Shown here: positions 1 through 64,000 of the stretch, one piece after another
Layout: each line of letters opens with the position of its first letter
How positions within the stretch are numbered: the stretch's first letter is position 1
From: Candidatus Woesearchaeota archaeon
Lineage (GTDB): Archaea > Nanobdellota > Nanobdellia > Woesearchaeales > ARS49
DNA length: 64,000 nt
Reading direction: 5' to 3'
Assembly: GCA_030750765.1 (NCBI GenBank)
Contig: JASMHM010000003.1
Location: forward strand, 85,385 to 149,384
Translations under genes and position numbers: made by a program
Notes under the pieces: generated by a model
Databases searched by the model: none
What the model was told of the DNA's origin: nothing
Seen by the model: the letters and a program-made list of their open reading frames with translations, nothing else

Positions 1-315
1 TTGATCCACGCTTAGGCTAGTAATTGCTATGCGCATCTGGGCTACGCTGTTGCTGAAGAGCACGATAAACACGATTATCCAGAATGCAGCTAACAATCCG
101 CCATACAATCGCCTTCTTGCTTTGGAGAGCTGGTACTTTGACATGCGTTTGCTGTAATCATTTTTCAATTTTTGGACCAGAATGATCAACGCAACGCCGA
201 TCATGAACGTGACAAAGAGTGTGCTGAAGTAATAGCACAGCGCAAACAATATGGTGAGCACAACGAAGATGCCACTTAGGATTTGCCAAACTTTAGGATG
301 GGGAGATAGCGCCAT
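1..315 (-). CDS. AI-2E family (PerM-like) transporter, N-terminal part; gene continues beyond window start
   Basis: Reverse strand reads MALSPHPKVWQILSGIFVVLTILFALCYYFSTLFVTFMIGVALIILVQKLKNDYSKRMS..., open to window edge; TM helices and the AI-2E-like N-terminal pattern. Not in ORF track because truncated. Confidence 0.6.
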   Translation of the reverse strand, partial: MALSPHPKVWQILSGIFVVLTILFALCYYFSTLFVTFMIGVALIILVQKLKNDYSKRMSKYQLSKARRRLYGGLLAAFWIIVFIVLFSNSVAQMRIAITSLSVDQ

Positions 316-800
316 CAGTCAGTGCCTCCTGCGAGACGGTAGATACCTGCAACAAGCATTAAGGCCACAACACCCATGAACGTTTCGTACAACAATCCGT
401 ACAGTAAAGCACCGGTGAGCATGCTTGTTTGCATGGCATTAAAAGAGATAAACATAACGAGGTTGAGAACATGACCCACGATTAAGGAGCAGGCGACGAT
501 AGGGGAGGGTAGTTTTCCTCGAAGATGGCCTGCAATCCCTCCCATGATGCCGTGAGGGATGATGGCTAGCCACTCAAACACAGAACCAGCAGGGGTGAGT
601 GCGGTGAGGAACGTGCCTAGCACCCCAACAAGGATGCCTGCTCGCATTCCAAACAGCACGCCTGCGAGTACCGGAACGAACATGTTTACTGCGATGTTTG
701 CTCCAGGAATGAACGGATTGGGCTGGATAGAACGCGCGTTGCCTAAGAGAACATAGGCAAGAACCAGGACGCCAATGCGGATGACCTGCTTTCGATCCAT
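315..800 (-). CDS. Integral membrane protein, ECF-transporter S-component/LytS-like
   Basis: 161 aa, multiple TM segments, ...NPFIPGANIAVNMFVPVLAGVLFGMRAGILVGVLGTFLTAL... Confidence 0.55.
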   Translation of the reverse strand: MDRKQVIRIGVLVLAYVLLGNARSIQPNPFIPGANIAVNMFVPVLAGVLFGMRAGILVGVLGTFLTALTPAGSVFEWLAIIPHGIMGGIAGHLRGKLPSPIVACSLIVGHVLNLVMFISFNAMQTSMLTGALLYGLLYETFMGVVALMLVAGIYRLAGGTD

Positions 801-836
801 ACTGTTACGCCGGAGAATCCGCTTATAATGCTTTGT

Positions 837-1838
837 TTATTTTTCTTTGAACTCAACGAATTTCTTGAGAAGCGCAGGAAGAATGCCATTCAACACCCGT
901 CCTCCTTTAGCACAGATACCTCGCCAATCCCCCAAACTAATGGCCATGATGCGTGGTTTACTCGTGTAGGATTTCATTTGCTTTTGTTCTGCCAACGCCA
1001 AAAGATTATGGGCAATAACGTCTGCGTGGAGGTGCGCATTTTGTGCAGTTTTTTCTTCTTGCACGCCTGCGATGTCTCCTCCAACAAACACGTTGGGTAA
1101 CGAGCTTTGTAGGAACTCATTCACAACGATGTATCCTTTCTTATCTTTATCTCCAGAAAAGAAAGGAACGTCTGCTTTGATGCCTGCGCACCAAAAGGTT
1201 AGGTCGGATTCAATCTTTGTACCTTTGTCTGTGATAAAGGTGTTTTTTTCGCGGTCCACCACTTTCTCTCCAAAAATAATCCGGGCGTGATGTTTTTCTA
1301 GGAAGTCTTTGGCGTAGTTGCCTGCTTTGGAAGGGTTTCGCTCCATGAGCTTGTCTCGGGGATGTACGATGGTGAGTTTTGCCTGCGTGCTCTCGGCTAT
1401 CTCTGCAGCCACCTCGACCCCGATCAATCCTCCGCCAATCACAAGAACTTTTTTGGCCTGTGCGAGTACTGGAGCGAGTTGTTGTATTTGGTGTCCATTG
1501 GTGACGGTGTAGACATCTGTGGTGTCTTTGAGAAAAATAGGATAGCTGATGCCAGTACATACGATGGCATAGTCAAACACGACATTATGATTTTGGCTTG
1601 TTGCTCTACTGTTGGTCAAGGACTGAACAGGTTCTGTGATCACTGTTGTTTTTTTGAGTAACTCAGCCCAGGGTCGTTGGATTTTTTGGGCGTAGTCTGC
1701 GTTGGTGAGCAGTTTGTGTATGCTGGGGGTGTACTCAAAATAGTCCTTAGTGTCAAAGAGCGTTACGGTATGCTTGCTCTCAAGTTTTTTGGCACAGTGC
1801 AACCCACAGAATCCTCCACCGATAATTGCTACGCGCAT
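837..1838 (-). CDS. NAD(P)/FAD-dependent oxidoreductase, NDH-2-like
   Basis: GxGxxG at N-terminus (VAIIGGGFCGLHCAKKL), second Rossmann motif VLVIGGGLIGVEVAAEI, VFVGGDIAG. Confidence 0.85.
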   Translation of the reverse strand: MRVAIIGGGFCGLHCAKKLESKHTVTLFDTKDYFEYTPSIHKLLTNADYAQKIQRPWAELLKKTTVITEPVQSLTNSRATSQNHNVVFDYAIVCTGISYPIFLKDTTDVYTVTNGHQIQQLAPVLAQAKKVLVIGGGLIGVEVAAEIAESTQAKLTIVHPRDKLMERNPSKAGNYAKDFLEKHHARIIFGEKVVDREKNTFITDKGTKIESDLTFWCAGIKADVPFFSGDKDKKGYIVVNEFLQSSLPNVFVGGDIAGVQEEKTAQNAHLHADVIAHNLLALAEQKQMKSYTSKPRIMAISLGDWRGICAKGGRVLNGILPALLKKFVEFKEK

Positions 1839-2393
1839 TTACTTGTTACCAAAGTAGAACATCTTTTCTATGGCTACGTCCTCTGGACGATAGCCGCCTG
1901 AACGAGGGTGGTCTTTTTCCTCCTTTTCTGTAGGTTCAGGAGTTTCAGGCTGCGCTGGCTCAGGCATAGGTTCGGGTACGGGTTCTGGTGTGTCAGGAGC
2001 AGGCTCTGGTGCGTCCGGCTCGGGAGCAGGCTCGGGATCTGGAAGGGGTTCTGGATCAGGTGTGGGTACAGATTGCGTAGGAGTTTGGATTTTCAATCGT
2101 TCTATCTCTCCTCGCATATTCACTACTTCTGCTGAGAGGTTTGCCACGTCATTCCTCAACGTGTTGATTTCACTAAAATAACGATTGTCGTCTAGCGCTC
2201 CTTGCACTGCAGGGTTGGCCGCAGCATCTTCGTCTGTTGCTACAGGAACGTGTGGCTGTTGTGGATGAAGCATTGGCGGTTCATTAAACACCGCTCTTGC
2301 TTGTTTGAAGGCCTCATCATTGGTGAGGTCGAATCCTTGCTGTAGTTCTTTAGCAAGATTGTTCACTTTTTTTGCTTTCTCAATATCCATCAT
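1839..2393 (-). CDS. Coiled-coil protein with Pro/Glu/Asp-rich linker
   Basis: 184 aa ORF; PDPEPLPDPEPAPEPDAPEP... low-complexity region; abuts upstream gene. Confidence 0.6.
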   Translation of the reverse strand: MMDIEKAKKVNNLAKELQQGFDLTNDEAFKQARAVFNEPPMLHPQQPHVPVATDEDAAANPAVQGALDDNRYFSEINTLRNDVANLSAEVVNMRGEIERLKIQTPTQSVPTPDPEPLPDPEPAPEPDAPEPAPDTPEPVPEPMPEPAQPETPEPTEKEEKDHPRSGGYRPEDVAIEKMFYFGNK

Positions 2394-2427
2394 TTTCTCG
2401 AGACCTTGTCACATAAAAACCTACCTA

Positions 2428-3123
2428 TCAATGAACGGTTCCGCTAAAGTTTTCTTTGATAAATTGTACCATCATCTCGTTTCCTGCAAGCTGGTACGCT
2501 TTGAGCGCGGTGGTGAAGAGTCCTTGTTTCATGCACGTGTCTCCTAACGTGGAGAGCATCTCTTTATCATTTGCTAGCTCAAAGGCCTTTGCAGCGTAGC
2601 CTAGCTGTCCGTCTTCCAAACAGTGCTTGCCTACTTCGATAAGTTTTTCGCGATTGTTAATGCTAGAAAACACCTCTATGGCGTAATCCCATTTGCTCTT
2701 AGTTACGCACTGTTCTCCTACACGCACTAACTCTTCAGTATTGTTCAAAGCTCTAAACGCTTTGATGGCATCTTGCAGTTTTCCATCCTCCAAGCACTTG
2801 TTTCCTGCCTCGGTGAGCTTTTCTGTACTGTTTGCGAGTCGGTAGGCGTCTATGGCGTTGGCAAACATGCCCACGACTTCATAGTCTTCGCCAATCTTGA
2901 TGAGCTTGTCTCGATTGCCAGATAGAACAAATGCTTTCATGGCCTCGGAGAGCTTTCCTCGTCGAGCATACTCATCCCCTAAGAGCGTGAGTACGGTTTT
3001 TTTGGTCTCCTCATTGAACATGCTCAGGTTGATGTTGTCTAGTCCTTTGTCTAGCAAACTAGGCATAATTTTCTTAAAGTTAGAAACATCTTGTTCGTAT
3101 TGCTGATTGGTCGCATCGCTCAT
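2428..3123 (-). CDS. TPR-like repeat protein
   Basis: About 30-aa helical repeats (AMKAFVLSGNRDKLIKIGEDYEVVG / AIDAYRLANSTEKLTEAGNKCLEDG / AIKAFRALNNTEELVRVGEQCV ...). Confidence 0.7.
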   Translation of the reverse strand: MSDATNQQYEQDVSNFKKIMPSLLDKGLDNINLSMFNEETKKTVLTLLGDEYARRGKLSEAMKAFVLSGNRDKLIKIGEDYEVVGMFANAIDAYRLANSTEKLTEAGNKCLEDGKLQDAIKAFRALNNTEELVRVGEQCVTKSKWDYAIEVFSSINNREKLIEVGKHCLEDGQLGYAAKAFELANDKEMLSTLGDTCMKQGLFTTALKAYQLAGNEMMVQFIKENFSGTVH

Positions 3124-3184
3124 TGTTCTTACCCGACAATGGAGAATTTAGTCTCCAAGTATATAAGTATTTCTGTGATGCAGC

Positions 3185-3478
3185 CTAGAGCAGTAAAACG
3201 CTAGCGAGCACGCCAAGAAAGAGTCCCACGACGATATCTTTCCACGAATGTCGGCCGTGAAACGCCTTGATATCATGCACAACCACCAAGAGAACGGCCA
3301 CGCTCACCCAGAATACGGACGTCATCCCTTCAGTGATGTAGACGGCAGAACAAAGGCCTGCCAGGAACGCAGTGTGGGAGCTGGGAAAGCCTCCGCTGTC
3401 CCAAAACTTGTGTCCGTTAGCCAACTTGAACAGTTGGCTGGCAAGCCACGCGGCCAATCCAGGAAGTAAGACAAACAT
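3185..3478 (-). CDS. Divergent PAP2 family protein (DUF212/YuiD-like)
   Basis: KFWDSGGFPSSHTAFLAGL and H-D motifs; start moved to ATG 3478 because the TATA (about 3501-3507) lies about 26 nt upstream. Confidence 0.8.
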   Translation of the reverse strand: MFVLLPGLAAWLASQLFKLANGHKFWDSGGFPSSHTAFLAGLCSAVYITEGMTSVFWVSVAVLLVVVHDIKAFHGRHSWKDIVVGLFLGVLASVLLL

Positions 3479-3526
3479 CCGCGTAGGAGAGCGAAACACT
3501 TATTTAAGCGTTGTCTTAGGCAGTAT

Positions 3527-4459
3527 GTGAAAGAACTTCCTGCTGACGTATTAGCCACAAAAGAAGACAAGCGATTTGCCACCACTGAGATAGTGGCAGA
3601 CTATCGAGCACAACGGTTAGCGTGCGACACGCTTTTGGAGATAGGATGTGGGGTGGGCATGCAAACAAGGAGTTTTGCGGAAACGTGCAAAAAAGTTATT
3701 GCGGTTGATACTGACAAACGAAAAGTTATCTTTGCTAGAAAGAATTGTAAGGCTAGTAATGTCGACTTCCATGTGGGAGATGGCTTAAAAGTGTTAGAAT
3801 CCACAGAAGCAGATGTTGTTTTTTGTGATCCTGAACGGCCAGCAAGCGAAGGTCAAAGAAAATTAAGCAGCCTCCAGCCAGACCCTACCAAGCTTTTGGA
3901 GATGTGTGAAGAGAAGGGTGCAGCGTTGGCCATAGAACTTCCCCCACAAATACAGCAAGTTTCCTTTCCTGCAGAACTAGAATATCTTGATGTGGGAGGC
4001 AAGTTAAACCGGTTGACTGCCTACACAGGAAGGTTAGCAAGAAGTTCTGCAAGCGTTGTAGCGTTGCCTAGCAGGTATCGCATCGAAGGGAACAAAGGGG
4101 AAGGTAAGGAAGGCCACGTAGGAGAGTGGCTCTCAGAACTCAGCCCCGCAGTGGTCAAAGCAGGATTGGTGGGCCAGTTTGGAGAAGGGGTGAGTGATGG
4201 AAAGGCATGGTATGTCACCAACAAACTCCAAAACCCTTTCGTGGTCAACACCTACAAAGTGCTAGGGGAGGCAGAAAATGTTGAGGAAGCTGTAGTCTTA
4301 CTCAAAAAACACGGTTTTGGAAAGGTACTTCTACGCCTTAGAGTGAAACCAGAAGAATACTGGCGTGTTCGCAAGCAAGTAGAGGCAGATTTAGAGGGAG
4401 AAAAACAAGCCGCACTCTTAGAAATTCACCAAAAACTGTACGTCGTGAGTAAGGTATAA
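3527..4459 (+). CDS. Class I SAM-dependent methyltransferase (THUMP-like C-terminus)
   Basis: LLEIGCGVGMQTRSFAETCKKVIAVDTDKRKVIFARKN; VVFCDPERPA; GTG start. Confidence 0.75.
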   Translation: MKELPADVLATKEDKRFATTEIVADYRAQRLACDTLLEIGCGVGMQTRSFAETCKKVIAVDTDKRKVIFARKNCKASNVDFHVGDGLKVLESTEADVVFCDPERPASEGQRKLSSLQPDPTKLLEMCEEKGAALAIELPPQIQQVSFPAELEYLDVGGKLNRLTAYTGRLARSSASVVALPSRYRIEGNKGEGKEGHVGEWLSELSPAVVKAGLVGQFGEGVSDGKAWYVTNKLQNPFVVNTYKVLGEAENVEEAVVLLKKHGFGKVLLRLRVKPEEYWRVRKQVEADLEGEKQAALLEIHQKLYVVSKV

Positions 4460-4498
4460 GCTACAACATTTATATATGCCAACAGGTGGGAAGGCGCT

Positions 4499-5239
4499 AT
4501 GACACTGAACTGGTGGCTCGTTACGCTAACTACACCCCTGGAGTTGTACAGCAGCGCTCCGTGGATCATCGATCTCATCATACTTTGTGCGTTTCTCATG
4601 GCTGCCTTCCATTACGCAGCAGGTCTTGTGTTCCGAACGCGCGGAGAGGCACCAGGCGATCAGGGAGCAGAAAACACCCACCCAATGGCAAGACGCATCG
4701 CAGTTGTGATCGGTCTGGCTACAGGTTTCTTGATAGAAGTACAACTCTTACGAACAGGAAATCCTCCACCGCAAACCTTACTTGACTATATCGGCTTTCT
4801 CATCTTCTTCCTTGTCATCATCATCGCTATTGCCTTCTGGCAGTTCATGCGCGAGTTCACGGCAGATGGCAGCGGAGGGTATAATCATTTCCTAGCAATA
4901 GGTTTGCCAGTATTGTTCGGTCTGATGTTGATGACCATGATCGTAGACACGTTAGTAACATATAGTCCTGTAGCAGAGGACATGCTAGTACAAGCATTCA
5001 TGTGGACGGTCCTCATCATGCTCGTGTACGGAGCGTGGTACTTGATAACAACGCAGGTGTTTACCGGCAACCAACAGCAGAACAACCAAAACCAACAACA
5101 AAACCAGAATCAGAACCAGAATCAACAACAAAACCAGAATCAGAACCGACGACGAAACACTAATCGGGCTCAGCTCGCCGCTCAGGCTAGGCAGATCCAA
5201 CTAGCACTCAACAACCTAAGGCGGTCACTTGGAATATGA
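4499..5239 (+). CDS. Multi-TM membrane protein with Q/N-rich C-terminal tail
   Basis: Several TM helices then NNQNQQQNQNQNQNQQQNQNQNRRRNTNRAQLAAQARQI. Confidence 0.65.
   Translation: MTLNWWLVTLTTPLELYSSAPWIIDLIILCAFLMAAFHYAAGLVFRTRGEAPGDQGAENTHPMARRIAVVIGLATGFLIEVQLLRTGNPPPQTLLDYIGFLIFFLVIIIAIAFWQFMREFTADGSGGYNHFLAIGLPVLFGLMLMTMIVDTLVTYSPVAEDMLVQAFMWTVLIMLVYGAWYLITTQVFTGNQQQNNQNQQQNQNQNQNQQQNQNQNRRRNTNRAQLAAQARQIQLALNNLRRSLGI
5093..5147 (+). repeat. Two-copy 25-nt direct repeat (30-nt period) encoding QQQNQNQNQN
   Basis: CAACAACAAAACCAGAATCAGAACC at about 5093-5117 and 5123-5147. Confidence 0.85.
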
Positions 5240-6402
5240 TCCAGATCGATAAGCTCAAGGCAGACGTTAAGGGTGCAGCCGAACACGTAGATGATCTCGA
5301 GGCGGAACTGGAAAGAGGCGTTGAAGAGGCAGAAGAGGAGGCCATCCAGACCCAGCTTGACGACGTGGAGCGGTTGATACATGACGAGTTCAAGCCACAG
5401 GTGGAGATGGTGGAAGAGAGACAGAGTGAACTACAAAACATTCATGAATTACTTGTCCAGGCAATACATATCACCGAAACACAAGGGTTCAATCAAGAGG
5501 CTTTCTCTTCAGCAGTAGAAGGAATTCAAGGCATGATCTCTATCGCAGAAGACACAGAACCCCACAGTGCCGACCTAGATGGGTTACGCGCATGGGAGAT
5601 GGCTCTTGCACAACAACTCAGCGACCATACAGAGCCACGACAAGTAAAGGAAGGACTTCAAAAGTTGCTCCTCCAATGGGAATCGCTCGCTCGAGCGTAC
5701 AACGCCGAGGCCGGTCAAACGGCAACACCCTTCACATCACCAACCATCCCGCACACCACTCCTACACATCCACCGAACACTGAACCTATCAAATCAGCAC
5801 CCGAACCACCCTCCACTAATCCAGTAGAGGAATGGGCAGAAGAATTGCTTCCACGCGTGCAAGAAGCAATAGCAAAACTCGAAACAGCCAAAGACCAACT
5901 ATCAGGCCTGCCAGAATTGCTCACAAAGGTAGAAGAAAAAATAGAACTATTGAAGAATTCAGAGGAAAGCTTGCGATTGTACTTGGCAGGTACGCCCCTT
6001 GACCTAGAGAGCACAAAGAACGCCCTCACCCAGATAGAAGAGGTCAGACTGCCAGATACCGTTTTGTTGCTGTCAGAGATTGAGAGCGCGTTGGCAAAAC
6101 CACAGCTCACACCGGAACAACATCAGCAGCTTGAGAGCGGGAATGTCCTGCACAAGGTAGGCTTGTTACGTAAGAGCTATATCGCGCTGAAGGATCTTGC
6201 TAACACGTTCGATCAGAGCAACCATGAAGCAGCACAAGAGAGGGACTGGGCAATACACAAAATGGACCTATTACAAGAACTCATTGCTAACCCAAACACT
6301 CCTGAAGCGTTCGATGCACTCATGAGATATAGTACAGGAAAAGAATATCTTGAGGTAGAAATACAACAAAGAATTGCAAGACTTCAAGCAGCCTCAGGTT
6401 GA
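5236..6402 (+). CDS. Coiled-coil protein of unknown function
   Basis: 388 aa, Glu/Leu-rich heptad pattern; ATGA overlap with upstream membrane protein. Confidence 0.65.
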   Translation: MIQIDKLKADVKGAAEHVDDLEAELERGVEEAEEEAIQTQLDDVERLIHDEFKPQVEMVEERQSELQNIHELLVQAIHITETQGFNQEAFSSAVEGIQGMISIAEDTEPHSADLDGLRAWEMALAQQLSDHTEPRQVKEGLQKLLLQWESLARAYNAEAGQTATPFTSPTIPHTTPTHPPNTEPIKSAPEPPSTNPVEEWAEELLPRVQEAIAKLETAKDQLSGLPELLTKVEEKIELLKNSEESLRLYLAGTPLDLESTKNALTQIEEVRLPDTVLLLSEIESALAKPQLTPEQHQQLESGNVLHKVGLLRKSYIALKDLANTFDQSNHEAAQERDWAIHKMDLLQELIANPNTPEAFDALMRYSTGKEYLEVEIQQRIARLQAASG

Positions 6403-6686
6403 GGCGCTTCTGCAGTAACTTCTACTTCTTCATCAGGGTGCGCAGGCACTGCGTTTCTGCTAATAATAACAATATCACCCATAGCTTTCACCAACTGATG
6501 TGGAACGACAACGCCCTTGGCATTGCCTAAGATTTTAGATAAATAAGAACCTCTAACGGCTGCAACTCTCCAGCCGTGGATTTTTGTTTGGGTAATAACT
6601 GCTTCTTCAATATCTCCAAAGTAATGACCCTCATCGGTGAACACTTTCATACCAAATGTTTCCGAAACTTTTCGCATTTGTAACAT
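6384..6686 (-). CDS. PRC-barrel domain protein
   Basis: GMKVFTDEGHYFGDIEEAVI...GWRVAAVRGSYLSKILGNAKGVVVPHQLVKAMGDIVII. Confidence 0.75.
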   Translation of the reverse strand: MLQMRKVSETFGMKVFTDEGHYFGDIEEAVITQTKIHGWRVAAVRGSYLSKILGNAKGVVVPHQLVKAMGDIVIISRNAVPAHPDEEVEVTAEAPQPEAA

Positions 6687-6786
6687 TATAACCCCTTGTC
6701 GTTATTCACCAGGAGTCATGGTTGTATTTAAATGTTTTGGATGTTGCCCGTCCAAGTATATAAACAACCAGAGGCTTACACCACTT

Positions 6787-7455
6787 ATGCTGACCATAAT
6801 CGGAACATCCCATATCGCGAAAGAAAGCGTCCAAGAAGTAGATGCAGCCATCCGAAGCAAAAAACCAGACATTGTTGCGGTAGAGTTGGACCGCAAACGC
6901 ATGCACGGACTCCTTACTGGAGGGAATAAAGGCATGAGTCTCAGCCAGATACGACAGGTAGGCTTGAAGGGATGGATGTTCGGCAACCTTGGTGGTTGGG
7001 TAGAAAGGAAGCTAGGCAGCAAGGTGGGCGTGAGTCCGGGGAGCGACATGCTCCAAGCGTACAAGACAGCAAGAGAACTCAACATTAAGGTAGCGTTGGT
7101 AGACCAAGACATCACGATAACACTCAAAAAGTTAAGCAAGTCCATTTCGTGGAGGGAACGATGGAATTTCTTGGTAGACATTGTCAAGGGCTTGTTTGGA
7201 AAATCAGTCAAGATGGACTTGAGCAAGGTTCCAGACAAGGAGTTAGTAAAAAAACTCATCAACGAAATGAAAGTACGCTATCCTAGCTTGTACAGAGTGT
7301 TAGTGGAAGAACGAAACATGTACATGGCCAGACGACTAGCAATACTGATGAAGAAGTATCCTGACAAGCACATTCTCGCAGTTATGGGTGCTGGCCACGA
7401 GAAAGAAGTCAGGAAAGAAGCGCAAAGCTATTTAAACAAGATCGACGCCCCGTAA
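6787..7455 (+). CDS. TraB/GumN family protein
   Basis: MLTIIGTSHIAKESVQEVDAAIRSKKPDIVAVELDRKRMHGL ... HILAVMGAGHEKEV; start set to ATG 6787 after TATATAA at about 6756. Confidence 0.8.
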   Translation: MLTIIGTSHIAKESVQEVDAAIRSKKPDIVAVELDRKRMHGLLTGGNKGMSLSQIRQVGLKGWMFGNLGGWVERKLGSKVGVSPGSDMLQAYKTARELNIKVALVDQDITITLKKLSKSISWRERWNFLVDIVKGLFGKSVKMDLSKVPDKELVKKLINEMKVRYPSLYRVLVEERNMYMARRLAILMKKYPDKHILAVMGAGHEKEVRKEAQSYLNKIDAP

Positions 7456-7459
7456 GCGT

Positions 7460-8194
7460 ATGCACAATTACAAGGACAAGTTCGAAAAGTACTTTCCCTT
7501 TACGTACGAAGAAAAAAAATCATTCTGGATTGCAGCGGTGGCCATGGCAGTCATCCTCGCCAGCACGGTAAGCTTCGGTAACGCAGCAGGCGCAGTATGG
7601 AATCTTATCGTAAGCTTGATCATCACGGCCTCTGCATTGTACGCACACCACGCAGGCCAACGCTTGTGGGGATTTCGGTCAGGCGTGAAAGTAAAGCAAG
7701 AACTATGGTGGTACGGGTTACTCATTGGCCTGATGCTGCTCATCCTAACCAGAGGAAGTGTGAAATTCTTTGCGATGACCGGCACGGTCATGATTTCCTT
7801 AAAGTCTCACAGACTAGGATTCTATCGCTACCACCCCATGTTTAGCCAACTGAGCATGTTGCTGCTCGCAGGTCCTGTGTTTAACGTGCTTCTCGGAGGA
7901 ATCGCAAAAACAGTAGAAGTATTGATCCTTCCTGGCAACAACTTTCTCCAAGATATCTTCTTGTTTAACATGCTTTTTGCCGTGTACAACATGTTCCCCA
8001 TCCCGCCCTTGGATGGCAGTAAGATCTTTTTTGAAAGCAGATTGTTGTACGCGTTCGTGGCCGGCACGCTCCTAGGGTATGTAGTATTAGCAGGCTTCTT
8101 TGACTACTATTCCTACATCGTGGCATTGCTCATAGGAGGCGTGTGCTGGTTGAGTTTCTACTTTGCGTTTGAGAAGGAATACAGAGATTCTTAA
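7460..8194 (+). CDS. M50 (site-2 protease)-like membrane protein, apparently lacking HExxH
   Basis: MFPIPPLDGSKIFF retained; HExxH position reads ALYAHHAGQRLWG. Confidence 0.6.
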   Translation: MHNYKDKFEKYFPFTYEEKKSFWIAAVAMAVILASTVSFGNAAGAVWNLIVSLIITASALYAHHAGQRLWGFRSGVKVKQELWWYGLLIGLMLLILTRGSVKFFAMTGTVMISLKSHRLGFYRYHPMFSQLSMLLLAGPVFNVLLGGIAKTVEVLILPGNNFLQDIFLFNMLFAVYNMFPIPPLDGSKIFFESRLLYAFVAGTLLGYVVLAGFFDYYSYIVALLIGGVCWLSFYFAFEKEYRDS

Positions 8195-8601
8195 GCAGCG
8201 AAGTCGTTGACCTCTTCCTCAAGGCCAGAAAGGTATCCTACATCATCAGAAGAAGCCATGAAAGGTGTGGTGTGCCTGTCCTCAACATCTTGTGTCTCAC
8301 GTTTCTTCCTTAGTCTTTCCAACTGTATCTTGACCAATTCTACACGAGGAAGTACTGGCAGCAAACAGATAAGACCCGTGCTCACACCCACCGCAGCAAT
8401 GTACATGCCAAGAGAAGGAAAGGTAGGTGTCAAGGCGATGCCGGCGATACTCACCAACGCCCCTCCACGGGCATACTGCCACCAGGGCCCTGCAGCAGTG
8501 TCGCGATCATCAAGATGCTCCCGTTCCAGCACGACTCTTGTCACTCCGCCACGCTCATTTATGCTAGAACGGCCAGAATATATACCTCCACTCACAGTCA
8601 T
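8191..8601 (-). CDS. Small membrane protein, unknown
   Basis: 136 aa with two hydrophobic segments; 4-nt tail-to-tail overlap with upstream gene. Confidence 0.5.
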   Translation of the reverse strand: MTVSGGIYSGRSSINERGGVTRVVLEREHLDDRDTAAGPWWQYARGGALVSIAGIALTPTFPSLGMYIAAVGVSTGLICLLPVLPRVELVKIQLERLRKKRETQDVEDRHTTPFMASSDDVGYLSGLEEEVNDFAA

Positions 8602-8736
8602 ACCCCAAAATAACCACTTTTACCTTATAAAATGGTACCTCCCTCACCCTAGTTAATTGTCTCTCAAAAGTGACAATAAAAGCACATCTTTATAAGTTGA
8701 GTAAAGGTTTATATCGCGAGGTACACAGGGGTAGCT

Positions 8737-9042
8737 ATGTTTAACCACTATTCATACGACTGGGGGGAACTGTTAGGATTGCCGTTTTTCTTAGTTGGCA
8801 TAGTGCTCGGCATGTTCTACACAGGATGGATGATCTGGACCATAGCCCTCCTTTTCGGAGCGGCCTTTGCCAAGTTCTTGTTACGCACTGGCAAAACACG
8901 TGTTCCCGCCTTGTTATCACCCATAGGCTTCGGTCTGGGCGTGGTTCTAGGCAACCTCAACATGTGGCCCATACTTCCCTTACTGGTAGGACTCTACGCA
9001 GGGATAAAAACGCATGGCTACCTCAGTACTCTCGACTATTGA
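8737..9042 (+). CDS. Small membrane protein, unknown
   Basis: 101 aa hydrophobic ORF preceded by TATA-like TTTATAT. Confidence 0.55.
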   Translation: MFNHYSYDWGELLGLPFFLVGIVLGMFYTGWMIWTIALLFGAAFAKFLLRTGKTRVPALLSPIGFGLGVVLGNLNMWPILPLLVGLYAGIKTHGYLSTLDY

Positions 9043-9583
9043 AGAGGGCGTGTTGCAAGTAACTGCAGACGCCCATTTCTATATTGTTGATGCTGATGAA
9101 CGCATAGCCATCGATACGGGTTCTAGAAGTGAGAGACATCTTTTAGAAAAGTTCATGAAAAGCGCCATTCCTCCAGAAAGCATCAAAAAAGTTATACTAA
9201 CGCATGCACATTACGATCATGCAGGCAATTTTGACTTCTTTCCCAATGCAGAGATATTCATGCATAAAGAAGAAATAAAAGCCTTCAAAGACGATCCTAA
9301 AGGGGCCACGATGAGCGAAGATCTTTGGAAAAAACTAGAAGTACGAGAGATCAAGCCACTACCTAAGAAGATAGCGGGCTTAGAAGTCATCCACACACCC
9401 GGTCACACCAAAGGCAGCGTGTGCCTATGGTGGGAAGAACGCAAAATACTCTTCACTGGCGACACCTTATTCGAGAACGGTACTGGCAGAGTTGACTTAC
9501 CCACTTCTGATGCAGAGGCCATGGGTCCTAGTCTTGGCAAGCTCGTACCGTACAACCATGAAAGAATCTGTGCAGGGCATTAG
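9014..9583 (+). CDS. Metallo-beta-lactamase-fold hydrolase
   Basis: LTHAHYDHAGN, HTPGHTKGSVCLW, FTGDTLFENGTGR; ends at ...ICAGH. Confidence 0.85.
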   Translation: MATSVLSTIEEGVLQVTADAHFYIVDADERIAIDTGSRSERHLLEKFMKSAIPPESIKKVILTHAHYDHAGNFDFFPNAEIFMHKEEIKAFKDDPKGATMSEDLWKKLEVREIKPLPKKIAGLEVIHTPGHTKGSVCLWWEERKILFTGDTLFENGTGRVDLPTSDAEAMGPSLGKLVPYNHERICAGH

Positions 9584-9622
9584 CCACTGGACACTGGACA
9601 TGGGCGCGTAGCGCATATAAGG
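9583..9622 (+). promoter_or_regulatory. hef promoter: 23-nt element + 6-nt spacer + CGCATATAAGG TATA box
   Basis: GCCACTGGACACTGGACATGGGC-gcgtag-CGCATATAAGG; the 23-mer is an exact reverse complement of 51911-51933. Confidence 0.75.
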
Positions 9623-9716
9623 GACAATACTACCTTTACTCTATGAGGATAGTCAAGATCAGTTGGAGCGAAATCTACAAAAAAAGCAAGAAAAAAGTGC
9701 TCCAGAGGTGGTTCCC

Positions 9717-11918
9717 ATGCTAGATTTAAAAGTCAAAGACGATTCCTGGCGAGTCATGCTAGAGAATTTCAAACCTCGACTCTACCAAGAAACCATTTTT
9801 AGCACAGCAACAACAAAAAACACCTTAGTCGTGCTTCCCACCGGTATGGGCAAAACAGCCATCGCACTCATGATGGCCGCCCACCGTTTAAACATTTATC
9901 CCAAAAGCAAAGTACTCTTCCTTGCACCAACAAAACCTTTAGTGGAGCAGCACAAGAAAAGTTTTGAAGAACAATGTAATGTTGATGATTTAGTCGTCTT
10001 TACCGGAGAGATCCGGCCAGAAGAAAGAAAAAACTTGTGGAAGCAAGCGAAAATAATTTTCTCAACACCCCAAAGTGTAGAGAATGACATCATCAACGAA
10101 AAGATATCACTCAAAGATGTTTCCTTGATCGTGTTTGACGAAGCACATCGCGGAGTGGGAGACTATGCCTACCCATTCCTAGCAAAACAATACCTACAAC
10201 AAGCCACCAACGCCCGAGTGTTAGGATTAACCGCAAGCCCTGGCGGAGATACTCAAAAGATAGAAGAGATCTGCACCAATCTTCACATCGAAGCGGTAGA
10301 AGTACGCACAGACGAAGATCCTGATGTGGCGCCGTACATCCAACCGGTAGAATTGAATATGATCAAAGTAGACCTGCCTCCTGCACTTTTAGAAGCAAGA
10401 AATTCTGTAGACAAGTGCATCAAAACAAAATTAGAAACTTTACAAAAATATGGTGGTAAAATACCCTACTACAGTAAGAAAGAGTTGCTAGCATTACAAC
10501 GCAGAATCCATGCTCAGCTCGCTCATGGCAACAACTTCCTCCTCTTGAAGTGCATGAGCGTGCTAGCAGAAATTATCAAAGCACAACACGCCTTGGAGCT
10601 TATAGAAACCCAAGGGGTGAGTCCGGCATTAGTATATTTCCAAAGAATGTATGATGAGTACTCCACCACTAAAGTTAAAGCAACAAAAAGATTGTGCGAA
10701 GACGCCAACTTCAAGACAGCCTATCTAAAAATTCAAGGTTTGGCTGATAAAAACTTAGAACATCCCAAAATACCTGCGCTACGAGAAGAATTAGAAAATA
10801 CCTTTGCGGCAAACAAGTTTGCTAAAGTGATACTCTTCACACAATACCGAGATACGGCTAGCAAGCTCAAAAAAGTCATCAGAGACGTAAAGGGAGTGCT
10901 GCCAGAACTCTTTGTAGGGCAAGCCAAAAAACGAGGGACAGGCATGTCACAAAAAGAACAAGTAGCCATGCTCGACCAGTTCAAAGACGGATGCTTTAAC
11001 GTGTTAATCGCTACCTCTGTAGCAGAAGAAGGACTTGACATTCCCAAGGTGGACGAAGTCATCTTCTACGAACCCGTGCCTAGTGCGATTCGTACCATCC
11101 AACGAAGAGGAAGAACCGGCAGACTAGACAAAGGAAAGGTAACGCTGCTCATTACCAAAGGTACAAGAGATGAAGGATACCATTGGAGCGCGGTAAGTAA
11201 AGAAAAGCGCATGAAGAAAACATTAGATGGGATGAAAACGATCAAACCCAAACAACCCACGCTCAAAGATTACGAAAAACAGGACGTCTTAGTACACGCA
11301 GACCATAGAGAGAAAGGAAGCCCAGTCATCAAGGGACTGATCGAACTGGGTGTTAGCGTACGATTAGAAACCTTAAACAAAGGAGACTTTGTTATTAGCA
11401 ACAAAGTAGGAATAGAGTACAAGACCGACCAAGATTTTGTTAACAGCATCATCGACGGAAGATTACTACAACAACTTAAGGAATTAAGACATTTTGACAA
11501 ACCCTTAGTGATCATTGAAGGAGAAGATTACTACAGTCATCGAGGCATCCATCCTAATGCTATCAATGGCATGCTTGCCACCATCGCCATAAGCTTCGGC
11601 ATTCCAGTATTACAAACAAAGCACGCGAAAGAGACTGCAAAATTGATACTAGCCATCGCAAAACGCGAACAAACCACTGAAAACAAAGACTACTCTCCTC
11701 ACTCTGAAAAACCCTCTCATTCTCTGAAAGGATTACAAGAATATCTTGTGAGCAGCCTCCCGAATGTAGGCCTAACCACTGCAAAAGATCTCCTCAAAGA
11801 GTTTGGCTCCGCCAAAAACGTGATCAACGCCAGCAAAGAAGACCTACAAAAATTAGAAGGGATTGGAAAGAAAATCTCAGAGCAAATAAAAGACGTCACT
11901 GACAAAGACTATCAATAA
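9717..11918 (+). CDS. hef: Hef-type SF2 helicase - ERCC4/XPF nuclease - HhH fusion
   Basis: VVLPTGMGKTAIAL (Walker A), IVFDEAHR (DEAH), RRGRTGR, GDFVISNKVGIEYKTDQDFVNSIIDGRL (ERCC4), C-terminal HhH. ORF track starts at TTG 9663; ATG 9717 with SD AGAGGTGG preferred. Confidence 0.9.
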   Translation: MLDLKVKDDSWRVMLENFKPRLYQETIFSTATTKNTLVVLPTGMGKTAIALMMAAHRLNIYPKSKVLFLAPTKPLVEQHKKSFEEQCNVDDLVVFTGEIRPEERKNLWKQAKIIFSTPQSVENDIINEKISLKDVSLIVFDEAHRGVGDYAYPFLAKQYLQQATNARVLGLTASPGGDTQKIEEICTNLHIEAVEVRTDEDPDVAPYIQPVELNMIKVDLPPALLEARNSVDKCIKTKLETLQKYGGKIPYYSKKELLALQRRIHAQLAHGNNFLLLKCMSVLAEIIKAQHALELIETQGVSPALVYFQRMYDEYSTTKVKATKRLCEDANFKTAYLKIQGLADKNLEHPKIPALREELENTFAANKFAKVILFTQYRDTASKLKKVIRDVKGVLPELFVGQAKKRGTGMSQKEQVAMLDQFKDGCFNVLIATSVAEEGLDIPKVDEVIFYEPVPSAIRTIQRRGRTGRLDKGKVTLLITKGTRDEGYHWSAVSKEKRMKKTLDGMKTIKPKQPTLKDYEKQDVLVHADHREKGSPVIKGLIELGVSVRLETLNKGDFVISNKVGIEYKTDQDFVNSIIDGRLLQQLKELRHFDKPLVIIEGEDYYSHRGIHPNAINGMLATIAISFGIPVLQTKHAKETAKLILAIAKREQTTENKDYSPHSEKPSHSLKGLQEYLVSSLPNVGLTTAKDLLKEFGSAKNVINASKEDLQKLEGIGKKISEQIKDVTDKDYQ

Positions 11919-12305
11919 CTACAAAAATTGCAATCCTTGAAAGGTCGGCGTATCTAACAACTGTTCGATGAAAGAGATTGCTTCATCGCAAACCGTTTCG
12001 TCGTTCTTCGTTAATGCCACCATAGAGGTTGGGACGTTTAACGGATCATAAGGTGCAGGAGGAATATCCCGGGTCGTGTAATGTCCACCCATCTCTCCAT
12101 CGGATGAGGCGATAACAGTAACATTCTGTAGAAATAACCCTTCAGGTTGCAGCACCATTGGTCGTGATTCCACGATAACGGACATCAGAGTATCGGTCTT
12201 GGTAGCCATAAGGCTTCCGCCGGATACGGACACCATTGCGACGTTACTCTCTTCGAGATGCCCGCGACTCGTGAACGCGCACACCAACCTATCGTAATAA
12301 CTCAT
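11919..12305 (-). CDS. Hypothetical protein
   Basis: ORF abutting hef stop; ATG at 12305 with TTTTAAA about 27 nt upstream. Confidence 0.5.
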   Translation of the reverse strand: MSYYDRLVCAFTSRGHLEESNVAMVSVSGGSLMATKTDTLMSVIVESRPMVLQPEGLFLQNVTVIASSDGEMGGHYTTRDIPPAPYDPLNVPTSMVALTKNDETVCDEAISFIEQLLDTPTFQGLQFL

Positions 12306-12375
12306 CCAAAAGTAAGCCACAACACCCTTTTAAACATGGTGAAAGTATTTAAGTCGTCAATCCTTGAAAACTTCC

Positions 12376-13740
12376 ATGCTCAGCCTCGGGGATACCTTAC
12401 GACACTACAAGAGAAAAGACGTCCAAGAGGCAATACTCGCGGTTGCCCAAGACAAAGAAGTGGCGGTCAGATACAAAAACTCGTTTGGCACACGACCTGA
12501 TGTTCTCTTACACGAAAACGACATCTTAGAGTTTGCAAAGAAAGGCGCCTTAAGCTTCCACGTCTCAGAAGAACACTGGACTAATCCTTTACAACTCAGC
12601 CCTATGCTCAAAAAGAAAGAATTGGACGAGCTACGACAAGGATGGGATCTTTTACTAGACATTGATTGCGCAGAACTTTCCTACAGCCAGATAGCTGCAG
12701 ACCTCGTCGTAAAGGCACTGCAACATCATGATCTTGACTGCACTGTAAAGTTTTCTGGCAACCACGGCTTCCACATTGCCGTTCCGTTCAACAACTTCCC
12801 AGACACCGTACGAGGCGTACCTGTCAAAGACTTATTCCCAGACGGCCCCAAAAAAATAGCCGGCTACCTCCAAGAACTCATAAGGACTCCCTTGAGAGAC
12901 AAGCTCATGCAGCAAGACCCCATAGAAACAATCGCGATCAAAGCAAAAAAGACCATGAAAGAGGCAGTCATAGACGGAACTCTCGACCCCTTCCAAATAC
13001 TAGACATCGACACCGTGCTCATCTCCTCCAGACACTTGTACAGGATGCCATACTCCTTCAACGAAAAGAGCGGATTAGTCAGCATACCTGTTGACCCCAC
13101 AAAAATCTTAGACTTTGACAAGGAAACAGCAAAAGCAGACAATGTTATCGTCGACAAAAGCTTCCTCACCAGCAAAGGAGACGCCACCGAACTCTTGATC
13201 ACCGCACTAGACCATCAAGCAGACACCTCACCAAAAATAGAAGTAAAAGAACAGCGCCAATGGGAAAACGTAGAAAAAGTCCCAGAACAATACTTCCCAC
13301 CTTGCATCCAACTCATCAATCAAGGACTCAAAGATGGGAAAAAGCGAGCCACATTCATCCTAGTCAACTTTCTCAGAACATGCGGATGGGATAAGGACGA
13401 AATACTTACGTACCTTAACGAATGGAACAAAAAAAATCCTGAACCCTTACGAGAGCAAGTGATCGTAGGCCAAGTACGCTACCACACAAGCCGAGACAAG
13501 AAGTTGCCCCCAAATTGCAACAACATGGCCTACATGAAGAGCATTGGCGTGTGCAAACCAGACAATTTTTGTAGAAGAATGAAGAATCCTGCCAACTACT
13601 CCATCCTTAAAAAGCGATTCTCACAGGAAAATAATAAAAAGGACAGCAATAAAGCAAAGAAAGATGGCAAACGACATCCTCCTGAGCGCGCTGAACAAAG
13701 TAAAAAAGGAACTCCAGGAAAGACTGGGAAAAGCGTTTAG
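12376..13740 (+). CDS. priS: Fused archaeal primase: PriS catalytic domain + PriL C-terminal Fe-S-like domain
   Basis: LLLDIDC (DxD), VKFSGNHGFHIAVPF; C-terminal FPPCIQLI...GWDKDEILTYLN...LPPNCNNM...GVCKPDNFCRRMKNPANY (four Cys). Start moved to ATG 12376. Confidence 0.88.
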   Translation: MLSLGDTLRHYKRKDVQEAILAVAQDKEVAVRYKNSFGTRPDVLLHENDILEFAKKGALSFHVSEEHWTNPLQLSPMLKKKELDELRQGWDLLLDIDCAELSYSQIAADLVVKALQHHDLDCTVKFSGNHGFHIAVPFNNFPDTVRGVPVKDLFPDGPKKIAGYLQELIRTPLRDKLMQQDPIETIAIKAKKTMKEAVIDGTLDPFQILDIDTVLISSRHLYRMPYSFNEKSGLVSIPVDPTKILDFDKETAKADNVIVDKSFLTSKGDATELLITALDHQADTSPKIEVKEQRQWENVEKVPEQYFPPCIQLINQGLKDGKKRATFILVNFLRTCGWDKDEILTYLNEWNKKNPEPLREQVIVGQVRYHTSRDKKLPPNCNNMAYMKSIGVCKPDNFCRRMKNPANYSILKKRFSQENNKKDSNKAKKDGKRHPPERAEQSKKGTPGKTGKSV

Positions 13741-14038
13741 TGTTACCGCATCAAAAGCAGAGGCCGAAACAGGAGAAGTAGAAAATCTCGGTATAACCCT
13801 TACCGTTGTCCACAACACCACACATCACAAAGCCGAAATCGTGGTCCATGTTGCCAAAGGAAAGCGAATTTTTGGTGTTGCCGGAGCAGAAGGATGGTGG
13901 ATGTACGCCGATTGGGACGGTACAACCGCACGAGCCAAGCGATGGATCTCCAACCAACCCACAAAGGATGACCTAGCAAACTTCATCTACGACGATCTAT
14001 ACCGAGAATACCTACAGGACAGCTTTGCAGCAGCCTAA
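13664..14038 (+). CDS. Hypothetical protein overlapping priS 3' end
   Basis: 124 aa ORF, ATG 13664, 77-nt out-of-frame overlap with priS. Confidence 0.55.
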   Translation: MANDILLSALNKVKKELQERLGKAFSVTASKAEAETGEVENLGITLTVVHNTTHHKAEIVVHVAKGKRIFGVAGAEGWWMYADWDGTTARAKRWISNQPTKDDLANFIYDDLYREYLQDSFAAA

Positions 14039-14042
14039 CCAC

Positions 14043-14055
14043 CACCTTTATAAAG
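14043..14055 (+). promoter_or_regulatory. TATA box of r-protein operon
   Basis: ACCTTTATAAAGC about 130 nt upstream of rpl3. Confidence 0.6.
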
Positions 14056-14089
14056 CAAACCCGGATTTCTAGTCTACCTGATAAGCATC

Positions 14090-14169
14090 CTTGCAACAGG
14101 TGTTGGAACACCGAATGGGCAACATTGTCTGATTCCAACGACAACATTCTGGTTGCGAGGTTGCGCAAG
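14090..14169 (+). promoter_or_regulatory. Structured 5' leader of rpl3 operon
   Basis: CTTGCAAC(14090-14097)/GTTGCGAG(14152-14159) stem enclosing GGTGTTGGAACACC (14099-14112); alternative GTTGGAA(14102-14108)/TTCCAAC(14133-14139). Confidence 0.5.
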
Positions 14170-14177
14170 AGGTAAAA

Positions 14178-15107
14178 ATGCCAACAAGAAGAAGTCCAAG
14201 AAGAGGTAGTATGCAGTATTGGCCACGCAAACGAAGTAGCAAGAGCCATGCACGACTAAGAACACACACCTCAAAGGACGCCACACCAGCGCTGATGGCG
14301 GGTTTCAAGGTCGGCATGACCCATGTTGCCTTCACACCCGCAAAAGGCATGAGCAAGGGCCAACAGGTGGTTTGGCCAGTGACTGTCGTGGAATTCCCGC
14401 CCTTACGCGTGGCAGGAATTGCCCTATACAAAAAAGACGCGTACGGAAAACAAAAAGCTGGCCACATCGTGGACGGCGACAAATTCTATCAACGAATCCA
14501 ACACACAAAAACTAAAGGAAGCCTGGAAGGAATCAAACTCGAAGGCATCGATTCTATACGCTTAATCGTACAAACACAACCTAATCTTACAGGAATAGGA
14601 AGAAAGAAACCTGACGTTTTCGAGATGACCATTGGCGGAACACCAGAAGAACAGTTCGCCTTTGCCAAAGAAAAGTTCGGCAAAGACATAAGCCTACCCG
14701 ATGTCTTACAAGAAGGCATGTTGGTGGATGCACACGCTGTCACCACGGGAAAAGGCTTCCAAGGACCTGTAAAAAGGTTTGGCGTAGCAATAAGATCACA
14801 CAAGAGCGAAAAAACCAAGAGAGGTCCTGGAGCTATTGGACCCTGGAGAGGCGGAAAGATGACTAAAGTGCCTATGGCAGGACAGATGGGCTACCACACA
14901 CGAACAGAAAGAAACAAACTAGTCATACAAGTAGGCAATGAACCAGAAAAAATCAACCCAAAAGGTGGTTTCCAAGGGTATGGCGTCGTGAAAAACCCAT
15001 ACGCACTCTTCAGAGGCAGTCTTCCTGGACCAGACAAACGATTAATCAAGTTCACACTCACCAAAGGAAAGGAGGAAGCGCCAGCGCTAACCTACATTAA
15101 GCAATGA
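14178..15107 (+). CDS. rpl3: 50S ribosomal protein L3
   Basis: Archaeal L3 N-terminus (RRSPRRGSMQYWPRKRS), MAGFKVGMTHV, GPWRGGKMTKVPMAGQMGYHTRTERNKLV. Confidence 0.97.
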   Translation: MPTRRSPRRGSMQYWPRKRSSKSHARLRTHTSKDATPALMAGFKVGMTHVAFTPAKGMSKGQQVVWPVTVVEFPPLRVAGIALYKKDAYGKQKAGHIVDGDKFYQRIQHTKTKGSLEGIKLEGIDSIRLIVQTQPNLTGIGRKKPDVFEMTIGGTPEEQFAFAKEKFGKDISLPDVLQEGMLVDAHAVTTGKGFQGPVKRFGVAIRSHKSEKTKRGPGAIGPWRGGKMTKVPMAGQMGYHTRTERNKLVIQVGNEPEKINPKGGFQGYGVVKNPYALFRGSLPGPDKRLIKFTLTKGKEEAPALTYIKQ

Positions 15108-15859
15108 AATTTCCACAACAATTCGAGGAACCACTCAGAGCAGACCTCATCATCCGAGCAGTGCTAGCCCTAAGAAGCAAGCGAAACGCATACGGAACGA
15201 TGACGCGAGCAGGCCTTGGAGACAGTTCAACACTATCCCGAAGACGACGCGCCTACAGAGGAGCGTACGGCAAAGGAATCAGCAGAATACCCAGAAAGAC
15301 CATGACGGCGAGAGGAAGCAGCATGCACTGGGTAGGAGCCAAAGCACCACATGCAAGAGGGGGGATGCGCGCACACCCACCAAAAGCAGCAAAGCAATGG
15401 GAACAAAAAATTAACGATAAAGAAAGGAAGAAAGCAATCAGAAGCGCACTAGGTGCAACCATAAACAAAGACATAGTAAAAGAACGAGGTCACAAGGCAC
15501 CAGAAAAGTACCCCTTTGTTATGGAAGACTCCTTTGAAAAAATAGCAAAAGCAAAAGACGTCATGAAAAAGTTCGAAGAGTTAGGATTACAAGAAGAGCT
15601 AGCACGTTGCAAGCCCAAACCAAGAAGCGGCAGAGCACGAACACGAGGACGCACCACAAAGGTAGCTAAAGGACCACTACTCGTGGTAAGCCAAGACTGT
15701 CCTCTAAGCAAAGCAGCACGCACCATACCCGGAGTGGACGTACGCACCGTGACAAGATTAAACACAGAAATCCTAGCACCCGGCACCCACCCAGGCAGAC
15801 TCACCATCTACACAAAACCAGCACTAGCCGTGATGGAAAAGAAGGGGTTGTTCCTATGA
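15104..15859 (+). CDS. rpl4: 50S ribosomal protein L4 (L1e)
   Basis: GISRIPRKTMTARGSSMHWVGAKAPHARGGMRAHPPK. Confidence 0.97.
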   Translation: MKFPQQFEEPLRADLIIRAVLALRSKRNAYGTMTRAGLGDSSTLSRRRRAYRGAYGKGISRIPRKTMTARGSSMHWVGAKAPHARGGMRAHPPKAAKQWEQKINDKERKKAIRSALGATINKDIVKERGHKAPEKYPFVMEDSFEKIAKAKDVMKKFEELGLQEELARCKPKPRSGRARTRGRTTKVAKGPLLVVSQDCPLSKAARTIPGVDVRTVTRLNTEILAPGTHPGRLTIYTKPALAVMEKKGLFL

Positions 15860-16098
15860 TTAAGTACCCCCTAGCAACAGAAAAGAGCATCCGACTCATG
15901 GAAGAACAGAACAAACTCATCTTTGTCGTCGAGGATGGCGCTAAAAAGGAACACATCAAGGCCGCCATAGAAAAAGAATTCAAGTGCAAAGTAGACAAGG
16001 TAAGAACACTAATCACCGGCGGACAAAAAAGAGCATACATAACGTTCAACAAAGAAACACCAGCAATAGACGTGGCAACTGCCACAGGAATCATGTAA
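15856..16098 (+). CDS. rpl23: 50S ribosomal protein L23
   Basis: IKYPLATEKSIRLME...NKLIFVVEDGAKKEHIKAAIEKEF. Confidence 0.95.
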   Translation: MIKYPLATEKSIRLMEEQNKLIFVVEDGAKKEHIKAAIEKEFKCKVDKVRTLITGGQKRAYITFNKETPAIDVATATGIM

Positions 16099-16099
16099 G

Positions 16100-16804
16100 A
16101 TGGGGAAAAGACTAGTCATACAAGCAAGAGGAAAAGGCGGCCCTTCCTTTAGAGCTCGCTCTTTCAGAAACGTCGGCAAGCCAAAGATGCCCTCAGAATT
16201 CGAAGGGAAAGGAACCGTCATGAACTTGGTCAACTGCCCAGGACACTCAGCACCCTTAATGGAAGTAGAGTATGATAATGGCGTAACCTGCCTACTACAA
16301 GCACCCAAAGGCATACGCATCGGAGAAAAAGTAGACATTGGCGGTAAGGACACCAACACAGGAAGTATTCTCACATTAAACGACATCCCAGAAGGAACAA
16401 GCATCTACAACATCGAATCACAACCAGGAGACGGAGGTAAGTTCTGCAGAACAAGCGGACTAAGCGCCAGAATCACAGGAAAAACAGCCAACTACGCAAG
16501 CGTCCTCCTACCAAGCAAAAAAGAAAGAAAGTTCCCACTCAACTGTCGCGCATGCATCGGTATCGTAGCCGGTGGCGGAAGGACTGAAAAGCCCATCCTC
16601 AAAGCAGGAAGCGCCCACCACGCTCGAAGAGCACGCAACAAAAAGTACCCACACGTACGAGCAAGCGCACAGAACGCAGTAGACCACCCACTAGGTAACA
16701 AGCGAACCGCAAGAAAGGCCAAGCAAAAGCCAGTCAACAGGTTCGCACCACCTGGAGCAAAGGTAGGCAAGATCTCACCAAAGAGAACGGGAAAGAGAAA
16801 GTAA
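16100..16804 (+). CDS. rpl2: 50S ribosomal protein L2
   Basis: GKRLVIQARGKGGPSFRARS; GGGRTEKPILKAG; AVDHPLGN. Confidence 0.97.
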   Translation: MGKRLVIQARGKGGPSFRARSFRNVGKPKMPSEFEGKGTVMNLVNCPGHSAPLMEVEYDNGVTCLLQAPKGIRIGEKVDIGGKDTNTGSILTLNDIPEGTSIYNIESQPGDGGKFCRTSGLSARITGKTANYASVLLPSKKERKFPLNCRACIGIVAGGGRTEKPILKAGSAHHARRARNKKYPHVRASAQNAVDHPLGNKRTARKAKQKPVNRFAPPGAKVGKISPKRTGKRK

Positions 16805-16805
16805 C

Positions 16806-17189
16806 ATGGCAACGAAAGAATTCAAGTTCCGAGGAAAAACATTGGAAGAGCTCAAGCAGCTAGACATGGAAAGCTTCATCAAGCTACTGCCCGCAAGAGA
16901 AAGACGAAGCATCACTAGAGGAAGTAGCCACGAACACAAGAAATTGCTAGACTCAATCCAAAAACAAAAGAAGAACCTCAAGACACAAGCAAGAGACATG
17001 GTCATCATCCCCGTCATGGTGGGTAAGACCATCAGCGTCCACACAGGAAAGACATTCCAACCCATACTCATCGAAGCAGACATGCTCGGTCACAGACTAG
17101 GCGAGTTTGCCCAGACAAGACAAAAGATTGCGCACTCAGCCCCAGGAGTCGGAGCAACAAGAAGCAGCGCAGCATTGAGTGTAAGATAA
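16806..17189 (+). CDS. rps19: 30S ribosomal protein S19
   Basis: FKFRGKTLEELKQLDMESFIKLLPARERRSI; IPVMVGKTISVHTGKTFQPI. Confidence 0.96.
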   Translation: MATKEFKFRGKTLEELKQLDMESFIKLLPARERRSITRGSSHEHKKLLDSIQKQKKNLKTQARDMVIIPVMVGKTISVHTGKTFQPILIEADMLGHRLGEFAQTRQKIAHSAPGVGATRSSAALSVR

Positions 17190-17671
17190 TGGCAGAAGAA
17201 AAGAAAGCAGAACCAAAGGCCCCAAAGGTAGAGCAGCCTAAGATACCTGCAAAAGAAGCTCCAAAGGAAGAGAGCAAGGAAGTATCAGGAGAAGAGGCAC
17301 ACGCCGTCTCCACACCTAACGTGAGCTTCAAACAAAGCACAGAGATAGCGACCAGCATCCGAGGAAAAAAGGTAGAAGAAGCACAAAAAATACTACAGGC
17401 AGCCATTGACGAAAAAACACCCCTAGCATTCACCAAATACTGTAGGGGATTAGGACACAAACCAGGCATGGGACCCGGACGATTCGTTCCGAAAGCATGC
17501 AAAGCAATGCTCGTCGTAGTCAACAGCGCAGCAGCAAACGCCGAAAACAAGGGAATGACCAACCTCTTTATTAGCACCGTCACCACTAGCAAACTAGGGG
17601 GAAACCGAGCAACACGCCACGGATACGACGGTAAGAGAGCGCGTATAGAAGTACGAGTAAAACAACAATGA
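17189..17671 (+). CDS. rpl22: 50S ribosomal protein L22
   Basis: STEIATSIRGKKVEEAQKIL...ATRHGYDGKRARIEVRV. Confidence 0.93.
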   Translation: MAEEKKAEPKAPKVEQPKIPAKEAPKEESKEVSGEEAHAVSTPNVSFKQSTEIATSIRGKKVEEAQKILQAAIDEKTPLAFTKYCRGLGHKPGMGPGRFVPKACKAMLVVVNSAAANAENKGMTNLFISTVTTSKLGGNRATRHGYDGKRARIEVRVKQQ

Positions 17672-18336
17672 TCGAAAGAAAATTCATCCAGGAAAAAGTA
17701 AAGGAGTTCGAGATACAAGAGTACATAGACGAAACACTCACCAACGTAGGACATGCCTACACGAGACTCTTCCGTACACCTCTAGGTGAAAAGATAGTGA
17801 TCTACACCAGCAGGCCAGGGCTTGTCGTAGGAAAGAAAGGAGAGAACATCAAAAAACTCACCACCACGCTCAAGAAAAAGTTTGGCCTAGAAAATCCACA
17901 ACTAGAAATTTCCGAAATAGAAAATCCAAACACCAACCCAACCATTGTTGCAGAACGCATCTCCTCAAGCTTGGAACGGTTCGGCATACAACGATTCAAA
18001 GCCATCGCACACAGAACCATGTCAGATGTGAACGAAGCAGGCGCACAAGGAGTAGAGATAACCATATCTGGAAAAGTGCCCAGCTCACGAGCCCGAACAT
18101 GGAGATTCCACACGGGACACATCGAAAAGTGTGGCAACATGGCCATCGAAAAGATGGGCGCAGCATACAGCACCGCCTACCTCAAGAGTGGAGCAGTAGG
18201 CATCACCGTACGCATCACACCACCAGAACTCAAACTACCAGACTCGCTCACCATCGTGGAAGAGCAGGAAGTAAAAGATGAAAAAGAAGGAACTAAGGAA
18301 CCAACAGCCGAACGAACTGAAAAAAATGCTGATTGA
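17668..18336 (+). CDS. rps3: 30S ribosomal protein S3
   Basis: ERKFIQEKVKEFEIQEYI; TSRPGLVVGKKGENIKKLT (KH). Confidence 0.96.
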   Translation: MIERKFIQEKVKEFEIQEYIDETLTNVGHAYTRLFRTPLGEKIVIYTSRPGLVVGKKGENIKKLTTTLKKKFGLENPQLEISEIENPNTNPTIVAERISSSLERFGIQRFKAIAHRTMSDVNEAGAQGVEITISGKVPSSRARTWRFHTGHIEKCGNMAIEKMGAAYSTAYLKSGAVGITVRITPPELKLPDSLTIVEEQEVKDEKEGTKEPTAERTEKNAD

Positions 18337-18481
18337 GCTCCGAAAGGAACTCATGCAGGAGAACGCCCAGATCGCTATAGGCACGTTGCCGAAGAACCCA
18401 GGAAAGATACGACATGCAAAAAGATCAATCGCAACCATACTTACCCTGTTACATAAGAAGGAGGTGCCTGTCAACGAATGA
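18278..18481 (+). CDS. rpl29: 50S ribosomal protein L29
   Basis: MKKKELRNQQPNELKKMLIELRKELMQENAQIAIGTLPKNPGKIRHAKRSIATILT. Confidence 0.94.
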   Translation: MKKKELRNQQPNELKKMLIELRKELMQENAQIAIGTLPKNPGKIRHAKRSIATILTLLHKKEVPVNE

Positions 18482-18783
18482 ACGTATGTGAAAGGTGTGG
18501 CCTTCCCCAAGAACTGTGCGTATGCGAAAGCATAGCCAAAGAAACCCAGAAAATAGTGGTTACGGTTGAACGCAAGAAGTTCCGAAGGGAATACACAATC
18601 ATATCTGGCATCGACGACAAGGAAATCGACATGGACCAACTCGCAAAGAAACTCAAAAACAAGTTCGCCTGTGGCGGAACCGTCAAGAACCGACAGATCG
18701 AACTTCAAGGCAATCACAGCAAGAACATAAAGGGGGAACTGGTCAATCTGGGCTTTGCCGCAGAGACCATCATAATCAAATGA
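18478..18783 (+). CDS. Translation initiation factor SUI1 (aIF1)
   Basis: CGLPQELCVCESI; SUI1-like GGTVKNRQIELQGNHSKNIKGELVNLGF. Confidence 0.94.
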   Translation: MNVCERCGLPQELCVCESIAKETQKIVVTVERKKFRREYTIISGIDDKEIDMDQLAKKLKNKFACGGTVKNRQIELQGNHSKNIKGELVNLGFAAETIIIK

Positions 18784-19136
18784 AAACACACGGAAGAGTA
18801 TTCACCGGAACCGTACTCAGTGCGAAAATGACCAACACGGTCACCGTAGAATGGGATAGAGTACGCTACGTCGCCAAGTACGAACGATACGAAAAGCGAA
18901 GAACCCGTGTGAAAGCTCATAATCCAAAAGAAATCGATGCCAAGAAAGGAGACATCGTAAGAATCATGGAAACCAAACCCATCAGCAAGACCAAACACTT
19001 CATAATCGTCGAAAAACTCGGCAAAGCAAAGCTCTTTGAGACAAAACAAGAGCTAAGGGACGAGGGCAAGTACAAGGAACAACCTAAGGTGGAAGCAAAG
19101 AAAGAGCCAGAAGCACCTACGGAGGAGAAAGCATGA
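18780..19136 (+). CDS. rps17: 30S ribosomal protein S17
   Basis: HGRVFTGTVLSAKMTNTVTVEWDR...KYERYEKRRTRVKAHNP. Confidence 0.96.
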   Translation: MKTHGRVFTGTVLSAKMTNTVTVEWDRVRYVAKYERYEKRRTRVKAHNPKEIDAKKGDIVRIMETKPISKTKHFIIVEKLGKAKLFETKQELRDEGKYKEQPKVEAKKEPEAPTEEKA

Positions 19137-19534
19137 AAGGCGTAGCAGCAAGAGTGGTCAAAGGCTTGAATCACGGCAGCATCGTCCTCGCATGCGACAA
19201 CAGCGGAGCCAGAAAGCTACGCATCATATCATTCAAGGGAGCAAAGACCCGAAAAGACAGAAAGCCAAGAGGCGGAGTAGGAGACTACATCATGGCCTCA
19301 GTACGAGAGGGCAAACCCGAAATGCGAAAGCAAGTCGTAGCAGCCATCATCGTCAGACAACGAAAATCCTACAGACGAGCAGACGGCAGCCGAGTGATGT
19401 TTGAAGACAACGCAGCAGCCATACTCAAAGACGAGTTAGGCAATCCAAAAGGAACAGTCATCAAAGGACCCATAGCCAAGGAAGCAGCAGACCGCTGGCC
19501 AATGTTGGCAAAAATAGCGAGGATGGTCATATGA
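19133..19534 (+). CDS. rpl14: 50S ribosomal protein L14
   Basis: GSIVLACDNSGARKLRIIS; RRADGSRVMFEDNAAAIL. Confidence 0.97.
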   Translation: MKGVAARVVKGLNHGSIVLACDNSGARKLRIISFKGAKTRKDRKPRGGVGDYIMASVREGKPEMRKQVVAAIIVRQRKSYRRADGSRVMFEDNAAAILKDELGNPKGTVIKGPIAKEAADRWPMLAKIARMVI

Positions 19535-19755
19535 ACGGACACACAAAAGGCAAGAAACGAAGCATCCGCATCAAGAAAGGCATGACCGTTAAGGTAGCTC
19601 GCGGCCAACACAAAGGAAAGCAAGCCAAAGTAGCAGAAGTAAACACCAAGAAAAGCACAGTCTACCTAGAAGGAATAGAAGTAACAAGAACAGACGGACA
19701 AAAAGCACCCATCCCTATCCACACAAGCAACCTATTCGTGGAGGCAGCAAAATGA
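19531..19755 (+). CDS. rpl24: 50S ribosomal protein L24 (short form, KOW domain)
   Basis: KKGMTVKVARGQHKGKQAKVAEVNTKKSTVYLEGIEVTRTDGQ. Confidence 0.9.
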   Translation: MNGHTKGKKRSIRIKKGMTVKVARGQHKGKQAKVAEVNTKKSTVYLEGIEVTRTDGQKAPIPIHTSNLFVEAAK

Positions 19756-20378
19756 GCCACACAAAAAGACACGCAGCACCCGTAACCTGGACACTCAATC
19801 GCAAAGAGACAAGCTTTGTCACATCAATGAACCCAGGACCGCACAGTAGAGAGAACGCCATGCCACTATCCCTCTGGATGCGCAACCTAGGAGCAGCCTC
19901 AACAGCCAGAGAGGTAAAAAAAGTACTCAGCGAAGTAACCGTGGACGGAAGAAAGGTAACACACGCGCGATTCCCTGTAGGATTCCAAGACATCCTTGCC
20001 ATAGGCAAAGACATCTACCAAATCACGTTCAAACAAGGCAAGCTAGAGGCTGAGAAGTCAACTGCAAAAGAAAAAACCGTCAGCATCACCGGAAAAACCA
20101 AAGTAAAAGGAAAAACACAGCTCAACATGAGCGACGGCAGAAACATTTTGGTAGAAAAGGACGAGTACAAAGTTGGCGACAGTCTCGTAATGAGCGTTCC
20201 GGACCAAAAAATCGTCAAACACATCAAACTAGCACCCGGAGTCAAGATCATCCTAGTGGGTGGCAAGCAAGCAGGAACAGAAGGCGTCATGAAAGAGATC
20301 AAAGGAAACACTATCACCTATGAAGCAGGAGGAAAAGCGGAAACCACACTGAAGAAGTACGCTTACGCACTAGCATGA
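19752..20378 (+). CDS. rps4e: 30S ribosomal protein S4e
   Basis: Positional order between L24 and L5; central domain KVLSEVTVDGRKVTHARFPVGFQDIL. Confidence 0.93.
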   Translation: MSHTKRHAAPVTWTLNRKETSFVTSMNPGPHSRENAMPLSLWMRNLGAASTAREVKKVLSEVTVDGRKVTHARFPVGFQDILAIGKDIYQITFKQGKLEAEKSTAKEKTVSITGKTKVKGKTQLNMSDGRNILVEKDEYKVGDSLVMSVPDQKIVKHIKLAPGVKIILVGGKQAGTEGVMKEIKGNTITYEAGGKAETTLKKYAYALA

Positions 20379-20884
20379 TGAAAGACTTACGCTTGGAAAA
20401 GGTCACCCTCAACTTTGGGGCAGGAAAAGAACAGTCCCGACTAGAAAAAGGCGAAGCCATCATCAAGGCCATCACCGGAAAGGCCCCACAAAGATGCATC
20501 ACCGAAAAAAGAATACCCACCTGGGGCGTACGACCTGGCCTCCCAATCGGAGCAAAACTCACCCTCAGAAAAAAAGAAGCCCTAGCACTCCTCAAAAGAC
20601 TACTAGTAGCCAAAGAAAACAAGCTCAAGCCAAGCTACTTTGACAAGAACGGCAACATAAGCTTCGGTATTCCCGAATACATCGACATCCCCGACACCAA
20701 ATATGATCCAAAGATCGGTGTACTAGGCCTACAAGTATGCATCACACTCGAAAGACCCGGCTTCAGAATCAAAAGAAGAAGGCTCAGACAGACAAAAATA
20801 GGAAAGAAACACGTGATCTCCAAGGAAGAGGCACAAAAATACATGACCGAATCATTCAAAATATCCGTGGAGGAAGAAGCATGA
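20375..20884 (+). CDS. rpl5: 50S ribosomal protein L5
   Basis: [35 protein letters not shown]. Confidence 0.96.
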
Positions 20885-21111
20885 CCACAAGTAACTGGAA
20901 AAAAGCATTCAAGCAGTTGGAAAGTAAGCCAACCATCATGAAGAAGTATCTCAAGCACAACAAACCCCGCGACAGGACAACCGGTCGCACAACAAAGAGC
21001 TGCAGACGCTGTGGAAGATATGGGGCACACGTCAGCAAGTACGGACTGCAATTATGCAGAGCCTGCTTCAGAGAGACAGCTACACAAATAGGATTCAAAA
21101 AATACAGCTAA
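20881..21111 (+). CDS. rps14: 30S ribosomal protein S14
   Basis: [36 protein letters not shown]; start ATG 20881 rather than ORF-track 20737. Confidence 0.96.
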
Positions 21112-21112
21112 A

Positions 21113-21502
21113 ATGTTAAACGACACCCTAGCAAACGGACTCAGCATCGTTCAACAGAACGACAAGCAAGGTAAGCGAGACTGCAATGTGCAGCCCGCTA
21201 GCAAGACCACCAAGCGCGTACTGGAAGTGCTGAACGAAGAAGGCTACATAGGCCAAGCAGAGGAAGCCTACGCAGCACGCGGAGGACAACTCAAAGTACA
21301 CCTCCTTGGAACTATCAACAAGATAGGCGTCATCAAGCCAAGATTCGCAGTAAAGATTAGCGACTTTGAAAAGTTCGAAAAAAGATACCTACCCGCAAAG
21401 GGCATGGGCGTCCTTATCATATCCACCTCACAAGGCATCATGACACATGAAGCTGCTAAAGAGAAAAAGATAGGAGGAAGGCTCATCGCCTATTGCTACT
21501 GA
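21113..21502 (+). CDS. rps8: 30S ribosomal protein S8
   Basis: MLNDTLANGLSIVQQNDKQGKRDCNVQPASK; GMGVLIISTSQGIMTHEAA. Confidence 0.96.
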   Translation: MLNDTLANGLSIVQQNDKQGKRDCNVQPASKTTKRVLEVLNEEGYIGQAEEAYAARGGQLKVHLLGTINKIGVIKPRFAVKISDFEKFEKRYLPAKGMGVLIISTSQGIMTHEAAKEKKIGGRLIAYCY

Positions 21503-22014
21503 TGGAATACGCAATAACCCTCCCAGAAGGCGTCACCGGCGCGTATGACCTCCCAGAACTAGCCATCAAAGGCGAAAAGGGAGAGGTCAAGCGAAACTTC
21601 CCCCAACTAGAGATAAAACTAGAAAACAGCACCCTTACTATGAAAATCAAAGGAGACAAGCGAAAGCAAAAGAAAGTGCTCAACACATGCGTGAGTCACG
21701 CAAGGAACATGGTAAAAGGCGTCCAAGAACCTTTCGTGTACAAACTCAAAATATGCGCATCCCACTTCCCTATGCAGGTAGCCCTACAAGGACAAACGCT
21801 CCAAGTCAAGAACTTCGTAGGAGAAAAACACCCACGAGAGATGAACGTCCCAGAAGGCGTCAAGATTGAGATCAAAGATACAGACATAACCGTAGAAAGC
21901 CCAAGCAAAGAACTTGCTGGAAGAGTAGCAGGAAGAATTGAACTGCTCACCCGCCTCACCGGAAAGGACAGGCGCATCTTCCAAGACGGCATCTACATAA
22001 CGGAGAAAGCATGA
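21502..22014 (+). CDS. rpl6: 50S ribosomal protein L6
   Basis: KGEKGEVKRNFP; VSHARNMVKGVQEPFVYKLKIC; start at ATG 21502 (TGATG junction). Confidence 0.95.
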   Translation: MEYAITLPEGVTGAYDLPELAIKGEKGEVKRNFPQLEIKLENSTLTMKIKGDKRKQKKVLNTCVSHARNMVKGVQEPFVYKLKICASHFPMQVALQGQTLQVKNFVGEKHPREMNVPEGVKIEIKDTDITVESPSKELAGRVAGRIELLTRLTGKDRRIFQDGIYITEKA

Positions 22015-22493
22015 ACTTCAGAAGAGCTAGCACAAAAAACAGAAAGGAAGTCGGAAGTAGCTGGCGCCGTCCAAGAGGAACACACAATAAACAAACGAGA
22101 GAGCGAAACAAAGGACCCATGCCCACCGCAGGATATGGCAGTCCAAAAGATCAACGCCACAAAATCCAAGGAAAAGAAGTCGTCTTGGTACACAACATCC
22201 AAGAACTGCACGACAAGAAAGCATGCATCATCGCAAAAGTAGGAGCTAAAAAAAGAAAAGAGATCCTGGAAGAAGCCAAAAAAAGAAACATCCTCATCAT
22301 CAATCACGACATCGAAAAAGCCCTCAAGGCCATCTCGGAAAGGTTTGAGGCACAAAAGAAAGCTAAAGAAAAGAAAGTCAAGGCAGCAACCGAGAAAAAG
22401 AAAGAGGAAAAGAAGGAAGACAAGAAGACCGTAGAAGAACAAAAGGAGGATGACCAGAAAAAAGCTGAACAACTGGTCACCAAAGCAAGATGA
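22011..22493 (+). CDS. rpl32e: 50S ribosomal protein L32e
   Basis: SSWRRPRGTHNKQTRERNKGPMPTAGYGSPKDQR; charged C-terminal extension. Confidence 0.93.
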   Translation: MNFRRASTKNRKEVGSSWRRPRGTHNKQTRERNKGPMPTAGYGSPKDQRHKIQGKEVVLVHNIQELHDKKACIIAKVGAKKRKEILEEAKKRNILIINHDIEKALKAISERFEAQKKAKEKKVKAATEKKKEEKKEDKKTVEEQKEDDQKKAEQLVTKAR

Positions 22494-22918
22494 TACAAAA
22501 AAGACTAGCCGCAGAAATACTCAAGTGCAGCACCAAACGCATTAGAGTGAAGGCTACTCTGGAAGAAGTCAAAAACGCAATCAGAAAAGCAGACGTTCGC
22601 AATCTCATCAGTCAGGGCAAGATCGTAGCCCTCCCAATCGTAGGAAGTAGCAGGGTACGCGCACGAAAAGCCGCACTCCAACGAAAGAAAGGAAGACAAA
22701 GAGGACACGGTAACCGAAGAGGCACTGCCAAAGCAAGAGTGGGCAAAAAACTCACCCACATGAACGCAGTACGGCTACAAAGAGAGACACTTCAAGAATT
22801 ACGCAAGTCCAAGAAACTACCCACCTCAGCATACAGAACACTCTACCTAAAGATCAGAGGAGGCTTCTTCAGAAGCAAGCGCCACCTACTCACCTATTTT
22901 GAGGAGACACAGAAATGA
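22490..22918 (+). CDS. rpl19e: 50S ribosomal protein L19e
   Basis: KRLAAEILKCSTKRIRV; SSRVRARKAALQRKKGRQRGHGNRRGTAKAR. Confidence 0.96.
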   Translation: MIQKRLAAEILKCSTKRIRVKATLEEVKNAIRKADVRNLISQGKIVALPIVGSSRVRARKAALQRKKGRQRGHGNRRGTAKARVGKKLTHMNAVRLQRETLQELRKSKKLPTSAYRTLYLKIRGGFFRSKRHLLTYFEETQK

Positions 22919-23400
22919 AGACCATACGCTACCGAAGAAAAAGAGAGGGAAAGACAGACTACGGCAATCGACGTAAGCTGTTGACAAGCGCAAAGGCACG
23001 ACTCGTCGTTCGTAAGTCCAACAAGCACCTCACACTCCAAATAGTAAAGTACGATCCTAAAGGCGACAAGATACAGGTCGCAGCAAGCACAAGAGAACTT
23101 GAAAAGTATGGCTGGAAAGGAGCCACAAGCAACATATCCGCAGCCTACCTCGTAGGCCTACTCTTGGGCAAGAAAGCAGGCCCTGTAGAAGTCATCGCCG
23201 ACATCGGACGACAGACCAGCATCAAAGGCGGTCGTCTGTACGCAGCCCTACACGGCAGCAAGACCGCAGGCATCAAGATCAGTTTAGGAGAAAAAATGCA
23301 GCCCACCAAAGAAAGAGTGGCCGGCAAGCACACTAAAGTCGACGCAACAATTGTTGAAAGCGTCAAAAAGAAAATAGAGGAAGCACAATGGAAGAAGTAA
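22915..23400 (+). CDS. rpl18: 50S ribosomal protein L18
   Basis: RRKREGKTDYGNRRKLLTSAKARLVVRKSNKHLTLQIV. Confidence 0.96.
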   Translation: MKTIRYRRKREGKTDYGNRRKLLTSAKARLVVRKSNKHLTLQIVKYDPKGDKIQVAASTRELEKYGWKGATSNISAAYLVGLLLGKKAGPVEVIADIGRQTSIKGGRLYAALHGSKTAGIKISLGEKMQPTKERVAGKHTKVDATIVESVKKKIEEAQWKK

Positions 23401-24152
23401 AACCCGCAGAAGCACCAAGAAGGCAGTCCTTCAGCAAAGGCCAACGAAGAGAGAGAAGACCAGACCCCGGTCCAGATCTTGAAAACTGGAAGCCACAAAC
23501 ATCGCTAGGACTAAAGGTAAAGGACAAGAAGATAACCGACCTCACAGAAATCCTGTCATCTGGCACAAAGATACTAGAGACAGAGATAGTAGACACACTC
23601 CTACCCAACATAGAATCAGAACTACTCATGATTGGGCAAAGCAAAGGTAAGTTTGGCGGAGGCGCACGAAGAATCTTCCGACAGACACAAAAGAAAACTC
23701 CAGAAGGTAACAAGCCAAGCTTTGGCTGTTACGCTGTTGTTGGCAACCAAAACGGATTTGTTGGAGCAGGCACAGGAAAGAGCAAGGACACCGTGCCATC
23801 ACGAGAAAAAGCAGTAAGAAAAGCCAAACTAAACATTTTCAAGATCAAACGCGGCTGTGGAAGCTGGCAATGTGGCTGCAAAGAGCCGCACAGCATCCCC
23901 TTTGCCATAGAAGGTAAGAGCGGAAGCGTCGAAATACGACTCATCCCAGCACCCAAAGGAACAGGATTGGTCGTGGAAAGAGAATGCCAAAAAGTGTTGA
24001 AACTAGCAGGCATCAAAGACGTCTGGAGCAAGACAAGCGGCCAAACAAAAATCAAACAAAACCTCATCACCGCGCTCACAAAAGCTCTAAAAACGCTAAG
24101 ACGAACAAAAATGAGACAGAAGGAGTTAGAAATCCTGGGAGCTGAAGAATGA
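23388..24152 (+). CDS. rps5: 30S ribosomal protein S5
   Basis: SFGCYAVVGNQNGFVGAGTGKSKDTVPSREKAVRKAKLNI; RECQKVLKLAGIKDVWSKTSGQT. Confidence 0.96.
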   Translation: MEEVKPAEAPRRQSFSKGQRRERRPDPGPDLENWKPQTSLGLKVKDKKITDLTEILSSGTKILETEIVDTLLPNIESELLMIGQSKGKFGGGARRIFRQTQKKTPEGNKPSFGCYAVVGNQNGFVGAGTGKSKDTVPSREKAVRKAKLNIFKIKRGCGSWQCGCKEPHSIPFAIEGKSGSVEIRLIPAPKGTGLVVERECQKVLKLAGIKDVWSKTSGQTKIKQNLITALTKALKTLRRTKMRQKELEILGAEE

Positions 24153-24457
24153 TCGCACTAGTACTCGTACGAGGGACCAATCACGCCAACCCAGAAATAC
24201 AACGGACAGTGCAGCACTTGAAACTCAAGAAAAACAACGTGCTCTACCTGGATGATAAGAAGATCGGCGCAGTTGTCAAACTACTGAACTACGCAACATG
24301 GGGTAAAGTCACAGAAAAGATCAAAGCCAACCAACCTCCACGAGGAGGGTATGGTGGCATCAAAACCGCCTTCAAACACGGAGGCGCACTAGGAGACCGA
24401 GGAGACAAAATAGGAGAACTCCTCAAGAGGATGAGCAATGGTAGTAAGAAAGCGTAA
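24149..24457 (+). CDS. rpl30: 50S ribosomal protein L30 (short)
   Basis: IALVLVRGTNHANPEIQRTVQHLKLKKNNVLYLDD. Confidence 0.88.
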   Translation: MIALVLVRGTNHANPEIQRTVQHLKLKKNNVLYLDDKKIGAVVKLLNYATWGKVTEKIKANQPPRGGYGGIKTAFKHGGALGDRGDKIGELLKRMSNGSKKA

Positions 24458-24854
24458 AAAAATCACACGTCAACGCGGACACAGAAAAACGGGTTGGGGC
24501 AAGGAACACAGAGGAGCTGGCCAGAAAGGCGGCGCAGGTAATAGTGCCTCTGGAAAGCGAGCCCAAGCCAAAAAGCCCAGCCACTGGGGAAGAAAGTTCG
24601 GCGGCCACGGCTTTGTAAGCAGAATAGAACAACTACCAGGCATCAACCTCGGCCAATTGGACGCACAATTAGAAATCCTAACAAAGAAAGGAAAAGTCAA
24701 GAACACCGCAGGCACGTATGAAGTGAACCTAGCACTGATCAAACGCGGAAAAGTACTCGGCCACGGAAACACCACCCAAAAAATCAAACTTACTGGAAAG
24801 GCAAGCGCAAGAGCTAAAGAAAAAATTGAGAAGGCAGGTGGCACTATTGCATGA
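24438..24854 (+). CDS. rpl15: 50S ribosomal protein L15
   Basis: RQRGHRKTGWGKEHRGAGQKGGAGNSASGKRAQ. Confidence 0.94.
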   Translation: MVVRKRKKITRQRGHRKTGWGKEHRGAGQKGGAGNSASGKRAQAKKPSHWGRKFGGHGFVSRIEQLPGINLGQLDAQLEILTKKGKVKNTAGTYEVNLALIKRGKVLGHGNTTQKIKLTGKASARAKEKIEKAGGTIA

Positions 24855-26239
24855 GTCTGCGAGATATCTTGCTAAACTTGCCAGAAGTAGCCTCACCATC
24901 CCAGAAACACCTATCGTTTAAAGAAAAACTCAAATGGACAGGAATCGTCCTCGTATTATTCTTCGTTTTGGGTCTCGTACCCTTATTTGGATTAGGACAG
25001 AACGCCCTGCAACGATTTGAGCTACTAAGCATCATTCTCGGAGCCAGTTTTGGCAGCATCATCTCCCTAGGCATCGGACCACTCGTCACAGCCAGCATCG
25101 TGCTGCAGTTGCTGAACGGATCAGGAATACTCAAATTTGATCTACAAAACAAAGACGACAGGCAAACCTTCCAAGGACTCCAAAAAGTGTTCGCGTTGTT
25201 CTTTGTCATCTTCGAAGCCATCATCTACGTACTCATGGGAGGCCTAGCACCCCCTGCAGCACTAGCAGGTACGAGCGCATTTGGCGTTCTAGAGGCCGCA
25301 CTCATCGTCCAACTCGTCGTTGGAGGAATCCTCATCATGTTTATGGACGAAGTGGTGAGCAAATGGGGCTTTGGCTCTGGAATTAGCTTGTTCATCGCAG
25401 CCGGCGTCAGTCAGAGCGTCTTTATCAGAGCATTAAGCCCGCTACCAAGCCCAAACAACCCCGGCATCAGCACAGGAGCCATACCCGCATTCTTCCAAAG
25501 TTTACAAGCAGGAGACCCAACAGGAGCAATACTGTTGCTGGCCAGCGTGCTCGCAACCGTGGCTGTCTTCGTTATTGCTGTGTACATGCAAGCCATGAAG
25601 ATTGAGATTCCACTAAGCTTTGGTCGTGTTAGAGGACAAGGAATTCGCTGGCCGCTAAGCTTCAACTACACCAGCAACATCCCCGTCATCCTTGTGAGTG
25701 CATTGTTTGCCAACGTCAACTTATGGGCACAACTCCTACAACAAAAAGGCTGGCCGCTACTAGGAACATTAGTGAACGGCGTGCCAAGCAGCGGGCTCGT
25801 ACGATGGATCTCCCCTATCAATCTCATAGAAAAACTACTCACTGGAAGCGTGCTAGGCACCGACCTCATACAGAGTGGCGTTTACTTGCTAGCTCTCGTG
25901 GTGGGTTGTGTCGTGTTCTCCTACCTATGGGTACAAACCGCAGGCATGGACGCCAAGAGCCAAGCCCAGCAAATCATGAACTCAGGATTACAAATTCCAG
26001 GATTTAGACGAGACGAAAGAGTGCTTGAACGTATACTAGAACGATACATCGGACCCATCACCATCATGGGAGGCATCTCTATAGGACTGCTGGCAGGTCT
26101 GGCTGACCTGGGTGGCAGTCTTACCAATGGAACAGCACTGTTGTTAACCGTTATGATTATATACCGCTTGTATGAAGACATTGCAAGACAGCACATGATG
26201 GACATGAATCCTATGCTGCGGAAGTTTATGACCAAATGA
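24851..26239 (+). CDS. secY: Preprotein translocase subunit SecY
   Basis: 462 aa, ten-TM pattern, LGIGPLVTASIVLQLL, GIRWPLSFNYTSNIPVIL. Confidence 0.97.
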   Translation: MSLRDILLNLPEVASPSQKHLSFKEKLKWTGIVLVLFFVLGLVPLFGLGQNALQRFELLSIILGASFGSIISLGIGPLVTASIVLQLLNGSGILKFDLQNKDDRQTFQGLQKVFALFFVIFEAIIYVLMGGLAPPAALAGTSAFGVLEAALIVQLVVGGILIMFMDEVVSKWGFGSGISLFIAAGVSQSVFIRALSPLPSPNNPGISTGAIPAFFQSLQAGDPTGAILLLASVLATVAVFVIAVYMQAMKIEIPLSFGRVRGQGIRWPLSFNYTSNIPVILVSALFANVNLWAQLLQQKGWPLLGTLVNGVPSSGLVRWISPINLIEKLLTGSVLGTDLIQSGVYLLALVVGCVVFSYLWVQTAGMDAKSQAQQIMNSGLQIPGFRRDERVLERILERYIGPITIMGGISIGLLAGLADLGGSLTNGTALLLTVMIIYRLYEDIARQHMMDMNPMLRKFMTK

Positions 26240-26973
26240 GCATCACCGGAATGGTAGGCGTAGTATTTGACCCATTACTAGGACTGCCTCTCTTCCTTGT
26301 CGTAGTCATCCTTAGCTTTCTTATCACCCTACTCACCACGCTCATCTACAAATGGACCACCAACCAATCGTTGATGAAAAGTTTGAAGGACGAAATCAAA
26401 AGCTTGCAAGGATTGATGAAAGAAGCAAAAAGCGATCCTGATGAAGCCATGAAGTTGAATCAAAAGCTCATGGCTGTGAACAGCAAGTACTTCATGCAGA
26501 GCATGAAGCCACTATTCTACACGATGTTGCCCATCTTGCTTATCTTTGGATGGATGCAAGCCAGTCTTGCCTTCGATCCCTTAGTGGTAGGGGAAGAATT
26601 TGACGTTCTCGCAAAGCTAGAAGAATCAGGAGAGGTCAACATTGACGTGCCACCACAACTAACGCTCACCAGCGCAGCAAAAAAGGAGGGTGAGGAGGTC
26701 ATGTTCAGCATGGTACCCTCAAAAGAAGGATTATACCCTGTAACGTTAACATCAGACAAGCAAAGCGTCCAAAAGGAAGTACGTATCACCCAAGAAAGGA
26801 AGTACGAAACTCCTGTTTCCAAGTATAAAGGGCCTTTCAAAACTGTCACAGTAGTCCACCAGAAGGCCATAGCCATGAACCTGTTTGGATGGAAGCTAGG
26901 ATGGCTAGGCACCTACATCATCTTCTCTATAGTGTTTAGCACGGCGCTAAGAAAGCTGTTGAAAGTGTACTAA
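26236..26973 (+). CDS. DUF106/EMC3-TMCO1-like membrane insertase
   Basis: LLTTLIYKWTTNQSLMKSLKDEIKSLQGLMKEAKSDPDEAMKLNQKLMAVNSKYFMQSMKPLFYTMLP; downstream of secY. Confidence 0.85.
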   Translation: MSITGMVGVVFDPLLGLPLFLVVVILSFLITLLTTLIYKWTTNQSLMKSLKDEIKSLQGLMKEAKSDPDEAMKLNQKLMAVNSKYFMQSMKPLFYTMLPILLIFGWMQASLAFDPLVVGEEFDVLAKLEESGEVNIDVPPQLTLTSAAKKEGEEVMFSMVPSKEGLYPVTLTSDKQSVQKEVRITQERKYETPVSKYKGPFKTVTVVHQKAIAMNLFGWKLGWLGTYIIFSIVFSTALRKLLKVY

Positions 26974-27551
26974 ACACCCACAGTCTCAGTTGTTTCTGTA
27001 GAAAGCAAAAGCTCACCGATCTTTGCGTCACCACAGTCGCCCTGGACAATAGCCTCATCAATGGGTCTTAACATAGCTCTGTAAGCGTTATTCATCATTT
27101 TGTTAAGTAAACCTTTCGCATGCTCGTCACTCCCGTATAATATGTCGCGCTCAAAAGGATCAAATTCGCGTATGCCCAACTTGTCTCTCGTCTGATCCCA
27201 GAATGCCCTTAGTTCTGGCACCTCGTTTATCGTGTCTATCTCAACCGAACGAGAATAAAACGGCGCTTCCTTCCAAAAAGGAAAGACCGTTCGCACTAGC
27301 AGATTGGTGATGTCTAGAACACCGTTATTCGCAATAGCTTTATTTGCGACTGCACCAACAGTCTCGTTCACAGCGCTTCCCATGCGCTCTCCAAGATCCG
27401 CATCACCGAAAACATAGGTCTGCCATCTCCCCATGACTTCTCCGAAATTCTTTGCCCTTCTTTGATACGTACTATTTTTGTATGCTAGAACGGCATGCAC
27501 AGCTATGTGGTGTTCATCTTTCGCTCTAGCCGAAGCTATGAGATCACTCAA
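26970..27551 (-). CDS. Hypothetical protein
   Basis: 193 aa ORF in an ATGA-overlapping pair with the upstream gene. Confidence 0.5.
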   Translation of the reverse strand: MSDLIASARAKDEHHIAVHAVLAYKNSTYQRRAKNFGEVMGRWQTYVFGDADLGERMGSAVNETVGAVANKAIANNGVLDITNLLVRTVFPFWKEAPFYSRSVEIDTINEVPELRAFWDQTRDKLGIREFDPFERDILYGSDEHAKGLLNKMMNNAYRAMLRPIDEAIVQGDCGDAKIGELLLSTETTETVGV

Positions 27552-27901
27552 AAATTCAATAGGAAGATGCGGGCCCGATTAAGCAAAGCCATGTCCAAAG
27601 CGCCTAGAGTTGGTTCGCTTAACAAGGCAATGTTCCAATAATGTTGCAAACCCTCTGCAGGAGTTGACAACACTCCATCGGTATCAGGAGTATACGGGAA
27701 GGCAGCGGTAAACGTCCCCACAAAAGGAGCAGCTACACGATTACACACCTCCTGGCGCGCGTTTGACAGATTAAGATAACCCTCCACAAGTTGGGGGATA
27801 ATCACCTTACGCACAAGTGAGAACGCAGCTTCTCGCACTGAAGGGTTTTCCAGCAGAATATCCGGTTCTTGCCTTGCCATACGCCATTTGGAAACGGACA
27901 T
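27548..27901 (-). CDS. Hypothetical protein
   Basis: 117 aa ORF, ATGA overlap with 26970-27551. Confidence 0.45.
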   Translation of the reverse strand: MSVSKWRMARQEPDILLENPSVREAAFSLVRKVIIPQLVEGYLNLSNARQEVCNRVAAPFVGTFTAAFPYTPDTDGVLSTPAEGLQHYWNIALLSEPTLGALDMALLNRARIFLLNF

Positions 27902-28072
27902 TAACCCTTCCCAGTACGCGTAGAATATAAATCTTGCTCCAAGACTAAACCCCCTTTAAATATAACCTGCTATCACAGTCCAGGAAGAACAAAATACCTC
28001 TTATCGACGAGGATAAAGGGAAGGGTTTAAATAGCACGCGCAAATTTCTTTTATAAACTGGAGGTGTTTAGT

Positions 28073-28653
<581 letters not shown>

Positions 28654-28657
<4 letters not shown>

Positions 28658-28875
28658 AACAGCTCCCCGATGAGTCTAGGACCCATCGACTCCATACGGG
28701 AAATGGCTGTTACGGAGTGCACATTCTTGAAGACACTTCAGTCGAAGGTGCAGAAAGCTATGTTGTTAAGGTGACGGAGCGAATACAGGTTAGCGCATCG
28801 CTCGACTACCAAGTAGGACAGGAAATCATCCTCAACCAGACAGAAGGTCCTGGCTGGGATATGCACCCTGAATAA
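28654..28875 (+). CDS. Small hypothetical protein
   Basis: 73 aa; ATGA overlap with tbp. Confidence 0.5.
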
Positions 28876-28944
28876 CTCCACATGTTGCACATGAAACGTA
28901 GGGGGCCTACCGTTTTCTCCCTCATAATACTTAAATAGCTAGAA

Positions 28945-30969
28945 ATGCTGCAAAACAGCATGGATCAGGTTCTAGAGACCCAAGATGTTGTGAGAAGGTT
29001 TGAAGATTTCTTCCAAAAAGAATACTATGCGCAGATCTTAGAACAAATACGGAAGGGAAAGAAAGTTCTCTTAGTAGAGTTTCCCAAGCTAGCCATCAAC
29101 GATCCAGACCTAGCAGAATATCTCTTGGAGCAACCAGAAGAAGCCATCAAGGGCGCAGAACTTGCCTTAGAAGGCTTTGAGGCCAAAGATTTTGTTGCAC
29201 GCTTCATCAAGCTCCCCGACAGCTCACGCGTCATGATCCGCAACCTACGAAGCAGCCATCTCGAACGCTTCCTCCTAGTAGAAGGGGTTGTGAGACAAAA
29301 ATCAGACGTGCGGCCACAAGTGACCAGCGCAGTGTTTGAGTGTCCCAGTTGCGGCCACGAACTAAGAGTGTTACAATTAGATACCAAATTCAAAGAACCT
29401 ACAAAGTGCACGTGCGGAAGAAAGGACAGATTCAGATTGTTAAGCAAAGAGCTAGTAGACGCACAAGCGCTCACGTTAGAAGAAGCACCAGAGCAATTAG
29501 ATGGCGGAGAACAACCCAAAAGAATACGCTGTCTCCTAAAAAACGACTTAGTCAGTTCCATGTTAGAAAAGAAAACAAATCCTGGCAACCGAATCATCGT
29601 GCACGGCATCATGAAAGAGGTTCCGGTAACATTACGAGCAGGCGGACAGTCAACCACCTTTGACATCATGTTAGACGCCAACTCCGTACAAACAGTTGTT
29701 GAAGACTTCACCGAAATAGTCATCTCGGAAGAAGAAGAAAAACAGATCAAAGACCTCAGTCAAGACCCCAAACTAGCAGAAAAGCTAGTAGATTCAGTAG
29801 CTCCAGGAATTTACGGACACGAAAAAATCAAAGAAGCACTAATCCTACAATTGTTTGGAGGCATACGAAAAAAAAGAGACGACGGGGTCGTGACAAGAGG
29901 AGACATGCATGTACTGCTAGTGGGCGATCCAGGAGCTGCCAAAAGTCAGATGTTAAAGCGCATGGCAGTCGTTGCACCCAAAGCTAGATATGTTACAGGA
30001 AAAACAACCAGCGGCGCAGGAATGTCCGCTACGGTTGTGAAGGATGAATTCCTCCAAGGATGGTCGCTAGAAGCAGGAGCGCTCGTGCTAGCAAATAAGG
30101 GGCATTGCATGATCGACGAACTTGACAAGATGAGCAAGGAAGACACCTGGGCAATGCACGAGGCACTAGAACAACAGACAGTAAGCATCAGCAAAGCAAA
30201 CATCCAAGCAACGCTAAGCTGTGAGACCAGCGTGCTTGCGGCAGCAAACCCAAAATGGGGAAGGTTTGACCCGTACGACACCATAGGCAACCAAATCAAT
30301 CTTCCCACAACACTCATCAACCGTTTTGACCTCATCTTCCCCATCAAAGACGTTCCTGATGCCAAGAATGACGAACGCATGGCAAAATTCATCCTAGAAC
30401 TCCACAAGAATCGCATGGTAACTCCCAGTATTGAAAGCGCCCTTCTTCGAAAGTATATTGCGTATGCTAGGCAAAACTGTAACCCTGTGCTTTCTGATGA
30501 TGCGGTAACAGAACTTCAAGATTACTTTATCAAGATGAGAAGCCAAGCAGGAGGGAGCCGAGCCATCTCTATCAGCGCAAGACAGTTGGAAGGGTTAGTA
30601 AGAATGGCAGAATCCAGCGCAAAATTAAGACTGGATAGCCAAGTAACCATCAAGGATGCTAGAAAAGCAATCGAATTGCTAGACTTCTGCCTCAGACAGG
30701 TAGCCTTTGACGAAAAATCAGGCACCATCGACATCGATAGAATTGCTACTGAGATTCCTGCAAGCCAACGCAACAAGATAGTGCTGGTAAAGGAGATAGT
30801 AATTGAGCTAGAGAGAACCACTGGAAAGAAGGAGCTTAGCGTGGAAGACATCTACAAAATGGGACAAGAAAAAGGTCTCACCCAGTCAGAACTGGATGAG
30901 ATCATAGAAAAGCTCAAACGCAGCGGCGACATCTTTGAACCCAAACGCGGCGTGATTAGCAGAGTATGA
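28945..30969 (+). CDS. mcm: Replicative helicase MCM
   Basis: LLVGDPGAAKSQMLK (Walker A), MIDELDKM, NRFDLIF (arginine finger region), Zn ribbon CPSCGHELR. Confidence 0.97.
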   Translation: MLQNSMDQVLETQDVVRRFEDFFQKEYYAQILEQIRKGKKVLLVEFPKLAINDPDLAEYLLEQPEEAIKGAELALEGFEAKDFVARFIKLPDSSRVMIRNLRSSHLERFLLVEGVVRQKSDVRPQVTSAVFECPSCGHELRVLQLDTKFKEPTKCTCGRKDRFRLLSKELVDAQALTLEEAPEQLDGGEQPKRIRCLLKNDLVSSMLEKKTNPGNRIIVHGIMKEVPVTLRAGGQSTTFDIMLDANSVQTVVEDFTEIVISEEEEKQIKDLSQDPKLAEKLVDSVAPGIYGHEKIKEALILQLFGGIRKKRDDGVVTRGDMHVLLVGDPGAAKSQMLKRMAVVAPKARYVTGKTTSGAGMSATVVKDEFLQGWSLEAGALVLANKGHCMIDELDKMSKEDTWAMHEALEQQTVSISKANIQATLSCETSVLAAANPKWGRFDPYDTIGNQINLPTTLINRFDLIFPIKDVPDAKNDERMAKFILELHKNRMVTPSIESALLRKYIAYARQNCNPVLSDDAVTELQDYFIKMRSQAGGSRAISISARQLEGLVRMAESSAKLRLDSQVTIKDARKAIELLDFCLRQVAFDEKSGTIDIDRIATEIPASQRNKIVLVKEIVIELERTTGKKELSVEDIYKMGQEKGLTQSELDEIIEKLKRSGDIFEPKRGVISRV

Positions 30970-31535
30970 CGTACGACAAATTATGGAAGCTAGCAAAACC
31001 TTACTACATGCGTGGCAGGCCTAACGATGTCGCACACGTCGAATGGATGCTAGAAGCAGGCATAGAAGTGTGCAAACACGAAAAGATCGATGACACGCTC
31101 TTTCTGCCACTCATCATACTCCACGACATAGGCTATGCCGAGGTTGGCAAAGGAAACAGTTTTGCTCTGGATCGAAGAAAGGAGCACATGAAAATAGGCG
31201 CGAACATTGCAAAGGAACTGCTAGAAAAGCTTTCTTATCCTTCTGCAAAAGTAGAAAAGATTGCGTACTACGTTGGCGTGCACGACAACTGGGCTCTCGA
31301 TGAGTATTCGGTGTATAAAGACTCCTTGTTGGCGGCATTCACTGATTTGGACTTTCTGTGGATGGCTACCCCAAAAGGATTCGAAGTAGTGCGAAAAGAG
31401 CTAAGGTACACTCGCGAAAGGATGATCACATTCCTGGCTAAAGATAAGAAACACATCAAGGCGCCGTTTGCAACGGAAACAACAAAGAACATGTACCACG
31501 ATCTTATGAACTCACTTAGGACGCAGACAGACTGA
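30966..31535 (+). CDS. HD domain phosphohydrolase
   Basis: HVEWMLEAG...LIILHDIGYAEVGK...VGVHDN. Confidence 0.8.
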   Translation: MTYDKLWKLAKPYYMRGRPNDVAHVEWMLEAGIEVCKHEKIDDTLFLPLIILHDIGYAEVGKGNSFALDRRKEHMKIGANIAKELLEKLSYPSAKVEKIAYYVGVHDNWALDEYSVYKDSLLAAFTDLDFLWMATPKGFEVVRKELRYTRERMITFLAKDKKHIKAPFATETTKNMYHDLMNSLRTQTD

Positions 31536-32529
31536 AGCAAGCAGACTGTAAGTACGTATCCGCTATCTTGTCACAAGCTTCTGGCTCTTTCTGGGCAAAC
31601 GCAGCATAACAATCATCGCGATTAGAAATCGTTTGTATGGCGTTACAGAACTCACTCTTCTCGGAAGCACGAGCGACCTGTGAGAAGCAAAGGTCCGCTT
31701 GTGGAACGACAAGCAAGGAAGCACACTGATCTGCAGCCTGGTCTGGACTTTGCGCAGCCAACTTTTCAGAATCATCAATGATCTCCGCGTATGTTTTTCG
31801 TTTAGCCGCCACACAATCTCTTGGACAGGTTGCAGCGCTCTCATCAGCATCACAGTTACCATTACCGCAACAGGTAGGCTTGGGAACATTCTCACACAAT
31901 CCCTTCACGCAAGAGTCTGAGGTGCAGGCATTCAAGTCATCACAACCACCAGGACAGTCTTGAACGTCTTCGGTAGGTTGCAGGACTACTTGCTTTGGTT
32001 GCTTTGCAACCTTTTCTGGAACATTCACGTTTGCGGAATCAGAAATTCTTTTGTCATCAAACACTAAACTGGCGCGGAACTCGTATTTTCCTGGAGGAAG
32101 ATCCTTCACGTCAAAGCTTACTGGAAGTACTGTGCTTCCCTCAAACTCTGCACGTTCTTGTTTGCTCTTGACCGTTCTGCCAGCACCATCAAGAAGTATT
32201 ATGGCAACCTTCACAGCTACGGTCTTAGAAGAGGAGGAGTCAATGCGTACGCTCGCAGCCACTCTCTCTGGAGTTGTGCTCACCACACTTGTGCTCATGT
32301 CAAGCACGGTCTCTTCCATCATTTTAGGAACGAAAAGTATGCCTGCAGTCACCAAAACGAGAAATCCGACAATAAGCAACATCTTGTTAAGAGTAAATGT
32401 AGGGCCATGGATGACATGCTCTACATCCTTACTTGGATAGCCTGCGTTAGCCATGTACTGGAGCACTTGCTCCTCTGTCCAGCCCTGAGCGAGCAGTGAC
32501 TGTACATAATCCTTTACCCTTGCATCCAT
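31516..32529 (-). CDS. Membrane-anchored Cys-rich extracellular protein
   Basis: N-terminal cytosolic SHOCT/UBA-like helix, one TM, then DCPGGCDDLNACTSDSCVKGLCENVPKPTCCGNGNCDADESAATCPRDC. Confidence 0.65.
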   Translation of the reverse strand: MDARVKDYVQSLLAQGWTEEQVLQYMANAGYPSKDVEHVIHGPTFTLNKMLLIVGFLVLVTAGILFVPKMMEETVLDMSTSVVSTTPERVAASVRIDSSSSKTVAVKVAIILLDGAGRTVKSKQERAEFEGSTVLPVSFDVKDLPPGKYEFRASLVFDDKRISDSANVNVPEKVAKQPKQVVLQPTEDVQDCPGGCDDLNACTSDSCVKGLCENVPKPTCCGNGNCDADESAATCPRDCVAAKRKTYAEIIDDSEKLAAQSPDQAADQCASLLVVPQADLCFSQVARASEKSEFCNAIQTISNRDDCYAAFAQKEPEACDKIADTYLQSACFSLSAS

Positions 32530-32581
32530 AACAGGAGGATCGAGCAGTCAAGTATTTAAAGGTTGTCCGGGGACAGAAAAC

Positions 32582-33043
32582 ATGGTTGCACAGCAAATAG
32601 CCGTGCGCGCGCTTCTACACGCGACGGGAACAGACGTGCTTACACTGCGGAGTGGCAACCCCGTAAGCGAGGTTAACGTTGTTGGTAAGACAAAAAAGGT
32701 GGACACAGAGCGTTTCTTACTAGATGACGGGACCTCAACGATAGCAGTACAACGATTAAACAACCCAACAAGCATTAACGAAGGAGAGGTTGTTCGTGTT
32801 CTGGGCAACATACGCATGTTTGGCCCTCCTTGTATCGTTGCGAGCATCATTAAGCCTTGTGAAGAGCGTTGGATGCCGAAGGTAGACCACCGCATGCTCG
32901 CACTGATTAAGACCTTAGAAGAGGATCATCTGAGCTATGAAGAGGTACTCGCTCGCGTGGGAGACCGCACAACCTTGGACCGGTTGATAAGATTGGAGCT
33001 TGTGTTTGAAGATCAAGGGCTCCACGCATTAGATAAAGAATAA
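32582..33043 (+). CDS. OB-fold nucleic acid-binding protein, RPA32-like, with C-terminal winged-helix-like region
   Basis: NVVGKTKKVDTERFLLDDGTSTIAVQRLN...EGEVVRVLGNIRMF; C-terminal helical region. Confidence 0.7.
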   Translation: MVAQQIAVRALLHATGTDVLTLRSGNPVSEVNVVGKTKKVDTERFLLDDGTSTIAVQRLNNPTSINEGEVVRVLGNIRMFGPPCIVASIIKPCEERWMPKVDHRMLALIKTLEEDHLSYEEVLARVGDRTTLDRLIRLELVFEDQGLHALDKE

Positions 33044-33868
33044 GGGCGTAACGTAGACCTCGATTAGCGCACTAGCCATCAGAACAAGCGTACTTAACAC
33101 GACAAGGTCAAGCACACTACGCAAGATCTGGTCAAAAGCCGCAGTTTTGTGATGGCCACGCATCACACTCACGCTCAACAAGCCACCCGCAAGTCCTGCA
33201 ATGAAATAGCCGAGCATTTCCGGAAGGCCGTGAACAGCATAGCGAAGTATTGTAAACGAAAGTACAGAAAGATAGGCGCCAACTTTTGCGAAACCTGTTG
33301 AGGCTGCAAACTCTGCGAGATTCTGGCGGAAGAAATTCCCTGCAGCCGCCCCCAACACCGAAGCGTTCCACGTCAAAATAAACAACGCCCCCGTGCCATA
33401 CACGAAACTGAATAATAAGGAAAAGACCATGACTTTGATGTTGTTCACAAAAATCTTTGTTAGCGCGTTGAAGGAGTATGCGTTGCCAGTCATGCGTTGG
33501 TTCGCCGCCACGATGGTGTCATCTTGTACGGCAAAGGCAGCATGCGGAGAGGGCATCACTACATAAGCAGTAGTGAAGGCTGCCAGCATGCCCATGAAAA
33601 AGAATACAAAGAAAATCATGACACGCCTGTGCTCTTTGAGCGAGTGCCCATGTGAAAAACCCTCGCGATATTCTTCAAAACGCATGGTGTGATAAAATAA
33701 GGGTAGGGCAGCTATGACCGTGAAAAAAACCATCGCCATGCTTGTTTGCTCGCTAAAGACCCATCTCGCAACACCCAAACCTACAATGGCGTACAGAAAG
33801 CCTAGGGCGAATAGCTCTACCGGCCGGCGCTCTCCACGCATAGGAGTGAGTAACGCTTCTAGAACCAT
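33029..33868 (-). CDS. Stage II sporulation protein M (SpoIIM/DUF95)-like membrane protein
   Basis: IFVNNIKVMVFSLLFSFVYGTGALFILTWNASVLGAAAGNF; YAVHGLPEMLGYFIAGLAGGLLS. Confidence 0.85.
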   Translation of the reverse strand: MVLEALLTPMRGERRPVELFALGFLYAIVGLGVARWVFSEQTSMAMVFFTVIAALPLFYHTMRFEEYREGFSHGHSLKEHRRVMIFFVFFFMGMLAAFTTAYVVMPSPHAAFAVQDDTIVAANQRMTGNAYSFNALTKIFVNNIKVMVFSLLFSFVYGTGALFILTWNASVLGAAAGNFFRQNLAEFAASTGFAKVGAYLSVLSFTILRYAVHGLPEMLGYFIAGLAGGLLSVSVMRGHHKTAAFDQILRSVLDLVVLSTLVLMASALIEVYVTPLFFI

Positions 33869-33948
33869 GATAGGTAAGCAGCCACGCCGTTATTTAAAGG
33901 TATGGAAGCGACGGCTAGCTTTATAAAGAGGTAAGGGTTTGTAAGAGT

Positions 33949-34356
33949 ATGAACTATGCTGACCTATTGAGCAGAGCGCGAGAGAAAATGCCCAAACAAG
34001 TGTTTGAGCGTGACCGCTTTGAAATCCCAAAAGTAAGAGGGCACATGCAGGGAAGCAAAACCATTCTGAGCAACTTTGTCCAGATAGCAAAAGATCTACG
34101 AAGAGAACCTGAGCACATGCTTAAGTTCGTTCTTCGCGAACTAGCCAGTCCTGGCGAGATAAAGGGACCAAACGTTGCTATCGGAGCAAAGATTCCTGCG
34201 TCGCGCGTTAACGAAAAGATAAGACAGTATGCCATGGACTTCGTGCTCTGCCCACAATGTGGCAAGCCCGACACAGACCTCCTCAAAGAAGGAGAGTACA
34301 CGGTTTTGAAATGTTCAGCTTGCGGTAATAGAAACAACGTTAAATCAAAAATATGA
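33949..34356 (+). CDS. eif2b: Translation initiation factor aIF2 beta subunit
   Basis: FVLRELASPGEIKGPNVAIGAKIPASRVNEKIRQYAMDFVLCPQCGKPDTDLLKEGEYTVLKCSACGN. Confidence 0.95.
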   Translation: MNYADLLSRAREKMPKQVFERDRFEIPKVRGHMQGSKTILSNFVQIAKDLRREPEHMLKFVLRELASPGEIKGPNVAIGAKIPASRVNEKIRQYAMDFVLCPQCGKPDTDLLKEGEYTVLKCSACGNRNNVKSKI

Positions 34357-34649
34357 TTGTCAAAGAACATCATAAAGGAGGCAACATCATAGTTGCGGTG
34401 TGCGACACAGAACTTCTTGGTAAAAAATTTGAAGAAAACGGCGTCGTGCTTGATCTCTCCAGTCCATTCTACCAAGGTAAGGAGATGGACGAAGATGAAA
34501 CTAAGAGTATTCTCAAAAAAGCAGGAGCGTGCAACCTCGTAGGAAAAGTTATCACACAACTTGCCTTACGAGAAGGCATGATTTCCGAAGAAAACATCTT
34601 ACACTGTCAAAACATTCCTTTTGCGCAATCAGTGATAATAAGAGAATAA
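34353..34649 (+). CDS. DUF424 family protein
   Basis: NIIVAVCDTELLGKKFEENGVVLDLSSPFYQG...; follows aIF2 beta. Confidence 0.85.
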   Translation: MIVKEHHKGGNIIVAVCDTELLGKKFEENGVVLDLSSPFYQGKEMDEDETKSILKKAGACNLVGKVITQLALREGMISEENILHCQNIPFAQSVIIRE

Positions 34650-34679
34650 GTTTAAAAGTCGTCCATCCCTCTCAATAGT

Positions 34680-35345
34680 ATGACGGGCGTAGCTTGGGAA
34701 AATTTCATCCTACCATTTCGGGATTGGTTCCAGTCACGCAAATTTATGGATCTGGGAACCACTTTTGACGAAGGAATATTCTCCCAGACAATGCGGAAGT
34801 CCGGATTCGGGATTGTTACAATTGATCTTGAATACGAAGGCATGTGGATGCCGGAGGGCTTTTCTATTAAAGTAACAGAGACCATCTCAGATTCCCCTGC
34901 CGTCATTTTCCAGGCAGAGACCTCAGACGGCAAACGAACCGCGGTGGATGAAGTACTCCAGGATCTCAAAAATGCACAACGTGAACGGTATGAAGTTCCT
35001 AGCGTTGAGCCAGAGACAGTAGAGAAAATTGCCGAGGCCTATGGAGATACGCTCCAGAAATACGGATGGGATAGGAGCGCACGTGGCTCGGAGGAAAACA
35101 CTGCGTTCCAGAGGTTGCAAAGAAATAAAGGTAGCTGCCTGGTGCGAGCGATAGTGAGCAGGCTAGACAAAGACGGTTACTCGTGGAGTGTTCGTTTGGA
35201 TCACCAAGAAACAGTAGAGTCGAGGAGATGTGGTGTGTATGACGAGGGGTCTGCGATACAAGGATCTAGTGTTCTTGAAGACTCAATTCCTGAAGCAATC
35301 GGACGCTTTGAAGTTCCTAAAGAGTTAGCCAAACCAGGCACCTAG
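34680..35345 (+). CDS. Hypothetical protein
   Basis: 221 aa ORF preceded by TTTAAAAG; 21-nt tail overlap with DP2. Confidence 0.55.
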   Translation: MTGVAWENFILPFRDWFQSRKFMDLGTTFDEGIFSQTMRKSGFGIVTIDLEYEGMWMPEGFSIKVTETISDSPAVIFQAETSDGKRTAVDEVLQDLKNAQRERYEVPSVEPETVEKIAEAYGDTLQKYGWDRSARGSEENTAFQRLQRNKGSCLVRAIVSRLDKDGYSWSVRLDHQETVESRRCGVYDEGSAIQGSSVLEDSIPEAIGRFEVPKELAKPGT

Positions 35346-38300
35346 GCTTGTTTGCTTTTCTGCATCTTTACCAAACACTCCTTCTATTCTTCTGTGAAGC
35401 AATCGGATGGTTTCTTGTAAGTACTCATTCACTTCGTACTTTGTGGCTAGGCTCGTCATAGGTTCTACGTACTTCACCACGCTGCCTTGTGCTACAGTAA
35501 ACAGGAGTTTGCCTCCGCAAGAGGTGCATGCGCCTTTGAGTGGCGGTCGCCTAAATTTCTTGTTACAACTAACACACCTGAATTCTTGGGTGGAAAACTG
35601 TCGCAAGTTTCCTTTTGCATCACGCATGAAATGTTTGTCAATGACTAAGGTGGCCACTTGCGTTGCGTTGACCGCCCTAATCTTGTCTGCAAGATCCATC
35701 TGTCCTTGCAACTTGTCTTTCATTGTGGGTAGCAGCTTGTACGCGCTGCACCTGACAGTATGATTGATGTTATCAGTATGGTGCGTAAAGCCATGCCCTT
35801 CATACTGCTCTTCCTTGAAGAGAACGGACTTTATTTGGGGTATCTCCACCTCCCACGGCATTTTCAGCTCCATCGTTGCTTCATAAAATTCTAAGGGATA
35901 CTTCCAAGAAATGTCCATGTCAAACACCATGTCATCCACCTCAGAAGGAATGAGCAGAGTGGTTAACACGAGAGGCGTGTCCATCGTAGCACCTCTTCGG
36001 CTAGACAAATAACCTTTGCTGAAGTTCAAGAACGCATCCATAAGCAAGATCACACAATTCTCATCCCCATCACAGTCTCTCCTTGTGGCAGAGTGCATGT
36101 ACGGGTGTGCCATGATGCTTTGGGTGTTGGAGAACCCAATTATTCTGCCCAGAATGCCTGCACTCGTGTGCGGCGCTAGGAAGATTACCAGTTCGCCTAC
36201 CAAGCCATCTTCAGATTTGAGATTGTAAAATCTTTTTTGCTTGTACAAGTGTAGCAATTCATCATCAACAAAATTGGCCACACGAGTTAAGACCTCTTTG
36301 CTCCCTACATCAGGGCTCTCTGCACAATCAGGAAGGATGATGTCTTGTGGAAAGATCTCAACTACCTGCTCTTGGCTGGTGAGTGGCTTGCCTTCAATAT
36401 CTTCGGTGTATCCTAGCGTGGCAAGAATTTCTACACTGGTTCCGATCTCTTGGGGTGTGAAGTGGGTGAGTGGAAGTTGGGTGGCATCGTATCTTGTCGT
36501 GCCGTCTTTGTTCACGAAAATGTCGTGCTTGGCTCGAAGCACCCCTTTAGCTATGTGCTCAAAGGTGTGCGTGTCGTTCATAGTTCCTCTAACTCCCTTG
36601 ATGAGGTCAGGGTAGTGTACCAAGGACAAGGACTTGAGTATTTTGGGAAAGAGATCGTTGAGTGGAAAGGTTTGCTTGGTGGATTGGGAGGGAGTATGGT
36701 CACATGGTTCTGTAATGTATCCACACTCTTGGCAGTGGTATTGTTTTACCGTGATGTCCCCACACTCTAAGCACACCGGTAGGAAGTTTCTGTCCTGGCA
36801 TTTTTCACAATAGTAGTAAGGAAAGTCTGCGACGATGTTTCCCGCGGTGAGTGCACTCTGAAAACTTCGCATCCTTCCTCCTTGTTCTCCTACAGGAAAG
36901 AGCACGTGGGGAGAGCCCGTCATCTTTCGCATCTTTGCCTTTTCGGGTCTGCCCATGCGTGACCCTACAAAAGTGCCTGACTTGTCACGAAGGTTAAGAC
37001 CGCTGATCAGTTTGACCAGCGTAAACACATCCGGAGTTTTTGATTTTTCAATAGCATCCATGATTTCGGCATGTTTTTCCTTGACATCTAACGTGGACAG
37101 CAAACTCTTGGTGTGCTCCTCTTCCAGAATAACCTTGTCTTTGATAACTCGGTGAGGTATACCTATAAGTTCTAGGGCTCTCTTTGCAGGGTGAGGTAAT
37201 GAGAGTATTGCTTGCTCCTCCACAAACGAGGCAGTAGGAAGCCACTCAACTAATTGTTTGAACTGGTCTAAGGTGAGCGCGTTCCAATGATAGCAATACT
37301 TAGGATGGAGTGGTGTTCCGTACTTGTGAGAAACCTCTAGGGCCTGAGTCACATTCTCTACGAGCGGGGGCGCTCCTGCTTTTTCTTGCTCGAGTGCCCA
37401 CCACTCTTCGCAATACCCTGCAGGTACCAACGGATGTGCCCGGTTTACGTAGTCTCCGTAATTGCACAGGATGTCTCCTAAGTACAGTATTTCCTGGACT
37501 TCGGGAGATAGGCTCTGTGCCATCTCTAAAGATTGCAAATACATGACCGAACCATCGCGAAGTTTGACAATGGGCCCCTCAATAGTGCTGCAACTGCCAA
37601 TCGTTGCGGCCTTGCCCGGTCTCTCTAGCTTGAGCTGCGTTCCGGATGCTATAAACTCGTTTAACACATACATGCTTGCGGGATGGAGTGCTTGTGCACT
37701 CAAGCCCGTGGTTCTGCAACGTCCATATCGTACACGAAATGCTCCGCTTGATAAGGGCAGGCCTAGCACAGGTCTACCGGCCACAAGATCTTTCAAATAT
37801 GTGTAGTCTGGGCTGATGCCCAATTGTTCTTCGTCTTTTGCCTTTGCCTTTTTCTGTAGTTTGAGATACTCTTCAAGAAAATTCCAGCTGTCTAGACCGA
37901 AGTCTTTTCCCCACTTGGATAATTGTTTCCACAATTTTGGAGCCTTTAGGGGAATGCAGTCGGTCATCATCAGGCAGAACCCGCTTCGGATGAAGTTGGT
38001 AGGCACTCGTGGCAAATCCTTGTAGTTGCTCACCTCTCTCGTCTCGGAAGGGTCTGCACCTATCTCTACAGGAAGATTTTGGACAAGAAAGTGCAGCTCA
38101 CCCTCTGTAGGAAAGTACTGTCTCGGACTGATGCGCTCGTGGTAGTCTGAAACTTCTGTGTGGGCGCGCTTGATTTCGTCAGGTTGTGCGTCATACCTTT
38201 CGTAGCCCATAACCTTACGAACGTAGTCCGTGATGATGACGCATACCGCAGCAGCGGTGCCTCCTGCGTTTCTTATGGGGCCTGCAAAGTTCACGCAAAA

Positions 38301-38735
38301 ATATTCTTTGCCGTCAAGACGCTTCTTGATGTCAATACCCACAATGCCGTCTAGTGGGCTGGACACAACGCCAACAGTAACATACGCGAAGCCGGTTCTG
38401 ATTCCTATTTCTATGGCTTCTTTTTTGTCTTTGAATTTGCAGAACTTTTCTTGTGCTACCTCTTCAGCTATTTTGAGCGCCACACGCCAATCGAGGACAT
38501 CAAATTCTTTTTCAAGTTCCATGATGCGCTCTTTGACGCCGGCATCGAGAATCTGTGGAGCTGCAACACTGATCAAGCCTTCTACACGCTCTGCCATGTT
38601 GGCGGCTAGACGAATTTCTACCTCTTTGTTAGGATCTATTCCCGAGGCTCGCGCCTTGTTTGCTTGTTCGTTAGCCGCGGCTACCTGTTTGTGGAGGCGG
38701 TCGAAGTATTCCGTTATTTTTTTACTGCTGGTCAT
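35325..38735 (-). CDS. polC: DNA polymerase D large subunit DP2
   Basis: 1136 aa; CDGDENCVILLMDAFLNFSKGYLSSRRGATMDTPLVL; Zn motifs; C-terminal QTSLGAWF PIP-box. Confidence 0.97.
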   Translation of the reverse strand: MTSSKKITEYFDRLHKQVAAANEQANKARASGIDPNKEVEIRLAANMAERVEGLISVAAPQILDAGVKERIMELEKEFDVLDWRVALKIAEEVAQEKFCKFKDKKEAIEIGIRTGFAYVTVGVVSSPLDGIVGIDIKKRLDGKEYFCVNFAGPIRNAGGTAAAVCVIITDYVRKVMGYERYDAQPDEIKRAHTEVSDYHERISPRQYFPTEGELHFLVQNLPVEIGADPSETREVSNYKDLPRVPTNFIRSGFCLMMTDCIPLKAPKLWKQLSKWGKDFGLDSWNFLEEYLKLQKKAKAKDEEQLGISPDYTYLKDLVAGRPVLGLPLSSGAFRVRYGRCRTTGLSAQALHPASMYVLNEFIASGTQLKLERPGKAATIGSCSTIEGPIVKLRDGSVMYLQSLEMAQSLSPEVQEILYLGDILCNYGDYVNRAHPLVPAGYCEEWWALEQEKAGAPPLVENVTQALEVSHKYGTPLHPKYCYHWNALTLDQFKQLVEWLPTASFVEEQAILSLPHPAKRALELIGIPHRVIKDKVILEEEHTKSLLSTLDVKEKHAEIMDAIEKSKTPDVFTLVKLISGLNLRDKSGTFVGSRMGRPEKAKMRKMTGSPHVLFPVGEQGGRMRSFQSALTAGNIVADFPYYYCEKCQDRNFLPVCLECGDITVKQYHCQECGYITEPCDHTPSQSTKQTFPLNDLFPKILKSLSLVHYPDLIKGVRGTMNDTHTFEHIAKGVLRAKHDIFVNKDGTTRYDATQLPLTHFTPQEIGTSVEILATLGYTEDIEGKPLTSQEQVVEIFPQDIILPDCAESPDVGSKEVLTRVANFVDDELLHLYKQKRFYNLKSEDGLVGELVIFLAPHTSAGILGRIIGFSNTQSIMAHPYMHSATRRDCDGDENCVILLMDAFLNFSKGYLSSRRGATMDTPLVLTTLLIPSEVDDMVFDMDISWKYPLEFYEATMELKMPWEVEIPQIKSVLFKEEQYEGHGFTHHTDNINHTVRCSAYKLLPTMKDKLQGQMDLADKIRAVNATQVATLVIDKHFMRDAKGNLRQFSTQEFRCVSCNKKFRRPPLKGACTSCGGKLLFTVAQGSVVKYVEPMTSLATKYEVNEYLQETIRLLHRRIEGVFGKDAEKQTSLGAWFG

Positions 38736-40134
38736 GTTTGAAATCGAATAATGTTACCTTTCGGTCATGTAGTCCTAGAACTGGGACCACGCACGGGTCA
38801 GGGACGTGCCCCATTTTTTGCTGGAATTGTGTGCTGGGCTGCCAGCAACTTCCTACAACCATGTTCACCCCTCTGTACGTTTTTACTCTTGATTTGTGTA
38901 TGTGCCCTGACAAGAAATAATCAGGAATTCTTTCTATCACGAGTTCGTCTCGTTGAGGATCGGGAATGTACATTGCGCTGGTGTGTGCGGGTGCGAGGTG
39001 TCTGCACTTGAGTAAATACTCCATGACTAGTTCTGTTTTGTCAGAGGCCTGCCTTCCTGACTGACGGATACTGTTGACCGTGTCAGCATAGTAGGGATAG
39101 CTCATTCCGTGATAGAGCAATATGCTAAAGCCGGAGAATTCTTCACTTGCGTGTATGTTCAGCCAGGAAGGATTGCTTACCATGATGACGTTTGGGAGAT
39201 TGTATAACGCTGCGGCGTGTTCTTTGTCAAGACAGGGCTGTGGCTCGGATAGGCGTACTGAGTCGTGGTTGCCAGCACATATGATGATGGGAATGTGGGA
39301 GGGTATGGAAGCGAGTGCGAGCGCTGCCTCATCGTACATTTGTTTGACACTTGAGTAAGCCACCTCGCTTTCTTGGCCAGGATAGATACCTATTCCTGCC
39401 ACAACATCTCCTACAAGAAAAACGTAGCCAACCTTAGATGCTATGCGTCGTTGCTCTTCGCTTCCCCACTTTCCTTGGATCCAAGCAAGGAATCTTTGGA
39501 ACTCATCGTGCATGAATTCCTTTGCGCCCATCTCTGTGTCTGAAAGGACTACGGCGTAGGTTTCGTCAGGACTTTGTTTGACTTGTTGTTGCATAGGTAT
39601 GTCTGGGAGGAGGACGGCGCTTGCAAAGATGACGTTATCTCCTGCTCTGCCTACTATACCAATCACTTGGTCTAGCGACAGATCCTTAGCGAGTGTGTAA
39701 TTTGCGCTGTTTTTGGTGATGATGACCTTGATAGACTTCCCGCTTCGATCTTCCATCACTAATGAAATATGTTCGTTCTTGGTGATGTACTTGTCCATGA
39801 TCAATCCTATTATGGATACTGAACTTCCAGGTGTCACTCTAGATATGCTGGTGAGTTGTTGGAGTTCTTGTCTTGAGCGTAGAAGTGCTTCCATCTGTTT
39901 GAAGCGTACGGTCATGTGCCCTACAAAATCTTGGACCACTCGTTTCTTGTTGAAGTCTTGGTAGGAAAAAACAACCTCGACGTTGTGTTTTTGGCTTGGT
40001 GCAGAGGCGGGAGTTATCTCTTCATAGTATTTGTCGATGTTTTTCTCCACGTCATCTAGTATTTGCTTAGTAACAAGAGTGTTCTTGTCCATCAAGGATT
40101 CTATTATTTTCTTCTTTTTCAGGGTTTCATTCAT
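38722..40134 (-). CDS. polB: DNA polymerase D small subunit DP1
   Basis: OB-fold plus calcineurin-like phosphoesterase: CAGNHDSVRLSEPQP, LLYHGMSY, YFLSGHIHKSRVKTYRGVNMVVGSCWQ. Confidence 0.95.
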   Translation of the reverse strand: MNETLKKKKIIESLMDKNTLVTKQILDDVEKNIDKYYEEITPASAPSQKHNVEVVFSYQDFNKKRVVQDFVGHMTVRFKQMEALLRSRQELQQLTSISRVTPGSSVSIIGLIMDKYITKNEHISLVMEDRSGKSIKVIITKNSANYTLAKDLSLDQVIGIVGRAGDNVIFASAVLLPDIPMQQQVKQSPDETYAVVLSDTEMGAKEFMHDEFQRFLAWIQGKWGSEEQRRIASKVGYVFLVGDVVAGIGIYPGQESEVAYSSVKQMYDEAALALASIPSHIPIIICAGNHDSVRLSEPQPCLDKEHAAALYNLPNVIMVSNPSWLNIHASEEFSGFSILLYHGMSYPYYADTVNSIRQSGRQASDKTELVMEYLLKCRHLAPAHTSAMYIPDPQRDELVIERIPDYFLSGHIHKSRVKTYRGVNMVVGSCWQPSTQFQQKMGHVPDPCVVPVLGLHDRKVTLFDFKHDQQ

Positions 40135-41348
40135 AGTCCTAATTCTTCAGTTAATGTTGACTGGGCGTTCTCTACTAGGGTTTGGCTGGTGGAAGGAAAG
40201 ATTTCTCGGGTTCTCCCAAATCTTCCTTTGCTGATGACTTTAGCATTAATAACTCCTAAAACATCAAACTCTCCTATGATGTCGCTGACCCTTCTTTGGG
40301 TTAGTGGTCTAAGTGCGACTTGCTGACAAACATGTTTGTAGTGTTCGTACACCTCCCCTGTAAAGAGGGCATCATTTCGTTGGTTGCCAAGATCAAATAT
40401 GGCGTACAATGTTGCTTGGTAGTGTTTGGGCTGTCCTTTGACAAGCTCTATTACTTTGTCTCGTTCTATGGTATCTTCTGCTTTGTCTATATGTGACATG
40501 TTGACCTGGGTTGCGCCATCTCTTTCTGCGAGTTCTCCTGAGACGCGTAGTAATTCTATTGCGCGTCTTGCGTCTCCATGCTCTCTTGCAGCTATAGCCG
40601 CACATTTGGCTATGACCCCTTCTCCTACTGCGTTTTCGTTCATGCTCATCTTGACTCTTTGATCAAGTATTTCTTGTAGGTGCATGGCGTTGTAGGGAGG
40701 ATAGATGAGTTCTTCTTCAGAAAGACTACTTTTGACGCGAGGATCTAGTCTTTCTGTGAAAATAACGTCGTTGGATATGCCTACTATGCTTAGCTGTGCG
40801 TTTTTGAGCTCAGCATTGACTCTAGTAAGGTTGTATAACATTTCATCACCAATTTTTCCCACCAACACGTCTATTTCGTCTAGAACTATTAGTATGATTC
40901 GTTTCTCTTTGTCTAATTCCTTGAAAAAAATGCTGTACACTTCATCGGTAGGCAATCCGGTAGGAGGTATTGCCTTGCCAAACTCTCTGGCTAGTTGTGC
41001 GATAAGGCGATATTCAGTGTCTGCCACTTTTTTTAGTTTGCAGTTCAGATAGATCACTTTGAGTGGCAAGTTTTTCTTTTTTGCCACCTTTTCTAGTTGT
41101 TGGGTAGTGTACGTTACGGTCAATGTCTTGCCAGTACCTGTTTTTCCGTACACAAACAGGTTGGAAGGCTTCTGGCCTCGAAGGCAAGGGGCTAGTATGC
41201 TTGCCACTGCTTGTAGTTGTTCGGCTCTATGGGTAATTGTTTCAGGAACAAAGTTAGGCTGTAAGTACTCTTTATGCGAGAACAAACTTTCTGCTTCCAG
41301 ATAGTCTTCGAAAAACTGTCCCAACCCTTTATCCATCAAAAGTTCCAT
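40131..41348 (-). CDS. orc1: Origin recognition/initiator protein Orc1/Cdc6
   Basis: NLFVYGKTGTGKTLTVTYTTQQL, IILIVLDEIDVLV, GDARRAIELLRVSGELAERDG, C-terminal wHTH. Confidence 0.96.
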   Translation of the reverse strand: MELLMDKGLGQFFEDYLEAESLFSHKEYLQPNFVPETITHRAEQLQAVASILAPCLRGQKPSNLFVYGKTGTGKTLTVTYTTQQLEKVAKKKNLPLKVIYLNCKLKKVADTEYRLIAQLAREFGKAIPPTGLPTDEVYSIFFKELDKEKRIILIVLDEIDVLVGKIGDEMLYNLTRVNAELKNAQLSIVGISNDVIFTERLDPRVKSSLSEEELIYPPYNAMHLQEILDQRVKMSMNENAVGEGVIAKCAAIAAREHGDARRAIELLRVSGELAERDGATQVNMSHIDKAEDTIERDKVIELVKGQPKHYQATLYAIFDLGNQRNDALFTGEVYEHYKHVCQQVALRPLTQRRVSDIIGEFDVLGVINAKVISKGRFGRTREIFPSTSQTLVENAQSTLTEELGL

Positions 41349-41396
41349 CAGAAATGGAGGTTTAAATAGTTATATGTTTTCTAAAAGATATCCCCC

Positions 41397-41417
41397 ACCC
41401 CCTTGTTTCTTGTGGAA
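41397..41417 (-). promoter_or_regulatory. ORB-like element 1
   Basis: Minus strand TTCCACAAGAAACAAGGGGGT. Confidence 0.6.
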
Positions 41418-41443
41418 ATGGGTGGTAGTAGTAGTAGTAATTG

Positions 41444-41459
41444 TTTTCTATATAGAAAA
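41444..41459. repeat. 16-bp perfect palindrome TTTTCTATATAGAAAA
   Basis: Read directly; AT-rich, between the ORB-like elements. Confidence 0.9.
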
Positions 41460-41521
41460 GAAATAGAATGTTGTCGTCCGCGCATTTTTTTGGGTGGTTT
41501 TGAGTGGTTCGCACATCGTGT

Positions 41522-41541
41522 TTCCACCTGCAATAGGGGGG
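41522..41541 (+). promoter_or_regulatory. ORB-like element 2
   Basis: Plus strand TTCCACCTGCAATAGGGGGG; 15/20 identical to element 1, opposite orientation. Confidence 0.55.
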
Positions 41542-41610
41542 TTGGTAGTCAAAAACTGGCTAACCTTTATAAACGAGGAAAGACTACCTCTTAGTAACAA
41601 CAGGTGAACA

Positions 41611-42378
41611 ATGTTAGTAAGCAAAGAATTCATGAACAAACTCAAAGATTTCGGCTTGAACAGCTATGAGATCAAACTATGGGTCGCCTTACTATCAAAG
41701 GGAACCGCAACAGCTGGAGACCTCTCTGACATTGCTAACGTTCCAAGAAGTAGAACATATGATGTTCTAGAAACCTTGGAAAAGAAAGGATTTGTCATCA
41801 TGAAGTTGGGCAAGCCCATCAAGTATCTTGCAATTCCACCTAGCGAAGTAATCGAACGAGTAAAAAGAAAGGTTGAAGAAGAGGCAGATGGACAGAACCA
41901 GATGCTCGACAAGCTTTCAAAATCTACCGTGCTAAAAGAGTTAGTAAGCCTACACAAAAACGGCATCGAGCAAGTAGACCCTGTTGATCTTACTGGAATT
42001 TTGAAGGGAAGAGAGAACATTTACGCACGATTGAACAGCATGGTCAAGGAAGCAAAGAAAAGCGTCCGAATTTGTACCACTGCTACTGGTGCTTCAAGAA
42101 AAACATCAAGTCTTAGACACGCGTTTAACCGTGCTATCTCAAAAAACGTCAAAGTACAAGTTATCTCACCTAAGGAAATGGACTTCCACGGCGTGGATGC
42201 TCGTCAAGGCAAGATTGACACAAGATACGTCGTTGTTGACGGTAACCGTGTGATGATAATGGTACCTGACGAGAACATTCATGAGCATTATGATTTTGGT
42301 ATTGTGGTAAACGAAGCTAAATTCGCACAAGGCTTTGAAAGACTCTTCGAAGAGAGTTGGAAAAAGGCTACGGCATAA
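41611..42378 (+). CDS. TrmB family transcriptional regulator
   Basis: LKDFGLNSYEIKLWVALLSKGTATAGDLSDIANVPRSRTYDVLETLEKKGFV. Confidence 0.88.
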   Translation: MLVSKEFMNKLKDFGLNSYEIKLWVALLSKGTATAGDLSDIANVPRSRTYDVLETLEKKGFVIMKLGKPIKYLAIPPSEVIERVKRKVEEEADGQNQMLDKLSKSTVLKELVSLHKNGIEQVDPVDLTGILKGRENIYARLNSMVKEAKKSVRICTTATGASRKTSSLRHAFNRAISKNVKVQVISPKEMDFHGVDARQGKIDTRYVVVDGNRVMIMVPDENIHEHYDFGIVVNEAKFAQGFERLFEESWKKATA

Positions 42379-42435
42379 CCACAAAATCCATACATATTTA
42401 TACCCCCTCTTACTGTAGGATTGAAAAGAGGTACC

Positions 42436-42663
42436 ATGGTAGAAGACACCGTATTACGCATTGTTCTGTCTGTAGTTGTTGGCATTCTCTTCGCTATGGT
42501 GTTCTGCCTACGCGTTCTAGTCTTAATGGAGCGCAGAGTGGCACGAATCGAACTCCACATTGACCGATTAGCGACTCGTATCTTGAAGGAAGAGCTCAAA
42601 ATCGAGAAGATTGTGAGTAGAGTCACGCGTAAAGCTAAAAAGAGTAAAAAGAAGAAGCGCTAA
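42436..42663 (+). CDS. Small membrane protein with Lys-rich tail
   Basis: One TM (VLRIVLSVVVGILFAMVFCLRVLVLM) and RKAKKSKKKKR tail; ATG 42436 preferred to 42421. Confidence 0.6.
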   Translation: MVEDTVLRIVLSVVVGILFAMVFCLRVLVLMERRVARIELHIDRLATRILKEELKIEKIVSRVTRKAKKSKKKKR

Positions 42664-43286
42664 CGTTTCTTTTTCTTTGTTTTCTTGACTTTCTTTTTGA
42701 CATTTTTCTTGGCCTTCTTGACTTTCTTTGCCTTTTTGGCCTTCTTTTTCTTAACCTTAGGTTCAGGTATCTTAACCACTTTAAGCGGTGTTTTGAGAAT
42801 CTTTTCTAGCGCAGGTAGTTGTCCCTCAAGGTCTGCAATCTTTGCAGAATTGTCTTCTAAAGATAGAAGCTCGTTGCATTCAGGACATTTAAAGTCAAAT
42901 TCTGTGGCCTGGTCAAAGTCAAGACGTACACACTCATCATCACACAAAAAGAACTGCGAGACCTTTTCTCGCTCTAATCTTTCATTCAAACGATCAATCT
43001 TCTTAGCAACGATATCCCGATACAAGTAGGGCAGTTGTTTGTCATTAAGCGTCCAGTAATAGATGTACCAACCTTTCTTCTTATCCTTCTTCCTTGTGAA
43101 GGATACTAAGTTGACCTCATACAAGCGGTACAGCATGTTTCTTGTAACATTAATCTCTTGTTTGATGTAGCTCGTGAGTCTGAACTCGGAAACGTTCTTG
43201 TTTTTCTTGAGAATTCTTGCCAGTCTAACCACTTCAGCACCGGCAATTTCTGTGACCACCTCGTCAAGTAAATTTAGGGATTTCAC
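42660..43286 (-). CDS. tfe: Transcription factor TFE (alpha) with polybasic C-terminal tail
   Basis: wHTH EFRLTSYIKQEINVTRNMLYRLYEVNLVSFTRKKDKKKGWYIYYWTL; Zn ribbon CDDEC...CPEC; KKKKAKKAKKVKKAKKNVKKKVKKTKKKKR tail. Confidence 0.93.
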   Translation of the reverse strand: MKSLNLLDEVVTEIAGAEVVRLARILKKNKNVSEFRLTSYIKQEINVTRNMLYRLYEVNLVSFTRKKDKKKGWYIYYWTLNDKQLPYLYRDIVAKKIDRLNERLEREKVSQFFLCDDECVRLDFDQATEFDFKCPECNELLSLEDNSAKIADLEGQLPALEKILKTPLKVVKIPEPKVKKKKAKKAKKVKKAKKNVKKKVKKTKKKKR

Positions 43287-43318
43287 TGATTGACATGGTC
43301 TTGGCTTCTTTATAAACC

Positions 43319-43690
43319 TTACTTTGTGAGCTGGTCAAACGTAGCCCCTTGTCCTGGCTTGAACACTGCAAACTTTTCTGTGGTGGAGGCCATGTCTGGC
43401 TTCACGAAACGCCATTCTTGCTTGGCAAATCTCGTACCAATCAATGGCAGTGCCTTAAACAGCCGAGAAAAGTCTTCTAACTCCTTCATTTCTTGTAGGG
43501 GGATGTAGATGTTGTCCTTTCTTGAACTCTTACATTCTACCGCAAACAAGCTAATGCCGTTACTAGCGAGAATGTCTGGGCTTGGGTAGCGCATGCTTCC
43601 GCTGCCTGCCACTCTGCAAGCTGCCCAACCCCTATCCCAAAACATGTGGACGAGCTCTCGCTCCACTGCCGTTCCACGAATCTTGCTCAT
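43319..43690 (-). CDS. hjc: Holliday junction resolvase Hjc
   Basis: GTAVERELVHMFWDRGWAACRVAGSGSMRYPSPDILAS...FAVECKSS. Confidence 0.94.
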   Translation of the reverse strand: MSKIRGTAVERELVHMFWDRGWAACRVAGSGSMRYPSPDILASNGISLFAVECKSSRKDNIYIPLQEMKELEDFSRLFKALPLIGTRFAKQEWRFVKPDMASTTEKFAVFKPGQGATFDQLTK

Positions 43691-44583
43691 AGCTTCACCT
43701 GTAGCAAATCTTTCGCGCAGGTGGTGTTAGCAAATATTTTCTTTGCTTGTTTTTCTAGTTCTTTAGTGGAAGGATACCGTGGGCTGAAGTGTGTAAGGTA
43801 GAGATGTTTGACCTTTGCTTTCTTGGCAAAGGTTGCGGCATCCACAACTGTTAGGTGTTTGTATTCGTGAGCGCGATCTTGGAGTTCCTCTCCAAACGTT
43901 CCTTCGCAGATAAACGCATCAGCATCCTTCGCAAGCTTAACAATCTCTTTTGCAGGTGCCGTGTCCACGACGTATACAACTTTTTTGCCCACAACAACAT
44001 ACGTGGTGCTATCAGAGGTTACTTTCTTACCCTTCCACATGATGCTTTTTCCTTGCTGAAGTTTTCCTAATTCAGGACCGGGAGGTATGCCGAGCTTCTT
44101 CACTTTTTTAAGATCGATTCTCCTCCGATCTTCTTCCTTAAACGAGTATCCCACGCACGGAACGACGTGGTTGAGTGGTGTGCATTCTACAGAAAAGTTT
44201 TTCCCTTCTACAACTTTTTCAGAACGAACTTCTTTGAATTCCGTAGCCACACTATTTGCAAACACCGTTCCTTGCATCATATGTTCGTATAGTTTTTTTG
44301 TGCCAGGTGGACCATAGATCATCAACGTTTTTGTAAAGTCTGCAGCACCAAGGCTCTGGATCATTCCTGGCAGACCCAACACGTGGTCTCCGTGCCAGTG
44401 TGAGATGAAAATGTGTCGGATCTTTGACAGGGCAACCCCTACTTGTTTTAGTTGACGTTGGGTTCCTTCAGCACAATCAAACAACAATCCCTCTCCTTTG
44501 AACTCCAAGTAGGCAGCGCTTGCGTTGCGATGCTTTGTGGGCATCATCGCTTGTGTTCCCAAAAAGGTCAATTCCATGACCAT
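43687..44583 (-). CDS. rnz: Ribonuclease Z
   Basis: FLGTQAMMPTKHRNASA; IFISHWHGDHVLGLPGM; YLTHFSPRYP. Confidence 0.95.
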   Translation of the reverse strand: MVMELTFLGTQAMMPTKHRNASAAYLEFKGEGLLFDCAEGTQRQLKQVGVALSKIRHIFISHWHGDHVLGLPGMIQSLGAADFTKTLMIYGPPGTKKLYEHMMQGTVFANSVATEFKEVRSEKVVEGKNFSVECTPLNHVVPCVGYSFKEEDRRRIDLKKVKKLGIPPGPELGKLQQGKSIMWKGKKVTSDSTTYVVVGKKVVYVVDTAPAKEIVKLAKDADAFICEGTFGEELQDRAHEYKHLTVVDAATFAKKAKVKHLYLTHFSPRYPSTKELEKQAKKIFANTTCAKDLLQVKL

Positions 44584-44616
44584 AGGTTTTTAAACGATCT
44601 TTTAAAAGCTTTGTCT

Positions 44617-45132
44617 GTGACCAAGGCCTTCCTAGACAGAGGACGCATCATCACCGAAGCGAGTGATGCCGTACGAGCACTAGCTACGTTACAGTATGGA
44701 ACGTCGCTTGCCGATGGAAGACTCCATCTGAGTTTGTTTGAGGCTATGTTTTTGGTGGAGACCGAGAAGTTAGAGGTTGTGAATGCGAGAGGTAAGGCAT
44801 ACTCTGCTGAGCAGTTGGTTCGCTCACAACGTCCTGGAAAGAGTTTCTGGACCCATTACGCGGTTTTTAAGGATTTACGGGGTCGAGGGTATGTTGTGAA
44901 AACTGCGCTCAAGTTTGGCGCCGCATTCAGAGTGTATGATCGCGGCAAGAAACCTGGCCAAGCACACGCCAAATGGGTTGTGTTTCCAGTTCATGAGCAA
45001 GACAAGCTCACCTGGCATGATTGGGCAGCCAAGAACAGGGTAGCGCACAGCACAAAAAAGAAGTTACTCATTGGTGTTGTGGACGACGAGTTGGATGTGT
45101 GCTATTGGGAAGCTCGCTGGCTCAAACCCTAA
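44617..45132 (+). CDS. endA: tRNA-splicing endonuclease EndA
   Basis: YVVKTALKFGAAFRVYDRGKKPGQAHAKWVVFPV...STKKKLLIGVVDDELDVCYWEARW; GTG 44617 preferred start. Confidence 0.92.
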   Translation: MTKAFLDRGRIITEASDAVRALATLQYGTSLADGRLHLSLFEAMFLVETEKLEVVNARGKAYSAEQLVRSQRPGKSFWTHYAVFKDLRGRGYVVKTALKFGAAFRVYDRGKKPGQAHAKWVVFPVHEQDKLTWHDWAAKNRVAHSTKKKLLIGVVDDELDVCYWEARWLKP

Positions 45133-45163
45133 GGTTTAAGAGTGCCCCTTCACCGACTACTTT

Positions 45164-45595
45164 ATGGGCGGTCCTAGTGATGCAGCAATAGAAGAGCGAC
45201 AGATGTACAAAATACCTAAGTGTAGTACTATGTATAATCACCAGAGGGAATTTCGCGTTCCTACTGATGTGGATAATGATGCAGATACGGATGCAGATAC
45301 TGAAGTCGATACTGTGTTCCCCCGACCTTTACAGCAACGCTACATAGTTTTGAGTGCTTTTCTTAGCAACGCTCTAGCCATAGGTGCAGAGGTGAGCTCC
45401 CTGTATTCTTATCCCTCATTGCAGCCTCTACACCTTTACGCATCGAGAGGTGCGGAAAAAACATACACCACTTTTTCCTTAGATGTTGGCAAAGATGGTG
45501 AGGGGCCTGTAACTGTTTGTGTTCGGAGTACTCATAAAGGGGAGAGTACGCTGTTCGCGACTTTTTCCGAAGTTATTGACCAACACTTTTCTTAA
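45164..45595 (+). CDS. Hypothetical protein with Asp/Ala/Thr acidic repeat
   Basis: DVDNDADTDADTEVDT segment encoded by short tandem GATGCAGATAC-type repeats. Confidence 0.5.
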   Translation: MGGPSDAAIEERQMYKIPKCSTMYNHQREFRVPTDVDNDADTDADTEVDTVFPRPLQQRYIVLSAFLSNALAIGAEVSSLYSYPSLQPLHLYASRGAEKTYTTFSLDVGKDGEGPVTVCVRSTHKGESTLFATFSEVIDQHFS

Positions 45596-45634
45596 TCTTT
45601 ACTTTTATCTGTTCCCAACTTTTTCTTTCCTAAT

Positions 45635-45651
45635 TGTTAAATTATTTAACA
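45635..45651. promoter_or_regulatory. 17-nt palindrome, copy 1 (upstream of wHTH gene)
   Basis: TGTTAAATTATTTAACA, inside AATTGTTAAATTATTTAACAT 45632-45652. Confidence 0.8.
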
Positions 45652-45729
45652 TGTTGGGTTTAGGGGTTTTTCCTGTTTTTGAGAGTGAGAGCACCTAAAC
45701 TTTTTATAGCGTGTTTGGCAGATTGGGCC

Positions 45730-46632
45730 ATGAACGAGGAGGAACAAATTCTAGCCATGGCAGACACCAAACCCGTGCTGCCCATGCAAGTCGCCAAAAT
45801 CATTGGAAAAGATTCTCTGGTGGCCAGCGCATTCCTTTCTTCGCTTGTGAGCAAGGGAAAATTGGTGGTGAGCGCTCTCAAGGTTGGATCTAGTCCTCTG
45901 TATTTGCTTCCTAACAAGAAAAATCAATTGTTAAATTATTTAACATATCTGAATAAGAAGGATCAAAAGACTGTTAATTTGTTGAAAGAAAAGAAAATAC
46001 TTCGGGACAGCCAGGTAGAGCCGCTAACCAGGGTTAGCTTACGGAACGTTCGTGATTTTGCCGTTCCTCTGGAAGTATCCAATAACTCCGGGAAAGAACT
46101 CTTCTGGAAATGGTTCATGGTGGAGGACGTAGAAGCAGAATCGCTCATCAAAGGAGTTGTTGAACCAAAACTTAGCGCGCCACCTTCCATGTTTCAAAAA
46201 CCTCTACCTACGCCACCAAAGCCAAAATCTACGAGCAAGCCTCCACCAAGAAGACCGCAACCAAGCATCTCTCCACCATTACCTAAGCCGCTCAAGCATG
46301 CAAAGCCAAAGAAGGTCTCTACCCGAAAACAAACGGCTATAGACTTTGAAAAGGGCTTGCATGAGTATTTCCAAAAAAACAAGATAAGCGTGCTAGAAAA
46401 GCACAAGGAAGGCTACACAGTAGAGGTAGACAGTCCTGTGGGCAAGCTTACATATTACTGTCATCCGAAACCTAAAAAAAGGATAAGTGACGCGGACATC
46501 TCAAATGCCTACGTCCAAGCACAAATGCACAAACTGCCAGCACTGCTCATCACTCATGGCGAGCTCACAAAAAAGGCAGAGATGCTGCTTAGGACGCTCA
46601 AAGGTGTGAAGGTGGCCAAACTTGGGAGTTAA
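45730..46632 (+). CDS. Winged-helix N-terminus + restriction-endonuclease-like C-terminus, unknown function
   Basis: MNEEEQILAMADTKPVLPMQVAKIIGKDSLVASAFLSSLVSKGKLVVSALKVGSSPLYLL (wHTH-like); FEKGLHEYF...VEVDSPVGKLTYYCHPKPKKRISDADISNAYVQAQMHKLPALLITHGELTKKA (nuclease-like). ATG 45730 follows TATA TTTTTATAG. Confidence 0.6.
   Translation: MNEEEQILAMADTKPVLPMQVAKIIGKDSLVASAFLSSLVSKGKLVVSALKVGSSPLYLLPNKKNQLLNYLTYLNKKDQKTVNLLKEKKILRDSQVEPLTRVSLRNVRDFAVPLEVSNNSGKELFWKWFMVEDVEAESLIKGVVEPKLSAPPSMFQKPLPTPPKPKSTSKPPPRRPQPSISPPLPKPLKHAKPKKVSTRKQTAIDFEKGLHEYFQKNKISVLEKHKEGYTVEVDSPVGKLTYYCHPKPKKRISDADISNAYVQAQMHKLPALLITHGELTKKAEMLLRTLKGVKVAKLGS
45929..45945. promoter_or_regulatory. 17-nt palindrome, copy 2 (intragenic)
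   Basis: TGTTAAATTATTTAACA, inside AATTGTTAAATTATTTAACAT 45926-45946. Confidence 0.8.
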
Positions 46633-47623
46633 ACTACGAGATCTTGTCGTCCAAAAGCCAATCACTCTACAAGAATTGGCAGGCAAAACACTCATGGTGG
46701 ACGCGTACAACACCTTGTATCAGTTCATCACCACCATACGCAGCATGGATGGAGGCTTGTTCACCGATGAGAATGGAAACGTAACCTCACATTTGATGGG
46801 GTTGTTCAATCGCTGTACAAACTTTAGCAAGCACAAACTACATCCTGTTTTTGTTTTTGATGGTAAGGTGCCTGCACTAAAAAAAGCAGAGCTAGACCGC
46901 AGAAAGGATATCAAATCTGAGGCAGGTTCTTTGTATGAAGAGGCTAAAGAGAAGGGAGATGTGGCGGACATGAAGAAGTACGCAGCAAGAACAAGCAGAC
47001 TCACCCTTTCCATGATCAAGGACGCAAAAACGCTATTGGTAGCCATGGGAATCCCTTGCGTGCAAGCTCCTGCAGAGGGAGAGGCACAAGCAGCCCACAT
47101 GGTTGCCAAGGGCGACGGATGGGCCGTTGTCTCACAAGACTTTGATAGTCTTTTACACAAAGCACCAAGGCTCGTGATCAACCTCAACATTGCAGGTCGG
47201 AGGAAGCGAGGACTGAGTTCTGTTCCTGTTGAGCCAGCAATTATCAACCTCAAACAAACGTTGGAAAAGTTAGAACTTACCCAACAGCAACTCATAATGC
47301 TCGCCATGCTGGTAGGAACCGACTATAGCGGCGGTGTCAAGGGCATAGGGCCTAAGAAAGCTCTTGCTTTGATCCTAAAGCACAAAACTGAGAAGGTGTT
47401 CGCAGAGGCCAAATGGGACGAGCACAACAATGTTCCTTGGCAAGAAGTCTACGAAACGTTTACGAAAATGCCCACAACAGATGATTACGATCTTGAGGGC
47501 AAAGAATATAACAAGGACAAGGTGTACGACTTCCTTATGAACCGTGGTTTCAGTCCGGATAGAGTCAAGAAAACACTAGAGAGCTTGCCAGACACCCAAC
47601 AAAAAAGGCTGGGTGATTGGTGA
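46622..47623 (+). CDS. fen: Flap endonuclease FEN1
   Basis: MGVKLRDLV (TTG start), VDAYNTLYQF, FVFDGKVPALKKAEL, APAEGEAQAA, VVSQDFDSLL, GTDYSGGVKGIGPKKAL. Confidence 0.97.
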   Translation: MGVKLRDLVVQKPITLQELAGKTLMVDAYNTLYQFITTIRSMDGGLFTDENGNVTSHLMGLFNRCTNFSKHKLHPVFVFDGKVPALKKAELDRRKDIKSEAGSLYEEAKEKGDVADMKKYAARTSRLTLSMIKDAKTLLVAMGIPCVQAPAEGEAQAAHMVAKGDGWAVVSQDFDSLLHKAPRLVINLNIAGRRKRGLSSVPVEPAIINLKQTLEKLELTQQQLIMLAMLVGTDYSGGVKGIGPKKALALILKHKTEKVFAEAKWDEHNNVPWQEVYETFTKMPTTDDYDLEGKEYNKDKVYDFLMNRGFSPDRVKKTLESLPDTQQKRLGDW

Positions 47624-48339
47624 TGTACGACATCATCGGAAGCATAGCCTTGCTAGATCCTAAGGTGAACAAGAAAGAGGCTAAAGTTCTCCTTAAGCAA
47701 AAGAACATTCACACGGTCATGCAAAAAAGGGAAGGCCACGAAGGTCGATATCGCTTACAGAAGCTTGTCCATGTTGCTGGTGAAAGACAAACCCTCACAC
47801 AGCATAACGAGAGTGGCGTGCGGATTGTTGTGGACGTGGCTAAAGCTTACTTCTCTCCAAGATTAGGCACAGAACGGTTGCGCATAGCCAAACTAGTCAA
47901 GAAAGGGGAGTCTGTGGTCGTGTTGTTTGGTGGTGTGGCACCGTATGCTTTGGTTATCGCAAAGCACGCTCATCCGGGAAAAGTCGTAAGTATTGAATGG
48001 AACCCTGCTGCTCACAAACTTGCTGAGGAAAATATTTTGTTGAACAAGGTTACGGTCACAGCAGTAAAGGGTAACGCTCGCGCTGCTAAGGGAAAGTTTG
48101 ATCGTGTTGTGATGATGCATCCTGCAGGCGCCTATCGCTATCTTGAGGCTGCAAGAAAGTTATGCAAACGTGGTGGCACCATCCATGTCTATGCATTTGT
48201 GGATGAGGAAAACATTAAGAAAAGAGGGGAGCAGCTTGCAACAAGATTGGGTGGCGTGGTGAAGGTCGCGCAAAAAACCGCTCAAGTGTCTCCAAGAAGA
48301 TTCAGAATGTGCTATGATATTCTATCCAAACATGCTTAA
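47623..48339 (+). CDS. trm5: Trm5/Taw2-like tRNA (guanine-N1)-methyltransferase
   Basis: TVMQKREGHEGRYRLQKLVHVAGERQTLTQHNESGVRIVVDVAKAYFSPRLGTERLRIAKLVKKGESVVVLFGGVAPY; ATG 47623 (TGATG). Confidence 0.85.
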   Translation: MYDIIGSIALLDPKVNKKEAKVLLKQKNIHTVMQKREGHEGRYRLQKLVHVAGERQTLTQHNESGVRIVVDVAKAYFSPRLGTERLRIAKLVKKGESVVVLFGGVAPYALVIAKHAHPGKVVSIEWNPAAHKLAEENILLNKVTVTAVKGNARAAKGKFDRVVMMHPAGAYRYLEAARKLCKRGGTIHVYAFVDEENIKKRGEQLATRLGGVVKVAQKTAQVSPRRFRMCYDILSKHA

Positions 48340-49452
48340 GTGATCCGTGGAGAAATGCTCTTTGCTCACTATCTTCTCTACTGCGTCTAAGAAGTCTAGT
48401 TGCTGGACAGATCTTCTGTTCCTTCGTATGGCATAGTATCCTGCCTCTGTGCACAAACTTTTGATGTCTGCTCCCGAGAAACCTTCTGTTTTCTTGAGGA
48501 TTACCTCGGGTTCAACTCCCGAAACGGGCATCTTGTCAAGATAAATGGAAAGAATGTCTTTTCTCTCTGCTTTTGTAGGTAGGTCTACCTGGATGAGTCG
48601 GTCTAGTCTACCAGGACGGAGTATTGCGGGATCAAGAATGTCTTTTCTGTTTGTACACCCGATAATCTTTACGTTGTCTAGGTTCTTAAATCCGTCAATT
48701 TCTGCAAGCAACTGCATGAATGTTCTCTGGACTTCGCGTTCTCCGCTTGTGCCAATATCTACTCTGGTGGCAGCGATGGCGTCCAGCTCGTCGATGAAAA
48801 CGATGCTTGGTGCCTTCTCTCGTGCTAGCTGGAATATTTCTTTTACGAGTTTGGCCCCTTCTCCTATGAATTTTTGTACTAGCTCAGAACCTACCACTTC
48901 GATAAATGTGCTCTTCGTGGAGGCAGCAACTGCTTTTGCTAGCAAGGTCTTGCCTGTGCCGGGTGGCCCGTGTAACAATAATCCTTTAGGTGGCTCGATT
49001 CCTATTTTAACAAACAGTTCTGGTTTGGTTAGTGGTAGCTCAATAACTTCTTTGATTTCTTTCTCTTGTGGGCCTAGGCCGCCCACTTGCTTCCAGGAGA
49101 TGTCTGGTCGTTCAATAATCACAAATTTTTCTACGTCAAACTTTTTACTAGGAGCAATCCGACTGACGATGGTGAGGTTTTTCTGTTCGGCCAACACTCC
49201 ATCTCCAGGGATGATAACGTCGCAATTATGTGCTACATCCACCATGAACTCGTTGCCGTTAGGCAAACGGATAAGCGCTTGCTGGTCAAAGACGTCTTTG
49301 ATCTCGCACGCGATGAGTGGGTGTTGACGGAATTTTGCTAATTCCCTCTCGAGTCCTGCCACGTTTTCTCGCAAGAACTTGTTCTCTTCTTCTAGTCCTG
49401 CAACGTCTGCGCGGTATTCATAAACTACACCGCCCACCTTATTAGAAGCCAT
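48322..49452 (-). CDS. pan: Proteasome-activating nucleotidase PAN (AAA ATPase)
   Basis: GLLLHGPPGTGKTLLAKAVA, IVFIDELDAIA, coiled-coil N-terminus, OB domain; C-terminus ...STDHLSMFG. Confidence 0.9.
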   Translation of the reverse strand: MASNKVGGVVYEYRADVAGLEEENKFLRENVAGLERELAKFRQHPLIACEIKDVFDQQALIRLPNGNEFMVDVAHNCDVIIPGDGVLAEQKNLTIVSRIAPSKKFDVEKFVIIERPDISWKQVGGLGPQEKEIKEVIELPLTKPELFVKIGIEPPKGLLLHGPPGTGKTLLAKAVAASTKSTFIEVVGSELVQKFIGEGAKLVKEIFQLAREKAPSIVFIDELDAIAATRVDIGTSGEREVQRTFMQLLAEIDGFKNLDNVKIIGCTNRKDILDPAILRPGRLDRLIQVDLPTKAERKDILSIYLDKMPVSGVEPEVILKKTEGFSGADIKSLCTEAGYYAIRRNRRSVQQLDFLDAVEKIVSKEHFSTDHLSMFG

Positions 49453-49516
49453 TGTACTTCGCGGGGTGTAATGATGTATTTAAAGCTTATTATGATGGAG
49501 AAATACCGAGGGGCGG

Positions 49517-50143
49517 TTACTTTAGGTTTGGTTTGAATTGTATAAACTCGGCCCATTGTCTTTTTTGTGCGTCTGTTCCGTGCGCTTGAACTGTGTCGCC
49601 GATTTTTTTAGCATCTGCCGCTATTTCCTTCCTCAAACCGTCCCATATCTCTCTCATTCCTACTTCGACTGAGCCAACCCAGGTGTTAACTCCTGCCAAT
49701 AGATCATCAAGTTGTTTTGCGTAACCCTTAGCGTTGATAAACACGTTCGGCTTGCTGATGTTTTCCCTCAAATATTCTTCATCAACCTCGAAGTTATAGA
49801 GCAGTTGTAACAATTCTTTTGCCTTCTGGATAGATTCTAGGGTGTCTACCCAAGCCTGAAGCACGGCGCCTGAGTTTTTCCCCAATCTTATTACTTCCGC
49901 GTATTTTTTTTCGTATTCTTTAAGGAAGCCCAGTAACTCTTTAACTTTTTCTGCAGTGATTCCTGTTTTACTGGTTTTGAGCTCCTTTACTGTTTCCATG
50001 AGCAGCGAGTATGCTGCTTTGTACTCGTCTATTTTTTTTGGGGAAGTTTGGCCTCGTGTGCTTGTAGCATCTGAGGTTGGAGGGTGGCAAGCATCAATGC
50101 AAGTCCTTTTGCCACTAGGTTGGTTTTTCTGCTGTGAAACCAT
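49517..50143 (-). CDS. Coiled-coil hypothetical protein
   Basis: 208 aa charged helical ORF. Confidence 0.5.
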   Translation of the reverse strand: MVSQQKNQPSGKRTCIDACHPPTSDATSTRGQTSPKKIDEYKAAYSLLMETVKELKTSKTGITAEKVKELLGFLKEYEKKYAEVIRLGKNSGAVLQAWVDTLESIQKAKELLQLLYNFEVDEEYLRENISKPNVFINAKGYAKQLDDLLAGVNTWVGSVEVGMREIWDGLRKEIAADAKKIGDTVQAHGTDAQKRQWAEFIQFKPNLK

Positions 50144-50224
50144 TCATTTATGCGACGCATAATCCTAGAAGAAGGAGGGGACTACATAATTTTTTCTAGT
50201 TTGGAAAAAAGAAAAAAAAGAAAT

Positions 50225-50530
50225 TTATTCTTCGCCGAAGTCTTCGCTGTCTTCAGCAGAAGCCTCAGGTTGCTCGTCGGCCGCTTGATCAGAATCGTCT
50301 GATCCCTCGTCTTGGCCTGCGTCTCCGCCGCCTTCGCCGTCAACAACCTCTGCAAAGCCTACCTTGTTGAGAACCTTGGTGATTTTGATTCTGACCTGAT
50401 CACCTTCTTTAACTCCGGGCACAAACAACACAAAGCCTTCTTTCTTCGCGATGCCGTCTCCCTTCTCTCCAACTGCTTCTATAGTCACGTCGATTTCTTC
50501 TCCAACGCTTACTGGTGGTTTCTGTTCCAT
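50225..50530 (-). CDS. TRAM domain protein with acidic tail
   Basis: VGEEIDVTIEAVGEKGDGIAKKEGFVLFVPGVKEGDQVRIKITKVLNKVGFAEVV. Confidence 0.88.
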   Translation of the reverse strand: MEQKPPVSVGEEIDVTIEAVGEKGDGIAKKEGFVLFVPGVKEGDQVRIKITKVLNKVGFAEVVDGEGGGDAGQDEGSDDSDQAADEQPEASAEDSEDFGEE

Positions 50531-50604
50531 TTATTCCTCCTTATGTAGAATTCTTGTCCGTATTCTACCGTAATAAAGATAAAAAAATAAGGAAGAATAA
50601 AAAG

Positions 50605-51624
50605 CTATGCGTCCTGGATACCTTCCTCGGTGATGACAAAGACGGCTTCTGCCTCAGGCAGGTTAGGGCTGTCCACCATTTTTCCGACACGAGTTCCCTT
50701 TTTGCCTCTGCGCAGGTACACACGATAGGTAGAGTTGTGGGCTACAATGTGCCCGCCTATCGCTTGGGTGGGGTCACCAAAGAACACGTCCGGCTTGGAC
50801 ATCACTTGGTTGGTCACAAAAATGGCCACGTTATACTTGTCGCCTACATTTGCTAGCGCCCTCATGTGCTTGTTGATCTTTTGTTGCCTTTCTGCTAGGG
50901 TGCCGCGACCAATAAACTCAGCACGGAACTGTGCAGTCAGGCTGTCAACAACAACAACCTTAACGTTGAAGCCTTGCTTCTTGATCAGGTCTTCTACTTT
51001 TTCGGCAAGCAACATCTGATGGTCGGAATTGAATGCTCGAGCCACCTTGATGTTTTTCAGAACTTTTGCAGGATCTAATCCTGCACTCTTTGCCATCTGG
51101 GTTATTCGTTCAGGTCTGAATGTTCCTTCTGTGTCGATGAACACGGCTCCACCGTCTGCTCCGCCTTTGCTTTTAGGTAGCTGACACATTACTGCAAGGC
51201 TATGAGCCATCTGACTTTTGCCAGACCCATACTGTCCATACACTTCGGTGATGGCTGCGGTCTCAATACCGCCTCCAAACAGTTTGTTTAACTCTTCTGA
51301 TCCTGTGTTGATGCGGATGGCTTGCGCTCTTCTTTTCATGAGGTCTTCGCCGCTCTCAAAATTCATCTCCACATTTTCACGTGCGATAGCGATCACTTTC
51401 TTGGCAGTGGCTTCTGTCGTCTCACACGCACCCACTATCTCCCCAGGTGTTGCGACAGAAATGCTCATTAAATCGTTAAATCCTGCATCTTCCAACTTTT
51501 TGATGGTGGCAGGTCCTATGCCAGGAAGGTCGCCCACCCCTTGTACTTTGTCTGGGGTGATTGTTACCTCGATCTTTGGTTCCATATCTGTTTTAGTGTC
51601 CTGCTCTATATATTCCTTACTCAT
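50605..51624 (-). CDS. radA: DNA repair and recombination protein RadA
   Basis: [18 protein letters not shown] (HhH), [53 protein letters not shown]. Confidence 0.97.
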
Positions 51625-51863
51625 GCTTTTGCCTCCGGAGCCATGACGGCAAATTTGAATGCTTCTTCTAGCACTACGCTAGCGCGAGGCAGATCATTCA
51701 CTCTCATGGTGCTGGTTGTTTTCCAGTCGCCTTTTTGATCTTTATACACTCTTTCTAAGGACACGGTAAAATAGTCACCTTTGTCGTTCTGATTTTTCCA
51801 AACTTTGGCAGAGATACCTCCTGCCTTGAATTTCTGTATTGGTCCTGCGTTTTTTTCCATCAT
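51621..51863 (-). CDS. Small conserved-looking protein in radA operon
   Basis: [68 protein letters not shown] overlap with radA. Confidence 0.7.
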
Positions 51864-51893
51864 ACGTCACCTCAACACATTGAGGGTTGTAAT

Positions 51894-51933
51894 CCTTATA
51901 TGCGTCACGGGCCCATGTCCAGTGTCCAGTGGC
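51894..51933 (-). promoter_or_regulatory. radA-operon promoter: 23-nt element + 6-nt spacer + CGCATATAAGG TATA box
   Basis: Minus strand GCCACTGGACACTGGACATGGGC-ccgtga-CGCATATAAGG; same order and spacing as hef promoter. Confidence 0.75.
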
Positions 51934-52131
51934 TCGAAACAGTGCGCTGTGACACCATTCGAGGAGAGCGTATCTGCGAAAATGTATCTAGACAACGCAG
52001 AAGTTTAGTTTTTGTTCAGCAATGATAAGAATGTGGTGGGTGGTTATGTGGCCTGCTGTGGGATCAGGACAGTACGCACGCTAATCCGGTTCAGAATCAT
52101 GAGCATACTTTGTGAGCATGTGGCGTAGTGA

Positions 52132-52476
52132 TCAACGTCTGCCTATTAGTTGTGGAATTACGGGGGCAAGACCGCAGGCAACACCCAACAACAGCGCTTT
52201 CCAGCCTGGCAAGTGAAGCCAGTATTTGGTCAGCAAGAAGGGAACGAGCACTAGTGTTGTGTAGTACATTCCTGGATCTATATAGTCGACCACAAAAGGG
52301 TGGTTTCCTGCAAACAGCATGCCGAATGCTATTCCTTGGGCAACAAGAAAGGCGGCTAGTGCTACGACAATGATTTTAGCGTAGAGTTTTGGGCTTTCTC
52401 TGCCAGACAGGACAAAGAAAACCGCCAAGCTCGCTACGACACTATACGCGGCTTCTTTTGCATAATGCTCCCACAT
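52132..52476 (-). CDS. Small membrane protein, unknown
   Basis: 114 aa, three to four TM helices. Confidence 0.55.
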   Translation of the reverse strand: MWEHYAKEAAYSVVASLAVFFVLSGRESPKLYAKIIVVALAAFLVAQGIAFGMLFAGNHPFVVDYIDPGMYYTTLVLVPFLLTKYWLHLPGWKALLLGVACGLAPVIPQLIGRR

Positions 52477-52666
52477 ACGATCCTACTGCTTCGTATTATA
52501 TTTATAAGTATTGATTCTGAGTTCTGCGCCTTTACCTTCACCGCATGAACTGAGTGTTTTTCACATTCACACAAAAGGGGGTGTGCGCTTTTCGCTTTCA
52601 TTTTGTCGGGTCGTGGGCCCTGTTTTTTTCGGAGGATTTAAATAATCCTTAAGAGACCAAGGCTCC

Positions 52667-53845
52667 ATGCGTAGCGCCTTGTTTATCCTCCTATTATTTT
52701 GTGTGCCGGTAGCTTACGCAGGGCTGTTTCATGTTGGCAGTGGCTCGCCTCAAACGCCCACTACGAGTGTGGATTGTTTGCTCCAGGACGCAGGAGTGTG
52801 TAAGACCATTTCTTCAAGGGCAAAAAGTAAGTGTCCAAGAGAAGAATATCGACTTTTGGTTCGCGTGAGTGAGGGTGTGGCCCAGACGAGGGTGGTCTCG
52901 ACTAGTGTTTGTGGAAGAGGTTTTGATTCTGGTTTTAAGAATGGCATTGTTAGTGCAGGCACTTTCCGATGTATGGGTGGTGGGGGTAAAACTTGTCAGT
53001 GCAACCAAATCCGTCGTAGCACCTGTAGTTTTTCTATTAATCTTATGGGTGACAATCGCATGCAGTTGCTTGTTAACCCTAACGATGGTGGTCCAGCCAA
53101 CACGCCCATACTCAACCTCCAGCAGACAGAATGTGTCTTAGACACAGAGCGGTGCCAGGGTAAAACGTTGTTCCGATGCGAGCGCACCTCTAAAAGTGAG
53201 TTTTCCGAAGTAAATAAAGGAAACGTACTTGGTAAGTGTGGTGTTACTCCACAATTCATGTGTGAACAACGCCAGGGAGGAACATTTTTAGAGGGTTTTT
53301 GTTGTCAGGGTAGCAAAAGTTTTAACGTGAAAAGCCCTAAAGTGGTGTGCAAGCCAGAAAAGTTTGTTTTCTTTGGCATAACACTCTTTACAAAAGACCG
53401 ATGCAGGTCTACGGGTGGAAAGACTTCTTGTTTTATTGGCAAGCCCATTCCTGAGCGAGGGGTGGCGGTTTCCAAAAAGGTGTTTAATCTTGGCGGTAAG
53501 TTTGTGGGTTGCGGAGGCACGTCTGATCTTAAAAAAATTATTGATGCCAAGAGCGGGGGTGAACTTATAGCCTTCCAGCCTGCTTGTACTGTGCTCGACT
53601 TTGGCCACACGGAAATGTTGTGCACCCAAAAAGGCGTGTGGGAGACCATCAAAAAGAAAGAAGAAGGCAAATCTTTCTTACAAAGGAGGCAGCCCACGCT
53701 AGGTAAGGCAGAAGCAGGCACGCAAAAATGTTGTCCTATAGATAAGTGTTGGGACGGAAACTCCTGCGTGCCTGTGGGAACTGAGATAAAGGTGAGCGAG
53801 ACCAAGCGCATACGCTGTGAGCTTACCACAAAATCTTTCGACTAA
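52667..53845 (+). CDS. Secreted Cys-rich protein
   Basis: Signal peptide MRSALFILLLFCVPVAYAGLF; many Cys; preceded by TTTAAATAATCC TATA. Confidence 0.7.
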   Translation: MRSALFILLLFCVPVAYAGLFHVGSGSPQTPTTSVDCLLQDAGVCKTISSRAKSKCPREEYRLLVRVSEGVAQTRVVSTSVCGRGFDSGFKNGIVSAGTFRCMGGGGKTCQCNQIRRSTCSFSINLMGDNRMQLLVNPNDGGPANTPILNLQQTECVLDTERCQGKTLFRCERTSKSEFSEVNKGNVLGKCGVTPQFMCEQRQGGTFLEGFCCQGSKSFNVKSPKVVCKPEKFVFFGITLFTKDRCRSTGGKTSCFIGKPIPERGVAVSKKVFNLGGKFVGCGGTSDLKKIIDAKSGGELIAFQPACTVLDFGHTEMLCTQKGVWETIKKKEEGKSFLQRRQPTLGKAEAGTQKCCPIDKCWDGNSCVPVGTEIKVSETKRIRCELTTKSFD

Positions 53846-53888
53846 ACACGTCGATATATTTAAATAGTTTAAGACTGGACTCAACTCT

Positions 53889-55091
53889 GTGGAAAAAGAG
53901 GTGGCACGGGGGGTACTGCTAGTATTGTTTACACCTATTGTGTTGTTCTTGTCCGCTCCCTCGGTCACGGCTGTGTGCGGCGACGGAGTGTGTGAGAACA
54001 GCGAACAAAATGGAGGGTGCAAAGCAGACTGTTCAGGAGCTACTTTTTTTGAACTCTTCCAAAAAGAAAGCTTTGCTAGGAAAATAAAAGGTTTCTGCAG
54101 ACAACCTGCCCACTGTTTAGTCACCCCTGTAGGTGCGCTTGCCAACACGGGCAAACCCGAAAAATTCTTTGACGCTAACTCAGCCATAGAACAGCCAAGA
54201 TGTGTTTTTGACGGCCAGTTCATCCTTGACCATTACTGTCAAGAGGGCAGCTGGATCACAAGAACTTCGAGCGTTTTTAGCATCATGCACAATAGCGTTC
54301 CTGCCAACACTGACTTCCACATCTTTTGTGGGAGACACGAAGAGGTGGCAAATCGGTTAGACCTCAAATTTAGAGGTAAACGTCTCAAAGAATACCTCAA
54401 AAGTTGTGTCAAAGGACAGGCAGGAAAGGTCGTTGACTGCGTGAATAACCTGTGCGTGCTCAAATACCAAGACCACGTAACGTTAGGAACATCGTATAAC
54501 GTACCCTTAAGCAGTGATAGAGGTTTCTTAGGTGCTCTTGGCCAGTCCGCCAGTGCATGCAACGGCGTCAAGGACGGCACCTTTGGAAAATGCCTCACCA
54601 CTCCCGAAGGGGTAAGCATTTTTGCCCACAAAGGCCTAGATCTTGTATTTGCCTCTACTGATCCGCAAGGGATAGACGGAGTCGGTGTTGGTCTTGCCAC
54701 TTTTATCTCGCAAAGAAAACTGTTCACCGATTTTGGCAGCTCTCGTGACCCTCTCTATGACGGCTTCTCACGCATGCTTCACTTCAATAACTTAATCCAC
54801 CTTCGGAAATCCGTAGGTTCTGTTCTTGGTGCGCTAGAGCGCAACGTCGAAGTGGACAGTCGAGACATGGCCGGCCTCCGCTACCAAAACATTCAGTTTA
54901 ACCAAGAAGAACCGCCCTGTTTAACGTACGTCAAGCCTCTAGACAGGGTTGCTCTTTGTGAAGGACAGGAAGACGACAACGACTTCATCATCGTACGTAT
55001 AGGACCAACAGCACCGCCACCGTCACCAGGTGGCAGACCAGCAAAAGGCATAGTATCATTATGGGGGGATGCAGGTGCTAAGATCCGATGA
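53889..55091 (+). CDS. Secreted Cys-rich protein
   Basis: Hydrophobic leader RGVLLVLFTPIVLFLSAPSVTAVCGDGVCENSEQNGGCKADC; GTG start; TATA ATATTTAAATAG upstream. Confidence 0.65.
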   Translation: MEKEVARGVLLVLFTPIVLFLSAPSVTAVCGDGVCENSEQNGGCKADCSGATFFELFQKESFARKIKGFCRQPAHCLVTPVGALANTGKPEKFFDANSAIEQPRCVFDGQFILDHYCQEGSWITRTSSVFSIMHNSVPANTDFHIFCGRHEEVANRLDLKFRGKRLKEYLKSCVKGQAGKVVDCVNNLCVLKYQDHVTLGTSYNVPLSSDRGFLGALGQSASACNGVKDGTFGKCLTTPEGVSIFAHKGLDLVFASTDPQGIDGVGVGLATFISQRKLFTDFGSSRDPLYDGFSRMLHFNNLIHLRKSVGSVLGALERNVEVDSRDMAGLRYQNIQFNQEEPPCLTYVKPLDRVALCEGQEDDNDFIIVRIGPTAPPPSPGGRPAKGIVSLWGDAGAKIR

Positions 55092-56395
55092 GAGGGCAAA
55101 TAACCATCTTCATCATCCTCGGAATAATAATCCTCACCGTGGCAGGTGTAGGGGTTGTGGTGTTCCGGCAGGACGCCAGCACCACAGAAGCCAAACCACG
55201 CACAGACCTCGTGATAGCGTTTGTACAAAGCTGTCTCCAAGTGGCAGGAGAGGAAGCCCTACACTTACTCAGCGACCAAGGGATCATCGAAGAAAGACAA
55301 GGAGGGCAGCAGTCTGACATGGACGACGAGACAAGCACCATACTAGGACAAGGAAGAGTGGCAAACTACATACTTCTCCAACCAGAATTCAACATCCCCG
55401 GACCTCCGCTAGTGAGGAACGCGCCCCGCAACCCTGACGGATTGCAATACAAGCAGCTAGACGACTATCCTTGGAACACCTTCCCTATCATCAGCCTTTC
55501 CAGTCCTACGGTCAAAGCATTCAGAGCGTTGAGCGTGTTTGGCTGGGCAAACGTCCCCCCTACCAACACCAGCTTCAAACGAAGCGTGGAAGAATCATTA
55601 GAAAGCTACACCGAAGAAAGAATGCTCACCTGTCCTCTAGATGCTTTGGAAGAGCAAGGCGCAAAAATCGTGGCAGAGGATGCTCCAATAGTGGACGTCA
55701 AGCTCACCGAAGAAGGGACCGACCTCTTCCTTACCTGGCCTCTGCAAATCATTGACGCCTCGGGCACCACCCGCCAACAAAATTTTGCCCAACATTATGA
55801 CATACGATTGAAGCGATTACTCAGACTGATCCGCCTCATCGTTGACAAAGAAATCACCGACCTCAACTTTGAGCTCCACCGTCAAGCAGGCGTCAAGATA
55901 AACAACGTACCTACCGGCACGGTTGTCACGATTACTGATTCCAAAAGTAGACTGGCAGGCAAACCCTACAACATGTCCTTTGGCGTTCCCAACCGAGCTC
56001 CTGTGCTCTTGTATGTGGACCAAAAGAAGGTAGGAGATATCCGAGCATGTCAGAACACGCGTTTGCAAAGTACAGGAACACAACGCTCCCCTGGAAAAGT
56101 CCAAGAAAAGTTGCGCATCAGTGGCGGGGCGTGCAATCCGAATAAAGCCATCCAGATAGAAGCCATAGACCCTGATGACTGGCAACCGCTCACCTTACGC
56201 TACACGCCTGACAATTTTGGTGGAGCAAAGCAAGGCATAGGTGTTGTGCAAAACTTCAACCAAAGACTTACCGGGACAGAAACGGGCACCACCGTACCCT
56301 GCCTCCACCTACTCATAGAATCTACAGACGGTTCAAGGACCGACGGACAGTTGGTAACACTATTCAATGGCGACCCGGCATTATGTATTAACTAA
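55088..56395 (+). CDS. Exported/pilin-like N-terminus protein of a recurrent DPANN family
   Basis: MRGQITIFIILGIIILTVAGVGVVVF N-terminal segment; ...VIAFVQSCLQVAGEEALHLLSDQG; ATGA overlap with upstream gene. Confidence 0.65.
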   Translation: MRGQITIFIILGIIILTVAGVGVVVFRQDASTTEAKPRTDLVIAFVQSCLQVAGEEALHLLSDQGIIEERQGGQQSDMDDETSTILGQGRVANYILLQPEFNIPGPPLVRNAPRNPDGLQYKQLDDYPWNTFPIISLSSPTVKAFRALSVFGWANVPPTNTSFKRSVEESLESYTEERMLTCPLDALEEQGAKIVAEDAPIVDVKLTEEGTDLFLTWPLQIIDASGTTRQQNFAQHYDIRLKRLLRLIRLIVDKEITDLNFELHRQAGVKINNVPTGTVVTITDSKSRLAGKPYNMSFGVPNRAPVLLYVDQKKVGDIRACQNTRLQSTGTQRSPGKVQEKLRISGGACNPNKAIQIEAIDPDDWQPLTLRYTPDNFGGAKQGIGVVQNFNQRLTGTETGTTVPCLHLLIESTDGSRTDGQLVTLFNGDPALCIN

Positions 56396-59300
56396 ACTGG
56401 CCTTGGCACTGATTGTGCTGATCGTGCTAGCTATGCCTGTGCTGGGCCAGCAGCTTAGCTGCTGTTGTAAGGATGGCATCGCTAACCCCAAGAGTCCGAT
56501 CTCTGAGATTGATGGCTGCCCACCCGCGCATGAACGAAAAGCAGTCACGAGCATCATCGATCCCAATCCACAAACCTGCCCCACCCTCTGTGGGGAGGAC
56601 GAACAGGTAGCAGAGTGCGGCAACAACGACATAGAACTAGGAGAAGAATGCGAGCCAGGGCTCAACATAGCCATTGCTTGCGGTGACGTTCTAGCCTTCA
56701 ATAAAGGCCCTTTGACGTGCATCGCAGCAGGCCAACCAAACGAATGCCAGTTTGACACCAGTCAATGTGTCTTAGATACTGACCAAGGATGTGACAATCC
56801 CGCCTTCAACCCTCCCCCACAAAACTTGAATGTGCTCCACGTGCCCGGAGAAAAAGAAGTCAACATCGTCTTCGATGTCTTATGCACGCCAGAACTGATC
56901 AAGCTCAGCAGATGTGCAGGCAGCCAGTGCTCTGACTTTGAGATTATACGCCAAGGAGTGTTCACTTCCTTCAACGACCAAGATCAAGAACTCTTGTGGG
57001 AAGAGTCCTATACCTACCGTGTCGTGGCCGTCTTCAACGGCAAAGACAGCGAACCTGCCTTACAAAGCATAACTCTAGGGGACATTCTATGCTGGAAGCA
57101 GACCAGAAAAGTGCCGTTCTGTGTGAACATCGCCAGTTTTCTTGAACCAATAAGAAGATCCTTCCTAGAACAAAACGGTCTAGGTATCATCCCGCCAAGC
57201 GCTTTCCAACCCAACGTTTTCGAGACAAATGTCCGAGAATTCTTTGGTCAAAAACTAGAGGCAGCACACACGTGCAACTCGTTCAACAGACTCAGCAAGA
57301 CAGATGAGTGTGGGGTCAACGCATGTGTTAACACTCTAGTGAGTACGGTCTGCGCAAACACAGACCCTTGTGCCACCAGTCCCTTCGCTCTCTTCAACAA
57401 TGAAGCAGAGTGTGAAGGGGCAGCCAACAGAAATTTCTGCTTCTTCAACAGAGGTATAAGCGTCGTGGATGAATGCACTCCGTGCAAGAACACCATGAGG
57501 TGCCACGACTACAAATCACAAGGTGCCTGTGGAAGGGATCATTGCGGCATTGGTGGAGGCCTCTGCGAATGGCGAGATGTTATCGGAGAATTAGGCGTGG
57601 GAGCATGTATACATCTTGAGGAAGACAACTGCGGCAACTGTGTCTCTGAAGGAACGCTTGCACAGTCTATCAGGGCTACTAACAGACTCTTCGATCAATG
57701 TACTGAAACCAAAGCCACACAGCTAAGTTCCAACACCGACCCGTGTTTGTACAACCCAGAACTACGGATAGCTGTGAGTTGCAGAGGCGCAACCTGTTCT
57801 GACCACAAAGCAAGCCAGTGTGGAAGTCCTAGCGGAGGAGTCCAACTTGACGGACAAAATCGAGTTATTGTAGGCAGCACTGCCAACACCTGCGGGATTA
57901 ACGTGTGTCAGCTCAACCCCTCAACCAGAAGATGCTTCAAGAACGCCGATGGCAATAGCAACGTTCCCATCCAGGATTGCTTTGGAGACAGGGAATGCGA
58001 AGAAGACCTTATCCCTCCAGAGACCAAGCCATTCTTCTCCAAGGCCCGAGGTATAAACACCAAAATTAACTTCCAAGTGTTTGATAATGTTACGCGATCT
58101 GGCCTACAAAGAGAGATCACCCAAGCAACAGATCACACCATCTTCCTCTGTATCGAGGGAGAAGGGCAAGATTGTGCCAACGCCAGAACTTTCCCCATCG
58201 CCACCACCAAGTCCAGCTTGATCATCAACAACCTGCTCTTCCAAGATGGCGCAACCAAGCTAGCAGACCTCAAAGAAGGGTCCAACACTCTACACTACTA
58301 CACCAAAGACAAATCCCAAAATCTGGAAATCGTACAAAAAGTCACATTCAACGCTTGCGCAAACTGTCAAGGACCGGTCGTGGCACGCGCGCAAGTCACC
58401 GGAGGAACTGCGTTCAAAGGCAAGCTCTTCACTGCAGACACGCAGCCCACCTTCACCCTAGACTTCAATGTTCCTGCAAAGATCATAGAGGTTAAGCTTT
58501 TCAATCTCGACAGAGAGGTACCACTTTCGCCCGACAACCTACAAGTACGACCATCCCACCAAGTCTTCACTCTTCCCGCAGGCGTGGAAGGAGAATTCAC
58601 CTTGGACGTGTTGGCTGAAAACGAACAAGGCGTGCTCAGTCTCGAAAATTTCCGCGTAGGGGTAGTGATCGACCCTGATCCTGGAGAGATCTTTGTCCAG
58701 CCCGATGAGGACACCAGCAAGAACGACATCAGCATCCGCGTGACCGCCACCAAGCCAGTCCAGCTCACCGAACTCATCGTTTCCCAGCAAATTGTGTTCA
58801 ACAAGTTCATCCAAGACACCTTTGACCAAGACATCACTGAAAACTACACGTTCAGCGAGAGCGGAGTGGTGTATGACCACGTTGACAAGAAGAGAACAAG
58901 AGTGGATGGTGCAGTGACTGTGTTTGCCGAGGCCGAAAGCGTGCTGGGAATCACCCTCGATGCAGAGAGCACATTCTCTACTGGCAAGGGTGCAGCAGAG
59001 ATCGTTCTATTGAAACCCTTCCTAGGAGCAGCGCCTTCACTCACGTTTGAGATGGTTATTGGTACTACGAGATCCGCAGAGTGTGGCTTCAAGGTCAACG
59101 GTCCAGCTCCTGACCCTCGAGACACCAAGTTCTTCGACGAGCAACTACCCAGATTAACTAGCAAGGGAGGCGTGCTCCATTCCAAGACGTTTACCTTGCC
59201 TAACACTGACGATAACGTAGTACACATACTGTGCAAGTCTGGCAACAAGGTTGTAGCGGTTCCGTATGTGATCCGTGTGGACACCACCACTCCTGCCATT

Positions 59301-62300
59301 GTTGAGAAGTTCGCCCTCCCCAACCCTGTTGTGGAGGAAACAGCCACCGGCAATGAATTTGCCACCAACCTCATCGTCATCACAGATGACTTGGCGTTCT
59401 GCAGATTCTCAGAGAAAGACCTACCTATGTTCACTGCCACAGACGCAGAACGAGTAGACATTCGCGCATTCAACAATGGGAAAGTACCTTCAGCAGAACG
59501 AGAGAAAGGAAACAACGGAGATTCCTTGCCCGCAAGAAGACACAGCCAAGCCATCCTAGTTGAGGGTGAGGGAACCCACTCCTTCTTCGTAGAGTGTAAA
59601 GGAGCGAATGGCAACGTCAAAGACACCATACAGTTCAACGTAGCTCCAGAGCCGTTAGCCATCACCGTACGCACCCAAAGATTTGTGCCAGAATTCGTGA
59701 TACCTGTCAACATCACTACCAACAAGAACGCGTCCTGCAGTTATCGTGAGGTATTGAGCCCAGAAACGTGCTTCTTTGTGGCAGACCCAAAAGCCAGCAC
59801 AAGATGTGTGAGCGACGAGACCAGCGACAAGCGAATCTTCAGCAGATCTCACCTAGCACTCAAAGACGTCAAGACGTTCATAGATACCGTCATCGAAGTC
59901 AACTGTGTTACCTTACTAAACGAACAAAATCGCACGGCGTTCCAAGTAGCAACAGGAGATACCGGAGATGCCCAACTTCTTACGGTGGAGCCTCAAGAAC
60001 TCCAAACGAGAAGCTCTGCAAAGGTAGAGGTCTTCAGCGAAAGACCCTTTGGATTGGAGACGCTGGTAGTCATTGAACAAGAATTTTTGAACAAATTCGT
60101 CAAGATAACCACCAACCAGACGTTCACTGACGGTTTCAAATCCAAACCTGCCAACAAACCGCTCTCATTAGAATTCAGCATACAAGCCACCGACCTAGTA
60201 GATGGCCTCAAACGAGTACGAGCAAATGGTGTTGACTTCCTCAAACGCGACGTCAAAGGAACAGGCAGCTTCCGTGTCGCATCCGAACCACCAAAGATCG
60301 TGATGCTTCGCCCCAAGTTTGGCACAAGCACGAACAACAACCACGACATCCTCCTAGAAACGAGCAGAGATGCCGCGTGTCGCTTCAAACTAGACGGGGA
60401 TGCGCCTGCCACTGATGAGTTCCCCAATCTTCTACGCTTTGATACGACAGACAACCTCCAACACACAAAGGTGTTGACAGTGGCCGCAGGAGACCACACC
60501 CTACACGTTATCTGCGCAGTGAATGATGGAAGGAGAACCTTGTTCGGACAGGAAAATTTCTTGTTGACCGTAGACACCACTGCCCCAGTCATACTCTCAT
60601 TCATCGCAGATCCAGATCCTGTGGCTGAAGAAGAACTCGCCGGAGGATTCCTCACCGAATTCTTCGTCGAGACAGATGATGTAACAACCTGCAAATTTGG
60701 AGAGGCAGACCTCGACTTTGACACGCTTCCAGACTCTTTCGGGCAGGTGCCCTCACGCACCCACGATGTGGAGGTGTTGGTGCCTGATGACTTGTCTACC
60801 TTTGAGTTCTTTGTACGTTGCAAGAATGTCATCAACCTCACTAGCGAATCCAAGAGGGTCACCTTCAGAACCGACAGCACCATTCCCTTTAGCGTGGCGA
60901 GTCGTACTGATGCAGAAGTTTTGGGATTAAATGTGCCGATAAAAATACGCACTAACAAGCGAGCGAACTGCCAGCTAGCCTTGCTCAACTGTGAGACTGC
61001 AGAGCAACTCAGCGCTTTCACCTCCTTTGGAGAGTTTGGCAGGAAGCACACCACGATTGCGGAAGTAGATGACGTGGGCCAACAATGCTTCTCTGCTCAA
61101 TGTGAGACCCTCGCAGGAGAACAGGCAAAAGCGGACTTCAGTGTACTGGTGAAAGATCGCTTCACTTCGGGGTTGGAGATCAACCCTAGTGATCCACAAA
61201 CCCGAACACGCGTTAGTGTTGTGGTGAACGCCACCCAACGCTTCAGCCTCCAAGAGGTTATGCTGAAGGAACGCAAATTCCTCAGTCCCTTCTTTGTTGT
61301 GGCCACACAAACTAACATTATCGATAGCTTCAAAGGAAGAAGCAACGATCGTACCTTCACCTCCAACATCAACCTAGAACCTGGCTTCAAAAACGTGAGT
61401 GGAAGCGCTCTAGACTTCGTAGGTGCATTCTTAGGTGGAGAGGGACAGTTCGACGTACTCAAAGGAGATCTGAAAATAGTGTTCCTCGAACCCAGCTTTG
61501 GCATCACAGGGAAAGACCTCACGGACATTATTGTTGAGACAAACCTCCAGAGCGAGTGCGTGTTCGCCTTTAACCAGCCACTGCCACCCGTCACAGTGGC
61601 AAACTTCGATTCTTCTGCCCTTCCCAAGTTTACTACTCTAGACAACTTTACCCACCGCAGACTTAACTTCCAAGGTCATGACGAGTTTGCCAAACAATTC
61701 CACGTCATCTGCAAATCCAACCCCTTAGAAGGCATAGACTCAAGGTTAGGGGTCCAAACATACTCCCTACGCCTGGACACCACCGACCCAACCATTGATA
61801 TAAGTGCAGCTCCTAACCCCATCGCACAGCGTCTTGTTCCCGATCTCGACATCTTTGCCTCCAACCTTATCGTAGAAAGCATCCCTGACACCCCTGGAGA
61901 AGAAGCAGATCCTATCTTCTGCAACTTTGACACTACTCCTGGAGAATTCGTACAGCTAACAACGCCATTCCCCGGCTCCAAAGTCAATCCTCGACAAGTC
62001 CTCACCACGGAAGTCAATTTCACCAACGACCTCAGCGAGACAAAGATATTCATTGCGTGTCAGAACCCTGCAGGTTTGAACAGCACCCTGGAGAACATCA
62101 CCATACAAGTAAACACCACCATACCCCTTGCTTTCATAGCAGTCCAATCACCTATTGTTTCTGCAACCAAAAAGGTAGACGTACGTATCACCACCAACAA
62201 GCGCACCGATTGTAGAGCGCAAGAAGTTGGCAAAGCACTCGAGTCGTTTGGCAAGTTTGGCTTTGTCCACCAAGAAGAGGTAAGCCTAGATCGTGGAGCA

Positions 62301-64000
62301 AGCGTCATCAAAATAGAGTGTTCCACGCGAGAAGGAGAGCGAGTAGAACGAGACATCGACGTTCTCTTTGACAGTTCTGTCCCCCGAATGAAAACCGTAG
62401 ATACTGCCACAGGTCAAGAAGAACCGCAAGTAAGCATCAACAATGACAAGATCAAAGTAGCCTACCTAGGGGAGGATTCGGAGAGTCCTATCGTCTCTTA
62501 TGTTGTCACCGTCAAAGAATGTGAGGTGAAGTCTTGCAGAGGCAAGAACTTAAGTCTCATACTAAGAAAGACCGAATTCGTGTTTGATGGTAGCTCCCAC
62601 TTTGTGGCTGCCAATCTTGAAGACGCCACAAACTATCTCGTAGAGGTAGAGGCAACCAACCGTGTTGGCTTGATAAGCAAGCCCAAGGCAGGTAAACCAA
62701 TACTAGTTGATCTGAACACAATACCTCGCAGTTGCAGGGACAACCGCAGAAACAACGATGAAACCGACAAAGATTGCGGAGGACCCATATGTTCTAGTTG
62801 TGAAGTAGGTTCACGATGTAAAGAGGACAACGATTGTGGTACACGACCGTGCATCAAACGAAGTGCAAGTGCTGCCACTGGAAAATGCCAAGAGCCCACA
62901 TGTGACGATGGTGTCACCACATCAGGATTCGAAATTGGTGTAGATTGTGGAAATAACTGCCCACCATGTCAGACCGGATGCAACGCTGACGCAGACTGTG
63001 GCGACGGAAAGACCTGCGAAGAAGGCTTATGCATAGGTGGACCTTGCACAGAAGACCCCGATTGTGACGCGGGCTTCCTCTGCACGGCAGGAACGTGCAC
63101 ACAAGGATGCAGACAGAACACCAACTGTCCTCTAGGACAAGTATGCAACAACAATCTTTGCGCAACATTAGGTTGCGTGAGAGACAGAGACTGTGAGAGT
63201 GGCTTCAGCTGTGTGTCAGGATCATGCAAATCAGGAAACTGTGGAGATCGCAAAAGAAACGGCGACGAATCAGACAAAGACTGTGGAGGCAGCTGCCCTA
63301 AGAAGTGTGAGGATGGACAGAATTGCAACGCCAACACCGACTGTGAAAACGCCGACTGCGTTCTCAACACCTGCGGAGGGTTTGATCCTGGCGGCGACGA
63401 TGACGCTGATGGAGTGCCTAACGGTCGCGATCGATGCCCTAACACCCCAACAGGAGTCCCTGTAGACTTCTTTGGCTGTGGCACGATAGATGAAGACGGC
63501 GATGGCATCTCTGACGACTTCGAGACCCATTTTGGATTGAATCCTGCAGATGCGGGTGACAAACTAGAAGACGTCGACGGTGATGGGTTGAGCAACATTG
63601 ATGAGTTCCTCCGAGGAAGCAACCCTATCAAAACGGACATTGATGGAGACCGAAAGAAGGATCCTATAGACCGATGCCAACGGACGCCAGCAGGTGCCCG
63701 CACATCCAGAAATGGGTGTGGAAGAACAGACACGGACGGGGATGGATTACCGGACGACTTTGAGGTAGAGTTTGGTTTCGATCCTAACGATGCTGCAGAC
63801 GCAATTCTGGATGCCGACGGAGACGGAGTCTCTAACATCTTAGAATTCCTCAAGAACAGTAACCCTCGAGCTAGAGATACGGATCTGGATGGGGTGGAGG
63901 ATGCGCGAGATAAGTGTCCAAGAACGCCTGTAGGCCAAACCATCGATGCCGATGGATGTGGCACCCTAGACTCGGACGCTGATGGTATTCCTGATGATTG
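56367..64000 (+). CDS. Giant secreted surface protein (partial, no stop before window end): Cys-rich N-terminal region, diverged repeat modules, EB/Dickkopf-like Cys-rich repeats, thrombospondin type 3 Ca-binding repeats
   Basis: ATG GCG ACC CGG CAT TAT GTA TTA ACT AAA CTG GCC TTG GCA CTG ATT... signal peptide; frame spot-checked open at about 60000 and at the end (TLDSDADGIPDD). Absent from ORF track because it runs off the window. Confidence 0.85.
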   Translation, partial: MATRHYVLTKLALALIVLIVLAMPVLGQQLSCCCKDGIANPKSPISEIDGCPPAHERKAVTSIIDPNPQTCPTLCGEDEQVAECGNNDIELGEECEPGLNIAIACGDVLAFNKGPLTCIAAGQPNECQFDTSQCVLDTDQGCDNPAFNPPPQNLNVLHVPGEKEVNIVFDVLCTPELIKLSRCAGSQCSDFEIIRQGVFTSFNDQDQELLWEESYTYRVVAVFNGKDSEPALQSITLGDILCWKQTRKVPFCVNIASFLEPIRRSFLEQNGLGIIPPSAFQPNVFETNVREFFGQKLEAAHTCNSFNRLSKTDECGVNACVNTLVSTVCANTDPCATSPFALFNNEAECEGAANRNFCFFNRGISVVDECTPCKNTMRCHDYKSQGACGRDHCGIGGGLCEWRDVIGELGVGACIHLEEDNCGNCVSEGTLAQSIRATNRLFDQCTETKATQLSSNTDPCLYNPELRIAVSCRGATCSDHKASQCGSPSGGVQLDGQNRVIVGSTANTCGINVCQLNPSTRRCFKNADGNSNVPIQDCFGDRECEEDLIPPETKPFFSKARGINTKINFQVFDNVTRSGLQREITQATDHTIFLCIEGEGQDCANARTFPIATTKSSLIINNLLFQDGATKLADLKEGSNTLHYYTKDKSQNLEIVQKVTFNACANCQGPVVARAQVTGGTAFKGKLFTADTQPTFTLDFNVPAKIIEVKLFNLDREVPLSPDNLQVRPSHQVFTLPAGVEGEFTLDVLAENEQGVLSLENFRVGVVIDPDPGEIFVQPDEDTSKNDISIRVTATKPVQLTELIVSQQIVFNKFIQDTFDQDITENYTFSESGVVYDHVDKKRTRVDGAVTVFAEAESVLGITLDAESTFSTGKGAAEIVLLKPFLGAAPSLTFEMVIGTTRSAECGFKVNGPAPDPRDTKFFDEQLPRLTSKGGVLHSKTFTLPNTDDNVVHILCKSGNKVVAVPYVIRVDTTTPAIVEKFALPNPVVEETATGNEFATNLIVITDDLAFCRFSEKDLPMFTATDAERVDIRAFNNGKVPSAEREKGNNGDSLPARRHSQAILVEGEGTHSFFVECKGANGNVKDTIQFNVAPEPLAITVRTQRFVPEFVIPVNITTNKNASCSYREVLSPETCFFVADPKASTRCVSDETSDKRIFSRSHLALKDVKTFIDTVIEVNCVTLLNEQNRTAFQVATGDTGDAQLLTVEPQELQTRSSAKVEVFSERPFGLETLVVIEQEFLNKFVKITTNQTFTDGFKSKPANKPLSLEFSIQATDLVDGLKRVRANGVDFLKRDVKGTGSFRVASEPPKIVMLRPKFGTSTNNNHDILLETSRDAACRFKLDGDAPATDEFPNLLRFDTTDNLQHTKVLTVAAGDHTLHVICAVNDGRRTLFGQENFLLTVDTTAPVILSFIADPDPVAEEELAGGFLTEFFVETDDVTTCKFGEADLDFDTLPDSFGQVPSRTHDVEVLVPDDLSTFEFFVRCKNVINLTSESKRVTFRTDSTIPFSVASRTDAEVLGLNVPIKIRTNKRANCQLALLNCETAEQLSAFTSFGEFGRKHTTIAEVDDVGQQCFSAQCETLAGEQAKADFSVLVKDRFTSGLEINPSDPQTRTRVSVVVNATQRFSLQEVMLKERKFLSPFFVVATQTNIIDSFKGRSNDRTFTSNINLEPGFKNVSGSALDFVGAFLGGEGQFDVLKGDLKIVFLEPSFGITGKDLTDIIVETNLQSECVFAFNQPLPPVTVANFDSSALPKFTTLDNFTHRRLNFQGHDEFAKQFHVICKSNPLEGIDSRLGVQTYSLRLDTTDPTIDISAAPNPIAQRLVPDLDIFASNLIVESIPDTPGEEADPIFCNFDTTPGEFVQLTTPFPGSKVNPRQVLTTEVNFTNDLSETKIFIACQNPAGLNSTLENITIQVNTTIPLAFIAVQSPIVSATKKVDVRITTNKRTDCRAQEVGKALESFGKFGFVHQEEVSLDRGASVIKIECSTREGERVERDIDVLFDSSVPRMKTVDTATGQEEPQVSINNDKIKVAYLGEDSESPIVSYVVTVKECEVKSCRGKNLSLILRKTEFVFDGSSHFVAANLEDATNYLVEVEATNRVGLISKPKAGKPILVDLNTIPRSCRDNRRNNDETDKDCGGPICSSCEVGSRCKEDNDCGTRPCIKRSASAATGKCQEPTCDDGVTTSGFEIGVDCGNNCPPCQTGCNADADCGDGKTCEEGLCIGGPCTEDPDCDAGFLCTAGTCTQGCRQNTNCPLGQVCNNNLCATLGCVRDRDCESGFSCVSGSCKSGNCGDRKRNGDESDKDCGGSCPKKCEDGQNCNANTDCENADCVLNTCGGFDPGGDDDADGVPNGRDRCPNTPTGVPVDFFGCGTIDEDGDGISDDFETHFGLNPADAGDKLEDVDGDGLSNIDEFLRGSNPIKTDIDGDRKKDPIDRCQRTPAGARTSRNGCGRTDTDGDGLPDDFEVEFGFDPNDAADAILDADGDGVSNILEFLKNSNPRARDTDLDGVEDARDKCPRTPVGQTIDADGCGTLDSDADGIPDD
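63388..64000 (+). repeat. About 80-aa thrombospondin-type-3/EF-hand-like repeats (at least 2.5 copies)
   Basis: DRCPNTPTGVPVDFFGCGTIDEDGDGISDDFETHFGLNPADAGD... / DRCQRTPAGARTSRNGCGRTDTDGDGLPDDFEVEFGFDPNDAAD... / DKCPRTPVGQTIDADGCGTLDSDADGIPDD... Confidence 0.9.

Follow-up and report, generated by a model that had tools for sequence, protein, structure and literature searches.

A predicted factor-binding box common to recombination and repair promoters across an archaeal order, with a non-initiator Orc1 paralog as its plausible regulator

The Sulfolobus protein Orc1-2, a non-initiator Orc1, is known to regulate the response to DNA damage, and its winged helix has diverged from that which binds ORBs (PMC9738581). 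The system described here resembles Orc1-2/DDRE of Saccharolobus (Sulfolobus) islandicus (PMC9738581) in two respects: a non-initiator Orc1 paralog is the candidate global regulator, and a short asymmetric box stands in promoters, which in S. islandicus are those of damage-response genes; the AAA+ plus winged-helix architecture of that protein may be a third parallel (here winged-helix-like, with Cdc6_C unmatched). The present system differs in the box itself, which is CACTGGACA, doubled and rigidly spaced from the TATA box, as against ANTTTC, and in its targets (radA, hef, dinD and Xer genes here, pili genes and orc1-2 itself there). Moreover, the S. islandicus regulator carries its own box, whereas the paralog gene is mostly unboxed here (a box lies upstream in 2/45 loci), and the present system belongs to a different archaeal lineage and is known from sequence alone.

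As in the bacterial SOS response (LexA/RecA), a recombinase, a repair nuclease and dinD stand under one operator, which toxin-antitoxin-like and mobile genes also carry; however, the present box is a direct repeat upstream of an archaeal TATA box, and the LexA box is palindromic. Some archaeal activators bind directly upstream of BRE, as exemplified by GvpE and the ara-box, and the box described here has the same fixed position directly upstream of BRE/TATA, although its sequence and target genes are unrelated. In a small-scale search of open-access papers, no account of a regulon of this kind came up. To our knowledge, it is an open question whether an SOS-like transcriptional programme exists in archaea outside the Sulfolobales, and knowledge of how DPANN archaea regulate their genes is close to nil. 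The question is now testable, since the cis element is sharply defined and fixed in its geometry, its conserved targets number in the dozens, and a candidate regulator can be named.

The window, i.e. the whole stretch of DNA analysed, comprises 64,000 nt of a Candidatus Woesearchaeota archaeon (assembly GCA_030750765.1, contig JASMHM010000003.1, positions 85,385-149,384 of the forward strand). It contains the following features.

9583-9605, + strand: hef-side element with two overlapping CACTGGACA boxes (9585-9593 and 9592-9600; 7-nt period), an exact match
9606-9622, + strand: spacer/BRE-like GCGTAG followed by CGCATATAAGG, with the TATA box at about 9615-9621 (from the sequence and from TATA spacing in order-wide radA promoters)
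9643-9723, + strand: 26-aa ORF MRIVKISWSEIYKKSKKKVLQRWFPC, just 3' of the hef promoter and overlapping the probable hef start
9717-11918, + strand: hef, encoding a helicase with an ERCC4 nuclease (reading frame open from TTG 9663)
50605-51624, - strand: radA recombinase (curated model)
51621-51863, - strand: first gene of the radA operon, 80 aa (consensus of its family: K-F-x-A-G-A-I-x-A-T-V-W)
51894-51910, - strand: spacer CCGTGA followed by CGCATATAAGG, with the TATA box at about 51901-51895 (from the sequence)
51911-51933, - strand: radA-side element, the identical 23-mer, with boxes at 51931-51923 and 51924-51916 (exact match)

The original prediction described a 23-mer upstream of hef which recurs in reverse complement upstream of the radA operon. 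The match is perfect, and 37 of 40 positions are identical between the hef and radA copies when the TATA box is included (hand count: 23 + 3/6 + 11/11). With up to three mismatches allowed, the window contained no match other than these two copies; dinucleotide shuffling, repeated 100 times, yielded none. Rfam (gathering threshold) and ARAGORN gave no match across the window. The tandem repeat noted earlier inside the element is indeed present, but its recognition unit can be refined to CACTGGACA, occurring twice with a 7-nt period. Likewise, both copies are exact as described, but they are not just a pair, being members of a set of 17 strong copies genome-wide.

Curated models bear out the assignment of the downstream genes as hef and the radA operon: Hef matched NCBIfam NF010337 with 895.9 bits (cut-off 610) and RadA matched NF003301 with 467.3 bits (cut-off 259). 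The probable start of hef is ATG 9717, as judged from an SD-like GAGGTG. The 26-aa ORF is kept in the sister species (MRIVKISWSEIYKKSKKKVLQRWFPC versus MHIVKINWSQIYKKSKKKVLERWFPC) and is possibly a leader peptide or a coupled microprotein. In the radA operon, radA is the second gene, and the box stands in front of the first, 80-aa gene, whose product is without a Pfam family and which is kept in at least 80 genomes, mostly of Woesearchaeota. A high-confidence prediction (pLDDT 90) gives this protein a beta-beta-beta-beta-alpha fold, with Pur-alpha and a PC4 homologue as its best nucleic-acid-binding fold matches; since all of these matches are weak (E > 0.1), they offer no more than a lead towards a role in single-strand binding.

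A sequence-only model was built from the 17 copies and used to search the source genome (1.14 Mb, 16 contigs, 98.7% complete). It returned 17 matches at E <= 2.5e-12, the next one being at E = 0.016. A pattern search of this genome likewise gave well over two copies, and 0 for the reversed pattern. Two tail matches to the short pattern were rejected as copies, as both were without a TATA box. Far from being scattered without relation to promoters, each of the 17 copies faces a gene or small element lying downstream of it. Besides hef and the radA operon, the targets include DinD (NCBIfam equivalog, 359 bits, cut-off 242), a VRR-NUC nuclease, a thymidine kinase (best match 163.7 bits, just below the cut-off of 183), a pair of small ORFs, TnpB, a DUF4258 protein, LAGLIDADG-type (homing-endonuclease) ORFs and toxin-antitoxin-like genes. 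The presence of DinD and VRR-NUC together with TnpB and LAGLIDADG proteins in this list means that mobile genes and repair genes have a promoter in common.

Conservation was followed in the sister species and across the order. Between the two sister species, the 44-nt core was identical at 43/44 positions for hef and 41/44 for radA, while the 50 nt upstream of the core agreed at only 10/50 and 15/50 positions, respectively, which is about chance. Hef is also boxed in several other families. A search of 371 genomes of the phylum for the exact 16-mer CACTGGACACTGGACA followed by a TATA-like word found the pattern in 60 of them, all but one in the order of the source genome; the reversed CACTGGACACTGGACA pattern had 0 matches in every genome listed. 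Phage records contained no match to the 40-mer, and all viral contigs together held only 7 exact 16-mers. The order yielded 91 exact 16-mer sites (including one site of the source genome and one triple repeat counted twice), and an ORF start lay within 250 nt of 81 of them. Clustering of the downstream proteins gave 23 radA operons, 16 microprotein/Zn-ribbon/Sua5 operons, 5 Hef/ERCC4 proteins, 5 Xer-type recombinases and 3 genes of a winged-helix family, termed A2. Single or double sites precede genes for Hjc, MCM, RadC, Tag glycosylase, DUF763, DUF5131 and a YprB-like RNase H (all Pfam-confirmed), and one further site precedes another protein without a Pfam match. Sua5/TsaC and TnpB, both among the boxed targets, are not repair genes.

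The radA promoters were examined at 80 loci, obtained by protein search with the first gene of the operon and nearly all titled Candidatus Woesearchaeota or Nanoarchaeota. An exact CACTGGACA was present on the sense strand within 350 nt upstream of 69 of these operons, on the other strand in 2/80, and in reversed form within the same distance in 0/80; the remaining 353 kb around the loci contained 7. Conservation before hef and radA, on which the original prediction depended, therefore extends from the sister species and the Hef genes of other families to 69/80 radA operons.

The geometry of the promoters is equally constrained. Most boxed radA promoters contain two CACTGGACA copies, as direct repeats with a period of 7 nt in 21 promoters and 9 nt in 4, and of the 62 promoters with a TATA word nearby, 59 have the start of a TATA-like hexamer 13-16 nt beyond their last box. 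An inverted partner near the exact box was counted in one of the 69 radA promoters, and inverted forms were seen by eye in two others. About 14 radA promoters carry an additional box 64-75 nt from the next one, which suggests looping or a second operator. Spacing this rigid between box and TATA indicates that a bound factor would either touch the pre-initiation complex or compete with it.

Taken with the target genes, this conservation supports the earlier reading of a repair/fork-restart regulon, and extends it: the regulon reaches across the order and takes in mobile elements, with the Orc1 paralog as a plausible regulator. We consider it likely that CACTGGACA is the factor-binding box of an order-wide recombination/repair regulon, the likeliest factor being the non-initiator Orc1 paralog. 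As the box stands before repair genes across the order, repair is probably switched as one coordinated set. In the proposed mechanism, the factor would occupy a single box or, more often, a pair of them, set at a constant distance immediately upstream of BRE/TATA, and would gate the loading of TBP/TFB, either helping or blocking assembly. Activation is the preferred alternative, because the box lies outside TATA/TSS, a position that would fit an activator better; repression would act by blocking TFB. The hef gene and the radA operon belong to the core, dinD, nucleases, Xer, Hjc, RadC, Tag and others are added in different lineages, and TnpB elements, toxin-antitoxin-like and homing-endonuclease genes have come to use this promoter too. 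Membership of the regulon further singles out uncharacterised proteins which may act in recombination, namely the first protein of the radA operon and the microproteins linked to the Orc1 paralog.

The best-supported candidate for the trans factor is this paralog, and we infer its identity, plausibly, from several observations. The source genome encodes a second Orc1/Cdc6 protein (C11:36920-37978), which matched TIGR02928 with 169.9 bits, compared with 418.4 for the initiator in the window. Pfam matched its AAA domain and Cdc6 lid and left the Cdc6_C winged helix unmatched; solved Orc1/Cdc6 chains could nevertheless be aligned to its C-terminal region. The paralog was found in 187 of 213 genomes of the order, as well as in many genomes outside it. 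In the source genome its gene ends 42 nt before the box of a microprotein operon, and in many relatives the same boxed operon lies downstream of the paralog, at most about 2 kb away. A box was present within 1.3 kb downstream of the paralog in 19/45 loci (other strand 2, reversed control 1), and in 2/30 outside the order. The segment that corresponds to a winged-helix recognition helix reads YKTFQRkI, nearly invariant within the order; beyond the order its form is YRTFxRK and varies. The apparent coincidence of this helix change with box loss is only suggestive, because it reflects a single evolutionary transition at one clade boundary. Across individual genomes, paralog and box do not go together consistently: in three draft genomes (G033, G057 and G303) the box is present and the paralog was undetected, and many families with the paralog are without the strict 16-mer. 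Combining an AAA+ ATPase with a C-terminal winged-helix-like region, the protein would work like Sulfolobus Orc1-2. More tentatively, and with the balance slightly against it, the duplicated non-initiator Orc1 may be a master DNA-damage regulator throughout the class, recognising CACTGGACA within one order; if so, archaea would have in Orc1-paralog control of repair an ancient counterpart to SOS, reaching far beyond the Sulfolobales.

The boxed operon linked to the paralog (at 1496-1800 of locus L007, and in eight further loci) encodes one or two conserved microproteins, of an LxxLFxQQIxxL type and of an acidic type ending in AEEGFMxGYL, often together with a Zn-ribbon microprotein or Sua5/TsaC. 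In the window, the initiator orc1 occupies 40131-41348 (- strand), and the adjoining intergenic region 41349-41560, probably a replication origin, contains two inverted ORB-like repeats with G-strings (TTTCCACAAGAAACAAGGGGG and TTTCCACCTGCAATAGGGGGG) flanking a GTA repeat. These repeats have little in common with the box, and no reliance was placed on any resemblance of the latter to canonical ORBs.

The assumption that DNA damage is the signal was drawn from the target list. It is unlikely, although a real prospect, that the same factor governs a coordinated regulon in response to another cue, such as nutrient state or the phase of replication or of the cell cycle: the targets include MCM, thymidine kinase and Sua5/TsaC, and control linked to replication would be a natural task for a factor of the Orc1 type, but the recurrent core consists of RadA, Hef/ERCC4, Xer and Hjc, together with dinD. 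The last of these is a damage-inducible gene in bacteria.

There is a small chance that the regulator is instead the order-wide winged-helix family A2 (LRRYEKP...GIASSNIRRQLKRLR), acting with autoregulation. A box precedes the A2 gene in about 13 of the 30 loci read, A2 occurs in 185/213 genomes of the order, in most as a single copy, and its predicted winged-helix fold has weak matches to MarR-type regulators; searches of Pfam and NCBIfam gave no match. However, A2 was undetected in the source genome (98.7% complete), the sister species and G004 (100% complete), all three of which are boxed. As it is undetected in the genus of the source genome, where it is lost, and in G004, A2 is not the general factor and is more likely a target or co-regulator. 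A further winged-helix-like target, of 87 aa, was set aside as a local regulator, since the search of the sister species for a close homologue gave nothing convincing.

We regard as very improbable the idea of a generic core-promoter/BRE variant read by a TFB paralog without any specific regulon. The rigid position directly upstream of BRE/TATA would agree with it, but only 17 strong copies occur in the 1.14-Mb genome, their targets show a strong functional bias, and there are tandem or more distant extra copies. The weakest explanation, in which a scattered IS200/IS605-type element has the boxed sequence as its left end or promoter and left solo remnants at hef and radA, draws on the 5/17 copies at TnpB genes or apparent internally deleted TnpB elements and on the CCGGAAnnTTTCCGG-rich upstream flank common to several other copies, but we rejected it as having almost no chance of being right, since the hef and radA copies have no common flank beyond the promoter, no CCGGAAnnTTTCCGG-rich flank and no IS remnants, the boxed radA operons have differing flanks, the sequence upstream of the core is at chance between the sister species, and the spacing to TATA is rigid. 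What is left is explained by mobile elements having captured a promoter of the host.

The TnpB genes with a boxed promoter, and the boxed TnpB elements that look internally deleted and retain promoter and right end, are those at L004, L005, L006, L008 and L013. The RNA-like sequence downstream of the first three is without an Rfam family, save for a tRNA upstream of the L006 promoter. Boxed TnpB elements may be expressed together with repair genes. In the sister species, a boxed promoter also precedes an rtcB-like gene which, by eye only, appears to contain an intein.
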